DNA of 36,239 nucleotides from Candidatus Poribacteria bacterium (GTDB lineage Bacteria; Poribacteria; WGA-4E; WGA-3G): assembly GCA_021295715.1 (NCBI GenBank), contig JAGWBV010000018.1, forward strand, positions 1-36,239, given 5' to 3'. This document shows, in pieces, positions 1 to 36,239 of the stretch. Both the position numbers and the translations under genes were made by a program. Below the pieces are notes generated by a model that worked only from the letters and a program-made list of their open reading frames with translations, had not been told where the DNA came from and did no database searches. Every line of letters begins with the position of its first letter. Position 1 is the stretch's first letter.

Positions 1-115
1 ACATCCATCCCAGATGAATGACCGTCACATACAGAATCCGGCTTATTCTCAACTCAAGTCTTTATTTTTTTTGAGAATATGACGCTGGAAGCGGACTCTG
101 TAGGAACAGAGTGTT
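1..115. other. Intergenic end of window with two inverted repeats
   Basis: No gene is visible here. Two inverted repeats follow the hyuB stop, which is read leftward. ACTCTGT (95-101) pairs perfectly with ACAGAGT (106-112) around a four-base loop. TATTCTCA (44-51) pairs with TGAGAATA (72-79) around a T-rich loop. Either could end the hyuB transcript, but neither has a proper T-tract after it on the minus strand, so the terminator role is a guess. Confidence 0.3.
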
Positions 116-1783
116 TCAAGAGTTCGCTGTCTCTTTCTTTCCGTATCCACCACCGCCCGGTGTCTCTATCCGAATGATGTCCCCTTCATTTGTGGAAGTG
201 GACACCTTACCCGACAATGGCTGCTCTGCTCCACCGGAAATTAGCACATTACGCCCCGGTTTTCCGGGTTCACCGCCTTGCAGCCCGTAGGGACACTGCG
301 TTCGGCGATCAGAAAGGATGGTGACCTCGGCATCTGTGAGAAGTCGCAGTGCTCGAACAACTCCTGCACCCCCTCGGAATTTCCCTGCCCCGCCTGTTCC
401 ACGTCTAATTGAGTATGCCGCCACCTGCATCGGGTAATTCGTCTCGATCGCCTCTATCGGTGTATTCATCGTATTCGTCATATGCGTATGGATGGCATCA
501 ATTCCGTCTCGGTTTGGGCGTGCTCCCATGCCGCCTGCAATCGTTTCGTAATACGTAAAGTCCTTTCCGCGCGAAACATCATACCCACCTATTGTAAGGT
601 TATTCATGGTGCCGGAACTCGCAGCGGGAATCTGATCAGGACAGGCTTGCGCCAATGCCCCGAGCAGGACATCAACAATACGTTGCGATGTTTCGACATT
701 TCCGCCCGCAACCGCAGCCGGAAACTTTGCATTCACAACGGTTCCCTCTGGCGCGACGACTCGGATCGGTTCTAAACACCCAGCATTGGCAGGAACATCT
801 GCACCAGCAATACATCGAAAGGCATAAAAAACAGCGGAAAGCGTAATCGCGTAAATAGCGTTAACTGAACCTCGAACCTGTTTCGCCGTGCCAGTGAAAT
901 CAACCACTGCGGTATCATCTTCGATCTCAATCGCGACCCGTATCTCAATAGATTCATCGGTGATGCCGTCATTATCAAGTACATCAGCATACATGTAGCG
1001 TCCGTTCGGGATTTCCCGAAGGCGTGCCCTGACCATTCGACTCGCATACGCACAGAGTTCCTGCATGTATTCCGTAATTTCTGGCGCGCCATATTTACCC
1101 ACCATCTCCTGTAGGCACCGTTCACCCACACGGTTCGCAGCGAGTTGTGCTTCCATATCACCACGGCGTTCCCCAGGCGTGCGGACATTCGCGAGAATAA
1201 ATTCCCAGAGGTCAGTATCCAATTCCCCGCCTCGAATGAGTTTAACGGGTGGAATTCGGATCCCTTCCTGAATGACACTCGTCGCAATTGGCATGGAACC
1301 AGGGGACATTCCACCCACGTCGGCGTGATGTGCACGATTCGCAACAAAGAAGACGGGGCGGATAGAAGATTGAAAGACTGGAAGACTGGAAGACTGGGGG
1401 TCCCGTCTATCCTTCCATTCAGATTTCCTCCCATCCTTCCATTTTTCCATATCTCCATCTGAGAAAACGGGCGCGACGAGCGTAATATCGGGTAGATGGG
1501 TGCCACCGCGATATGGATCATTAAGGGCAATCATATCACCAGGCACCATTTCTGTATGGGCAATCGCAGCGAGCACCGAAAGTGGCATGGAACCGAGATG
1601 CACAGGAATATGAGCGGCTTGTGCAACCATTTTACCCGTGTTATCAAACACGGCACACGAAAAATCAAGCCGTTCCTTGATATTCGGTGAGAATGCCGTG
1701 CGTTGTAGCGTTACGCCCATCTCCTCGGCAACGGAGGTCAGCATATTTTTGTAAAGCTCAAGTTTGATAGGATCAGTGCTCAT
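116..1783 (-). CDS. hyuB: Hydantoinase B / 5-oxoprolinase-type subunit (HyuB)
   Basis: This encodes a 555-residue protein of the HyuB family, the beta-type subunit of ATP-dependent N-methylhydantoinases and 5-oxoprolinases, which open cyclic amides in the cytoplasm. Family landmarks are RGGTHLPDITLVAPVF, ANRAHHADVGG, VAGGNVETSQRIVD and the glycine-rich C-terminus PGGGGYG. Start ATG at 1783 reads MSTDPIKLELYKN and fits the family N-terminus. The partner subunit HyuA is not in the window and is not upstream, where a divergent dehydrogenase lies; it may be beyond the left edge. About 33 residues (from DMEKWKDG to SSIRP) interrupt the conserved stretch between PVF and FVANRAHH. They are encoded by a low-complexity repeat, listed separately. 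The ORF stays open, so the product may still fold. The family assignment is firm; the substrate is unknown. Confidence 0.88.
   Translation of the reverse strand: MSTDPIKLELYKNMLTSVAEEMGVTLQRTAFSPNIKERLDFSCAVFDNTGKMVAQAAHIPVHLGSMPLSVLAAIAHTEMVPGDMIALNDPYRGGTHLPDITLVAPVFSDGDMEKWKDGRKSEWKDRRDPQSSSLPVFQSSIRPVFFVANRAHHADVGGMSPGSMPIATSVIQEGIRIPPVKLIRGGELDTDLWEFILANVRTPGERRGDMEAQLAANRVGERCLQEMVGKYGAPEITEYMQELCAYASRMVRARLREIPNGRYMYADVLDNDGITDESIEIRVAIEIEDDTAVVDFTGTAKQVRGSVNAIYAITLSAVFYAFRCIAGADVPANAGCLEPIRVVAPEGTVVNAKFPAAVAGGNVETSQRIVDVLLGALAQACPDQIPAASSGTMNNLTIGGYDVSRGKDFTYYETIAGGMGARPNRDGIDAIHTHMTNTMNTPIEAIETNYPMQVAAYSIRRGTGGAGKFRGGAGVVRALRLLTDAEVTILSDRRTQCPYGLQGGEPGKPGRNVLISGGAEQPLSGKVSTSTNEGDIIRIETPGGGGYGKKETANS
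1358..1458. repeat. Low-complexity repeat inserted in frame in hyuB
   Basis: The plus strand shows tandem GGAAGACT units followed by pyrimidine-rich units around CTTCCAT and CCTTCC. The composition differs sharply from the flanking gene. It adds about 33 residues rich in K, W, D, R and S to HyuB exactly between two family-conserved blocks. It looks like a dispersed repeat inserted without breaking the frame. Confidence 0.7.
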
Positions 1784-1837
1784 TGTGTTGTCGATGTCCG
1801 CGTTGGTTAGTAAGTAGCGTCAATATTCAGAAGTTAG

Positions 1838-1864
1838 TTGCATTTTAACATCGCCTCCTATAAT
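1838..1864 (+). promoter_or_regulatory. Candidate promoter of the Gfo/Idh gene
   Basis: TTGCAT (1838-1843) and TATAAT (1859-1864) are separated by 15 bases, shorter than the ideal 17. A strong Shine-Dalgarno (TTAGGAGAA) lies between it and the ATG at 1897. The -10 is a perfect match; the -35 is weak. Confidence 0.35.
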
Positions 1865-1896
1865 ATGCAAGGAAAGATTCGTTAGGAGAACTCGCA

Positions 1897-2862
1897 ATGG
1901 AAAAAGTTAATATCGCCCTCATCGGCGCGGGCGGAATGGCAAACGGTGTCCATTATCCGTCGCTCAGAGAGTGTGAAGATGTGAACCTTGTTGGATTGTG
2001 TGATATGGTTCCATCAAAACTTCAGGCAACAGCGGAACGCTTTGAGATTGAAGAAACATTCACCGACTATAAACAGATGCTTGAGAAGACGAGTCCCGAT
2101 GCGGTGTATATCCTCATGCCGCCGCAACACCTGTTTCCACTCGTAATTCACTGTCTCTCGCAACAGCACCACGTTTTTATTGAGAAACCACCCGGTATTA
2201 CGCTTCATCAAACCAAGGAAATGGCACGCGCCGCAGAGAAAAACAACAGTAAGACGATGGTCGGTTTCAATCGTCGTTTTATCCCTCTCTTGCGCAAGGT
2301 CAAAACGATCGTTGAAGAGCAGGGACCGATCATTCAGTGCATGTCAACCTTCCACAAAAACACACCAGACGCGCGCTATTACGACGGCGTGATAGACGTT
2401 CTAACATGTGATGCCATTCACGCCGTGGACGCACTCCGATGGCTTGGTGGTGGTGAAGTGAAAGCCGTCGCAAGCGACATCAACAGTTTCTATTCCGAGC
2501 GCGAGAACAGTTTCAACGCCCTTGTTAAATTTACCAGCGGTGCCTCAGGTTATCTTTGTACCAACTGGGCAGTCGGCGGGCGTATCCATACATTTGAGAT
2601 GCATGCGCGTGAGATTTCCGCTTACATCAACCCCGATCCGGGTGGACGTGCTATGCTTCATACACCCGAAGGCACAACTGAAATCACCCCTGAAGAAGCG
2701 GCGGGATCTGATGTTACACACAGGGCTTACGGATTTTATGGAGAGAGCCGACATTTTGTCGACTGCATTCAGCAGAACCAACAACCGTTAACCTGCTTCG
2801 CTGACGCCGTCAAGACGATGGAACTCGTGACAGCCATCTATCAAAATCGGATAGATGCTTGA
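1897..2862 (+). CDS. Gfo/Idh/MocA-family oxidoreductase
   Basis: This is a 321-residue NAD(P)-dependent dehydrogenase of the Gfo/Idh/MocA family, which usually oxidises or reduces sugars, inositols or amino sugars in the cytoplasm. The Rossmann motif IALIGAGGMANG is at the very N-terminus. The family EKP signature is in VFIEKPPGITL near residue 96, and the substrate-domain helix includes VGFNRRFIPLLRK. The start is supported by TTAGGAGAA eight bases upstream. The gene lies head to head with hyuB and 64 bases before rsmH, and does not belong functionally to the dcw cluster. The substrate cannot be told from the sequence. Confidence 0.88.
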   Translation: MEKVNIALIGAGGMANGVHYPSLRECEDVNLVGLCDMVPSKLQATAERFEIEETFTDYKQMLEKTSPDAVYILMPPQHLFPLVIHCLSQQHHVFIEKPPGITLHQTKEMARAAEKNNSKTMVGFNRRFIPLLRKVKTIVEEQGPIIQCMSTFHKNTPDARYYDGVIDVLTCDAIHAVDALRWLGGGEVKAVASDINSFYSERENSFNALVKFTSGASGYLCTNWAVGGRIHTFEMHAREISAYINPDPGGRAMLHTPEGTTEITPEEAAGSDVTHRAYGFYGESRHFVDCIQQNQQPLTCFADAVKTMELVTAIYQNRIDA

Positions 2863-2883
2863 ACAACCGGCACGTAAAATAAA

Positions 2884-2912
2884 TTGGCACGTTTCTTGCT
2901 ACAGATTATTGT
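2884..2912 (+). promoter_or_regulatory. Candidate promoter of the dcw cluster
   Basis: TTGGCA (2884-2889) and TATTGT (2907-2912) are separated by exactly 17 bases in the gap before rsmH. Transcription would start near 2919, only about 8 bases before the GTG start, giving an almost leaderless message. Supported by spacing and consensus only. Confidence 0.4.
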
Positions 2913-2926
2913 AATGGTAGGCATTT

Positions 2927-3997
2927 GTGAACGCTATAGATCCACAGCATATATCAGTTTTATGTGATAAAGTGATCGATTTTCTCAGCCCAAAACCGGA
3001 TGGTGTTTATATAGATGGCACTGTCGGATTAGGAGGGCATAGTGCCGCTATTTTAGAGGCCTCTGCACCGAACGGACGCGTGATCGGAATTGATTTAGAT
3101 GTTGAGGCTCTCACTATCGCAAAAAGTAGATTACACGTCTTCGGAGAGCGTTCTTCTCTGATTAGCGGCAATTTTGCTGAGATGGATGTTTTATTGGAAA
3201 CCAAACACTCGATTCATGCTGTAGACGGTATTCTGCTGGACTTAGGGGTGTCGTCCCTGCAGCTGGACACACCACAGCGAGGTTTCAGTTTCAATCATAC
3301 TGGTCCATTAGATATGCGTATGAACAACAGTCAGCAATCAGCATTGTCGCGTAGGTCTCCCACACGCGGCTTGCGTCGCGGTCAGCAGCAAACACCTAAG
3401 CAAAAACACGCTACTTTATCGGAAACCTCTTTATTGACAGCTGAAAGCCATACTCAGAAAACGGAGCTCACAGCGATGCAGGTTGTCAACAACAGTCCAA
3501 TGGAGGCCCTTGTTGATATTTTCAAGCGATATGGCGAAGAACGATTCGCGAAACGGATTGCCCATCGGATTATTCAGGAGCGGAAAGAAACACCGATAGT
3601 GACAACAACGCAATTGGCAGAGATTGTCAAGCAAGCTGTCCCGAAGGGTGTATCCAAAATCCATCCTGCGACTCGTGTATTTCAGGCACTCCGCATTCAT
3701 ATCAACGCCGAATTGGAAAATCTTGCGATGGGTTTAGACGCTGCAATATCGCTTCTGAAGCCGGATGGTTGTCTGTGTGTCATTGCGTTTCATTCACTTG
3801 AAGATAGAATAGTCAAGCACTGTTTTCAGAAATGTGCACGGGCGTGTATCTGTCCACCGAAAACGCCCATCTGTATCTGTGAACACAGTGCCTCCTTGGA
3901 AATTCTTACGAAGCGCCCTATATTACCAAATGCGGCTGAAGTTCAACACAATCCGCGAGCGCGGAGTGCTAAACTACGCGTCGCTCGCAAATTGTAG
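2927..3997 (+). CDS. rsmH: 16S rRNA m4C1402 methyltransferase RsmH (MraW)
   Basis: RsmH N4-methylates C1402 of 16S rRNA and typically opens the dcw cluster. The 356 residues contain the SAM-binding motif GTVGLGGHSAAIL (about 30-42), LDLGVSSLQLD, GFSFNHTGPLDMRM, YGEERFAKRIAHRI, HPATRVFQALRI and IAFHSLEDRIVK. A cysteine cluster, CICPPKTPICIC, lies near the C-terminus. GTG at 2927 gives the usual HISVLCDKVIDFL start region. The protein is about 45 residues longer than usual. The excess lies between LDMRMN and TAMQVVNNSP (about residues 135-179) and is encoded by a repeat element. mraZ, the usual upstream neighbour, is missing. All catalytic motifs are intact, so the enzyme is probably active if the insert loops out. 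Confidence 0.93.
   Translation: MNAIDPQHISVLCDKVIDFLSPKPDGVYIDGTVGLGGHSAAILEASAPNGRVIGIDLDVEALTIAKSRLHVFGERSSLISGNFAEMDVLLETKHSIHAVDGILLDLGVSSLQLDTPQRGFSFNHTGPLDMRMNNSQQSALSRRSPTRGLRRGQQQTPKQKHATLSETSLLTAESHTQKTELTAMQVVNNSPMEALVDIFKRYGEERFAKRIAHRIIQERKETPIVTTTQLAEIVKQAVPKGVSKIHPATRVFQALRIHINAELENLAMGLDAAISLLKPDGCLCVIAFHSLEDRIVKHCFQKCARACICPPKTPICICEHSASLEILTKRPILPNAAEVQHNPRARSAKLRVARKL
3329..3458 (+). repeat. Family A heptad/palindromic repeat in frame inside rsmH
   Basis: The 5' arm has CAGTCAGCAATCAGC and the 3' arm ATTGACAGCTGAAAGCC, which match the ends of the other family A copies. The middle carries a reverse-oriented piece of family B: AAACACCTAAGCAAAAAC at 3390-3407 is 17/18 identical to the complement of 4145-4162. 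It is translated as NSQQSA near residue 134 through LLTAESHTQ at 169-177. Confidence 0.75.
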
Positions 3998-4109
3998 GGT
4001 AAGGTGTCCGTATTTTCTGCGCTATGAAAGAAAAAATGTATCTTAAACACAATCTTCAACGTTTAAAAAGGAGAGCCTTTGCTACCTGTGGAAGTGCTTC
4101 TATCTCTAT

Positions 4110-4232
4110 GAACAAAGCGCGTAGCCCGTAAGCGAAGCGGAGGGGTTTTTGCTTGGGTGTTTCCTTTAGATCTACGGAAAGGTGCGTGAAACTTGAAACC
4201 TACTTCACCGAACCGCAAGGTATAATTAAAAA
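4110..4232 (+). repeat. Family B repeat upstream of ftsL
   Basis: This fills most of the 244-base gap between rsmH and ftsL. It contains GTTTTTGCTTGGGTGTTT (4145-4162), then CTACGGAA, then CACCGAACCGCAAGG followed by TATAATTAAA (4206-4230). The same order of blocks recurs before murG at 15871-15996. The AAGG near its 3' end lies about 20 bases before the ftsL ATG. Nothing else is visible in this gap. Confidence 0.7.
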
Positions 4233-4241
4233 ATTGAACAA

Positions 4242-4568
4242 ATGCAAACACTACATAACAGTCATTCAACACGCATCACAAATACAGAAGACCCAAAACC
4301 GAAAAAGAGATTTCCGTTAGCATATATTGTTCTGGTGCTATCTTTCTGCACCTTCGCTGGCAGCATTTGGTTCTCATCTTACGCCAAGAAGGTCGCTTTG
4401 CAACGACAGCCCACTTATGAGAGACAGAAGCGTCAAATTCAGGACGCGATTCATCGACTTGAACTGAAAGAATCAACCTTAACCGGTGTGCAGAGGATTC
4501 GGCAAATCGCGACTGAACTCGGAATGGTTGAACCCGCCGAAGCCTCACAGATAGTCTGGGATAAATAG
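4242..4568 (+). CDS. ftsL: Cell division protein FtsL-like
   Basis: This 108-residue protein has FtsL architecture: a basic cytoplasmic N-terminus (to about residue 24), one transmembrane segment (AYIVLVLSFCTFAGSIWF, about 27-44) and a periplasmic helix likely to form a coiled coil (about 48-85). It ends in IRQIATELGMVEPAEASQI, typical of FtsL C-termini. FtsL joins FtsB and FtsQ in the divisome and activates FtsWI. Sequence conservation in this family is low; the call rests on topology and on its place between rsmH and ftsI. Confidence 0.8.
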   Translation: MQTLHNSHSTRITNTEDPKPKKRFPLAYIVLVLSFCTFAGSIWFSSYAKKVALQRQPTYERQKRQIQDAIHRLELKESTLTGVQRIRQIATELGMVEPAEASQIVWDK

Positions 4569-4643
4569 TTTCGTCTTTTAGGGCACACCTTTTGTTTCTC
4601 TTTTTGAAAAGCACTCATATTTATATTCATTTGGTGGAAAAAC

Positions 4644-6428
4644 ATGAAAAACAATTCACATTTATCCATTCGCCGACTTGTTTTCGTGCTTATTATACTG
4701 CAGGTGGGTTTCCTATTATTGGTCGGTAAACTGTTCAAAGTACAAATCTCCAACGATGCCGCACATCAAGTACCAACTGCCCACCCTTGGGGCACTGCGC
4801 GCACAGCAGCGGTAAAACGAGGCAAAATTTTGGACAGACATGGGAATGTTTTAGCCCTGAGTCGTCACAGCATCTCTGTCTATGCGGATCCGACGTATAT
4901 GAAGACCGAACCGCGTGAAGCCGCTCGCAGGCTTGCCCCGGTTTTAGGCATTCCCGAATCTGAATTGCTTACCCAACTGCGTCGCAAGGATAAACGGTTT
5001 GTATGGCTGAAAAAGGATATGGATTACGAGTTACTTGACGAAATTCGAGCAATTGAGAAAGAGATTCGTGGCATAAAGCATGAGGTCGAACAGCAACGGA
5101 GCTATCCGAAAGGGACACTCGCCGCCCAAGTTATTGGACACATAAACGACCAAAATATGGGTGAGGGAATCGAGTATCAGTACAACAATTACCTTTTGAA
5201 TGCGAGGCAGCGACAAGCAGCACGGCGGGCAGAAGCCGCCCGTAATGAACCTTTAAACTTGTTAACCAACGGTGATTCTACCGACGATTATGGGTATAGC
5301 GTCGTCCTGACGCTTGATGAATATATTCAATACGTCGCTGAGAAGGAATTAGCAGCAGCGTGTCGAAAATGGAACTCGCCACGCGGGACAGCCATCGTCT
5401 TGGCATCAAAAACGGCAGAGATACTGGCACTTGCAAGCTATCCCTCTTACGATTTGAACCATTACACCCTTGGAAGTGAGCAAGCAAAAAGGAATCTTGG
5501 TGTTTGGTTTGCGTATGAGCCGGGTTCGATTTTTAAAATCGTTGCATCCTCCGCTGTTCTGAACGAGGGCATTATGAGCCCTGAGTCAACGGTTTTTTGC
5601 GAGAATGGACGTTACCGACTCTCGAACGGTAGAATCATCCGGGATGTCTCGGGAAAAGGATGGCTTACCTTAGAAGAAGTCCTCCACAAATCCAGTAATA
5701 TCGGTATGATTAAAGTCGTCAAGGAATTGGGACCCGATAACTTTAGTACCTACATTGAAAAGTACGGCTTTGGAAAAGCAACCGGTGTAGACCTACCTTA
5801 TGAGCACAGAGGAAGCCTTTATGCCGTAAAGCATTGGGATACGCACTCTCTTGGCTCCATCCCCTTTGGACAAGGGATTATGGTAACGCCTCTTCAGATG
5901 GTGAGCGCGCTAAACGTCATTGCGAACCGTGGAAAACTCCTCCGTCCACACATTACCCGAGAAATTCGGGACAGCAATGGAAAGGTGATTAAAAAGAAAT
6001 ATCCGATTGAAGTCCGACAGGTCATCCGCCCGATAATAGCAAAACAGATGACAGAGATACTCGTCGGCGTTGTTGAAGGTGGAAGTGGCAGACGAGCACG
6101 CGTTGAAGGTTATCGCGTGGCAGGAAAAACCGGAACAGCCCAAAAAGCTGAAAAACATGGTAGAGGCTACGCCGGAAAAGAGATCATGTCTTTCATGGGA
6201 TTCCTACCCGCAGAGAATCCTATGGTATCAATAATCGTCATGCTTGATGAACCGAAAGGGGCACGTTTCAGCGGACAAACCGCCGGACCTCTTTTCCAGC
6301 AAATCGCTGCCCAAACAATACAATACTTGAAGCAAACGGAGTTCTTCGGACCTGAACTTCAAAAGTTCTCTAACCTCTCACCTGTTGTTACAAAACAATC
6401 ACCGACGCTGAAAGGAGAGGGGCTGTGA
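4644..6428 (+). CDS. ftsI: Septal peptidoglycan transpeptidase FtsI (PBP3)
   Basis: This is a class B penicillin-binding protein of 594 residues that cross-links septal peptidoglycan on the outer face of the inner membrane. One transmembrane helix (about 11-30) is followed by the PBP dimer domain with RGKILDRHGNVLALS (about 59-73). The transpeptidase domain has the catalytic SxxK as SIFK (Ser295, Lys298), SSN at 350-352 and KTG at 495-497. No PASTA domains are present. ATG at 4644 is the first start before the membrane helix. Its stop overlaps the GTG of murE by four bases (GTGA), implying translational coupling. FtsW, its glycosyltransferase partner, lies further down the cluster. Confidence 0.95.
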   Translation: MKNNSHLSIRRLVFVLIILQVGFLLLVGKLFKVQISNDAAHQVPTAHPWGTARTAAVKRGKILDRHGNVLALSRHSISVYADPTYMKTEPREAARRLAPVLGIPESELLTQLRRKDKRFVWLKKDMDYELLDEIRAIEKEIRGIKHEVEQQRSYPKGTLAAQVIGHINDQNMGEGIEYQYNNYLLNARQRQAARRAEAARNEPLNLLTNGDSTDDYGYSVVLTLDEYIQYVAEKELAAACRKWNSPRGTAIVLASKTAEILALASYPSYDLNHYTLGSEQAKRNLGVWFAYEPGSIFKIVASSAVLNEGIMSPESTVFCENGRYRLSNGRIIRDVSGKGWLTLEEVLHKSSNIGMIKVVKELGPDNFSTYIEKYGFGKATGVDLPYEHRGSLYAVKHWDTHSLGSIPFGQGIMVTPLQMVSALNVIANRGKLLRPHITREIRDSNGKVIKKKYPIEVRQVIRPIIAKQMTEILVGVVEGGSGRRARVEGYRVAGKTGTAQKAEKHGRGYAGKEIMSFMGFLPAENPMVSIIVMLDEPKGARFSGQTAGPLFQQIAAQTIQYLKQTEFFGPELQKFSNLSPVVTKQSPTLKGEGL

Positions 6429-7960
6429 GGCTTCATGAGCTGCTCCGCGGACTTCACATTACCACAAGTTCTGGATCGCCGGATATTGATATTACTGGTG
6501 TTGTCAGTGACAATCGGAGCGTCGAACCCGGTAATGCTTTTGTTTGTTATCAAGGCATCAACGTGGATAGCCACGACTTCATTCGAGATGCCCTTCAAAA
6601 AGGCGCTGCAGTTGTCATTGGTGAAAAACCGATAACAACTATAGAGACACCAAGAAAGCCGATCACCTATGTGCAAGTCCCGTGCGGACGCCAAGCGATG
6701 TCCTTGATTGCTGCTAATTGGCATGGAAACCCTGCAAAACGCCTTAAACTCATCGGTATTACAGGCACCAACGGTAAAACCTCAACAGCACACCTCATAC
6801 ATGCGATATTCAAGGCAAGCGGTCAAAAAACAGCACTCATTGGAACAGTTGGACACCAGTACACGAACTCCCAAGGCGAGGAGGAAATCCTCTCTGCTTC
6901 CCTGACGACTCCTGATGCGTTCGCACTCCACGCTCTTTTCAAGCAGTTTACTGAGGAGAATGTAGCGTTCGTTACGATGGAAACCTCCTCGCAAGGGTTA
7001 GCACTACAGCGCCTGGCAGGACTTACCTTCGATACCGCGGTTTTTACCAACTTCACCCAAGACCACCTTGATTACCATCAAACGATGGAAGCATATCTAA
7101 AGGCAAAGCTGATGCTGTTCGAGCAACTCGACAAGGAAGGTGTTGCCATCTTGAACAGCGATTCACCGGTAACAGAACGTATTGCCCATGCCTTAAGGAA
7201 TTCGCGAGCACAGCTCGCACCTACGACGTACGGTTTTGGTGAAAAAGCAGATATACACGCAGAGAATATTAATTTTTCTCATAATCGATTGACGTTTACA
7301 GCGGTTACGCCAGATGGAGGGGTTCCAGTGCGGTTGCGATTACTCGGAGAATACAACCTTTACAACGCCCTTGCCGCCATCGCTGTCGGACTCCGTTACG
7401 ATTGTCCGATCTCAGCGATCCAGGAAGGCCTTGCTGGTACTGTAGTTCCGGGTCGGTTTGAGCTGATTGATCGAGGACAGGATTTCGCTGTCATCGTTGA
7501 CTATGCACATACACCCGATGGCTTAGAAAATGTGCTGACTGCCGCTAAGCGCGTCGCTAAATGTAAATTAATTTGTGTTTTCGGATGCGGTGGCGATAGG
7601 GATAACGGTAAGCGTCCAAAGATGGGAAATATTTCCGCACAAATTGCGGATTATAGCGTGATTACTTCCGACAATCCACGCACCGAAAACCCTGATGAAA
7701 TCATCGCGCAAATTGTGTCAAATTTACCACATGACACCGAATATGTATGCATTCCAGAGAGACGCGACGCTATCCAGCACGCAATCGCGACGGCAAAATC
7801 CGGTGATGTTGTTGTCATCGCGGGCAAAGGACATGAGGATTACCAAGAAATTCACGGCAAAAGATTTCCCTTTGACGATAGGGTTGTGGCATCGGATTTT
7901 TTGGCAATGGCAACCAGCAATCAGCAATCAGCAGTCAGCCAAGAGACTTCCGTTAAATGA
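6425..7960 (+). CDS. murE: UDP-MurNAc-tripeptide synthetase MurE
   Basis: MurE adds the third amino acid to UDP-MurNAc-L-Ala-D-Glu in the cytoplasm. The 511 residues include the nucleotide-binding loop GTNGKTS (114-120), the substrate contact region SLTTPDAFALHALF, and DNPR at 416-419, the signature of meso-diaminopimelate-adding enzymes. The GTG start at 6425 overlaps the ftsI stop by four bases. The family's usual end is near RVVASDFLAMA. The last 14 residues (SNQQSAVSQETSVK) are encoded by a family A repeat that has extended the C-terminus. Confidence 0.95.
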   Translation: MRLHELLRGLHITTSSGSPDIDITGVVSDNRSVEPGNAFVCYQGINVDSHDFIRDALQKGAAVVIGEKPITTIETPRKPITYVQVPCGRQAMSLIAANWHGNPAKRLKLIGITGTNGKTSTAHLIHAIFKASGQKTALIGTVGHQYTNSQGEEEILSASLTTPDAFALHALFKQFTEENVAFVTMETSSQGLALQRLAGLTFDTAVFTNFTQDHLDYHQTMEAYLKAKLMLFEQLDKEGVAILNSDSPVTERIAHALRNSRAQLAPTTYGFGEKADIHAENINFSHNRLTFTAVTPDGGVPVRLRLLGEYNLYNALAAIAVGLRYDCPISAIQEGLAGTVVPGRFELIDRGQDFAVIVDYAHTPDGLENVLTAAKRVAKCKLICVFGCGGDRDNGKRPKMGNISAQIADYSVITSDNPRTENPDEIIAQIVSNLPHDTEYVCIPERRDAIQHAIATAKSGDVVVIAGKGHEDYQEIHGKRFPFDDRVVASDFLAMATSNQQSAVSQETSVK

Positions 7961-8005
7961 AACCTTCTTAACTGATGGAGAACCGATGGTTTCCGATAGT
8001 CCTTA
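7914..8005 (+). repeat. Family A repeat across the murE 3' end
   Basis: CAGCAATCAGCAATCAGCAG heads the copy, then AAGAGACTTCCGTTAA and CTTCTTAACTGATGG. It supplies the murE stop codon and the 51-base gap to the next gene. Its coding part uses the same frame (SNQQSA) as the copies inside rsmH and murD. Confidence 0.7.
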
Positions 8006-8011
8006 AAAAAC

Positions 8012-8767
8012 ATGCAGAGTACGGAGATTAACGGTCTAAAGATTGCATATCAGGTTTCGGGAGAAGGCGAGGTAATTCTCCTCTTGCATGGTTGGGGTGG
8101 AGAAGCGGCGAGTTTTCAACCTGTCTTTGATTGGCTCGCACACTCCCACAAAGTCTACGCACTTGATTTGCCAGGGTTCGGTCAGAGTCAGATTCCCCTT
8201 ACAGCGTGGAACACTTCCGATTATGCCCAGTTCGTTATAGCGTTTCTGGAAGAGTTTGACATTCCAAAGGCTCACTTCATCGGTCACTCCTTTGGCGGTA
8301 GAATTTCGATTATCGTCTCAGCGGAATACCCTGAAAAAGTCGATAAACTTATTCTGGTTGACAGCGCGGGAATCATACCGCCTCGAACCGCAAAATATCA
8401 TCTTCGCGTAGGTTTAGCAAAAATCGGTAAAATGCTCCGTCGATGCGGGAAATATGGTGATCTCGTCGCAGATACGATGTCCGCACGCGCCGGTTCCAAA
8501 GACTATCAGAACGCTGGAGATATGCGTGCCACGTTCGTCAAAGTCGTGAATCAAGATTTGCGTCCACTCTTGCCACGGATAACCGCATCAACACTGTTAA
8601 TCTGGGGTGAAGACGACAAAGATACCCCCGTGGCTTTCGGACAAATTATGGAGAAAGAAATACCCGACGCGGGATTAGTTGTCCTCAAGGAAGCAGGCCA
8701 TTTTTCGTACCTTGATCAGTTCCCTCAGTTTTGCCGAATTGTCGCAAGCTTTTTGAAGGAAAATTAG
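8012..8767 (+). CDS. Alpha/beta hydrolase inserted in the dcw cluster
   Basis: This 251-residue alpha/beta-fold hydrolase has LLLHGWGGEAASF (oxyanion loop), nucleophile elbow GHSFGG (Ser93), an acid in WGEDDKDTP (about Asp202) and catalytic His in EAGHFSYLDQFP (about His230). The triad is complete, so an esterase, thioesterase or C-C hydrolase activity is likely. There is no signal peptide. It lies between murE and murF and ends only a few bases before the murF start, so the two are almost certainly co-transcribed. It resembles the MenH/BioH type in general form, but nothing in the sequence names the substrate. A role in precursor processing or editing is speculation from context. Confidence 0.85.
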   Translation: MQSTEINGLKIAYQVSGEGEVILLLHGWGGEAASFQPVFDWLAHSHKVYALDLPGFGQSQIPLTAWNTSDYAQFVIAFLEEFDIPKAHFIGHSFGGRISIIVSAEYPEKVDKLILVDSAGIIPPRTAKYHLRVGLAKIGKMLRRCGKYGDLVADTMSARAGSKDYQNAGDMRATFVKVVNQDLRPLLPRITASTLLIWGEDDKDTPVAFGQIMEKEIPDAGLVVLKEAGHFSYLDQFPQFCRIVASFLKEN

Positions 8768-8771
8768 AAAA

Positions 8772-10466
8772 TTGGAAATGATGAGTACTGTTTTTTTCTA
8801 CTTCGTGATGCTGACCTGTTTCGTAAGGGCTGTCGTTAGGACCACGCGTGGTCTCCATATACTCCAACTCGATGGCTATAAAACAGGTCGGTACCTGAAG
8901 TGGATGCGTCAACATCTGAGGAATTGTTTTGAAATCAAGGAGATTCTCATTATTGGCGGGCTGCTCATCCTGACGGCGTTCTATCCCCACTATAACGATA
9001 CATGGCTGTTTCCTGTGCTGTGCTTAACTTGGGGTGGATTCCAAATCTATATGAGCACGCAACGGAAAAAGGAATCTTCAAAAAAACCGCTCGTTTACAC
9101 AGCACGCGCGAAACGGGTGTTTGGACTCTCAATCTGCTTGCTCGTCGGTATAGCGACAACACTTGTGTTTATAGCACAGACCAGTGTTTTTGCTGGGGTG
9201 TTTCCTCGATGGCGAATTGCAATCTTTCTCTTTAGCGAAGTAACTGTCATTAATTTAACAATTGCGAATCTGCTTATCTATCCTTTGGAGCGGACGATAA
9301 ATGGAGCGTATCTCCTTTCAGCGAAAAAACGAATCAAGACGTTCCAGCCCAAAGTTATCGGGATTACAGGAAGTTATGGTAAGACGAGCACGAAATATAT
9401 CCTACATCAGATCTTGTCTCAAAAATTTAACGCGTTGATGACCCCTGACAGTTACAATACACCAATGGGTATCTGCAAAGTCATCCGCGGGGAACTTACC
9501 GCTGAACACGAGATATTTATTGTCGAAATGGGGGCTTATAAACGTGGCGACATCCGAGAGTTATGTAACTTAGCATCCCCTCAAACCGGCATTCTCACAG
9601 CTGTTGGACCTCAGCACTTAGAACGATTTAAAAGTATAGAGAATATTGCCAAAACGAAATATGAGTTGATTGAGTCCCTCCCACCGGGTGGACTCGCAGT
9701 TTTCAACTGTGACAATGAAATTTGCGCTGGACTTGCCGATAAAAGGGAGCAAGATGGAAATCCCGTGCGTCGGTACGCGACAGAACCATTTCCTGTAACT
9801 TCGGCTGGTGAGCGTGCTGAGTTAACTGCCACAAACATTCAACACACCGACGAAGGACTTGCTTTCAGAATAGCGGCGAGGTTAGAAACCTCGCCAGCGG
9901 CTGAGGGAAGTGTAGAGATTCGGACACAACTCTTAGGCAGACATAACGTATCCAATATCCTCGCTGCAACGGCAGTTGCAATAGAATGCGGAATGACACT
10001 TGAGGAAATTCGGGTAGCAATCACCAATGTTGAACCCGTCCCACACCGCTTGCAATTGACCGCCAGCGAAGGCGATGTAACCATCATCGACGATAGCTTC
10101 AACTCGAACCCAGTCGGCGCGAAAGCGGCTCTTGAAGTTCTCACTGAAATCCAAGGTGGTAAAAAAGTGTTAGTAACACCTGGGATGGTAGAACTCGGTG
10201 AAAGGGAATACGAAGAAAATAAACGCCTCGGAGAACACGCAGCCGATGTCTGTGATTTGGTCATTTTAGTGGGACCCAGGCGGACGACTCCGATTTTAGA
10301 CGGCTTGAAAGCCGTGCAATATCCGACCCAGCAGATCATTGTCGCACTTAACTTGGAAGAAGTTAAACAACATTTAGCAACACAGGTCCGAGCCGGTGAT
10401 GTTGTCCTTTTTGAAAACGACCTCCCGGACAACTATAATGAGGAACAGCAGTCGGCTATCGGTTGA
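8772..10466 (+). CDS. murF: MurF-type ligase with N-terminal membrane domain
   Basis: MurF joins D-Ala-D-Ala to UDP-MurNAc-tripeptide. The ATPase and C-terminal domains are clear: GITGSYGKTSTKYILHQIL (P-loop 200-206), PDSYNTPMGICKVIRGEL, FIVEMGAYKRGDI, LGRHNVSNILAA, IIDDSFNSNPVGAKAALEVL and LVTPGMVELG. The first 190 or so residues are odd. The usual UDP-binding domain, normally about 95-100 residues, is replaced by a hydrophobic region with roughly five predicted helices (about 6-22, 57-72, 78-92, 117-135, 147-170). The TTG start at 8772 has GAAGGAAAA upstream; ATG at 8778 or 8781 is also possible. The protein is probably an inner-membrane enzyme facing the cytoplasm. It is the only murF candidate in the cluster. 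Confidence 0.87.
   Translation: MEMMSTVFFYFVMLTCFVRAVVRTTRGLHILQLDGYKTGRYLKWMRQHLRNCFEIKEILIIGGLLILTAFYPHYNDTWLFPVLCLTWGGFQIYMSTQRKKESSKKPLVYTARAKRVFGLSICLLVGIATTLVFIAQTSVFAGVFPRWRIAIFLFSEVTVINLTIANLLIYPLERTINGAYLLSAKKRIKTFQPKVIGITGSYGKTSTKYILHQILSQKFNALMTPDSYNTPMGICKVIRGELTAEHEIFIVEMGAYKRGDIRELCNLASPQTGILTAVGPQHLERFKSIENIAKTKYELIESLPPGGLAVFNCDNEICAGLADKREQDGNPVRRYATEPFPVTSAGERAELTATNIQHTDEGLAFRIAARLETSPAAEGSVEIRTQLLGRHNVSNILAATAVAIECGMTLEEIRVAITNVEPVPHRLQLTASEGDVTIIDDSFNSNPVGAKAALEVLTEIQGGKKVLVTPGMVELGEREYEENKRLGEHAADVCDLVILVGPRRTTPILDGLKAVQYPTQQIIVALNLEEVKQHLATQVRAGDVVLFENDLPDNYNEEQQSAIG
9875..9895. repeat. Perfect hairpin inside murF
   Basis: GGCGAGGTT (9875-9883) and AACCTCGCC (9887-9895) are perfect complements around AGA. 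The stretch encodes part of ARLETSPA at about residues 368-375, in a surface region of the middle domain. It looks like a small palindromic repeat tolerated in frame. Confidence 0.55.
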
Positions 10467-10501
10467 CCGTCTTTTTAATAATTCGCAAAGCGTTAGATGC
10501 C

Positions 10502-10529
10502 CCTGACCGACCCGCAAGGAAAAATTAAA
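10502..10529 (+). repeat. Family B 3' module forming the ddl ribosome binding site
   Basis: CCTGACCGACCCGCAAGG followed by AAAAATTAAA abuts the ddl start codon. The same module in the same orientation to its gene precedes the ArsC-like gene (30303 on) and the epimerase (29842 on). Its AAGGA is the only Shine-Dalgarno for ddl. Confidence 0.75.
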
Positions 10530-11767
10530 TGTCAAAATACAATGTAGCTCTTATATTTGGAGGATGTACACCTGAACATGAAGTCTCAATCGTAACCGCA
10601 CACCAGGTCTGTCTTGCCCTACAAGACTTCAGTGGCGAATCGGGCGGGCATCGCGTTATCCCTATTTACGTCACAAAAAATGGGGAGTGGTTAACTGGCG
10701 ATGCCCTTTGCGATTTGTCAACCTTTACCGATGGAAATCTGCCACATTCAACCGACTTCGACAAGGTCAGTGTTGAATTTCATCCAACTCCGCAATTTGT
10801 TGTTACCGCAAAACATTGGCTTGGTCAAAACATTCAGAAAAGAACGGTTCTTCCGGTAGATGTTGTCTTCCCATCAATACACGGTATGCATGGCGAAGAT
10901 GGAACACTTCAAGGTCTACTTGAACTTATGAACCTGCCTTACGTTGGTGCGCGAGTCGTCGGTTCTGCTGTTGGTATGGATAAAATCATGATGAAGGCGA
11001 TTCTCAGCGAAAATGGTCTTCCAATACTTCCTTATTTATATTGGACGCATCATGATTGGGAGACGCGCCGTGACGAACTCATCAAAAAGGTGGAAGCATC
11101 GCTTTCTTACCCACTGTTTGTGAAACCTGCAATGAGTGGCTCAAGTATTGGGGTCAGCCATGTTAAAAACCGAGTTGAACTATGTGCTGCTGCGGAAGTT
11201 GCCGGACACTATTCGCGCAGGATCCTCGTCGAAAAAGCGGTCGAGAATCCACTGGAAATCAACTGTGCTGTAATGGGCACAGATGAGCCAACCGCCTCTG
11301 TCTGCGAGCAACCCGTGACGCAGGAAACCAACTTTCTCAGTTTTGACGATAAATACATCCATCAACACGGAGAATCTTCAGGAATGGCAGGTGCAGACAG
11401 AAAAATTCCTGCACCCATTTCAGAAGAATTGACGTTACATATACAAAGTCTGGCAATACAGACTTTTCAGGTTTTAGATTGCGCCGGTGTCGCACGTATC
11501 GACTTTCTCATAGATGCAAACGAGAACGTTTACGTGAATGAAATCAACACCATTCCGGGATCCTATAGTTACTACTTGTGGACGCATCAAGGCATTGAGT
11601 TTCCGCAACTCGTATCCGATCTCATCGACTTAGCACGGACGGTACACGCACAGAAAAATGCCTTAACCTATACATATACAACGAACCTCCTAAGCCAAGC
11701 AGGTGCGAGTTTTTCCAAATTGAAGAAGGATGGAAAGCTTGGCGGCACACAGAGTAAGACGCTGTAA
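10529..11767 (+). CDS. ddl: D-alanine--D-alanine ligase
   Basis: Ddl makes the D-Ala-D-Ala dipeptide used by MurF. The 412 residues hold the N-terminal GGCTPEHEVSIVTA, HGMHGEDGTLQGLLEL (about 118-133), the ATP-grasp segment KPAMSGSSIGVSHV, the omega-loop region FDDKYIHQHGESSG and the metal-binding NEINTIPGSYSYYLW. It is about 40-50 residues longer than compact Ddl proteins, mostly in a C-terminal tail after the ATP-grasp fold. ATG at 10529 directly follows a repeat-borne AAGGA. The location after murF is unusual, since ddl more often follows murC. D-lactate or D-serine specificity cannot be excluded from sequence alone. Confidence 0.9.
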   Translation: MSKYNVALIFGGCTPEHEVSIVTAHQVCLALQDFSGESGGHRVIPIYVTKNGEWLTGDALCDLSTFTDGNLPHSTDFDKVSVEFHPTPQFVVTAKHWLGQNIQKRTVLPVDVVFPSIHGMHGEDGTLQGLLELMNLPYVGARVVGSAVGMDKIMMKAILSENGLPILPYLYWTHHDWETRRDELIKKVEASLSYPLFVKPAMSGSSIGVSHVKNRVELCAAAEVAGHYSRRILVEKAVENPLEINCAVMGTDEPTASVCEQPVTQETNFLSFDDKYIHQHGESSGMAGADRKIPAPISEELTLHIQSLAIQTFQVLDCAGVARIDFLIDANENVYVNEINTIPGSYSYYLWTHQGIEFPQLVSDLIDLARTVHAQKNALTYTYTTNLLSQAGASFSKLKKDGKLGGTQSKTL

Positions 11768-11891
11768 TGCCTGAAAGTATCCCTTGACGGCACCCCGAAA
11801 TGTCTCCAATCCAAATCTGTCGAACGCTGCGAAGCGGCCTTAAGTTGGATGCCAGTCAACAAAATTTATTTGTACGAAAGCTATACAAGAA

Positions 11892-13010
11892 ATGTTTTAT
11901 CATCTCTTTTTTGAGAATCTGGTTGAGGTCTTTTCACCATTCAATATCTTTCGCTATATTAGTTTTCGCGCAATTTATGCGACAGCTACTGCTCTCCTGA
12001 TTTCCCTCGTTTTGGGACCTTTTATGATAGAGAAGTTAAAACAGCTGCGCATTGGAGAACATATTCAGGAGGAGGTAGCAAAAGCCCAACAGAGTACTGA
12101 AAATCAGAACAAGGCAGGGGTGCCGACAATGGGCGGAGTCCTCATTATTGTATCTGTTCTGATATCCGTAGTCTTCTGGTCGCGTTTAGACCAACCCTAT
12201 ATCTACCTGATGATTTTGACGACGCTGTGGTTCGGTGGGCTTGGATTTCTGGACGATTACAGCAAATTGGTAAAACAACAGTCCTTAGGACTCCGAGGCT
12301 GGCATAAAATTGGGCTTCAAACAGTAGGGGCATTGGTGATTGCTGGATATCTTTACCAGTGGGGTCCCGTGGAAGCCGGGGATCCAACGACCCGGACAGC
12401 ACTGGTTCTCCCTTTTTTCAAAGACATCCAACCCAGTTTGGGTATCCTGTTTATTCCTTTCGCAACTTTAGTTATCGTTGGTGCCTCTAATGCGGTCAAT
12501 CTTACAGATGGAATGGATGGATTAGCAATCGGATGTACGTTGTTTGTTGCGGGCACCTTGGGCATCGTTGGGTATATGACAAGCCACAATGAGATTGCAG
12601 CGTACCTGAACATCTTTCACTTACCCGTCGGTGGGGAAGTGACAGCGATTTTCTGTGCGGCGTTGGTCGGGGCGGGTTTGGGATTTTTATGGTATAATGG
12701 GCATCCTGCCCAAGTCTTTATGGGAGATACCGGATCGTTGGCACTCGGTGCCACACTTGGAACGGTGGCAGTGCTTATAAAGCAGGAATTTCTACTCGTG
12801 ATAGTCGGTGCTATTTTCGTCGCTGAAACATTATCGGTTATCATCCAAGTCTGGTCATTCCGTACATTTGGTAAACGTGTGTTCAAGATGTCTCCTATCC
12901 ACTATCATTTTCTGCTCTCAGGGTGGAAGGAATCCAAAGTTGTCATCCGATTTTGGATTGTCGGTCTTATTTTGGTCTTAATAGCCTTAAGCACATTGAA
13001 ACTTCGGTGA
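11892..13010 (+). CDS. mraY: Phospho-MurNAc-pentapeptide translocase MraY
   Basis: MraY transfers phospho-MurNAc-pentapeptide to undecaprenyl phosphate, forming lipid I in the inner membrane. The 372 residues form about ten membrane helices. Signatures are AGVPTMGGVLII, GFLDDYSKL (catalytic Asp pair), NAVNLTDGMDGLAIG, FMGDTGSLALGATLG and the C-terminal PIHYHFLLSGWKESKVVIRF. ATG at 11892 gives MFYHLFFENL, a normal MraY start, although no good Shine-Dalgarno precedes it. The 124 bases between ddl and mraY hold no gene and no clear regulatory site. Confidence 0.95.
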   Translation: MFYHLFFENLVEVFSPFNIFRYISFRAIYATATALLISLVLGPFMIEKLKQLRIGEHIQEEVAKAQQSTENQNKAGVPTMGGVLIIVSVLISVVFWSRLDQPYIYLMILTTLWFGGLGFLDDYSKLVKQQSLGLRGWHKIGLQTVGALVIAGYLYQWGPVEAGDPTTRTALVLPFFKDIQPSLGILFIPFATLVIVGASNAVNLTDGMDGLAIGCTLFVAGTLGIVGYMTSHNEIAAYLNIFHLPVGGEVTAIFCAALVGAGLGFLWYNGHPAQVFMGDTGSLALGATLGTVAVLIKQEFLLVIVGAIFVAETLSVIIQVWSFRTFGKRVFKMSPIHYHFLLSGWKESKVVIRFWIVGLILVLIALSTLKLR

Positions 13011-13014
13011 GGAG

Positions 13015-13104
13015 AATAGCAATCAGCAGTCAGCAATCAGAAAAGATACCCTCGTTAACGCGGTCCTGGTTTCCGATGCTTGATAGCCGACGGCTGATGG
13101 CTAA
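13015..13104 (+). repeat. Family A repeat between mraY and murD
   Basis: AGCAATCAGCAGTCAGCAAT starts the copy. GATACCCTCGTTAACGCGG forms the centre and TGATAGCCGACGGCTGATGG the 3' arm. The 3' arm contains the most likely murD ATG, so the repeat now forms the 5' end of murD. Confidence 0.75.
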
Positions 13105-14554
13105 CAAAAAAGTGCAATTACATGGAAAGCGTGTCACAGTTTTTGGTTTGAATCGGAGCGGGATCGCTGCAGCGAAATTACTACAGTCACACGGTGCTGT
13201 TGTTACGCTTACAGACACGCGTCCTCGTGAAGCATTATCAGCGGAAATAGCAATCAGTAATCAGCAAGTGGCAATCGGCACAGAAGCCATCAGCAAGTCC
13301 ATTAACAACCGACTGCTGACGGCTGATAGCCATTTTCAAACATATTTCGGTGGGCACCCTTTGGAATGCATTACAGATGCAGACTTAATAGTGGTCTCCC
13401 CGGGTGTACCACTTGACATTCCGATCCTGTGCAAGGCGAGATTGAGAAACCTTCCAATTCTCGCAGAATTGGAAATCGCCGCGAGTGTATGTCCGGCAAC
13501 GATTGTTGCCATCACTGGCACGAAAGGTAAATCAACAACGACACTCCTCACAGCTGCCATACTAAAAGCCGGTGGTAGATTTCCAAAAGTTCGCGTTGCT
13601 GGCAATATTGGTGTACCGTTAGCTGCGGAAGTTCAAAACCTTACAAGTCGAGATATAGTCCTTGTTGAAGCAAGCAGTTTTCAGTTGGAGAGCACCGTGA
13701 CATTCCATCCAAAAGTTAGCGTTGTGCTTAATTTGTCTCGCGATCACTTGGATAGACACGGAACAATGTCCGCCTATCGTGAGGCAAAACAGAAAATCTC
13801 TGAAAACCAAACAGCTGCAGATTGGATAGTCCTCAATGATTCAGAAACATCTGTCAAGGATTTTGCAGCATTAACATCGGCGGAAGCGGTCTATTTTACC
13901 GACAAAGGTGTCCCCGACAACTCGTCGTTTTCAGGAACATTTAGAGAGGGTTCGGAACTTTTCGCGCAGCAGAATGGGATACGCGAAAAAATATGCGACA
14001 TCGTGGACATCCCAGTCCGAGGAGCACACAACGTACAGAACGTTCTCGCCGCTATCGCTGTAGGACGGATTTTTGGTGTAACAGGGGCAGAAATCCAAGA
14101 AGCACTTCAATGTTTTGATCGGTCGCATCCCGCTTTATCCCATGCTTTTGAGTTAGTGCGAACCTTAGACGGTGTTCGATTTATAAATGACTCAAAAGCG
14201 ACAAACGTAGCAGCAGTCAAAGCAGCTCTTGAATCATTAGCAGACGCTCAAGTTTTACTCATAATGGGAGGATACGACAAGGGTAATGATTATACCTCGT
14301 TGTGTGAAATCGTTCAAACTCAGGTTAAAGGGGCAATAATGCTCGGCGAGTACACGCAACAGATTGAAAAGACCCTCGCCAATACAACGAAAATAATGAA
14401 AGCGAAAACAATGGCAGAGGCTGTGCAGGTGGCACATAAACACGCGACACCCGGCGATGTCGTGCTGTTGTCCCCGGCAAATGCCAGTTTTGACATGTAT
14501 TCCGATTACAAAGCAAGGGGCACCGACTTTAAAGAAGCAGTTGATGCCCTTTAA
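13097..14554 (+). CDS. murD: UDP-MurNAc-L-Ala-D-Glu ligase MurD
   Basis: MurD adds D-glutamate to UDP-MurNAc-L-Ala. From ATG 13097 the protein has 485 residues: VTVFGLNRSGIAAAKLLQ (13-30), TDTRP, VVSPGVP (99-105), the P-loop GTKGKST (141-147), LSRDHLDRHG, and FINDSKATNVAAVKAALE in the C-terminal domain. The frame is open back to 12923 inside mraY, but that extension is repeat sequence and an mraY overlap. ATG 13075 in the same frame is an alternative start. A family A repeat adds about 30 residues (51-81) between TDTRPREALSAE and TYFGGHPLE in the N-terminal domain. The active-site motifs are intact. Confidence 0.92.
   Translation: MANKKVQLHGKRVTVFGLNRSGIAAAKLLQSHGAVVTLTDTRPREALSAEIAISNQQVAIGTEAISKSINNRLLTADSHFQTYFGGHPLECITDADLIVVSPGVPLDIPILCKARLRNLPILAELEIAASVCPATIVAITGTKGKSTTTLLTAAILKAGGRFPKVRVAGNIGVPLAAEVQNLTSRDIVLVEASSFQLESTVTFHPKVSVVLNLSRDHLDRHGTMSAYREAKQKISENQTAADWIVLNDSETSVKDFAALTSAEAVYFTDKGVPDNSSFSGTFREGSELFAQQNGIREKICDIVDIPVRGAHNVQNVLAAIAVGRIFGVTGAEIQEALQCFDRSHPALSHAFELVRTLDGVRFINDSKATNVAAVKAALESLADAQVLLIMGGYDKGNDYTSLCEIVQTQVKGAIMLGEYTQQIEKTLANTTKIMKAKTMAEAVQVAHKHATPGDVVLLSPANASFDMYSDYKARGTDFKEAVDAL
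13247..13339 (+). repeat. Family A repeat in frame inside murD
   Basis: GCAATCAGTAATCAGCAAG begins the copy and CTGCTGACGGCTGATAGCC ends it. The translation begins ISNQQVA and ends LLTADSHFQ. This matches the copy in RsmH (NSQQSA to LLTAESHTQ) in orientation and in reading frame. Confidence 0.8.
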
Positions 14555-14602
14555 GCCCAAGGTAGTATAGGCACACTCCGGTGCCGTTACGACAGTAAAA
14601 AA

Positions 14603-15868
14603 ATGATACGCAATTATCAAAACTCTATCCGTAGCAATAAGAACCGCAAATCCAAACCAAAATCTGGGTCCAAATGGACAAACACGCGCGTCTATTCGGT
14701 CGTAGAGGAACAGCAGAAACAGGTAGAAGCACCACCGCCACCCAGATCGGGACGCATGGATAGAGGTTTGCTCGCTCTTACGCTCTGTCTGATTGCGATA
14801 GGCATTCTGATGGTATACAGCGCAAGCCATCTTCTCTCCTCAAGACATTACGATGGTTATAGTTACCGCTATTTACAGATACACATCATTGCTTGTGGGA
14901 TTGGTTTAGTCGGTATGTTACTTAGTTCCCATCTCCCCTACCGATTTTATGGGAGGTTCGCAAATCTTTTTTTGATACTCTCCTTTATTGGGTTATTATT
15001 GGTTTTCGTCCCCGGTTTAGGGGCAAGCGTGCAAGGGGCAGAAGGCGGTAGATTTAAACGTTGGATCAATATAGGATTGCCTATCAATTTTCAGCCCGTG
15101 GAATTTGCGAAAATAGCGTTGGTTATGCATGTGGCAAACTTCATAAGCCACAATCCAGACCGCGTTAAGAGTTTTCTTAACGGCGTACTGCCGAATATCT
15201 TAATTGTAGGTGCTGCTTTCGGTCTCGTGTACATCCAACCGGATTTCGGTTCGGCGTTCTTATTAGTCGTAACCGTTTGCATCGTGCTATTTGTCGGTGG
15301 TATGCGTATCTGGCATGTCCTAACACTTGCTGGTGCAGGCGGCGGTCTTCTCAGTCTACTGATAATCCGAGATTCCTATAAGCTAAAACGCCTCATGGAT
15401 TACTTGGCAATGTTGAAATCCCCTGATGCGACGAACTATCAGTTAACACGTTCACTCGATGCGCTCGAAAGTGGTGGACTTCTCGGTTTAGGAATCGATA
15501 GCAGCCTTCAGAAAATATCACGTCTTCCGTATCCACACACAGATTTTATTTTCGCAGTGTTAGGTGAGGAGTTCGGATTTATCGGTGCCGTGACTGTGAC
15601 CTTTATCTTTATGCTTTTTGTATGGCGAGGACTCCACATTGCCCGCCAGGCAAGTGACCTCTTTGGCTCTTTGCTTGCCACCGGAATTACGACCCTCATC
15701 GGTCTACAGGCTTTCATTAACATTGGTGTTGCGACAGGTCTGCTGCCGACAAAAGGGATCACACTGCCGTTTATCAGCTACGGTGGTTCATCAATTGTCC
15801 TGAGTCTGGTAAGCGTCGGGATCCTTTTGAATGTATCACGTAGCAGCAATAAAAACACAGACGAATAA
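14603..15868 (+). CDS. ftsW: Septal peptidoglycan glycosyltransferase FtsW
   Basis: FtsW polymerises lipid II at the septum together with FtsI. This SEDS protein of 421 residues has about ten membrane helices starting with GLLALTLCLIAIGILMVYSA. Landmarks are GRFKRWINIG, QPVEFAKIALV, IYIQPD-like YIQPDFGSAFLL, LGEEFGFIGAV and the C-terminal FISYGGSSIVLSLVSVGILL. The N-terminal cytoplasmic tail (about 50 residues, lysine- and proline-rich) is longer than usual; translation could also begin at the Met before DRGLLALT (about 14756). No strong Shine-Dalgarno is seen at 14603. Confidence 0.94.
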   Translation: MIRNYQNSIRSNKNRKSKPKSGSKWTNTRVYSVVEEQQKQVEAPPPPRSGRMDRGLLALTLCLIAIGILMVYSASHLLSSRHYDGYSYRYLQIHIIACGIGLVGMLLSSHLPYRFYGRFANLFLILSFIGLLLVFVPGLGASVQGAEGGRFKRWINIGLPINFQPVEFAKIALVMHVANFISHNPDRVKSFLNGVLPNILIVGAAFGLVYIQPDFGSAFLLVVTVCIVLFVGGMRIWHVLTLAGAGGGLLSLLIIRDSYKLKRLMDYLAMLKSPDATNYQLTRSLDALESGGLLGLGIDSSLQKISRLPYPHTDFIFAVLGEEFGFIGAVTVTFIFMLFVWRGLHIARQASDLFGSLLATGITTLIGLQAFINIGVATGLLPTKGITLPFISYGGSSIVLSLVSVGILLNVSRSSNKNTDE

Positions 15869-15870
15869 AA

Positions 15871-15996
15871 TAGAGTTCCAAAACACCAAGCCTGAAACGA
15901 AGTGGAAGGGTTTTTGCTTGGGTGTTTCTTCAACTCTACGGAATAGAACATGAAACCCGAGATGCATCTCATCGAACCGCAAGGAAAATTAAAAAT
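15871..15996 (+). repeat. Family B repeat and long hairpin before murG
   Basis: TAGAGTT (15871-15877) pairs with AACTCTA (15932-15938), and AACACCAAGC (15882-15891) pairs with GCTTGGGTGTT (15916-15926, one bulge). Together they make a long imperfect hairpin. It is followed by CTACGGAA, ATGAAACCCGAGATG and CGAACCGCAAGGAAAATTAA, the same block order as at 4110-4232. The 3' part encodes the predicted first 15 residues of MurG. Confidence 0.75.
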
Positions 15997-17215
15997 ATCA
16001 GAAACCGACAACCGCAGTTTACTGGCACTGCAACGGGGTACAACCCACAAAAAAATTGTTGTCGCGGGTGGCGGGACAGGCGGGCACATCTATCCCGCTA
16101 TCGGTATCGCCCAAGCACTGCAACGCTTGGATGCCACCGTAGAGATTGTGTTCATTGGTGGCTCGGGCAAGTTGGAATCAACGCTTGTACCACAACACGG
16201 ATTCCGTTTCTTGCCTATTTCGGTTGCGGGATTTCCACGTCGCCTCACTTTACAGTGGTTCCCAACCCTTTGGAAGGCATTTCATGGACTCATTCAGTCC
16301 ATGCGATATATGAAGGCGTTGAAACCAGACGTTGTTATCGGAACGGGCGGATATGTTTCAGGTCCGGTCCTGTTAGCGGGTCTTCTGTGCAAGATTCCGA
16401 TTGCTATCCAAGAACAGAATGCTTCTGTCGGCTTAACAAACGGCATATTGGCACGATGGGCAGATGTCGCCTACCTTGCCATGGCATCGGTTCGCGAGAA
16501 CAATTCGTTTCGACGAACGACACGTATAGAGATAACAGGAAATCCGATTCGTCCTGCAATCGCTGCATTCCCGAGGTCCGAAGAAACCTATAGAAGATTC
16601 GGGTTGCATCCAGAGCGGAAAACGATTTTTGTGATGGGTGGGAGCCAGGGTGCTCATGCTATCAATGAAGCAATTGTAGCGGCACTGCCACACTTATCCG
16701 AATATGCCGATCAGATCCAGATAGTCCATCAAACGGGTGCCATGGAAGTAGAAAAGGTTCAAAAGCAGTATGATCAGATACTCGCTTTGCACCGAACCTC
16801 CAACTCGACTCCTATACAAGATAGCAAAGCACGAGTTGGAGATTCGGGTTTCCTATACTGTGTCAAACCTTTCTTTGATACTGTTGAGGAAATCTATAGC
16901 ATCGCAGACGTTATGGTGTGCAGAGCAGGGGGAATGACTATTGCCGAGGTTACTGCATGCGGTATCCCGGCAATCTTTATACCCTTACCTTCGCAAACCG
17001 GAAACAACCAAGTCTTAAACGCTCACACCGTTGCAGAAGCCGGCGCAGCTGTTGTCCTTGAACAAGGCACTTTCACAGTAGAGACATTGGTTAAAAACCT
17101 AACGAATATGACCCTGGATGGAAATACGCACGAACGGATGGTAACCGCAAGTCGAGCACTTGGCAAACCAGATGCCAGCACTGACATCGCCAAGTCAATT
17201 TTTTTAACTTTTTAA
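15950..17215 (+). CDS. murG: Lipid II synthase MurG
   Basis: MurG transfers GlcNAc from UDP-GlcNAc to lipid I on the cytoplasmic membrane face. The 421 residues include KKIVVAGGGTGGHIYPA (GGGTGGH at 40-46), GTGGYVSGPVLLAG, IAIQEQNASVGLTN, GNPIRPAI, FVMGGSQGAHAINEA, VCRAGGMTIAEV and IPLPSQTGNNQVLNA. The ORF is some 50-60 residues longer than usual. About 34 of these precede the conserved core, and the first 15 derive from a family B repeat. Another 20 (about 281-300) come from an inverted repeat. ATG 15950 and ATG 15962 are the only plausible starts before the core. All binding motifs are intact. Confidence 0.93.
   Translation: MKPEMHLIEPQGKLKISETDNRSLLALQRGTTHKKIVVAGGGTGGHIYPAIGIAQALQRLDATVEIVFIGGSGKLESTLVPQHGFRFLPISVAGFPRRLTLQWFPTLWKAFHGLIQSMRYMKALKPDVVIGTGGYVSGPVLLAGLLCKIPIAIQEQNASVGLTNGILARWADVAYLAMASVRENNSFRRTTRIEITGNPIRPAIAAFPRSEETYRRFGLHPERKTIFVMGGSQGAHAINEAIVAALPHLSEYADQIQIVHQTGAMEVEKVQKQYDQILALHRTSNSTPIQDSKARVGDSGFLYCVKPFFDTVEEIYSIADVMVCRAGGMTIAEVTACGIPAIFIPLPSQTGNNQVLNAHTVAEAGAAVVLEQGTFTVETLVKNLTNMTLDGNTHERMVTASRALGKPDASTDIAKSIFLTF
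16792..16847. repeat. Inverted repeat in frame inside murG
   Basis: CCGAACCTCCAACTCG (16792-16807) and CGAGTTGGAGATTCGG (16832-16847) pair over 16 bases with one mismatch around a 24-base loop. It falls between LALHR and FLYCVKPFFDTVEEI, where MurG homologues have only a short link. The encoded peptide runs from TSNSTPIQD to RVGDSG. Confidence 0.75.
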
Positions 17216-17323
17216 TTTTACCTTACGGAGAAATAACGGGCGTTATAACTATCGGATGCGTTCCTTAACGTAAATCGTTATAAACCCAATCGCTTGATTC
17301 AACGCCTTGCGAATAATTAAAAA

Positions 17324-18688
17324 ATGTTTGGAAAAACACGACACATCCATATCATCGGCATCGGTGGCGCTGGTTTAAGTGGCATCACTGAGATCCTACT
17401 GGACCTCGGATTCCACGTAACAGGTTCAGATATCCAAAAATCATATACCACAGAACACTTGCGTGAACGCGGGGCAACTATCTATTATGAGCACGCAGCA
17501 TCACACATACAGGGGGCCAATGTGGTCGTTATGTCTCCGGCAATTCCACGTGATAATCCAGAACTCCTCGCTGCAGAAACGCAGAATATTCCAATTGTCA
17601 GGGGTGCGGAGATGCTAAATGAAATTACTCGCATGCGCTATAGCATTGCCGTCAGTGGAACACATGGAAAAACAACCACAACAGCGATGACCGCAACAGT
17701 TCTTGCCAGCCTTGATCCGACGGTTGTTTTAGGTGGGAAACTCATGGATGGCAGTCATGCTCGCAGCGGCGAAGGCGATGTTATGGTTGTCGAAGCAGAC
17801 GAGGCGTACGGCTCTATTGAGATGTTTTATCCCACTGTTGCCGTTGTTACGTCAGTCGATGCCGACCATCTGGATTATTACAGTAGTGTTGACGAGATTG
17901 GTGAAACCTTCCTCAAATTCATCAATAAGGTTCCGTTCTACGGCACCGCAGTCCTTTGTTTAGATGCTGAGAATATCCAGAGGTTTATCCCGCGGGTTAA
18001 AAAGCGTTATATTACTTATGGACTTGAAACACGAGCGGATCTGACTGCTGAAGGCATTACCGCAGAAGGTCCGACATCTCGTTACCGAGTTCGCAAAAAC
18101 GGACACCTATATGGCGAAATGCACCTCAAGATGCCGGGGCGCCATAATATTTCTAACTCTTTGGCAGCAATAGCCGTTGGACTCGAACTTGATATTCCGT
18201 TCGCTCAAATCCGGGAGCGGCTTGAGTCATTTCAGGGAGTCCATCGCCGCTTTGAAGTTCTCGGCGAAGCGAATAATATCATTGTCGTTGACGATTACGC
18301 CCATAATCCAGCGAAGTTGAAAGCCGCATTAAGCGGGGCACGCGAGGGTTATAAGCGCCGTATCGTTGCAGTTTTTCAGCCACATCGATACCAGCGCGTC
18401 AGAGATTTAGCAGATGAGTTCTCTCGTTCTTTTTATCAAGCAGACGTCCTCATTGTTACTTCAATCTATAGTGCGGGTGAGGCACCTATTGAAAACGTCA
18501 CGGCTGAAAAACTGGCAGAAGCGATACAATCACACGGACATCGTCATGTCTTCTATGTGCCAGATACAGATGAAGTTACGGACGTCCTAATAAAAATAAC
18601 ACAACCAGAAGATATTGTCATTACGCTCGGAGCAGGGGACATTAGTAAAATAGGACACGAGTTTTTAAATAGACTTCAGGCACAATAG
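17324..18688 (+). CDS. murC: UDP-MurNAc--L-alanine ligase MurC
   Basis: MurC attaches L-alanine to UDP-MurNAc. The 454 residues show HIIGIGGAGLSGITEILLDL (Rossmann-like, 8-29), VVMSPAIP, the P-loop GTHGKTTTT (112-120), VVEADEAYGS, DADHLDYY and FQPHRYQRVRDL. The ATG at 17324 follows a 108-base gap that contains CCTTGCGAATAATTAAAAA, a diverged relative of the family B 3' module. murB, often next to murC, is not in the window. Confidence 0.95.
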   Translation: MFGKTRHIHIIGIGGAGLSGITEILLDLGFHVTGSDIQKSYTTEHLRERGATIYYEHAASHIQGANVVVMSPAIPRDNPELLAAETQNIPIVRGAEMLNEITRMRYSIAVSGTHGKTTTTAMTATVLASLDPTVVLGGKLMDGSHARSGEGDVMVVEADEAYGSIEMFYPTVAVVTSVDADHLDYYSSVDEIGETFLKFINKVPFYGTAVLCLDAENIQRFIPRVKKRYITYGLETRADLTAEGITAEGPTSRYRVRKNGHLYGEMHLKMPGRHNISNSLAAIAVGLELDIPFAQIRERLESFQGVHRRFEVLGEANNIIVVDDYAHNPAKLKAALSGAREGYKRRIVAVFQPHRYQRVRDLADEFSRSFYQADVLIVTSIYSAGEAPIENVTAEKLAEAIQSHGHRHVFYVPDTDEVTDVLIKITQPEDIVITLGAGDISKIGHEFLNRLQAQ

Positions 18689-18757
18689 CCATCAGCTCTC
18701 AGCGATCGGCAAGAAAACCCCTTTGCTGAAAGCCGACGGCTGGCAGCCGAAAGCCAT
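18686..18757 (+). repeat. Short family A repeat between murC and ftsQ
   Basis: AGCCATCAGCTCTCAGCGAT, a short AAAACCCCTTTG centre, then GAAAGCCGACGGCTGGCAGC. The arms are roughly inverted. The repeat fills the gap from the murC stop to the preferred ftsQ start. Confidence 0.65.
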
Positions 18758-18758
18758 T

Positions 18759-19790
18759 ATGATGTGGATGCAATTGACTACAAATCAACGACCCACCCTT
18801 ACAGATACAAGAGAAGCCAGAAGAAGGTCCCCGTTCTTTGGGAAAAAAAAGCGGAACGGATATACATGGCAGACTTCAATGCCGGCACGACGGCTTGGTA
18901 AACACCCGAACGCCAAAATATACATGTGGCGGCGCATAATTCTCGTCATCGCGGTTATAGTTACCTTATCGTTTGCCGGAAAAATAGTGCTCGGTTTTTT
19001 TAGTGCTGAGTATGTTTCACTTGAACTTTCAGGAAATATGCACTATACTGATGTGCAAATCTATAATGTATTAGGCGAGAAGTTAGAAAATATCGTCATA
19101 GATTCCGAAGAACAAACAGCCGACTATCTAAAGGAAAGTTTAAGTTACCTTAAAGAAGTGCAGGTCGTTAAACATGTAATGAAGCGGGTACTCACCATTG
19201 AAGTCACTGAACGTGAACCCTTCGCTCTTCTGGGGGTCAGTAACATTTCGCAAGCGTACATGCCCAATGTAAACACATTAGGTGATCTATCATCTGCTGT
19301 AAGTACGCTACTCAATGGTGATATTTCGTTTTTTCTGGTAGATAGCGAAGGACATGTGTTAAAAAATATAGAGGTTAAAGAAACAGGTCAACAGAGATCT
19401 GAAGGGTTGCCTGAAGAAATGGTGATACTTTCGGTAGTGAGTAAGGAACTACCGAGAGTAGGCACTACCGTTCAAAGCAGCGAGGTTCAATTAGGATTAG
19501 AGCTTTTAAAAACTGCTCGACTTCAGGAACCAGCACTTGCGGCACAAATACGGATTATTGACGTAAGTGATTTCCAAAAAATTAAGTTACAGATTGATGC
19601 ACTGCCGATACCCGTATGGCTCGCTGGAGATGCCCTCGAATCAGGGCTTCACCATACTGCCCTGCTTTTAAAACAGCATAAAACTCGGCTTCTTGAACTT
19701 ATTGGTGAGATTCCGAGCGCAAGAAAGCCATATCTGGACGTCCGGTACCAAGACACACTCTACTTAGGGGGTTACTCCGAAAGCAGGTAG
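18759..19790 (+). CDS. ftsQ: Cell division protein FtsQ/DivIB
   Basis: FtsQ links early and late divisome proteins. From ATG 18759 the protein has 343 residues: a basic cytoplasmic N-terminus of about 60, a membrane helix (ILVIAVIVTLSFAGKIVL), and then a POTRA domain starting YVSLELSGNMHYTDVQIYN with LKEVQVVKHVMKRVLTIEV and EREPFALLG. The open frame reaches back to TTG 18723, but those residues come from repeat sequence. It lies between murC and ftsA as in the standard cluster. Overall similarity in this family is low, but topology and context agree. Confidence 0.88.
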   Translation: MMWMQLTTNQRPTLTDTREARRRSPFFGKKKRNGYTWQTSMPARRLGKHPNAKIYMWRRIILVIAVIVTLSFAGKIVLGFFSAEYVSLELSGNMHYTDVQIYNVLGEKLENIVIDSEEQTADYLKESLSYLKEVQVVKHVMKRVLTIEVTEREPFALLGVSNISQAYMPNVNTLGDLSSAVSTLLNGDISFFLVDSEGHVLKNIEVKETGQQRSEGLPEEMVILSVVSKELPRVGTTVQSSEVQLGLELLKTARLQEPALAAQIRIIDVSDFQKIKLQIDALPIPVWLAGDALESGLHHTALLLKQHKTRLLELIGEIPSARKPYLDVRYQDTLYLGGYSESR

Positions 19791-19887
19791 TCCTATTCTT
19801 ATAGCACCAATAGGAACCTACAGAATATCGGATCCGCACGGTTGACGGTTTCCCTTGATATTTGAAGAAGGAGGTGAAAACATTTAA

Positions 19888-21114
19888 ATGGCAAAAGAAA
19901 ATATTATCGCAGGACTTGATATCGGTTCAAGCAAAATTTCGGTAGTTGTTGGGAATACACTGCACGAAAGCATCCCTAAAATAGGAATTATCGGCGTTGG
20001 TCACGCAACTTCAGAAGGGCTCCGGAGGGGAGTTGTTGTTGACATCAACCAAACAGCCGAGGCAATTCGTAAAGCCATCTCGAGTGCCGAATTGATGGCA
20101 GGTGTAAAAATAGACGCTGTTTGCGTTGGTATTTCCGGTGAACATGTTATTGGGCAAACGTCACATGGGGTTGTCTCTGTGGCAAATACCGAGATTTCGC
20201 AGGACGATGTTGACCGAGCGATGATAGCTGCGAAGGCAATATCTATTCCTGCAGACAGGGAAATACTGCATGTCATCCAACAGAATTTCGTCGTTGATGC
20301 CCAGAGTCGTATTCGGGAACCCGTCGGTATGTCAGGCGCGCGTCTTGAAGCCTACGCCTACATTATTACAGGTAGCACAACAGCCATCCAGAATTTGCTC
20401 AATAGTATCGAAAAAGCAGGTGTGCCTATAGTTGAAACGCTCGTCGCTGCCCCGCTTGCAGCAACGCAGGCGACCATCTCAAAGGATGAGCGTGAAGTTG
20501 GTATTGCCCTGGTTGATATTGGTGATGGAACAACTGAAATTATCATTTACAAAGAGGATTCTATTGAACATACCGCGGTAATTCCTGTTGGTGGACAGCA
20601 CGTTACTAACGACATTGCGCAATACTTAAAAGTCACCCTTCCAGAAGCGGAGGAACTTAAACTTCACCGCGGCTGTGCTTGGACAGAATTAATTGATCCT
20701 GAGGAAGTTAGATCCATTCCAGTCGCGAGTGATTCAACGCCACCGCGTTTCATCGACCGGATTGAACTTGCCCAAATTATTGAGTACCGTATGGCTGAAA
20801 TATTGGACGCAATCGGTGACGAATTGGGTGATATTCCGCTTCCAGGAGGACTCGTACTGACGGGTGGTACCGCGCTCATGGACGGTTTGCAAGAACTCGC
20901 TGAAGCTATGCTCCAATTGCGCGTCCAGATCGGATACCCGCGTGGCTTGCAAGGCTTGACTGACCGAGTGAACCATCCAATGTACTCGACAGGCATAGGA
21001 CTCGCTCTTTACGGCGAGACTTTGCGGCAGTTAGAACGTGAACACAACGCACGCCATGGTGGGAACGCCATCGGATCATTCCTGCAGCGCGTCAAAGAAT
21101 GGTTTGGATATTAA
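19888..21114 (+). CDS. ftsA: Cell division actin homologue FtsA
   Basis: FtsA tethers FtsZ to the membrane. The 408 residues carry the actin-fold nucleotide motifs IIAGLDIGSSKISVVVG (N-terminal), ALVDIGDGTTEIIIYKE and GGLVLTGGTALMDGLQELA, with the 1C-domain region following phosphate 1. The C-terminal SFLQRVKEWFGY is a plausible amphipathic membrane-targeting helix. The strong Shine-Dalgarno AAGGAGGTG 16 bases before ATG fixes the start. It precedes ftsZ, with a promoter between them. Confidence 0.95.
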   Translation: MAKENIIAGLDIGSSKISVVVGNTLHESIPKIGIIGVGHATSEGLRRGVVVDINQTAEAIRKAISSAELMAGVKIDAVCVGISGEHVIGQTSHGVVSVANTEISQDDVDRAMIAAKAISIPADREILHVIQQNFVVDAQSRIREPVGMSGARLEAYAYIITGSTTAIQNLLNSIEKAGVPIVETLVAAPLAATQATISKDEREVGIALVDIGDGTTEIIIYKEDSIEHTAVIPVGGQHVTNDIAQYLKVTLPEAEELKLHRGCAWTELIDPEEVRSIPVASDSTPPRFIDRIELAQIIEYRMAEILDAIGDELGDIPLPGGLVLTGGTALMDGLQELAEAMLQLRVQIGYPRGLQGLTDRVNHPMYSTGIGLALYGETLRQLEREHNARHGGNAIGSFLQRVKEWFGY

Positions 21115-21172
21115 ACGTCCTCTTTATTGTTTAATAGGACGAACCTCTCTTATACCAAACTTGCCGTAACGC

Positions 21173-21201
21173 TTGACTTAACCTTGCTAATAGCGTATAA
21201 T
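21173..21201 (+). promoter_or_regulatory. Strong sigma-70-like promoter of ftsZ
   Basis: TTGACT (21173-21178) and TATAAT (21196-21201) are separated by exactly 17 bases inside the 210-base ftsA-ftsZ gap. It predicts an ftsZ leader of about 115 bases. AGGAGG (21275-21280) lies 45 bases before the ftsZ ATG, in front of a four-codon TTG mini-ORF that stops at 21302, so the leader could influence ftsZ translation. Confidence 0.65.
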
Positions 21202-21324
21202 TTAATGTGAAAAAGCGAATTCATGAAAGTTAATAAGGAACCTCGGTCTGGAGATTGAGGATATAATGAATGATAGGAGGAATTAGGTTGCTGTGTCATT
21301 AATTTATAGTAACTGAAATTCAAC

Positions 21325-22626
21325 ATGATAGAATTTGAACAGGAAGAATTTGAAAGTCTACGCGCTAAAATTAAAGTCATTGGAGTCGGTGGAGCAGGTG
21401 GAAACGCTGTCAAACGTATGATTGAAGCAGGACTTACCGGTATAGAATTTTATGCCGTCAATACCGATCAACAAGCACTTGTGACCTGCCGCGGTGCGAC
21501 TCAAATCCAGATTGGCGTTAACACGACCGAAGGTTTAGGTTCCGGTGCAAACCCCGACATCGGAAGAAAAGCTGCCGAAGAAGACAGAGAACATCTCCAA
21601 ACTATCGTAGAGAACGCAAATATGGTCTTCATCACCGCAGGTATGGGTGGTGGAACTGGCACCGGCGCGGCACCAATCATTGCTACACAAGCAAAAGAAC
21701 GTGGAGCACTTACTATCGGGGTCGTGACACGTCCTTTCAACTTTGAGGGACAACGTCGCTCAGCCACTGCCGAAACAGGACTTGAGGAACTCCGAGCTGC
21801 TGCTGATTCTGTAATCGTCGTCCCAAACCAGCGTCTCATCGACACTATGGACAGGAAACTCCCAATCCGAGAAGCATTTCGTATGGGAGACCAGATTCTT
21901 TTACATGGTGTTAAAAGCATATCCGACATCGTTACGGAATCAGGCGAAATTAACGTTGACTTTGCCGACGTTGAGTCTATCATGCGAAACGCAGGCAGTG
22001 CCTTGATGGGTATGGGACACGCGACAGGAGACAACCGCGCTCAAATTGCCGCAGAACAAGCGATCAGTTCCCCGCTCCTTGAGCAAACTAACATCGCCGG
22101 AGCCGTCGGTATGATTGTGAACATAACCGCACCCCCCGATTTCATGATGCATGAACTTGATGACGCTATGGGTGTCATTCAAGATACAGCTCCGGAGGCA
22201 CAAATTATTTTTGGACTTGTTTATAAAGATGAATTGGAACTTGGTGATGAAGTCCTTGTAACCGTCATTGCAACAGGATTTGATTCTGTTGAAGGGGAAG
22301 CCCTCGGCATCGACGATAGGAGCGCAGTGTCACAATATGATGACACAGACACCTATCAAAGGCAGCCACAAGCTCCCTCTGAACAGCGTGTATCAAGTCC
22401 AAGCAGAGCACGACAGCGTGTCGCCAGAACGCCATCCGATAGACCCAGAATTCCGGGTCGTGGACGCAGGGGAACCAATGTCGAACCTCCCTCAGAGGAG
22501 GAAGCACCTCAAAGCAACCCGCAGCAACCCGTTCAAGGAAGAGATCAAGGCTCGCAGCAGCGTGAAACGGATTGGGAAATTCCGGCTTTTCTGCGCGTTC
22601 AAAAAAGACGTGGGAACGATAAATAG
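21325..22626 (+). CDS. ftsZ: Cell division GTPase FtsZ
   Basis: FtsZ forms the cytokinetic ring. The 433 residues include KIKVIGVGGAGGNAVKRM, the tubulin signature GGGTGTG (108-114), the T7-loop NVDFAD (210-215) and the C-terminal half ending near DEVLVTVIATGF. A long disordered linker (about 330-415, rich in Q, R, P, S) follows, and then the conserved C-terminal peptide DWEIPAFLRVQKRR that binds FtsA and other partners. MIEFEQEEFESLRAKIKVIG matches normal FtsZ starts, although no Shine-Dalgarno stands close to the ATG. Confidence 0.97.
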   Translation: MIEFEQEEFESLRAKIKVIGVGGAGGNAVKRMIEAGLTGIEFYAVNTDQQALVTCRGATQIQIGVNTTEGLGSGANPDIGRKAAEEDREHLQTIVENANMVFITAGMGGGTGTGAAPIIATQAKERGALTIGVVTRPFNFEGQRRSATAETGLEELRAAADSVIVVPNQRLIDTMDRKLPIREAFRMGDQILLHGVKSISDIVTESGEINVDFADVESIMRNAGSALMGMGHATGDNRAQIAAEQAISSPLLEQTNIAGAVGMIVNITAPPDFMMHELDDAMGVIQDTAPEAQIIFGLVYKDELELGDEVLVTVIATGFDSVEGEALGIDDRSAVSQYDDTDTYQRQPQAPSEQRVSSPSRARQRVARTPSDRPRIPGRGRRGTNVEPPSEEEAPQSNPQQPVQGRDQGSQQRETDWEIPAFLRVQKRRGNDK

Positions 22627-24350
22627 TGAACCTACATCGACATTATCAACAATTGCGCAGTGAGGAACACGGCGCACATAACAACTTCAGAAAACCCAAC
22701 AAATTCGCGCTTGTCTATCCGAGCACGTATGCTCTCGGCATGTCAAGTCTCGGTGTTCAGGTTATGTACGCGACGCTTAACAGCCGACCAGACACCGCTT
22801 GCGAACGTGTTTTTATTCCTGAACCTGACTACCTTCGGAAACTTGCCTCTCAAAAAAAGGCACTGTTCTCGTTTGAAACGCAGACCTCTTTGAACCAATT
22901 TGACATCATCGGGTTTTCAGTCTCCTTCGAATCAGATTATGTGAACATTCCTCGCACGTTAGCGTTAGCGAACATACCACCGCTTGCTGAAGCGCGAACC
23001 GAATGGGATCCGCTCGTTATTGCTGGCGGCATTAATATCTCCTATAACCCAGAACCGATTGCCGATTTTGTTGATGTTTTTGTGGTTGGCGAAGCCGAAC
23101 TTGTTATCCATCAACTCATGACACATTTCAATGAGTGGAAAAGATCCGGCGCACCCAAAAGCGAATTGCTTCAAACGCTCGCAACTGTTCCAGGGCTTTA
23201 CGTGCCACATTTTTATGACGTAACCTATCGCGACGATGGTACGATCGATGCCGTCTCTCCACAGCCTGGTATATCACCTCAGATTCGTGCAGGAGCCGTC
23301 CCAAAACTCGATGATGTCGAAACCTGCACGCACATCCACACACCCAATACCGAATTCGCAAATGCACACCTTATTGAAATTGTGCGTGGGTGTGGTCGGC
23401 AATGTCGTTTCTGTGTTGCAGATTATGCCCGTCGATGGCCAAGACATCGCTCTGTAGAAAGCACACTGGCACTTGCAGAACGCGCACGCGGCATTACAGA
23501 CAGAATCGGACTCGTCGGTGCCTCTATCTCTGACCATCCACACATCAATGAGATCGCTACAGGTCTTGTCGAACGTGGGTTCCGCATCTCTTGTGCTTCA
23601 CTCCGCGCCGAAACCGTTCGCACGCCGCTGCTCGATGCACTCGCCGACAGCGAACAAGGGACCATCACCATTGCTCCAGAAGTCGCAACTGAAGAACTCC
23701 AGAAGGTCGTCAATAAAGCGATCCCACGTGAACGTCTCTACTATGTTTTTGAGGAAGCATTGAAACGTGATATTCTTAACCTTCGCCTATACTTTCTCAT
23801 TGGTGTCCCGCATGAAACACCAGAAGACGTGGAAGCCATTGTTGATATGGCGAAGGAAATGCGAACTATACTTCTTCCGCACGCGAAGCGAACAGGAAAA
23901 ATCGCGCGTATCAGCTTTACTATTTCACCCATGGTGCCAAAACCACATACACCTTTTCAGTGGGTAGCAATGGAACCTCCGAAAACCATCTCCCGAAAAC
24001 TTGATTTTCTGAAACGCGAAATTAATCAGCTTGGTAGCATCAAAGTTGGTTCCGCCAGTGCCAGACTCGCACATCAAGAAGCCGTCTTCGCACGTGGGGA
24101 CCGGCGACTCGGAAAGGTCATCCTCGATCTTGCAAACGGCGTGCCATGGAACCAAGCCTTCCGCAAGCACGAATTAGTCCCACATTTTTACGCGACACGT
24201 CAACGCCCACTGCATGAAACCAATCCGTGGGACCATCTCGATCTTAACGTTAAACCGCAGTTCCTACAACTTGAGTTCCACAAGCACGAAAAAGGTTTCA
24301 CAACGAGTGAATGCGATACCACTGTTTGTAAGAAGTGTGGTGCTTGCTGA
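22626..24350 (+). CDS. Radical SAM protein with B12-binding-like N-terminal region
   Basis: This 574-residue protein resembles the uncharacterised radical SAM family often called TIGR03960. The N-terminal FALVYPSTYALGMSSLGVQ, IIGFSVSFESDYVNI and GGINISYNPEPIADFVD resemble the cobalamin-binding-like portion. The 4Fe-4S motif is RGCGRQCRFC (CxxxCxxC). The barrel continues through TIAPEVATEEL and LYFLIGVPHETPEDV, and the C-terminus has extra cysteines (CDTTVCKKCGAC) that may hold another cluster or metal. The GTG start shares one base with the ftsZ stop, so it is probably co-transcribed. Its reaction is unknown; relatives have been linked to RNA or cofactor modification only by context. Confidence 0.82.
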   Translation: MNLHRHYQQLRSEEHGAHNNFRKPNKFALVYPSTYALGMSSLGVQVMYATLNSRPDTACERVFIPEPDYLRKLASQKKALFSFETQTSLNQFDIIGFSVSFESDYVNIPRTLALANIPPLAEARTEWDPLVIAGGINISYNPEPIADFVDVFVVGEAELVIHQLMTHFNEWKRSGAPKSELLQTLATVPGLYVPHFYDVTYRDDGTIDAVSPQPGISPQIRAGAVPKLDDVETCTHIHTPNTEFANAHLIEIVRGCGRQCRFCVADYARRWPRHRSVESTLALAERARGITDRIGLVGASISDHPHINEIATGLVERGFRISCASLRAETVRTPLLDALADSEQGTITIAPEVATEELQKVVNKAIPRERLYYVFEEALKRDILNLRLYFLIGVPHETPEDVEAIVDMAKEMRTILLPHAKRTGKIARISFTISPMVPKPHTPFQWVAMEPPKTISRKLDFLKREINQLGSIKVGSASARLAHQEAVFARGDRRLGKVILDLANGVPWNQAFRKHELVPHFYATRQRPLHETNPWDHLDLNVKPQFLQLEFHKHEKGFTTSECDTTVCKKCGAC

Positions 24351-24353
24351 GGA

Positions 24354-24475
24354 ATGGTTGTCAGTTGTCAGTTGTCAGTTGTCAGTTAAAGAGGGACCTG
24401 GTTTAACCAAACCCTCTCTTAACTGGAAACCGATAACGGATAATCAATATAACCGATGATTGATAACTGAAAGGG
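24354..24475 (+). repeat. Family A repeat with heptad array and long hairpin
   Basis: Four GTCAGTT heptads run in tandem (about 24360-24386). CAGTTAAAGAGGG pairs with CCCTCTCTTAACTG with a one-base bulge, and the centre is the palindrome TGGTTTAACCA (24399-24409). This is the clearest family A copy in the window. It fills most of the 172-base gap before the LamG gene; nothing else is seen there. Confidence 0.8.
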
Positions 24476-24522
24476 TTGCGTTAGTAACCCGAACCGATAA
24501 CCATAAAAAGGAGAAATTCACT

Positions 24523-25299
24523 GTGCGCAAATATGAGAAATTTATAGGTGGACTCGTCGCAATATGCGTCTTGTTTGCCTTTACGACACCTTTATATGCG
24601 GGGTTAGATGACAAATCTCTCGTTTTATACCTCTCCTTCGACGAAGGAAAGGGAGGGAAAACCGCAGATGGCTCCACATATGGTCATGATGGTGAATTTG
24701 TCCAAAATCCCACATGGGTAGATGGACAATTCGGCAAAGCGTTGGAATTCGATGGGACCAAAGGAGAACATGTAATGGTCCCTATCAACGACACTTTACA
24801 GTTAAGAGAACAATTCTCCATTGCTTTCTGGGTTAAACGTGGCGATGCCCAAATTCGGGATTGGAATTACATGGTTACAGCCGGCTCCTTGAAATGGGCA
24901 TCAATTTTTCAGAATGCCAGCAGCAAAACTTTTTTCTGGTCGACCTCTGGTGGTGCTTGGGCACAGAAAGCCGTCAGCGACGATATTCAACCTGATGACT
25001 GGGTCCACATAGCAGTCACACATGACACTAAATCAAAAGTCGTCATCTATAACGACGGGAAAGAAGCGGGCGGTGGACCTAAACCGCCACCCGTTGATGA
25101 AATTGATGGCTCTGTTATGGTTGGGGCACGTCACCCCGGCGAAGAATTTTTCACCGGTATCATTGATGAAGTGTTTCTCTTCAACCGGATCATCACCGAA
25201 GCGGAAATCAGTGAAATTATGACTGGTGATTTTCTGCCAGTGGCACCCGCAGAGAAACTTGCGACGACATGGGGCAGCATTAAATCTGACCGCGATTAG
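24523..25299 (+). CDS. Secreted LamG-domain protein
   Basis: GTG 24523 is preceded by AAAAAGGAG and starts a Sec signal peptide (hydrophobic core FIGGLVAICVLFAFTTPL, cut near YAG). The body is one LamG/concanavalin-like jelly roll: LVLYLSFDEGKGGKTADGST, FGKALEFDG, SIAFWVKRGD, WVHIAVTHDTKSKVVIYND and FFTGIIDEVFLFNR are hallmark strands. 258 residues in all. It probably binds extracellular polysaccharide or sugar. The C-terminus KLATTWGSIKSDRD carries the tail motif shared with three other secreted proteins here. The ligand is unknown. Confidence 0.85.
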   Translation: MRKYEKFIGGLVAICVLFAFTTPLYAGLDDKSLVLYLSFDEGKGGKTADGSTYGHDGEFVQNPTWVDGQFGKALEFDGTKGEHVMVPINDTLQLREQFSIAFWVKRGDAQIRDWNYMVTAGSLKWASIFQNASSKTFFWSTSGGAWAQKAVSDDIQPDDWVHIAVTHDTKSKVVIYNDGKEAGGGPKPPPVDEIDGSVMVGARHPGEEFFTGIIDEVFLFNRIITEAEISEIMTGDFLPVAPAEKLATTWGSIKSDRD

Positions 25300-25312
25300 A
25301 AATACGCTTGAC

Positions 25313-25336
25313 AAGGGCGGTGTAAACACCGCCCTT
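25313..25336. terminator. Perfect hairpin between LamG and TPR genes
   Basis: AAGGGCGGTGT (25313-25323) is perfectly complementary to ACACCGCCCTT (25326-25336), with AA between. It lies 13 bases after the LamG stop. No T-tract follows, so it may be a repeat or a transcript-stabilising hairpin, not a true terminator. Confidence 0.4.
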
Positions 25337-25354
25337 ATACCAGAGGGAAAGCGT

Positions 25355-26515
25355 ATGCTAAAATATCTCCTCATATCCATCCTCTGCAGTGCTTTTATAA
25401 ATATCGCTTTATCCGATTCTCCACTCGCCGAGAAGCATTATAAAGATGCTACTGCCTACCACGATCTCGGAGAATTCGAGCGAGCTATCTCCGAATACAG
25501 AAAAGCCATCGCGCTTCATCCAAATTCCCCGATCATCTACAACAAACTCGGTGTCGCATATTCCGAACTGAAGCAATATGATGCCGCACTTGATGCCTAT
25601 CAGAAGGCACTTGTGTTCTCTCCGATGACAACTGAACCACACTATAATATGGGGCTGGTCTACCTGAAGAAAGGTGCTCTTCCACGCGCCCTCAAGGCGT
25701 TTAAACGTGCGATCACTATCAATGCAGAGTGGGGAGATGCCTACACCGGACTCGGTGAAGTTTACTTGAAACAGGGTGATTTCGGACGTGCCGATCGTGC
25801 CTATAAACACGCCATACGTCTGAATCCAAACGGAAATCCGAGTGCCTTTTTGGGATTAGGTAAGGTTTATGCAAGGCAGGAACGTTGGGATGATGCAATT
25901 ACCGCTGTCAAGAAGGCAATCGAAATCCAAGTGGATAACACAGACGCACATTATCAACTCGCTCAAATTTATATCAAACGTGGCGAAAAGAAAAAAGCCA
26001 CATCAGCGATGGCGTTCTTCAAAGTCCTTCGTCAAACAGATCCGCTCCTCAATGAAGCCAAAATATGGGTAAAAAGACATCCCAATGACGCAAGAGGTTA
26101 CAACAATCTCGGTATCGTTTATCTCGCACGTCGTCGCTCTGCAGACGCGATTGCAAGTTACAAACGCGCCATTTCGCTTGCCCCTGATTTAGCGACTGCC
26201 CACTACAATTTAGGACATGCTTACCATAAACAAGGAAAAATGAACCCCGCCATCGCGGCTTACAAACAAGCACTCGCCATCGACACCACACTCGCGATTG
26301 CACATAATAATGTCGCTGTCTGCTATATAGAATCGGGGATAGATTTGGATCAAGCACTCTCGCATGCCCGAACCGCTGTTCGTCTTATCCCGACTGAGTC
26401 GAACTATTGGGATACGCTTTCACAAGTTTGCACCGCTCTTGGTTTGGAAAGTGAGGCGGAACACGCACGTGTTCGTTCACTGAAAGAACAGGAAAAACAC
26501 ACCAACGAACAATGA
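25355..26515 (+). CDS. Secreted tetratricopeptide repeat protein
   Basis: From ATG 25355 (AGAGGG upstream) the protein has 386 residues: a signal peptide (LKYLLISILCSAFINIALS) and about nine 34-residue TPR units, for example IYNKLGVAYSELKQYDAALD, AHYNLGHAYHKQGKMNPAIA and AHNNVAVCYIESGIDLDQAL. TPR arrays are protein-binding scaffolds, here periplasmic or extracellular. The open frame extends back to 25226 but that part lies within the LamG gene end and the hairpin. Its stop overlaps the ATG of the CRTAC gene by four bases, so the two products are made together and may interact. Confidence 0.88.
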   Translation: MLKYLLISILCSAFINIALSDSPLAEKHYKDATAYHDLGEFERAISEYRKAIALHPNSPIIYNKLGVAYSELKQYDAALDAYQKALVFSPMTTEPHYNMGLVYLKKGALPRALKAFKRAITINAEWGDAYTGLGEVYLKQGDFGRADRAYKHAIRLNPNGNPSAFLGLGKVYARQERWDDAITAVKKAIEIQVDNTDAHYQLAQIYIKRGEKKKATSAMAFFKVLRQTDPLLNEAKIWVKRHPNDARGYNNLGIVYLARRRSADAIASYKRAISLAPDLATAHYNLGHAYHKQGKMNPAIAAYKQALAIDTTLAIAHNNVAVCYIESGIDLDQALSHARTAVRLIPTESNYWDTLSQVCTALGLESEAEHARVRSLKEQEKHTNEQ

Positions 26516-28209
26516 AACGCTTCTGCTATATTATCCTTTTTTTCCTCCTGAGCATATCCACTCCCGCAGAAGTCCAATTCGTTGACGCGACCGATGCTGC
26601 AGGCATCACATTTCGGCATGTCGATGGCAGAACCGGTAAGAAATTTCTCATCGAAACTCTTGGATCTGGTGCACTCTTTTTCGACTTTGATGTTGACGGG
26701 GCATTGGATCTCTATGTAGTGAACGCGACACACATCCCTCCACCAAAGAGCGAAAATACCTCTCAAATACATTCCACACTTCCAAAAAATAAACTCTACC
26801 GAAACAACGGTGACGGAACTTTTACCGACATTACAGACAGGGCAGGCGTTGGAGACACCGGCTACGGTGTCGGATGCGCAGCCGCCGATGTCAACAACGA
26901 CGGCTATCCCGAAATTTATGTCACCAACTATGGAGCTAACCGCCTCTATTACAACAACGGCGATGGCACCTTTACGGATGCAACACAAAAAGCGGGAGTC
27001 GGTGATGAACGCTGGGGCACAAGTTGTGCCTTCCTGGATTACGATTTAGACGGGTATATTGACTTATACGTCGCCAATTATATGAAATTTTCTGTCGCGG
27101 AAAACGAATGGTGGGAAACTCAGGGTATTAGAACATATTGTAGCCCGACAGATCAGATCGCTGGCAGTCATTTTGTAAGTGAGTCTGATATTCTCTACCG
27201 CAACAATGGGGATGGCACCTTCACAGATGTCACCAAAACTGCGGGAATCTCACATCGTGCCCTCGGTCTCGCTGTCGCAGTCGGAGATTACGATAATGAC
27301 GGTTACCCAGACCTGCACATTGCTAACGATATGGAAGCAGACCTCTTTTACCACAACAACGGTGATGGCACCTTTACGGAAACCGCTGACTTCACTGGGA
27401 CAGGATATGATGAAAACGGCTTCCCGGGAAGCGGTATGGGAAACGCATTCGGTGATTACAATAACGACGGTTATCTGGATCTCGTCGTTAGCAACGCCTC
27501 TGGACTGCCTGCACTTCTCTATCAAAATGAAAACGCTGCGTTTTTTACCGATGTCTCTTTTGTCTCAGGCATTGGAGCAGTGACGCTCCCTTACTTTAAA
27601 TGGGCGGTCGAATTCTTAGACTATGACAACGACGGTCTCCTTGACGTGTTCGTTGCGAACGGACATCTCCAGGAAAACATCTCGTTCTTTTCAGAAAGCA
27701 CTTATCCACAGACGGATTTGGTTTTCCGCAACGTGCGTAGACAAAACGGCACACATTATTTCACTGATACATCTACCGAAGTCGGATTGGCAGAACTTCC
27801 CAAAAAAGTCAGCCGCGCTGCCGCATTCGGGGACTATGATAACGACGGAGATGTCGATATTTTTCTTAACAACTCCAATCAACACGCAACCCTCCTCCGA
27901 AACGAAGGCGGTAATAGCAATCATTGGCTGACAATCCAGCCGATCGGGACCCGAAGCAACGCGTCCGGTATCGGCACAAAAATAGTTGTGAAAGCGGGAA
28001 ATTTATCTCTTACCAAAGAAGCACGGAGCGGCGCAAGTTATCTTTCACAAAGCGACCTGCGGGTTCATTTTGGATTGGGAAAGAATTCAACGGTGGACAC
28101 CCTCGAAATCCACTGGCAGAGCGGGCGGACAGAGCGGTTTTCCAACCTGAAGTCGGACCAAATTTTGTATATTAAAGAGGGACACGGAATTATAAACGGG
28201 CAAGAATAA
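26512..28209 (+). CDS. Secreted CRTAC1-like FG-GAP/ASPIC protein
   Basis: This 565-residue secreted protein has a signal peptide ([16 protein letters not shown]) and a beta-propeller of FG-GAP/VCBS repeats. Seven calcium loops of the form DxDxDG are visible, such as [14 protein letters not shown] and [14 protein letters not shown]. Four copies of NNGDGTFT follow such loops. The C-terminal ASPIC/UnbV domain includes [15 protein letters not shown]-like [15 protein letters not shown] and [14 protein letters not shown]. Such proteins are common in Planctomycetes and Verrucomicrobia and are thought to bind partners or sugars outside the cell. It begins inside the TPR gene stop (ATGA overlap). Confidence 0.9.
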
Positions 28210-29084
28210 AGTTACCTTTTCTCCAGACATATACACATTCCCGAAGCGGCACGCGCCCATACGTCCCCATTTGTTGACTACTATTTCCCTTTTTCCCAGG
28301 CACCACAAAAATTTTTTCTATCTCAAAACCGAGAGATTGCGCGATGTCGGATAAAATCATATCTACAGAGATGCTTACACCTGCATATCGAACATTATCA
28401 TTTACCATAAAGAGGCGGGCATTTGGTTTTAAGACGCGAGCACATTCACCGATAACGCACGCCATCTCTGAAAAATATCCACGAACCATTCGCGGAATAC
28501 CGTTGTTGTTTAATGTACCAGAGTCTTTTTCGTGCTGGAGATAGGTGTTTATTGCTGTAAGCAATTTCTGCTGGTTAGCGACTTCTATAAAAGGCGTCCA
28601 TTGTGGACAGATTTTCAGTAAATCCTTTTCTCGATTTTCTACGGTGTAACTCAGCATTTCTTGCCGCAGATGAGAGACCTCCGTTTGCGTCAACTCCAAC
28701 ATAGCGAGTTCAAGAGCATAAGTCCGAGTGTAATCGTAACGGTTGCAATAAGGCGGCGATGTCATAATTGCCCCGTAAGCAGCTGTTTCAAGGGCCGGAA
28801 GGACTTCAAGACATGAGCCTTCAAATAACTGAATATCTTCCATAGACTGCTGAAAAGGCTTCCTTGTATTTGTACCAACTGTAGGCAGGCTTACCTTTGT
28901 TTCCCTGAAAACTGACAATCTTCCGAGACAAAAATGGGGCTACCGAGAATTGTGTTTTAAAGTCCTCAGCGAGCTCAGTGTCCAAGGCAACGATTTCGTC
29001 ACGCAGTTCGGCAGTTTCTGGCTGAATTTTGTTTTTTGGCGAAGTTGGCAAGCCAAAACTTGCTGTTAAAAGTTCAGAGGTCAT
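28190..29084 (-). pseudogene. Broken SPPY-type DNA methyltransferase
   Basis: Two fragments of one gene lie in different frames. The N-terminal part (29084 to 28821) ends in [20 protein letters not shown] and YKYKEAFS, then runs out of frame to a stop. The C-terminal part (within 28918 to 28190) resumes as [17 protein letters not shown] with the catalytic [20 protein letters not shown] and later [19 protein letters not shown] and [17 protein letters not shown]. In intact relatives, as I recall them, a long segment with the SAM-binding FxGxG motif lies between these pieces. It is missing here, so a deletion with frameshift has probably killed the enzyme. No restriction partner is nearby. The 3' end overlaps the CRTAC gene convergently by 20 bases. 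Confidence 0.75.
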
Positions 29085-29092
29085 AAAGATCT

Positions 29093-29881
29093 TTACGTAT
29101 CACCAGGGATCTCGGGCCAATTATGCTCCGGTGAATATCCTAAATCCGCTTCTGCCGGTTTCCACGCAAAACGGGTATCCGCACGACCCGCGACGGCATT
29201 ATATGCGCCATACTTTATCGTCTCTGCTTCAATCGCGCGGGCAACACAGTGTGCAACATCCCTCGGATCCACGTAAACGAACCAAGGATCCTTCACAACT
29301 TCAGGAGCTGCGGGTCCCGGATTCTGTCCGTCTCCATCTATGACCCCTGGGCGGACATGGATCACGTCCAACCCATGCGCTTGATGATACGCCGCGCCGA
29401 TCCGCTCGCCGAGGTATTTCGCCAGCGAGTAATAAAGATCTCCCGGACCGAACTGGAAGTCGTCGTCCACCTCGTAAGGCAATTTTGCGCTTGGAGCCGG
29501 AGGACACGCCGAAATACTTGAGATGTTAACCAACTTTTTGACACCCTGCTTTACACAGGCTTCCGCAACGTTCCATGTCCCTTTCACCATGACATCCGCA
29601 AACAGCGAAGCTGGCTTATCAGACCGTCCCCGCACCAGAGCGACAAGATGGACGACAGCGTCTTGTTCCGCGCACGCTGCCTCGATTTCTGCAGCATTTG
29701 TCACATCTGCCTTGATAAAAGTCGTGCCTGCAACCGTCCGATCCAGTTCAACAATATCCGTTAGCGTCAGTTCATATTCGCCACGCAACCGATCAATAAT
29801 AAATTGTGCCAGATACCCATTCGCACCGGTGATCAAAATATTTTTAATTTTCCTTGCGGGTCGGTCAGGTGAATTCAGCAT
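29093..29881 (-). CDS. NAD-dependent epimerase/dehydratase
   Basis: This extended short-chain dehydrogenase acts on a nucleotide sugar or similar substrate in the cytoplasm. It has the NAD motif ILITGANGYLAQF at its start, DAVVHLVALV, ISSISACPPAP and the catalytic YYSLAKYLGE (YxxxK), then VRPGVIDGDG. ATG 29881 gives 262 residues; the frame is open back to GTG 29944. Both candidate starts lie in family B repeat sequence, and normal homologues begin just before NILITG, so the first 14 residues (MLNSPDRPARKIKN) may be repeat-derived. A relatively short C-terminal domain. Substrate unknown. Confidence 0.83.
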   Translation of the reverse strand: MLNSPDRPARKIKNILITGANGYLAQFIIDRLRGEYELTLTDIVELDRTVAGTTFIKADVTNAAEIEAACAEQDAVVHLVALVRGRSDKPASLFADVMVKGTWNVAEACVKQGVKKLVNISSISACPPAPSAKLPYEVDDDFQFGPGDLYYSLAKYLGERIGAAYHQAHGLDVIHVRPGVIDGDGQNPGPAAPEVVKDPWFVYVDPRDVAHCVARAIEAETIKYGAYNAVAGRADTRFAWKPAEADLGYSPEHNWPEIPGDT

Positions 29882-29928
29882 TTGAAGGGCTTCCTCGTAT
29901 ATCCGCCTGCGCCGCTGTTGCAGGCTAC
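29842..29928 (-). repeat. Family B repeat forming the 5' end of the epimerase gene
   Basis: Read on the minus strand it begins GTAGCCTGCAACAGCGGCG, continues CAGGCGGATATACG and ends CCTGACCGACCCGCAAGG then AAAATTAAA. It is nearly identical over about 90 bases to the copy at 30303-30392, 370 bases away in the same orientation. Confidence 0.85.
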
Positions 29929-29957
29929 AATCACCAAAAAACACGCCTCTACGCGTT

Positions 29958-30302
29958 TTAGCGCGCAGGTGGCCTCATCTGCTCATAGAGCGCGTTGTTA
30001 AATCCGACAAAGAAACTATCTCCACTTCGCACTGTAGGCGCGCGCAGGTTACCGCTCCGTCCCATTACCACTTTTAGGATTGATTCCTGTGTGTCTTCAG
30101 TTGGCACAAAGGTTTCCACGCGTCTCCCTTTCGCAACAACGATTCGCTCAGCACTGCCCATTAACTCCCATACCGCTGCTGCGTCCATTCGTTCTTTTCG
30201 GGCATCCGTCCGACGCTCTGGTTGTAATTCGTGTTCGTCAAGAAACTCTTGAACTTTTTTACAGGAGTTTCAGCTATTCCGAAAATAAATCCAATCTACC
30301 AT
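29958..30302 (-). CDS. ArsC-family selenoprotein (UGA read as Sec)
   Basis: Read through the in-frame TGA at 30272-30270, the frame from ATG 30302 gives 114 residues beginning MVDWIYFRNS-U-NSCKKVQEF. A UxxC motif stands at residues 11-14, where ArsC/Spx/YffB thioredoxin-fold proteins have CxxC. The rest (QEFLDEHELQPERR, RSGNLRAPTVRSGDSFFVGF, NNALYEQM) fits that fold and length. NCBI annotates an 'ArsC family (seleno)protein' group of this kind, which I recall but cannot check. Stopping at TGA would leave 10 residues, and starting at Met39 would lose the redox motif. A repeat-borne AAGGA precedes the ATG. A SECIS-like hairpin follows the TGA. A redox role is likely; arsenate reduction is not implied. 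Confidence 0.8.
30238..30254 (-). promoter_or_regulatory. Putative bacterial SECIS hairpin
   Basis: On the minus strand TCAAGA (30252-30247) pairs perfectly with TCTTGA (30243-30238) around loop GTT (30246-30244). GT/AC can extend the stem past a three-base bulge. The loop begins 23 bases after the TGA and its first base is G, which meets the bacterial SECIS pattern (loop 16-37 bases downstream, G in the first two loop positions). Confidence 0.6.
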
Positions 30303-30392
30303 TTTTTAATTTTTCCTTGCGGGTCGGTCAGGTGAATCTGAGTCTGAACCTGCTTCCCCGTATATCCGCCTGCGCCGTTGTTGCAGGCTACT
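30303..30392 (-). repeat. Family B repeat before the ArsC-like gene
   Basis: Starts GTAGCCTGCAACAACGGCGC on the minus strand, continues AGGCGGATATACGGGG and ends CCTGACCGACCCGCAAGG then AAAAATTAAAA, abutting the ATG. It fills the gap from the Gfo/Idh stop to the ArsC-like start and supplies its Shine-Dalgarno. Confidence 0.85.
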
Positions 30393-30405
30393 GTCTCGGG
30401 CATTT

Positions 30406-31416
30406 CTAATTCAATTCTCTCACGTTCATAAATCTGCCGGTGTCTCGACTTTGGACCGCGGCATCAATTAGGGCGAGTGTCTCAATAGCATCAGCGAATG
30501 GCGAGCGAATCAGTGTTCTGTCGCCTGTTTCAATGGCACGTAACCATGCCCCGGATTTGTCTAAACCCAGACTATTTTCGGAAACCGCCGGTTCATTGAC
30601 CACCTCACCATTAAGGTATCCACGGATAACGTTATCCGTCATTTTCGCTTGTAATCGTAAATGGGGTCCGACGACTTCAACCTCAAAGCTAAATTGCTCG
30701 GTGCCACAATGATTCATGTGTGTTCCGAAAACGCCGTTGTCCAGTTGATAGGTCATCTGGATGGCATTTTCGGCATCGAATTCGGTTCGTTCCAACGCCA
30801 TGTTTTTAACAGCGAGCGCGTGGGCTTGCACAGGTTTCGGGTTTCCCATTACAAAACGCGCACAATCCAACACATGCACCGCCTGTTCCGGCAAGGGCCC
30901 CCCGCTTATCTCATACTGCAGAAACCAAGGCGACATACGGAAACTCAAAAAATAATCAACGGTACATACTGTCCGCACGAGGTGGACGGTTTCCGAAGCG
31001 ATTAACGCTTTCAGTTGTTCATAGAGCGGATGATAGCGGAGTTGGAACCCAACAGCAGCAATGACATCCGCTTCCTCAATACATGCCAGGCATTTCCTGC
31101 CCTCAACCATATCCAAGGCAGGCGGTTTTTCAACCATCACAGGAATACCGCGGTCGCACGCCATCTGGATCGGTTCAAGCCGGACAGGGGGTGGTGTCGT
31201 GATAACCACCCCATCCATGTCCACATCGAAAAAGGTATCTAAAGCGGTAGTGGCAAGTGCTGATTCGGTATGCGATGCGAGTTCACGCGCCGCCTCAAGC
31301 CTTACATCATGGACAGCGACAACACGCGCACCGTAATCGGTTACCGCCGCCTGATGATGTCTTCCCATACTGCCAGCACCGATGATGCCTATTGCTAACG
31401 ATTTTTGATCGTTCAT
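30406..31416 (-). CDS. Gfo/Idh/MocA-family oxidoreductase
   Basis: A second NAD(P)-dependent dehydrogenase of this family, 336 residues from ATG 31416. It has IGIIGAGSMGRHHQ at the N-terminus, GVVITTPPPVRLEP, the EKP signature in VMVEKPPALDM, VGFQLRYHPLYEQLK and the substrate-domain GGPLPEQAVHVLDCARF with the conserved Asp and His. The ATGA overlap with the upstream stop (31413-31415) decides the start over GTG 31437. It shares only family-level motifs with the dehydrogenase at 1897. Together with the sugar-binding-fold gene before it, it may act on a carbohydrate, which is inference from context. Confidence 0.88.
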   Translation of the reverse strand: MNDQKSLAIGIIGAGSMGRHHQAAVTDYGARVVAVHDVRLEAARELASHTESALATTALDTFFDVDMDGVVITTPPPVRLEPIQMACDRGIPVMVEKPPALDMVEGRKCLACIEEADVIAAVGFQLRYHPLYEQLKALIASETVHLVRTVCTVDYFLSFRMSPWFLQYEISGGPLPEQAVHVLDCARFVMGNPKPVQAHALAVKNMALERTEFDAENAIQMTYQLDNGVFGTHMNHCGTEQFSFEVEVVGPHLRLQAKMTDNVIRGYLNGEVVNEPAVSENSLGLDKSGAWLRAIETGDRTLIRSPFADAIETLALIDAAVQSRDTGRFMNVRELN

Positions 31417-32156
31417 GGTATTTTGAGGTTTCCCCACGTTACCGCGAGTTTCCCTTTCCGTTCAACGGGAAAGATGTTGAACTCTGGGGTAGTAACGAAA
31501 ACGTTATCGAATTGCGCGTAATGCGCAGCAGCACCCCGATTGCCACCGCGCGTATAGAAGCCAGTTTTGCCGTTTTCAAACCTTTTTTCACCATCCGTCC
31601 ATTCTCCCACAAAAGCGAGACTACTCCATTTGGCACCGACTTTGCCGAGATATGCCTTAAATTTGTAATGCTTACGCACCTCAAACTTTATGCGGTACCA
31701 AATATGCTGCTTGCGTTTTCTTTCATCTGCGAAAGGCGTTATTTCGACCGACCAGTTGTCCTCAACGTTTCCGTGCCATTGAATACGTTGGGGAGCGTGT
31801 TTAGAACCCGCGGTTGAAATTTCGTGCATGTAGAAATTCTTGTTGTCCTTTGCGTGGAAAACGAACCCCAATGAACCGCCATTTTTTGCGTTGAAATCAG
31901 CATAGTAATCAAATTCTTCGGGGAGATTGGTAACACTGAGTCCCGCACCACCGCCCCAAATGTCAAGGACTTTCCTTCCAAGCACATCATGCCGGGTGTC
32001 ATTATCTTCAACACTCCAACTCACTTGCGGTGCCCATTTGTCGAGATTAACGCCAAGACGCTCAAAGTCATCATGGAACAGAATCTCAGCATAACTAATG
32101 CCGACACACAGCGTCAGCGTGATAATCAGAGTGGTGTACCCTGTATAGGCCTTCAT
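31413..32156 (-). CDS. Secreted concanavalin-like (DUF1080-type) protein
   Basis: A 247-residue protein with a clear signal peptide (TTLIITLTLCVGISYA). The body begins ILFHDDFERLGVNLDKWAPQ, then SVTNLPEEFDYYADFNAK, GSLGFVFHAKDNKNFY, WYRIKFEVRKHYKFKAYLG and GKTGFYTRGGNRGAAAHYAQ. These are the strand signatures of DUF1080/3-keto-disaccharide hydrolase-like jelly rolls. A sugar-binding or glycosidase-like role is likely. The C-terminus GKLAVTWGNLKIP is the shared tail motif. It is translationally coupled (ATGA) to the Gfo/Idh gene that follows. The 108-base gap upstream, before the discoidin gene, holds only repeat-like sequence. Confidence 0.8.
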   Translation of the reverse strand: MKAYTGYTTLIITLTLCVGISYAEILFHDDFERLGVNLDKWAPQVSWSVEDNDTRHDVLGRKVLDIWGGGAGLSVTNLPEEFDYYADFNAKNGGSLGFVFHAKDNKNFYMHEISTAGSKHAPQRIQWHGNVEDNWSVEITPFADERKRKQHIWYRIKFEVRKHYKFKAYLGKVGAKWSSLAFVGEWTDGEKRFENGKTGFYTRGGNRGAAAHYAQFDNVFVTTPEFNIFPVERKGKLAVTWGNLKIP

Positions 32157-32264
32157 AGGCGTGTCCGACCCCTTTATTCCCTTGCCGTAGCGTAACGCTC
32201 GTTTTTTGAAGGCACAATTTGGGCATTCGCGAAATGTCCTAAACTATGCCTACAATCGATGGGG

Positions 32265-32978
32265 TTACTCTGTCTTAATTTCTCCCCATGTTGTCGTCAA
32301 CTTTCCCTGTGGCTCAACGTCCATGGGGTCCTTGCCGCCGTAAATTTCGATTTCATCAACGCGAGCACCACCATTGGTGCGAATATGAAGACGTAACCAC
32401 CGTGCTTCTATATCTTTGAAGGTAAACTCAGTAGTTTCACTAATCGGATCGCCCTTATGCGTATAAACCTTCGTCCATGTATTCGCATCGGAGTTTGGAT
32501 CCGCCTTCGAGGTTGCGACTAGGATATCAAAGTCAGCAGTTGTCCTGTCGAGAAACCCCTGCGAATGATCGCTACCAAAGTAAATACGGTTCACGTTGGC
32601 AACATCACCCATATCAATCTGTGCCCAACCGGGTATTGCACCGATAATCCAACTCCGGCAGTTGTTGTAAAAACCGTCATTGAGATATTCGATACAGTGT
32701 CTGCGTGGACACCATCCCTCCAGCTGCGTGGAGGCTTCCGGTTTCGCATCCTTGAGCAGTGCCAAATTGGGTTCGTTGTCCCGAACCGTCGGCACAAATT
32801 CAGGTCCCGGCTTGCCGCCAGCATCACATTCATCCGTTGCTGCTTTTTTGTCCTGTTCCTTAAACTCGTAACGCCCAAACTTTTCAGGTCCCTGCGCTTC
32901 GTCATGGACTGCGAAGACAGCAAGCGTGCTCACCAGCATCGCTACTATTACAAGCCACCAATACTTTGTCCATCTCAT
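32265..32978 (-). CDS. Secreted discoidin (F5/8 type C) domain protein
   Basis: From ATG 32978, preceded by GGAGGAATGG, the protein has 237 residues. A signal peptide (WWLVIVAMLVSTLAVFA) is followed by an F5/8 type C carbohydrate-binding fold: LNDGFYNNCRSWI, GWAQIDMGDVANVNRIYFG, FDILVATS, WTKVYTHKGD, FKDIEARWLRLHIRTNGGAR and VDEIEIYGG. These cover the whole discoidin domain. The end GKLTTTWGEIKTE is the shared tail motif. Probably extracellular and glycan-binding. The frame is open to 33044, but the signal peptide and Shine-Dalgarno favour 32978. Confidence 0.86.
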   Translation of the reverse strand: MRWTKYWWLVIVAMLVSTLAVFAVHDEAQGPEKFGRYEFKEQDKKAATDECDAGGKPGPEFVPTVRDNEPNLALLKDAKPEASTQLEGWCPRRHCIEYLNDGFYNNCRSWIIGAIPGWAQIDMGDVANVNRIYFGSDHSQGFLDRTTADFDILVATSKADPNSDANTWTKVYTHKGDPISETTEFTFKDIEARWLRLHIRTNGGARVDEIEIYGGKDPMDVEPQGKLTTTWGEIKTE

Positions 32979-33015
32979 GGTCCATTCCTCCGTTCTTGCG
33001 GTAGTCTTTACCATT

Positions 33016-33044
33016 ATATTAACACAAGTGAAAATTTGTTTCAA
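33016..33044 (-). promoter_or_regulatory. Candidate promoter of the discoidin gene
   Basis: On the minus strand TTGAAA (33044-33039) and TAATAT (33021-33016) are separated by 17 bases, 38 bases before the ATG. It lies back to back with the LamG promoter on the other strand. Confidence 0.4.
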
Positions 33045-33134
33045 GAAAACGATGATTCACTGAAAACCCTTGACTTTTTTTCTCACTGCTGCTATCTTAA
33101 AATTGTATGAACCGTTTAGAAATTTCAATTTTTG

Positions 33135-33163
33135 TTGACACCTATAAAGATGTCGCTTATAAT
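33135..33163 (+). promoter_or_regulatory. Consensus promoter of the second LamG gene
   Basis: TTGACA (33135-33140) and TATAAT (33158-33163) are separated by exactly 17 bases, a perfect sigma-70 match. Transcription would start near 33170, just before TAGGAG and the TTG start. A second upstream set, TTGACT (33070-33075) and TATCTT (33093-33098), also has 17-base spacing. Confidence 0.6.
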
Positions 33164-33184
33164 TCAAACTTAGGAGATCGAAGC

Positions 33185-33934
33185 TTGAAACAGCGTGCTA
33201 TTTTTGGGTTGCTCCTTCTCATTTTGATATGTGGTACGGCGGTTTGTGAGGCACAAGAATTGGTCCTACACCTCTCCTTTGATGCGTTAGATGGAAAGGT
33301 TGCAAAGGATAGGTCTGAATTTGGTAACGACGCAACCTTCAAGGGTTCACCAAAACTCATTGAAGGTGTTTTTGGAAAAGCATTGGAGTTCGACGGAAAA
33401 ACTTCCGCACAAATTCCCGATCACGCAAGCCTTGATATAGTGGACGGAATTACTATCGAATTCTGGGCGATTGTTAAGGGCGGAGAGGCGATCCAGAGCG
33501 GTGTTGAAAAAGGAACTGCTTGGGTTTCGGGTTTATATAACCTCGCTGCACTTTATAACGGCGGAACAATTCTTCAGTTCTTCGACCTACCTGAACCATG
33601 CAACGACGATAACATCGGTCCGAGCATCCAAGATGATGAGTGGCACTTTCTTGTAGGCACGTGGGATGGTAAAGATATCCTGCTTTACATTGATGGCGAA
33701 CTCGAAGCAGAAATGCCGTGTAAAGGTGAACTGAAGCCGAACAACGATCCTCTTTTTATCGGTGCACGCGGCGGAAGTGGGCGTTTTCTCACCGGTGCCT
33801 TAGATGAAATCAAAATGTACAACTACGCCTTAACCAAGGCAGAGTTGCTCAAGGATATGGAAGAGCCTGTTCCGCTGCATGTTGGCGTACAGGATAAATT
33901 GACAACCGTTTGGGCACGTCTCAAAACCGACTAA
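33185..33934 (+). CDS. Secreted LamG-domain protein
   Basis: The TTG start at 33185 follows TAGGAG by eight bases and gives 249 residues; the frame is also open to ATG 33107, but that lies upstream of the better promoter. A signal peptide (AIFGLLLLILICGTAVCEA) precedes a LamG jelly roll: LVLHLSFDALDGKVAKDRS, FGKALEFDGKTSAQI, GITIEFWAIVKGG, WHFLVGTWDGKDILLYIDGE and FLTGALDEIKMYNYALTKAE. It is a paralogue of the LamG protein at 24523. The C-terminus DKLTTVWARLKTD is a variant of the shared tail. Probably glycan-binding outside the cell. Confidence 0.85.
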   Translation: MKQRAIFGLLLLILICGTAVCEAQELVLHLSFDALDGKVAKDRSEFGNDATFKGSPKLIEGVFGKALEFDGKTSAQIPDHASLDIVDGITIEFWAIVKGGEAIQSGVEKGTAWVSGLYNLAALYNGGTILQFFDLPEPCNDDNIGPSIQDDEWHFLVGTWDGKDILLYIDGELEAEMPCKGELKPNNDPLFIGARGGSGRFLTGALDEIKMYNYALTKAELLKDMEEPVPLHVGVQDKLTTVWARLKTD

Positions 33935-33956
33935 TCAGCACAACAAAGGAGGGTTA

Positions 33957-34562
33957 ATGAAAATAACACGCTATCTGTTGGCGCAGTCCACGCGCCAAAA
34001 TCTGCTTTATAAAAGTCCAACGTTTTTTCTTTTACTACTGACCCTAATTGGCTGCGCGCTTCCCTTCAGCCAGAATCTAACGCCTGAAGAACAGGTCGCG
34101 GTCGTCACAACCGACAAAGGCACTATTGTGCTTGAGTTCTACCCCGATGCTGCCCCTGTGGCAGTGGATAATTTCATCAAACTGATTAATCAGAAGTTTT
34201 ACGACGGCTTAACATTTCATCGGAAAGTTGATGCCCCCGGTTTGAATATCATTCAGGGCGGGTGTCCAGAAGGCGATGGAACAAGTGGTCCCGGTTGGAC
34301 TATTGTCGACGAGTACACAAATCCGAACCAACGCCCACATGTCAGAGGCACGTTGGCAATGGCTCGGACTTCCGCACCGAACTCATCCGGGAGCCAATTC
34401 TATATCTGCTTGAAACCCCAACCCCATCTTGACGGAGACTACACTACCTTCGGTGGTGTAATTCAAGGGATGGATGTCGTCGATCAGTTATCGATGGGCG
34501 ATGTCATGACCAAAATCCGATTGGAGGCGAAGTCAAAATATGTTCAGGCAACAGCAGAATAA
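33957..34562 (+). CDS. Cyclophilin-type peptidyl-prolyl isomerase lipoprotein
   Basis: A 201-residue cyclophilin that would assist folding of exported proteins. The start is fixed by AAAGGAGGG. A lipobox LIGC ends the signal sequence with lipidated Cys33. The domain has VVTTDKGTIVLEFYPDAAPV, FYDGLTFHRKVD (catalytic Arg region), GDGTSGPG, GTLAMARTSAPNSSGSQFYI and LDGDYTTFGGVIQGMDVVD, all normal for active cyclophilins. It overlaps the next gene by 23 bases. Confidence 0.9.
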   Translation: MKITRYLLAQSTRQNLLYKSPTFFLLLLTLIGCALPFSQNLTPEEQVAVVTTDKGTIVLEFYPDAAPVAVDNFIKLINQKFYDGLTFHRKVDAPGLNIIQGGCPEGDGTSGPGWTIVDEYTNPNQRPHVRGTLAMARTSAPNSSGSQFYICLKPQPHLDGDYTTFGGVIQGMDVVDQLSMGDVMTKIRLEAKSKYVQATAE

Positions 34563-35142
34563 GCAACATCGGCAGTTCGCAGCCGCAGCAGTCTTTGTAT
34601 TAGCGACATTCTTCGCTACTTTTGTGCTGAGTTGCGCACAAGAAGATAAGCCAGCCCCCGTCCCACGTGCCCGCCGCGCTGGCACAGGCACTGCAACAAC
34701 CACGGCAAAACCACAGATTGATCCCGCAACGGTCGTCGCAGTTGTTGAAACGGCAAAGGGGACTATTGAATTTGAATTCCTTGCAGCCGAAGCACCGGAA
34801 ACTTCCAAGAACTTCATCAAAAACGCGCAGGTGATGTATTACAAGGGTGAGAAGTTCAATCGCGCTGAAGAACTCCTGATTCAAGCAGGTTCAAAACTTG
34901 CCGCTGGAGATACACTCCCCATTGAGAATGGTTCGCAAGAGATGTCGCGAGGCGTTGTCGCGATGGCAAAAGAGGAGGGCGCAAGCGTCTCCTACGCATC
35001 CGAATTCTTTATTTGCCGAGGAGACGCGATCCTCGACAGTGATTACACCATTTTCGGAAAAGTCATTAGTGGGATGGACGTGGTTGACAGCATCGCAGTC
35101 GATGACGTAATTACGAACATCACCATCCGAGACAAAGAATAG
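34540..35142 (+). CDS. Degenerate cyclophilin-like lipoprotein
   Basis: A 200-residue tandem paralogue of the gene before it. A hydrophobic signal ends in lipobox VLSC (Cys32), followed by a proline/threonine-rich linker. The cyclophilin core is recognisable: VVAVVETAKGTIEFEF, MYYKGEKFNRAEELLIQAG, RGVVAMAKEE, SEFFICRGD and LDSDYTIFGKVISGMDVVD. The catalytic FHR is replaced by FNR, and the GSQF block by ASEF; the intervening active-site loops are shortened. Isomerase activity is therefore doubtful; a binding or scaffold role is possible. The start is inside the upstream gene, without a clear Shine-Dalgarno. Confidence 0.8.
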   Translation: MFRQQQNKQHRQFAAAAVFVLATFFATFVLSCAQEDKPAPVPRARRAGTGTATTTAKPQIDPATVVAVVETAKGTIEFEFLAAEAPETSKNFIKNAQVMYYKGEKFNRAEELLIQAGSKLAAGDTLPIENGSQEMSRGVVAMAKEEGASVSYASEFFICRGDAILDSDYTIFGKVISGMDVVDSIAVDDVITNITIRDKE

Positions 35143-35143
35143 T

Positions 35144-35302
35144 AATCAGCGGTCAGCAGAGTAGCAATCAGCAGTCAGGTCGGTTTTTCTGCGAAAAACC
35201 TTTCAGCATGCTTCGCAGTGAGAATAAAGAGGTTTTCGTTTAACGATACTCTCTTACCGACTGCCGACTGCCGTTTTGCTGACAGCCGACTGCCGACACC
35301 CA
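35144..35302 (+). repeat. Composite family A repeat
   Basis: It contains AGCAATCAGCAGTCAG at the 5' end, a perfect hairpin GGTTTTTC-TGC-GAAAAACC (35182-35200), the core AAAGAGG and GTTTAACG and CTCTCTTA, and GCCGACT heptads at the 3' end. It fills the gap between the cyclophilin pair and the lectin gene. Confidence 0.75.
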
Positions 35303-35316
35303 ATCTGGAGGTATGC

Positions 35317-35688
35317 ATGGCATTAACAGTTATCCGCACGGCTCGTCCAAGTCCCGTTTGGCAGGAAAGTTACGTGCGCGTGAAGAAAGGACAACGACTG
35401 ATTATCGATGCGGAAGGCGCATGGTCACCGGATTTGCAAAACCGGACCGGATGGTGCGGCGCGGACGGTGTTCCGAAAACTCCGGGTTCCAGCGATTACC
35501 TGCTTCCGGGTACGAATATCGGTGCCCTCATCGCTAAGATCGGAGATGTTGCCTTCGCTGTTGGTTCACGCTACGACAATCCCGCCCCCGCTGACGGTGT
35601 TATTTTCCTGGCAATGAACGAAAGCACAAGCAACAATAACCAAGCAGGAAGTTTACTGGCACAAATCATCATCTTCGATGACGAATAG
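35317..35688 (+). CDS. LecA (PA-IL)-like lectin domain protein
   Basis: From ATG 35317, preceded by TGGAGG, this is a 123-residue single-domain protein with no signal peptide, as in Pseudomonas LecA. The fold signatures align with LecA: VRVKKGQRLIIDAEGAWSP early, then NIGALIAKIGDVAFAVGSR and GVIFLAMNESTSNNNQAGS. The last matches the LecA calcium and galactose loop, with Glu in place of the usual Asp and an Asn cluster kept. It probably binds a carbohydrate with calcium. The frame is open further upstream, but only into repeat sequence. Confidence 0.72.
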   Translation: MALTVIRTARPSPVWQESYVRVKKGQRLIIDAEGAWSPDLQNRTGWCGADGVPKTPGSSDYLLPGTNIGALIAKIGDVAFAVGSRYDNPAPADGVIFLAMNESTSNNNQAGSLLAQIIIFDDE

Positions 35689-35765
35689 GACATTCGTATA
35701 AATACCACTGCCTATATCGAGCGAATCAGGAGGTGTTCCTAAATAGTTATTTTCCTATGTTTTTC

Positions 35766-35794
35766 TTGGCAAATCTATGTTTCTGTGGTATAAT
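35766..35794 (+). promoter_or_regulatory. Promoter of the IS607-type recombinase
   Basis: TTGGCA (35766-35771) and TATAAT (35789-35794) are separated by exactly 17 bases. The ATG at 35801 falls where transcription would begin, so the message would be leaderless. The 112 bases from the lectin stop to the ATG hold no gene; the left end of the element probably lies here. Confidence 0.6.
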
Positions 35795-35800
35795 TATAGC

Positions 35801-36239
35801 ATGAAACACTATAAGACACCACGAGAAACGTCGGAGATTCTCGGCATTTCTATAGACAGACTCCGACGCTTAGCAGAGAACGGCACCCTCTCTACTATTA
35901 GAACGCCAGGGGGACAAAGGCGTTAAACCGAAACAGATATTACGACCCTTGGATATTGCAGAGTCAGCGGAAAAGGACAAGCAGAAGCTCTCGCGTCCCA
36001 GGTCGCCTGTGTGCAAAAGCAGTACCCCGAAGCAGAGATTATCAGAGACTTTGGGAGCGGTATCAACTTCAAACGCAAAGGGCTTATCTCCTTATTGGAA
36101 CGCGTCTTGCGAGGCGATAAACTCAGAGTTGTTGTTGCCCATCGGGATCGACTCGCCCGCTTCGGCAGCGAAGTCATACAGTTCTTGGTCGAGCAAAACG
36201 GTGGAGAAGTCGTGGTTCTCGACCAAAATATTTGTAGTC
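35801..36239 (+). pseudogene. tnpA: IS607-family serine recombinase with in-frame stop, cut by window edge
   Basis: The frame encodes a MerR-like helix-turn-helix (HYKTPRETSEILGISIDRLR, then TIRTPGGQRR). It then meets TAA at 35924-35926, and continues without a frame change into a resolvase domain. That domain shows LGYCRVSGKGQ (catalytic Ser at codon 56), FGSGINFKRKGL and AHRDRLARFG, all typical of IS607 transposases. Family members have Tyr after GGxRR, so TAT to TAA is a single base change. The gene continues past the end of the window; a TnpB gene would be expected next. It is probably inactive. Confidence 0.82.

Follow-up and report, generated by a model that had tools for sequence, protein, structure and literature searches.

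Selenocysteine (Sec)-containing relatives of arsenate reductase have been recorded in surveys of marine DNA. Table 2 of the Global Ocean Sampling survey lists an 'Arsenate reductase 2', assigned to cd03032 and bearing a UxxC motif, with 42 Sec-containing and 238 Cys-containing sequences (PMC2398784), and a Sec-containing arsenate reductase from the Sargasso Sea has the motif UxxS (PMC1088965). A 2026 review, citing the Global Ocean Sampling study, lists the NCBIfam family NF041106 (ArsC_rel_Se_1) as an arsenate reductase-like protein with one Sec in a UxxC motif; NF041106 and 'Arsenate reductase 2' are equated through that citation and not through a comparison of sequences (PMC13188914). The functions of such selenoproteins are described in the same review as largely uncharacterised. 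It alone named NF041106 in our literature search, and a text search of it for Poribacteria gave 0 hits. The phylum is best known from sponges. The majority of sponge-symbiont bins are reported to contain SelA and SelB together (PMC5649159), and a literature search for Poribacteria together with selenoprotein or selenocysteine turned up no description of an ArsC-like protein with Sec.

The gene considered here, which we call Sec-ArsC, lies on the minus strand at 29958..30302 of the window, the whole 36,239-nucleotide stretch of poribacterial DNA that was analysed. A scan for close relatives agrees with this origin, all 27 named loci that it gave being MAGs of Poribacteria. With a probability of about 0.94 we read it as encoding an NF041106 selenoprotein with Sec at the UGA 30272-30270, because the family match, the conservation of the TGA, constraint at the level of both RNA and coding, the Sec machinery of the lineage and the predicted fold all point in that direction. 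What the first-pass annotation, made from the letters alone, had called a probable selenoprotein can now be upgraded to a very probable member of a recorded family.

The reading frame, the family and the in-frame TGA

The minus-strand frame runs from an ATG at 30302 to a TAA ending at 29958 and comprises 114 residues, with a single internal TGA at 30270..30272. Read as Sec, this codon gives a protein that begins MVDWIYFRNS-U-NSC and places Sec11-Asn-Ser-Cys14 as the UxxC motif; Cys14, encoded by the TGT at 30261..30263 on the same strand, is proposed as the resolving cysteine. A Shine-Dalgarno-like AAGGA lies upstream of the start codon. Under the standard code the sole open frame remaining is an ATG-initiated piece of 76 residues (29958-30188), which would be without the UxxC motif. 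The frame, TGA, motif, length, stop codon and upstream AAGGA described in the first-pass annotation are thus all present in the sequence, and its statement that gene callers would report only the 76-residue piece agrees with the mechanical frame list, which shows 29958-30188 alone.

When the product was searched against protein families with Cys in place of U, as had been proposed, it matched NF041106 ("ArsC family (seleno)protein") with a score of 126.3 bits, over the curated cut-off of 85, and the alignment covers positions 1-107 of the 107 in the profile, running straight through the UGA. With a score over the cut-off along the full profile and a single Sec, encoded by UGA, in UxxC, the gene is, judged by its sequence, a further member of this already recorded selenoprotein family, from whose defining features (an arsenate reductase-like protein with one Sec in UxxC; PMC13188914) it shows no difference. 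In motif and fold class it is also like 'Arsenate reductase 2', but in Poribacteria we found the protein in the Sec form only, with no Cys at that site in 70/70 homologues, whereas the marine survey holds both forms (PMC2398784). The Sargasso Sea protein is likewise of the ArsC type and contains Sec but, with its UxxS, is a different form (PMC1088965).

Homologues were sought in a phylum set of 84 genomes, in a smaller set of 60 genomes that includes the window's own, and in a control set of 14 named genomes. NF041106 matches occur in 48/60 genomes of the smaller set, with one internal TGA in 48/48, and in 70/84 of the phylum set, with exactly one internal TGA in 70/70; 69 of these 70 matches exceed the cut-off, and the remaining one (G048) is partial and falls below it. 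The 14 phylum genomes in which no match was found include two from the same order (G042, G046). Three of the 14 control genomes gave an NF041106 match, 0 over the cut-off. In an alignment in which each of the 70 genomes is represented by a single locus, scripted placement puts the TGA at the same site and a Cys at +3 in every row. The first-pass annotation had named as evidence against itself close homologues with a sense codon other than Cys or Sec at this place and no hairpin: among the 70 there is neither Cys nor any other sense codon at the TGA site, and the hairpin discussed below is conserved with covariation.

The same gene terminates in TGA in 11/70 homologues, so that TGA is also used as a stop in the lineage. 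With all pairs pooled, the nine codons ahead of the TGA have a pN/pS of 0.21 and codons 17-95 beyond it one of 0.28; both stretches are therefore coding and under purifying selection.

A bSECIS-like hairpin after the TGA

On the minus strand at 30238..30252 lies a hairpin with a 6-bp stem (UCAAGA/UCUUGA, pairing 30252-30247 with 30243-30238) and a GUU loop, for which codon invariance and covariation across relatives provide the evidence. The stem and the GTT loop had been noted from the sequence, but the distance of 23 bases after the TGA given there for the start of the stem is that of the loop: 17 bases separate the TGA from the stem, which starts at the 18th base, and 23 separate it from the loop. 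The shape rules for bacterial SECIS elements (legend to Fig. 2 of PMC13188914) call for a loop of 3-9 nt, a stem of 4-16 bp, a G in the first two loop bases and a UGA-to-loop distance of 16-37 nt, together with a search threshold of MFE <= -7.5 kcal/mol. The window hairpin, with its GUU loop, 6-bp stem and 23 nt, satisfies the shape rules but misses the threshold, at -4.2 kcal/mol for a 29-nt piece and -4.9 for the 47 nt after the UGA, and we therefore term it bSECIS-like rather than bSECIS. The 47-nt piece reaches -7.5 kcal/mol in 40/70 homologues.

The folding check that had been proposed thus bore out the shape, but the energy calculated from the window alone is no better than that of shuffled sequence (z = -0.44, with 62/200 shuffles equal or better), and 850/5000 synonymous re-draws of the window sequence hold a rule-fitting stem of at least 6 bp. 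A longer fold that includes the UGA region prefers another pairing, at -8.1, which a ribosome standing at the UGA would be expected to melt. Folding of the single sequence was for these reasons (the z value, the re-draws and the alternative longer fold) rejected as proof of a SECIS element. An Rfam search near the gene gave no SECIS-type match, the one match being to a snoRNA and below threshold. As the window alone is non-significant, the case for the hairpin rests on comparison.

Codons 7-11 after U, which in the window read CAA GAG TTT CTT GAC, provide that comparison. Across the 70 loci CAA and CTT occur in 70/70 each, GAG in 67/67 rows with Glu, TTT in 43/43 rows with Phe and GAC in 68/68 rows with Asp; the exceptions are three rows with Ala GCG at the Glu codon and two with Glu GAG at the Asp codon. 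Codon 9 also occurs as Val in 25 rows (GTT 14, GTA 8, GTG 3) and as Leu TTA in 2, so that not every hairpin position is fixed. Among rows carrying the commonest residue, all five codons have an entropy of 0, with no synonymous change, as compared with a mean of 0.79 of the expected entropy and a minimum of 0.35 for the 73 columns outside -1 to +16. A rule-fitting stem of at least 5 bp is found in 64/70 loci, and the longest such stem places its loop at +22 or +23 in 67/70 and at +29 in 3.

Covariation was tested on 64 distinct alignment rows and eight pairs, giving 512 cells, of which 94.7% are paired. Three of the eight pairs change on both sides (UA -> CG, GC -> UG, AU -> CG); four are invariant, and the top pair is broken in 9/64 rows. 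The covariation score of 0.121 is reached by 0/500 shuffles, as is the number of paired cells and the number of cells changed on both sides, while the other two of the five measures are reached in 23/500. Six versions of the hairpin slid along the alignment score lower, at most 0.054 for covariation, and are lower on all five measures, a comparison in which the tested structure is favoured, having been written down after the alignment had been inspected. The window itself forms one of the three outer pairs, as a U-G wobble, and adds one U-A pair to the stem. In 63/70 loci the folding energy is lower than the average of synonymous re-draws, a modest effect (mean z -0.92). Taken across relatives, the conservation of the TGA and the hairpin is far beyond chance.

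Selenocysteine machinery and the reading of the UGA

It had also been suggested that the genome be examined for selA, selB, selC and selD, and here the answer is divided between the lineage and the window's own draft. All four (tRNA-Sec being the product of selC) score over their curated cut-offs in five single-contig genomes among the 60, four from the genus (G005, G010, G022, G029) and one from the order (G044), each of which has a TGA-containing Sec-ArsC gene. A complete genome of the lineage without selA, selB or selC, which the first-pass annotation had named as evidence against itself, is not among these five. Over the whole set of 60, selA passes in 51 genomes, selB in 53, tRNA-Sec in 54 and selD in 54, as against 1, 2, 5 and 2 of the 14 control genomes; the gathering score for tRNA-Sec is the least specific of these, and matches that only narrowly exceed it could represent other tRNAs. 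Two genomes (G051, G055) have no selA, selB or selD over the cut-off and are also without a Sec-ArsC gene. Several genomes with the machinery, G046 for example, lack the gene, and Sec-ArsC is hence not universal among Sec users. Overall, the findings on Sec-ArsC point to Sec decoding as an enduring trait in much of the phylum Poribacteria.

In the draft genome from which the window comes (175 contigs, 96% complete) selB was found at C54:29721-31616 and selD on contig C29, where an in-frame TGA lies inside CAGUASK (locus L057 776-778); selA was not found and selC is truncated. The best selA candidate in this assembly reaches 47.8 bits, and none is over the cut-off. C18, the contig that holds the window, ends at 56805, and in three relatives selA lies beyond the matching point by 9.8 kb (G010), 8.0 kb (G033) and 1.5 kb (G024), which makes it probable, from this gene order, that selA lies past the contig end in an assembly gap; these three were chosen since selA is near Sec-ArsC in them, and a long distance separates the two genes elsewhere, for example in G005 and G022. 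The only long match to tRNA-Sec in the assembly stands behind selB (G000:C54:31679-31752, equal to L056 2680-2753) and holds 74 of the 90 bases, identical to those of relatives, beyond which the sequence continues abruptly at a point 15 bases ahead of the ATG of the next gene. We take that gene to be lipA. The last 16 bases of selC and the spacer are thus absent from this place, whereas six relatives that were compared have the full gene and a longer spacer, and the 3' end is not found elsewhere in the assembly at <=2 mismatches. Loss in assembly and a real deletion are both possible explanations of the lesion.

Among the selD matches over the cut-off listed from the 60-genome search, each has one TGA inside it. 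A regular expression for the SelD active site found it in 1/7 loci, and a looser script in 5/6 of those examined, the window's own genome among them.

A more conservative view of the locus would be that translation simply ends at the UGA and that the gene is a recent pseudogene, from which the 76-residue piece or nothing is made. In favour of this view, that piece is the only frame a mechanical list offers, the hairpin of the window is weak by itself, and the assembly holds neither an intact selC nor a findable selA. Against it stand the TGA in 70/70 homologues, a pN/pS of 0.21 upstream of that TGA, hairpin codons free of synonymous change among the commonest-residue rows and a family profile that passes straight through the UGA, and the 76-residue piece would be without UxxC; we regard this view as very improbable. 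Reassignment of UGA across the genome to some common residue would make an in-frame TGA in a conserved gene look identical, but the same gene ends in TGA in 11/70 homologues, selB, selD and tRNA-Sec matches are present in the lineage, and a conserved hairpin follows the TGA, so that such a reassignment seems scarcely credible.

Under the selenoprotein reading, a ribosome arriving at UGA 30272-30270 would insert Sec, directed by SelB, tRNA-Sec and the short hairpin whose apical loop, 23 nt downstream, starts with G. The resulting protein would consist of one thioredoxin-fold domain of the ArsC/Spx type, in which Sec11 immediately precedes helix 1 and Cys14 lies one turn inside that helix. The Sec selenolate would most probably then attack an oxidised substrate, with Cys14 resolving the adduct through a selenenylsulfide that a cellular thiol system would subsequently reduce. 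Both Sec insertion in living cells and this redox cycle, including the role of Cys14 (Cys in 70/70), are inferred.

Fold, possible function and neighbourhood

An AlphaFold model built with 24 homologues has a mean pLDDT of 91.6 and a pTM of 0.84 and sets Sec11 just before a helix spanning 12-23. Its best structure matches are to Spx (Z up to 9.4), followed by YffB, ArsC-family proteins and NrdH at Z 7-8, while glutaredoxins and glutathione transferases fall in the range 6-8; values under 8 may reflect a common arrangement only, and these fold lists do not separate ArsC from Spx, glutaredoxin or NrdH. Because the Sec/Cys pair sits in a thioredoxin-like fold, Sec-ArsC can be regarded, at somewhat better than even odds, as a small thioredoxin-like thiol/selenol reductase.

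If the gene does encode a selenoprotein, two more specific functions come into question. The first-ranked relative in both sequence and fold is Spx, which would make the protein a redox-sensing regulator that binds the alpha subunit of RNA polymerase by means of a Sec-Cys switch, and U/CxxC stands at the same place in both. The B. subtilis Spx structures 3gfk and 3ihq share the fold at Z 9.3-9.4, but identity is only 18-22%, Sec-ArsC is shorter, the sequence-profile match is weak (E about 0.001), and its alignment has a 4-residue gap in a loop that in B. subtilis Spx holds the alpha-CTD contact Gly52. The Spx-type NCBIfam models, moreover, score 12.3-20.8 bits against cut-offs of 75-159. A regulator of this kind is in our judgement improbable, and it stands a little below the other candidate, an arsenate reductase proper that reduces As(V), which we also think unlikely. 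R773-type ArsC has an arginine before the conserved proline, whereas the residue at this position is Ala in 24/24 aligned members. The Pfam ArsC model PF03960 gives 15.2 bits against a gathering threshold of 24, an arsenate reductase model is absent among the eight NCBIfam matches up to E = 1, and neither adjacent gene is an ars gene. On the other side, an ArsC-family fold is among the structure matches, and the Global Ocean Sampling survey does list the Sec-containing 'Arsenate reductase 2' with UxxC (PMC2398784).

A different kind of role is hinted at in a sister family. In two of its genomes (G037, G040; loci L058, L059) Sec-ArsC lies directly behind selA: one genome has 22 nt between the selA stop codon and the gene, and in the other the two genes share the 4 bases ATGA. 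The arrangement suggests co-translation with Sec synthesis; a third genome seen of that family (G042) has no Sec-ArsC match. For that sister family the adjacency is a hint that the protein may act close to Sec synthesis, the window's own gene being flanked by other genes. Since only the Sec form was found in the phylum, and given the position behind selA in those two genomes, it is tempting to speculate that Sec-ArsC serves selenium metabolism, for example by reducing a selenium intermediate used by SelD or SelA, or by passing it to them, although we hold this to be a tentative and rather unlikely proposal. As the functions of such selenoproteins are largely uncharacterised (PMC13188914), a protein that is found across the phylum in the Sec form, that adjoins selA in some members and that ordinary gene calling would truncate offers a usable entry point to them.

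The neighbours named in the first-pass annotation, a Gfo/Idh dehydrogenase and an epimerase, were borne out by Pfam: a Gfo/Idh/MocA oxidoreductase lies upstream (30406..31437) and an NAD-dependent epimerase/dehydratase downstream (29093..29944), both on the minus strand, and both are found in 38/38 loci of the genus, this one included. In other genera of the family Gfo/Idh occurs in 15/20 loci and the epimerase in 14/20, and in other families of the order the flanking pair occurs in 0/12, counts that are lower bounds, as many of these loci had flanks of ~1-1.5 kb. The neighbourhood was considered as a clue to function and rejected, the conserved flanks being read as shared ancestry and not as a functional link.

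Sec-ArsC is also flanked by a direct intergenic repeat, with one copy upstream (30301..30391, of which 30303..30391 is intergenic, minus strand) and a second downstream of the gene (29838..29928, minus strand); the repeat consists of two blocks, 95% and 92% identical, 463 apart. Its core, GCCTGCAACARCGGCGCAGGCGGATATACG, has 68 genomic copies at <=3 mismatches, and the reversed control has 0. The last part of the upstream copy holds the Shine-Dalgarno-like AAGGA, which, as part of the repeat unit, could act as a ribosome-binding site for the next gene.
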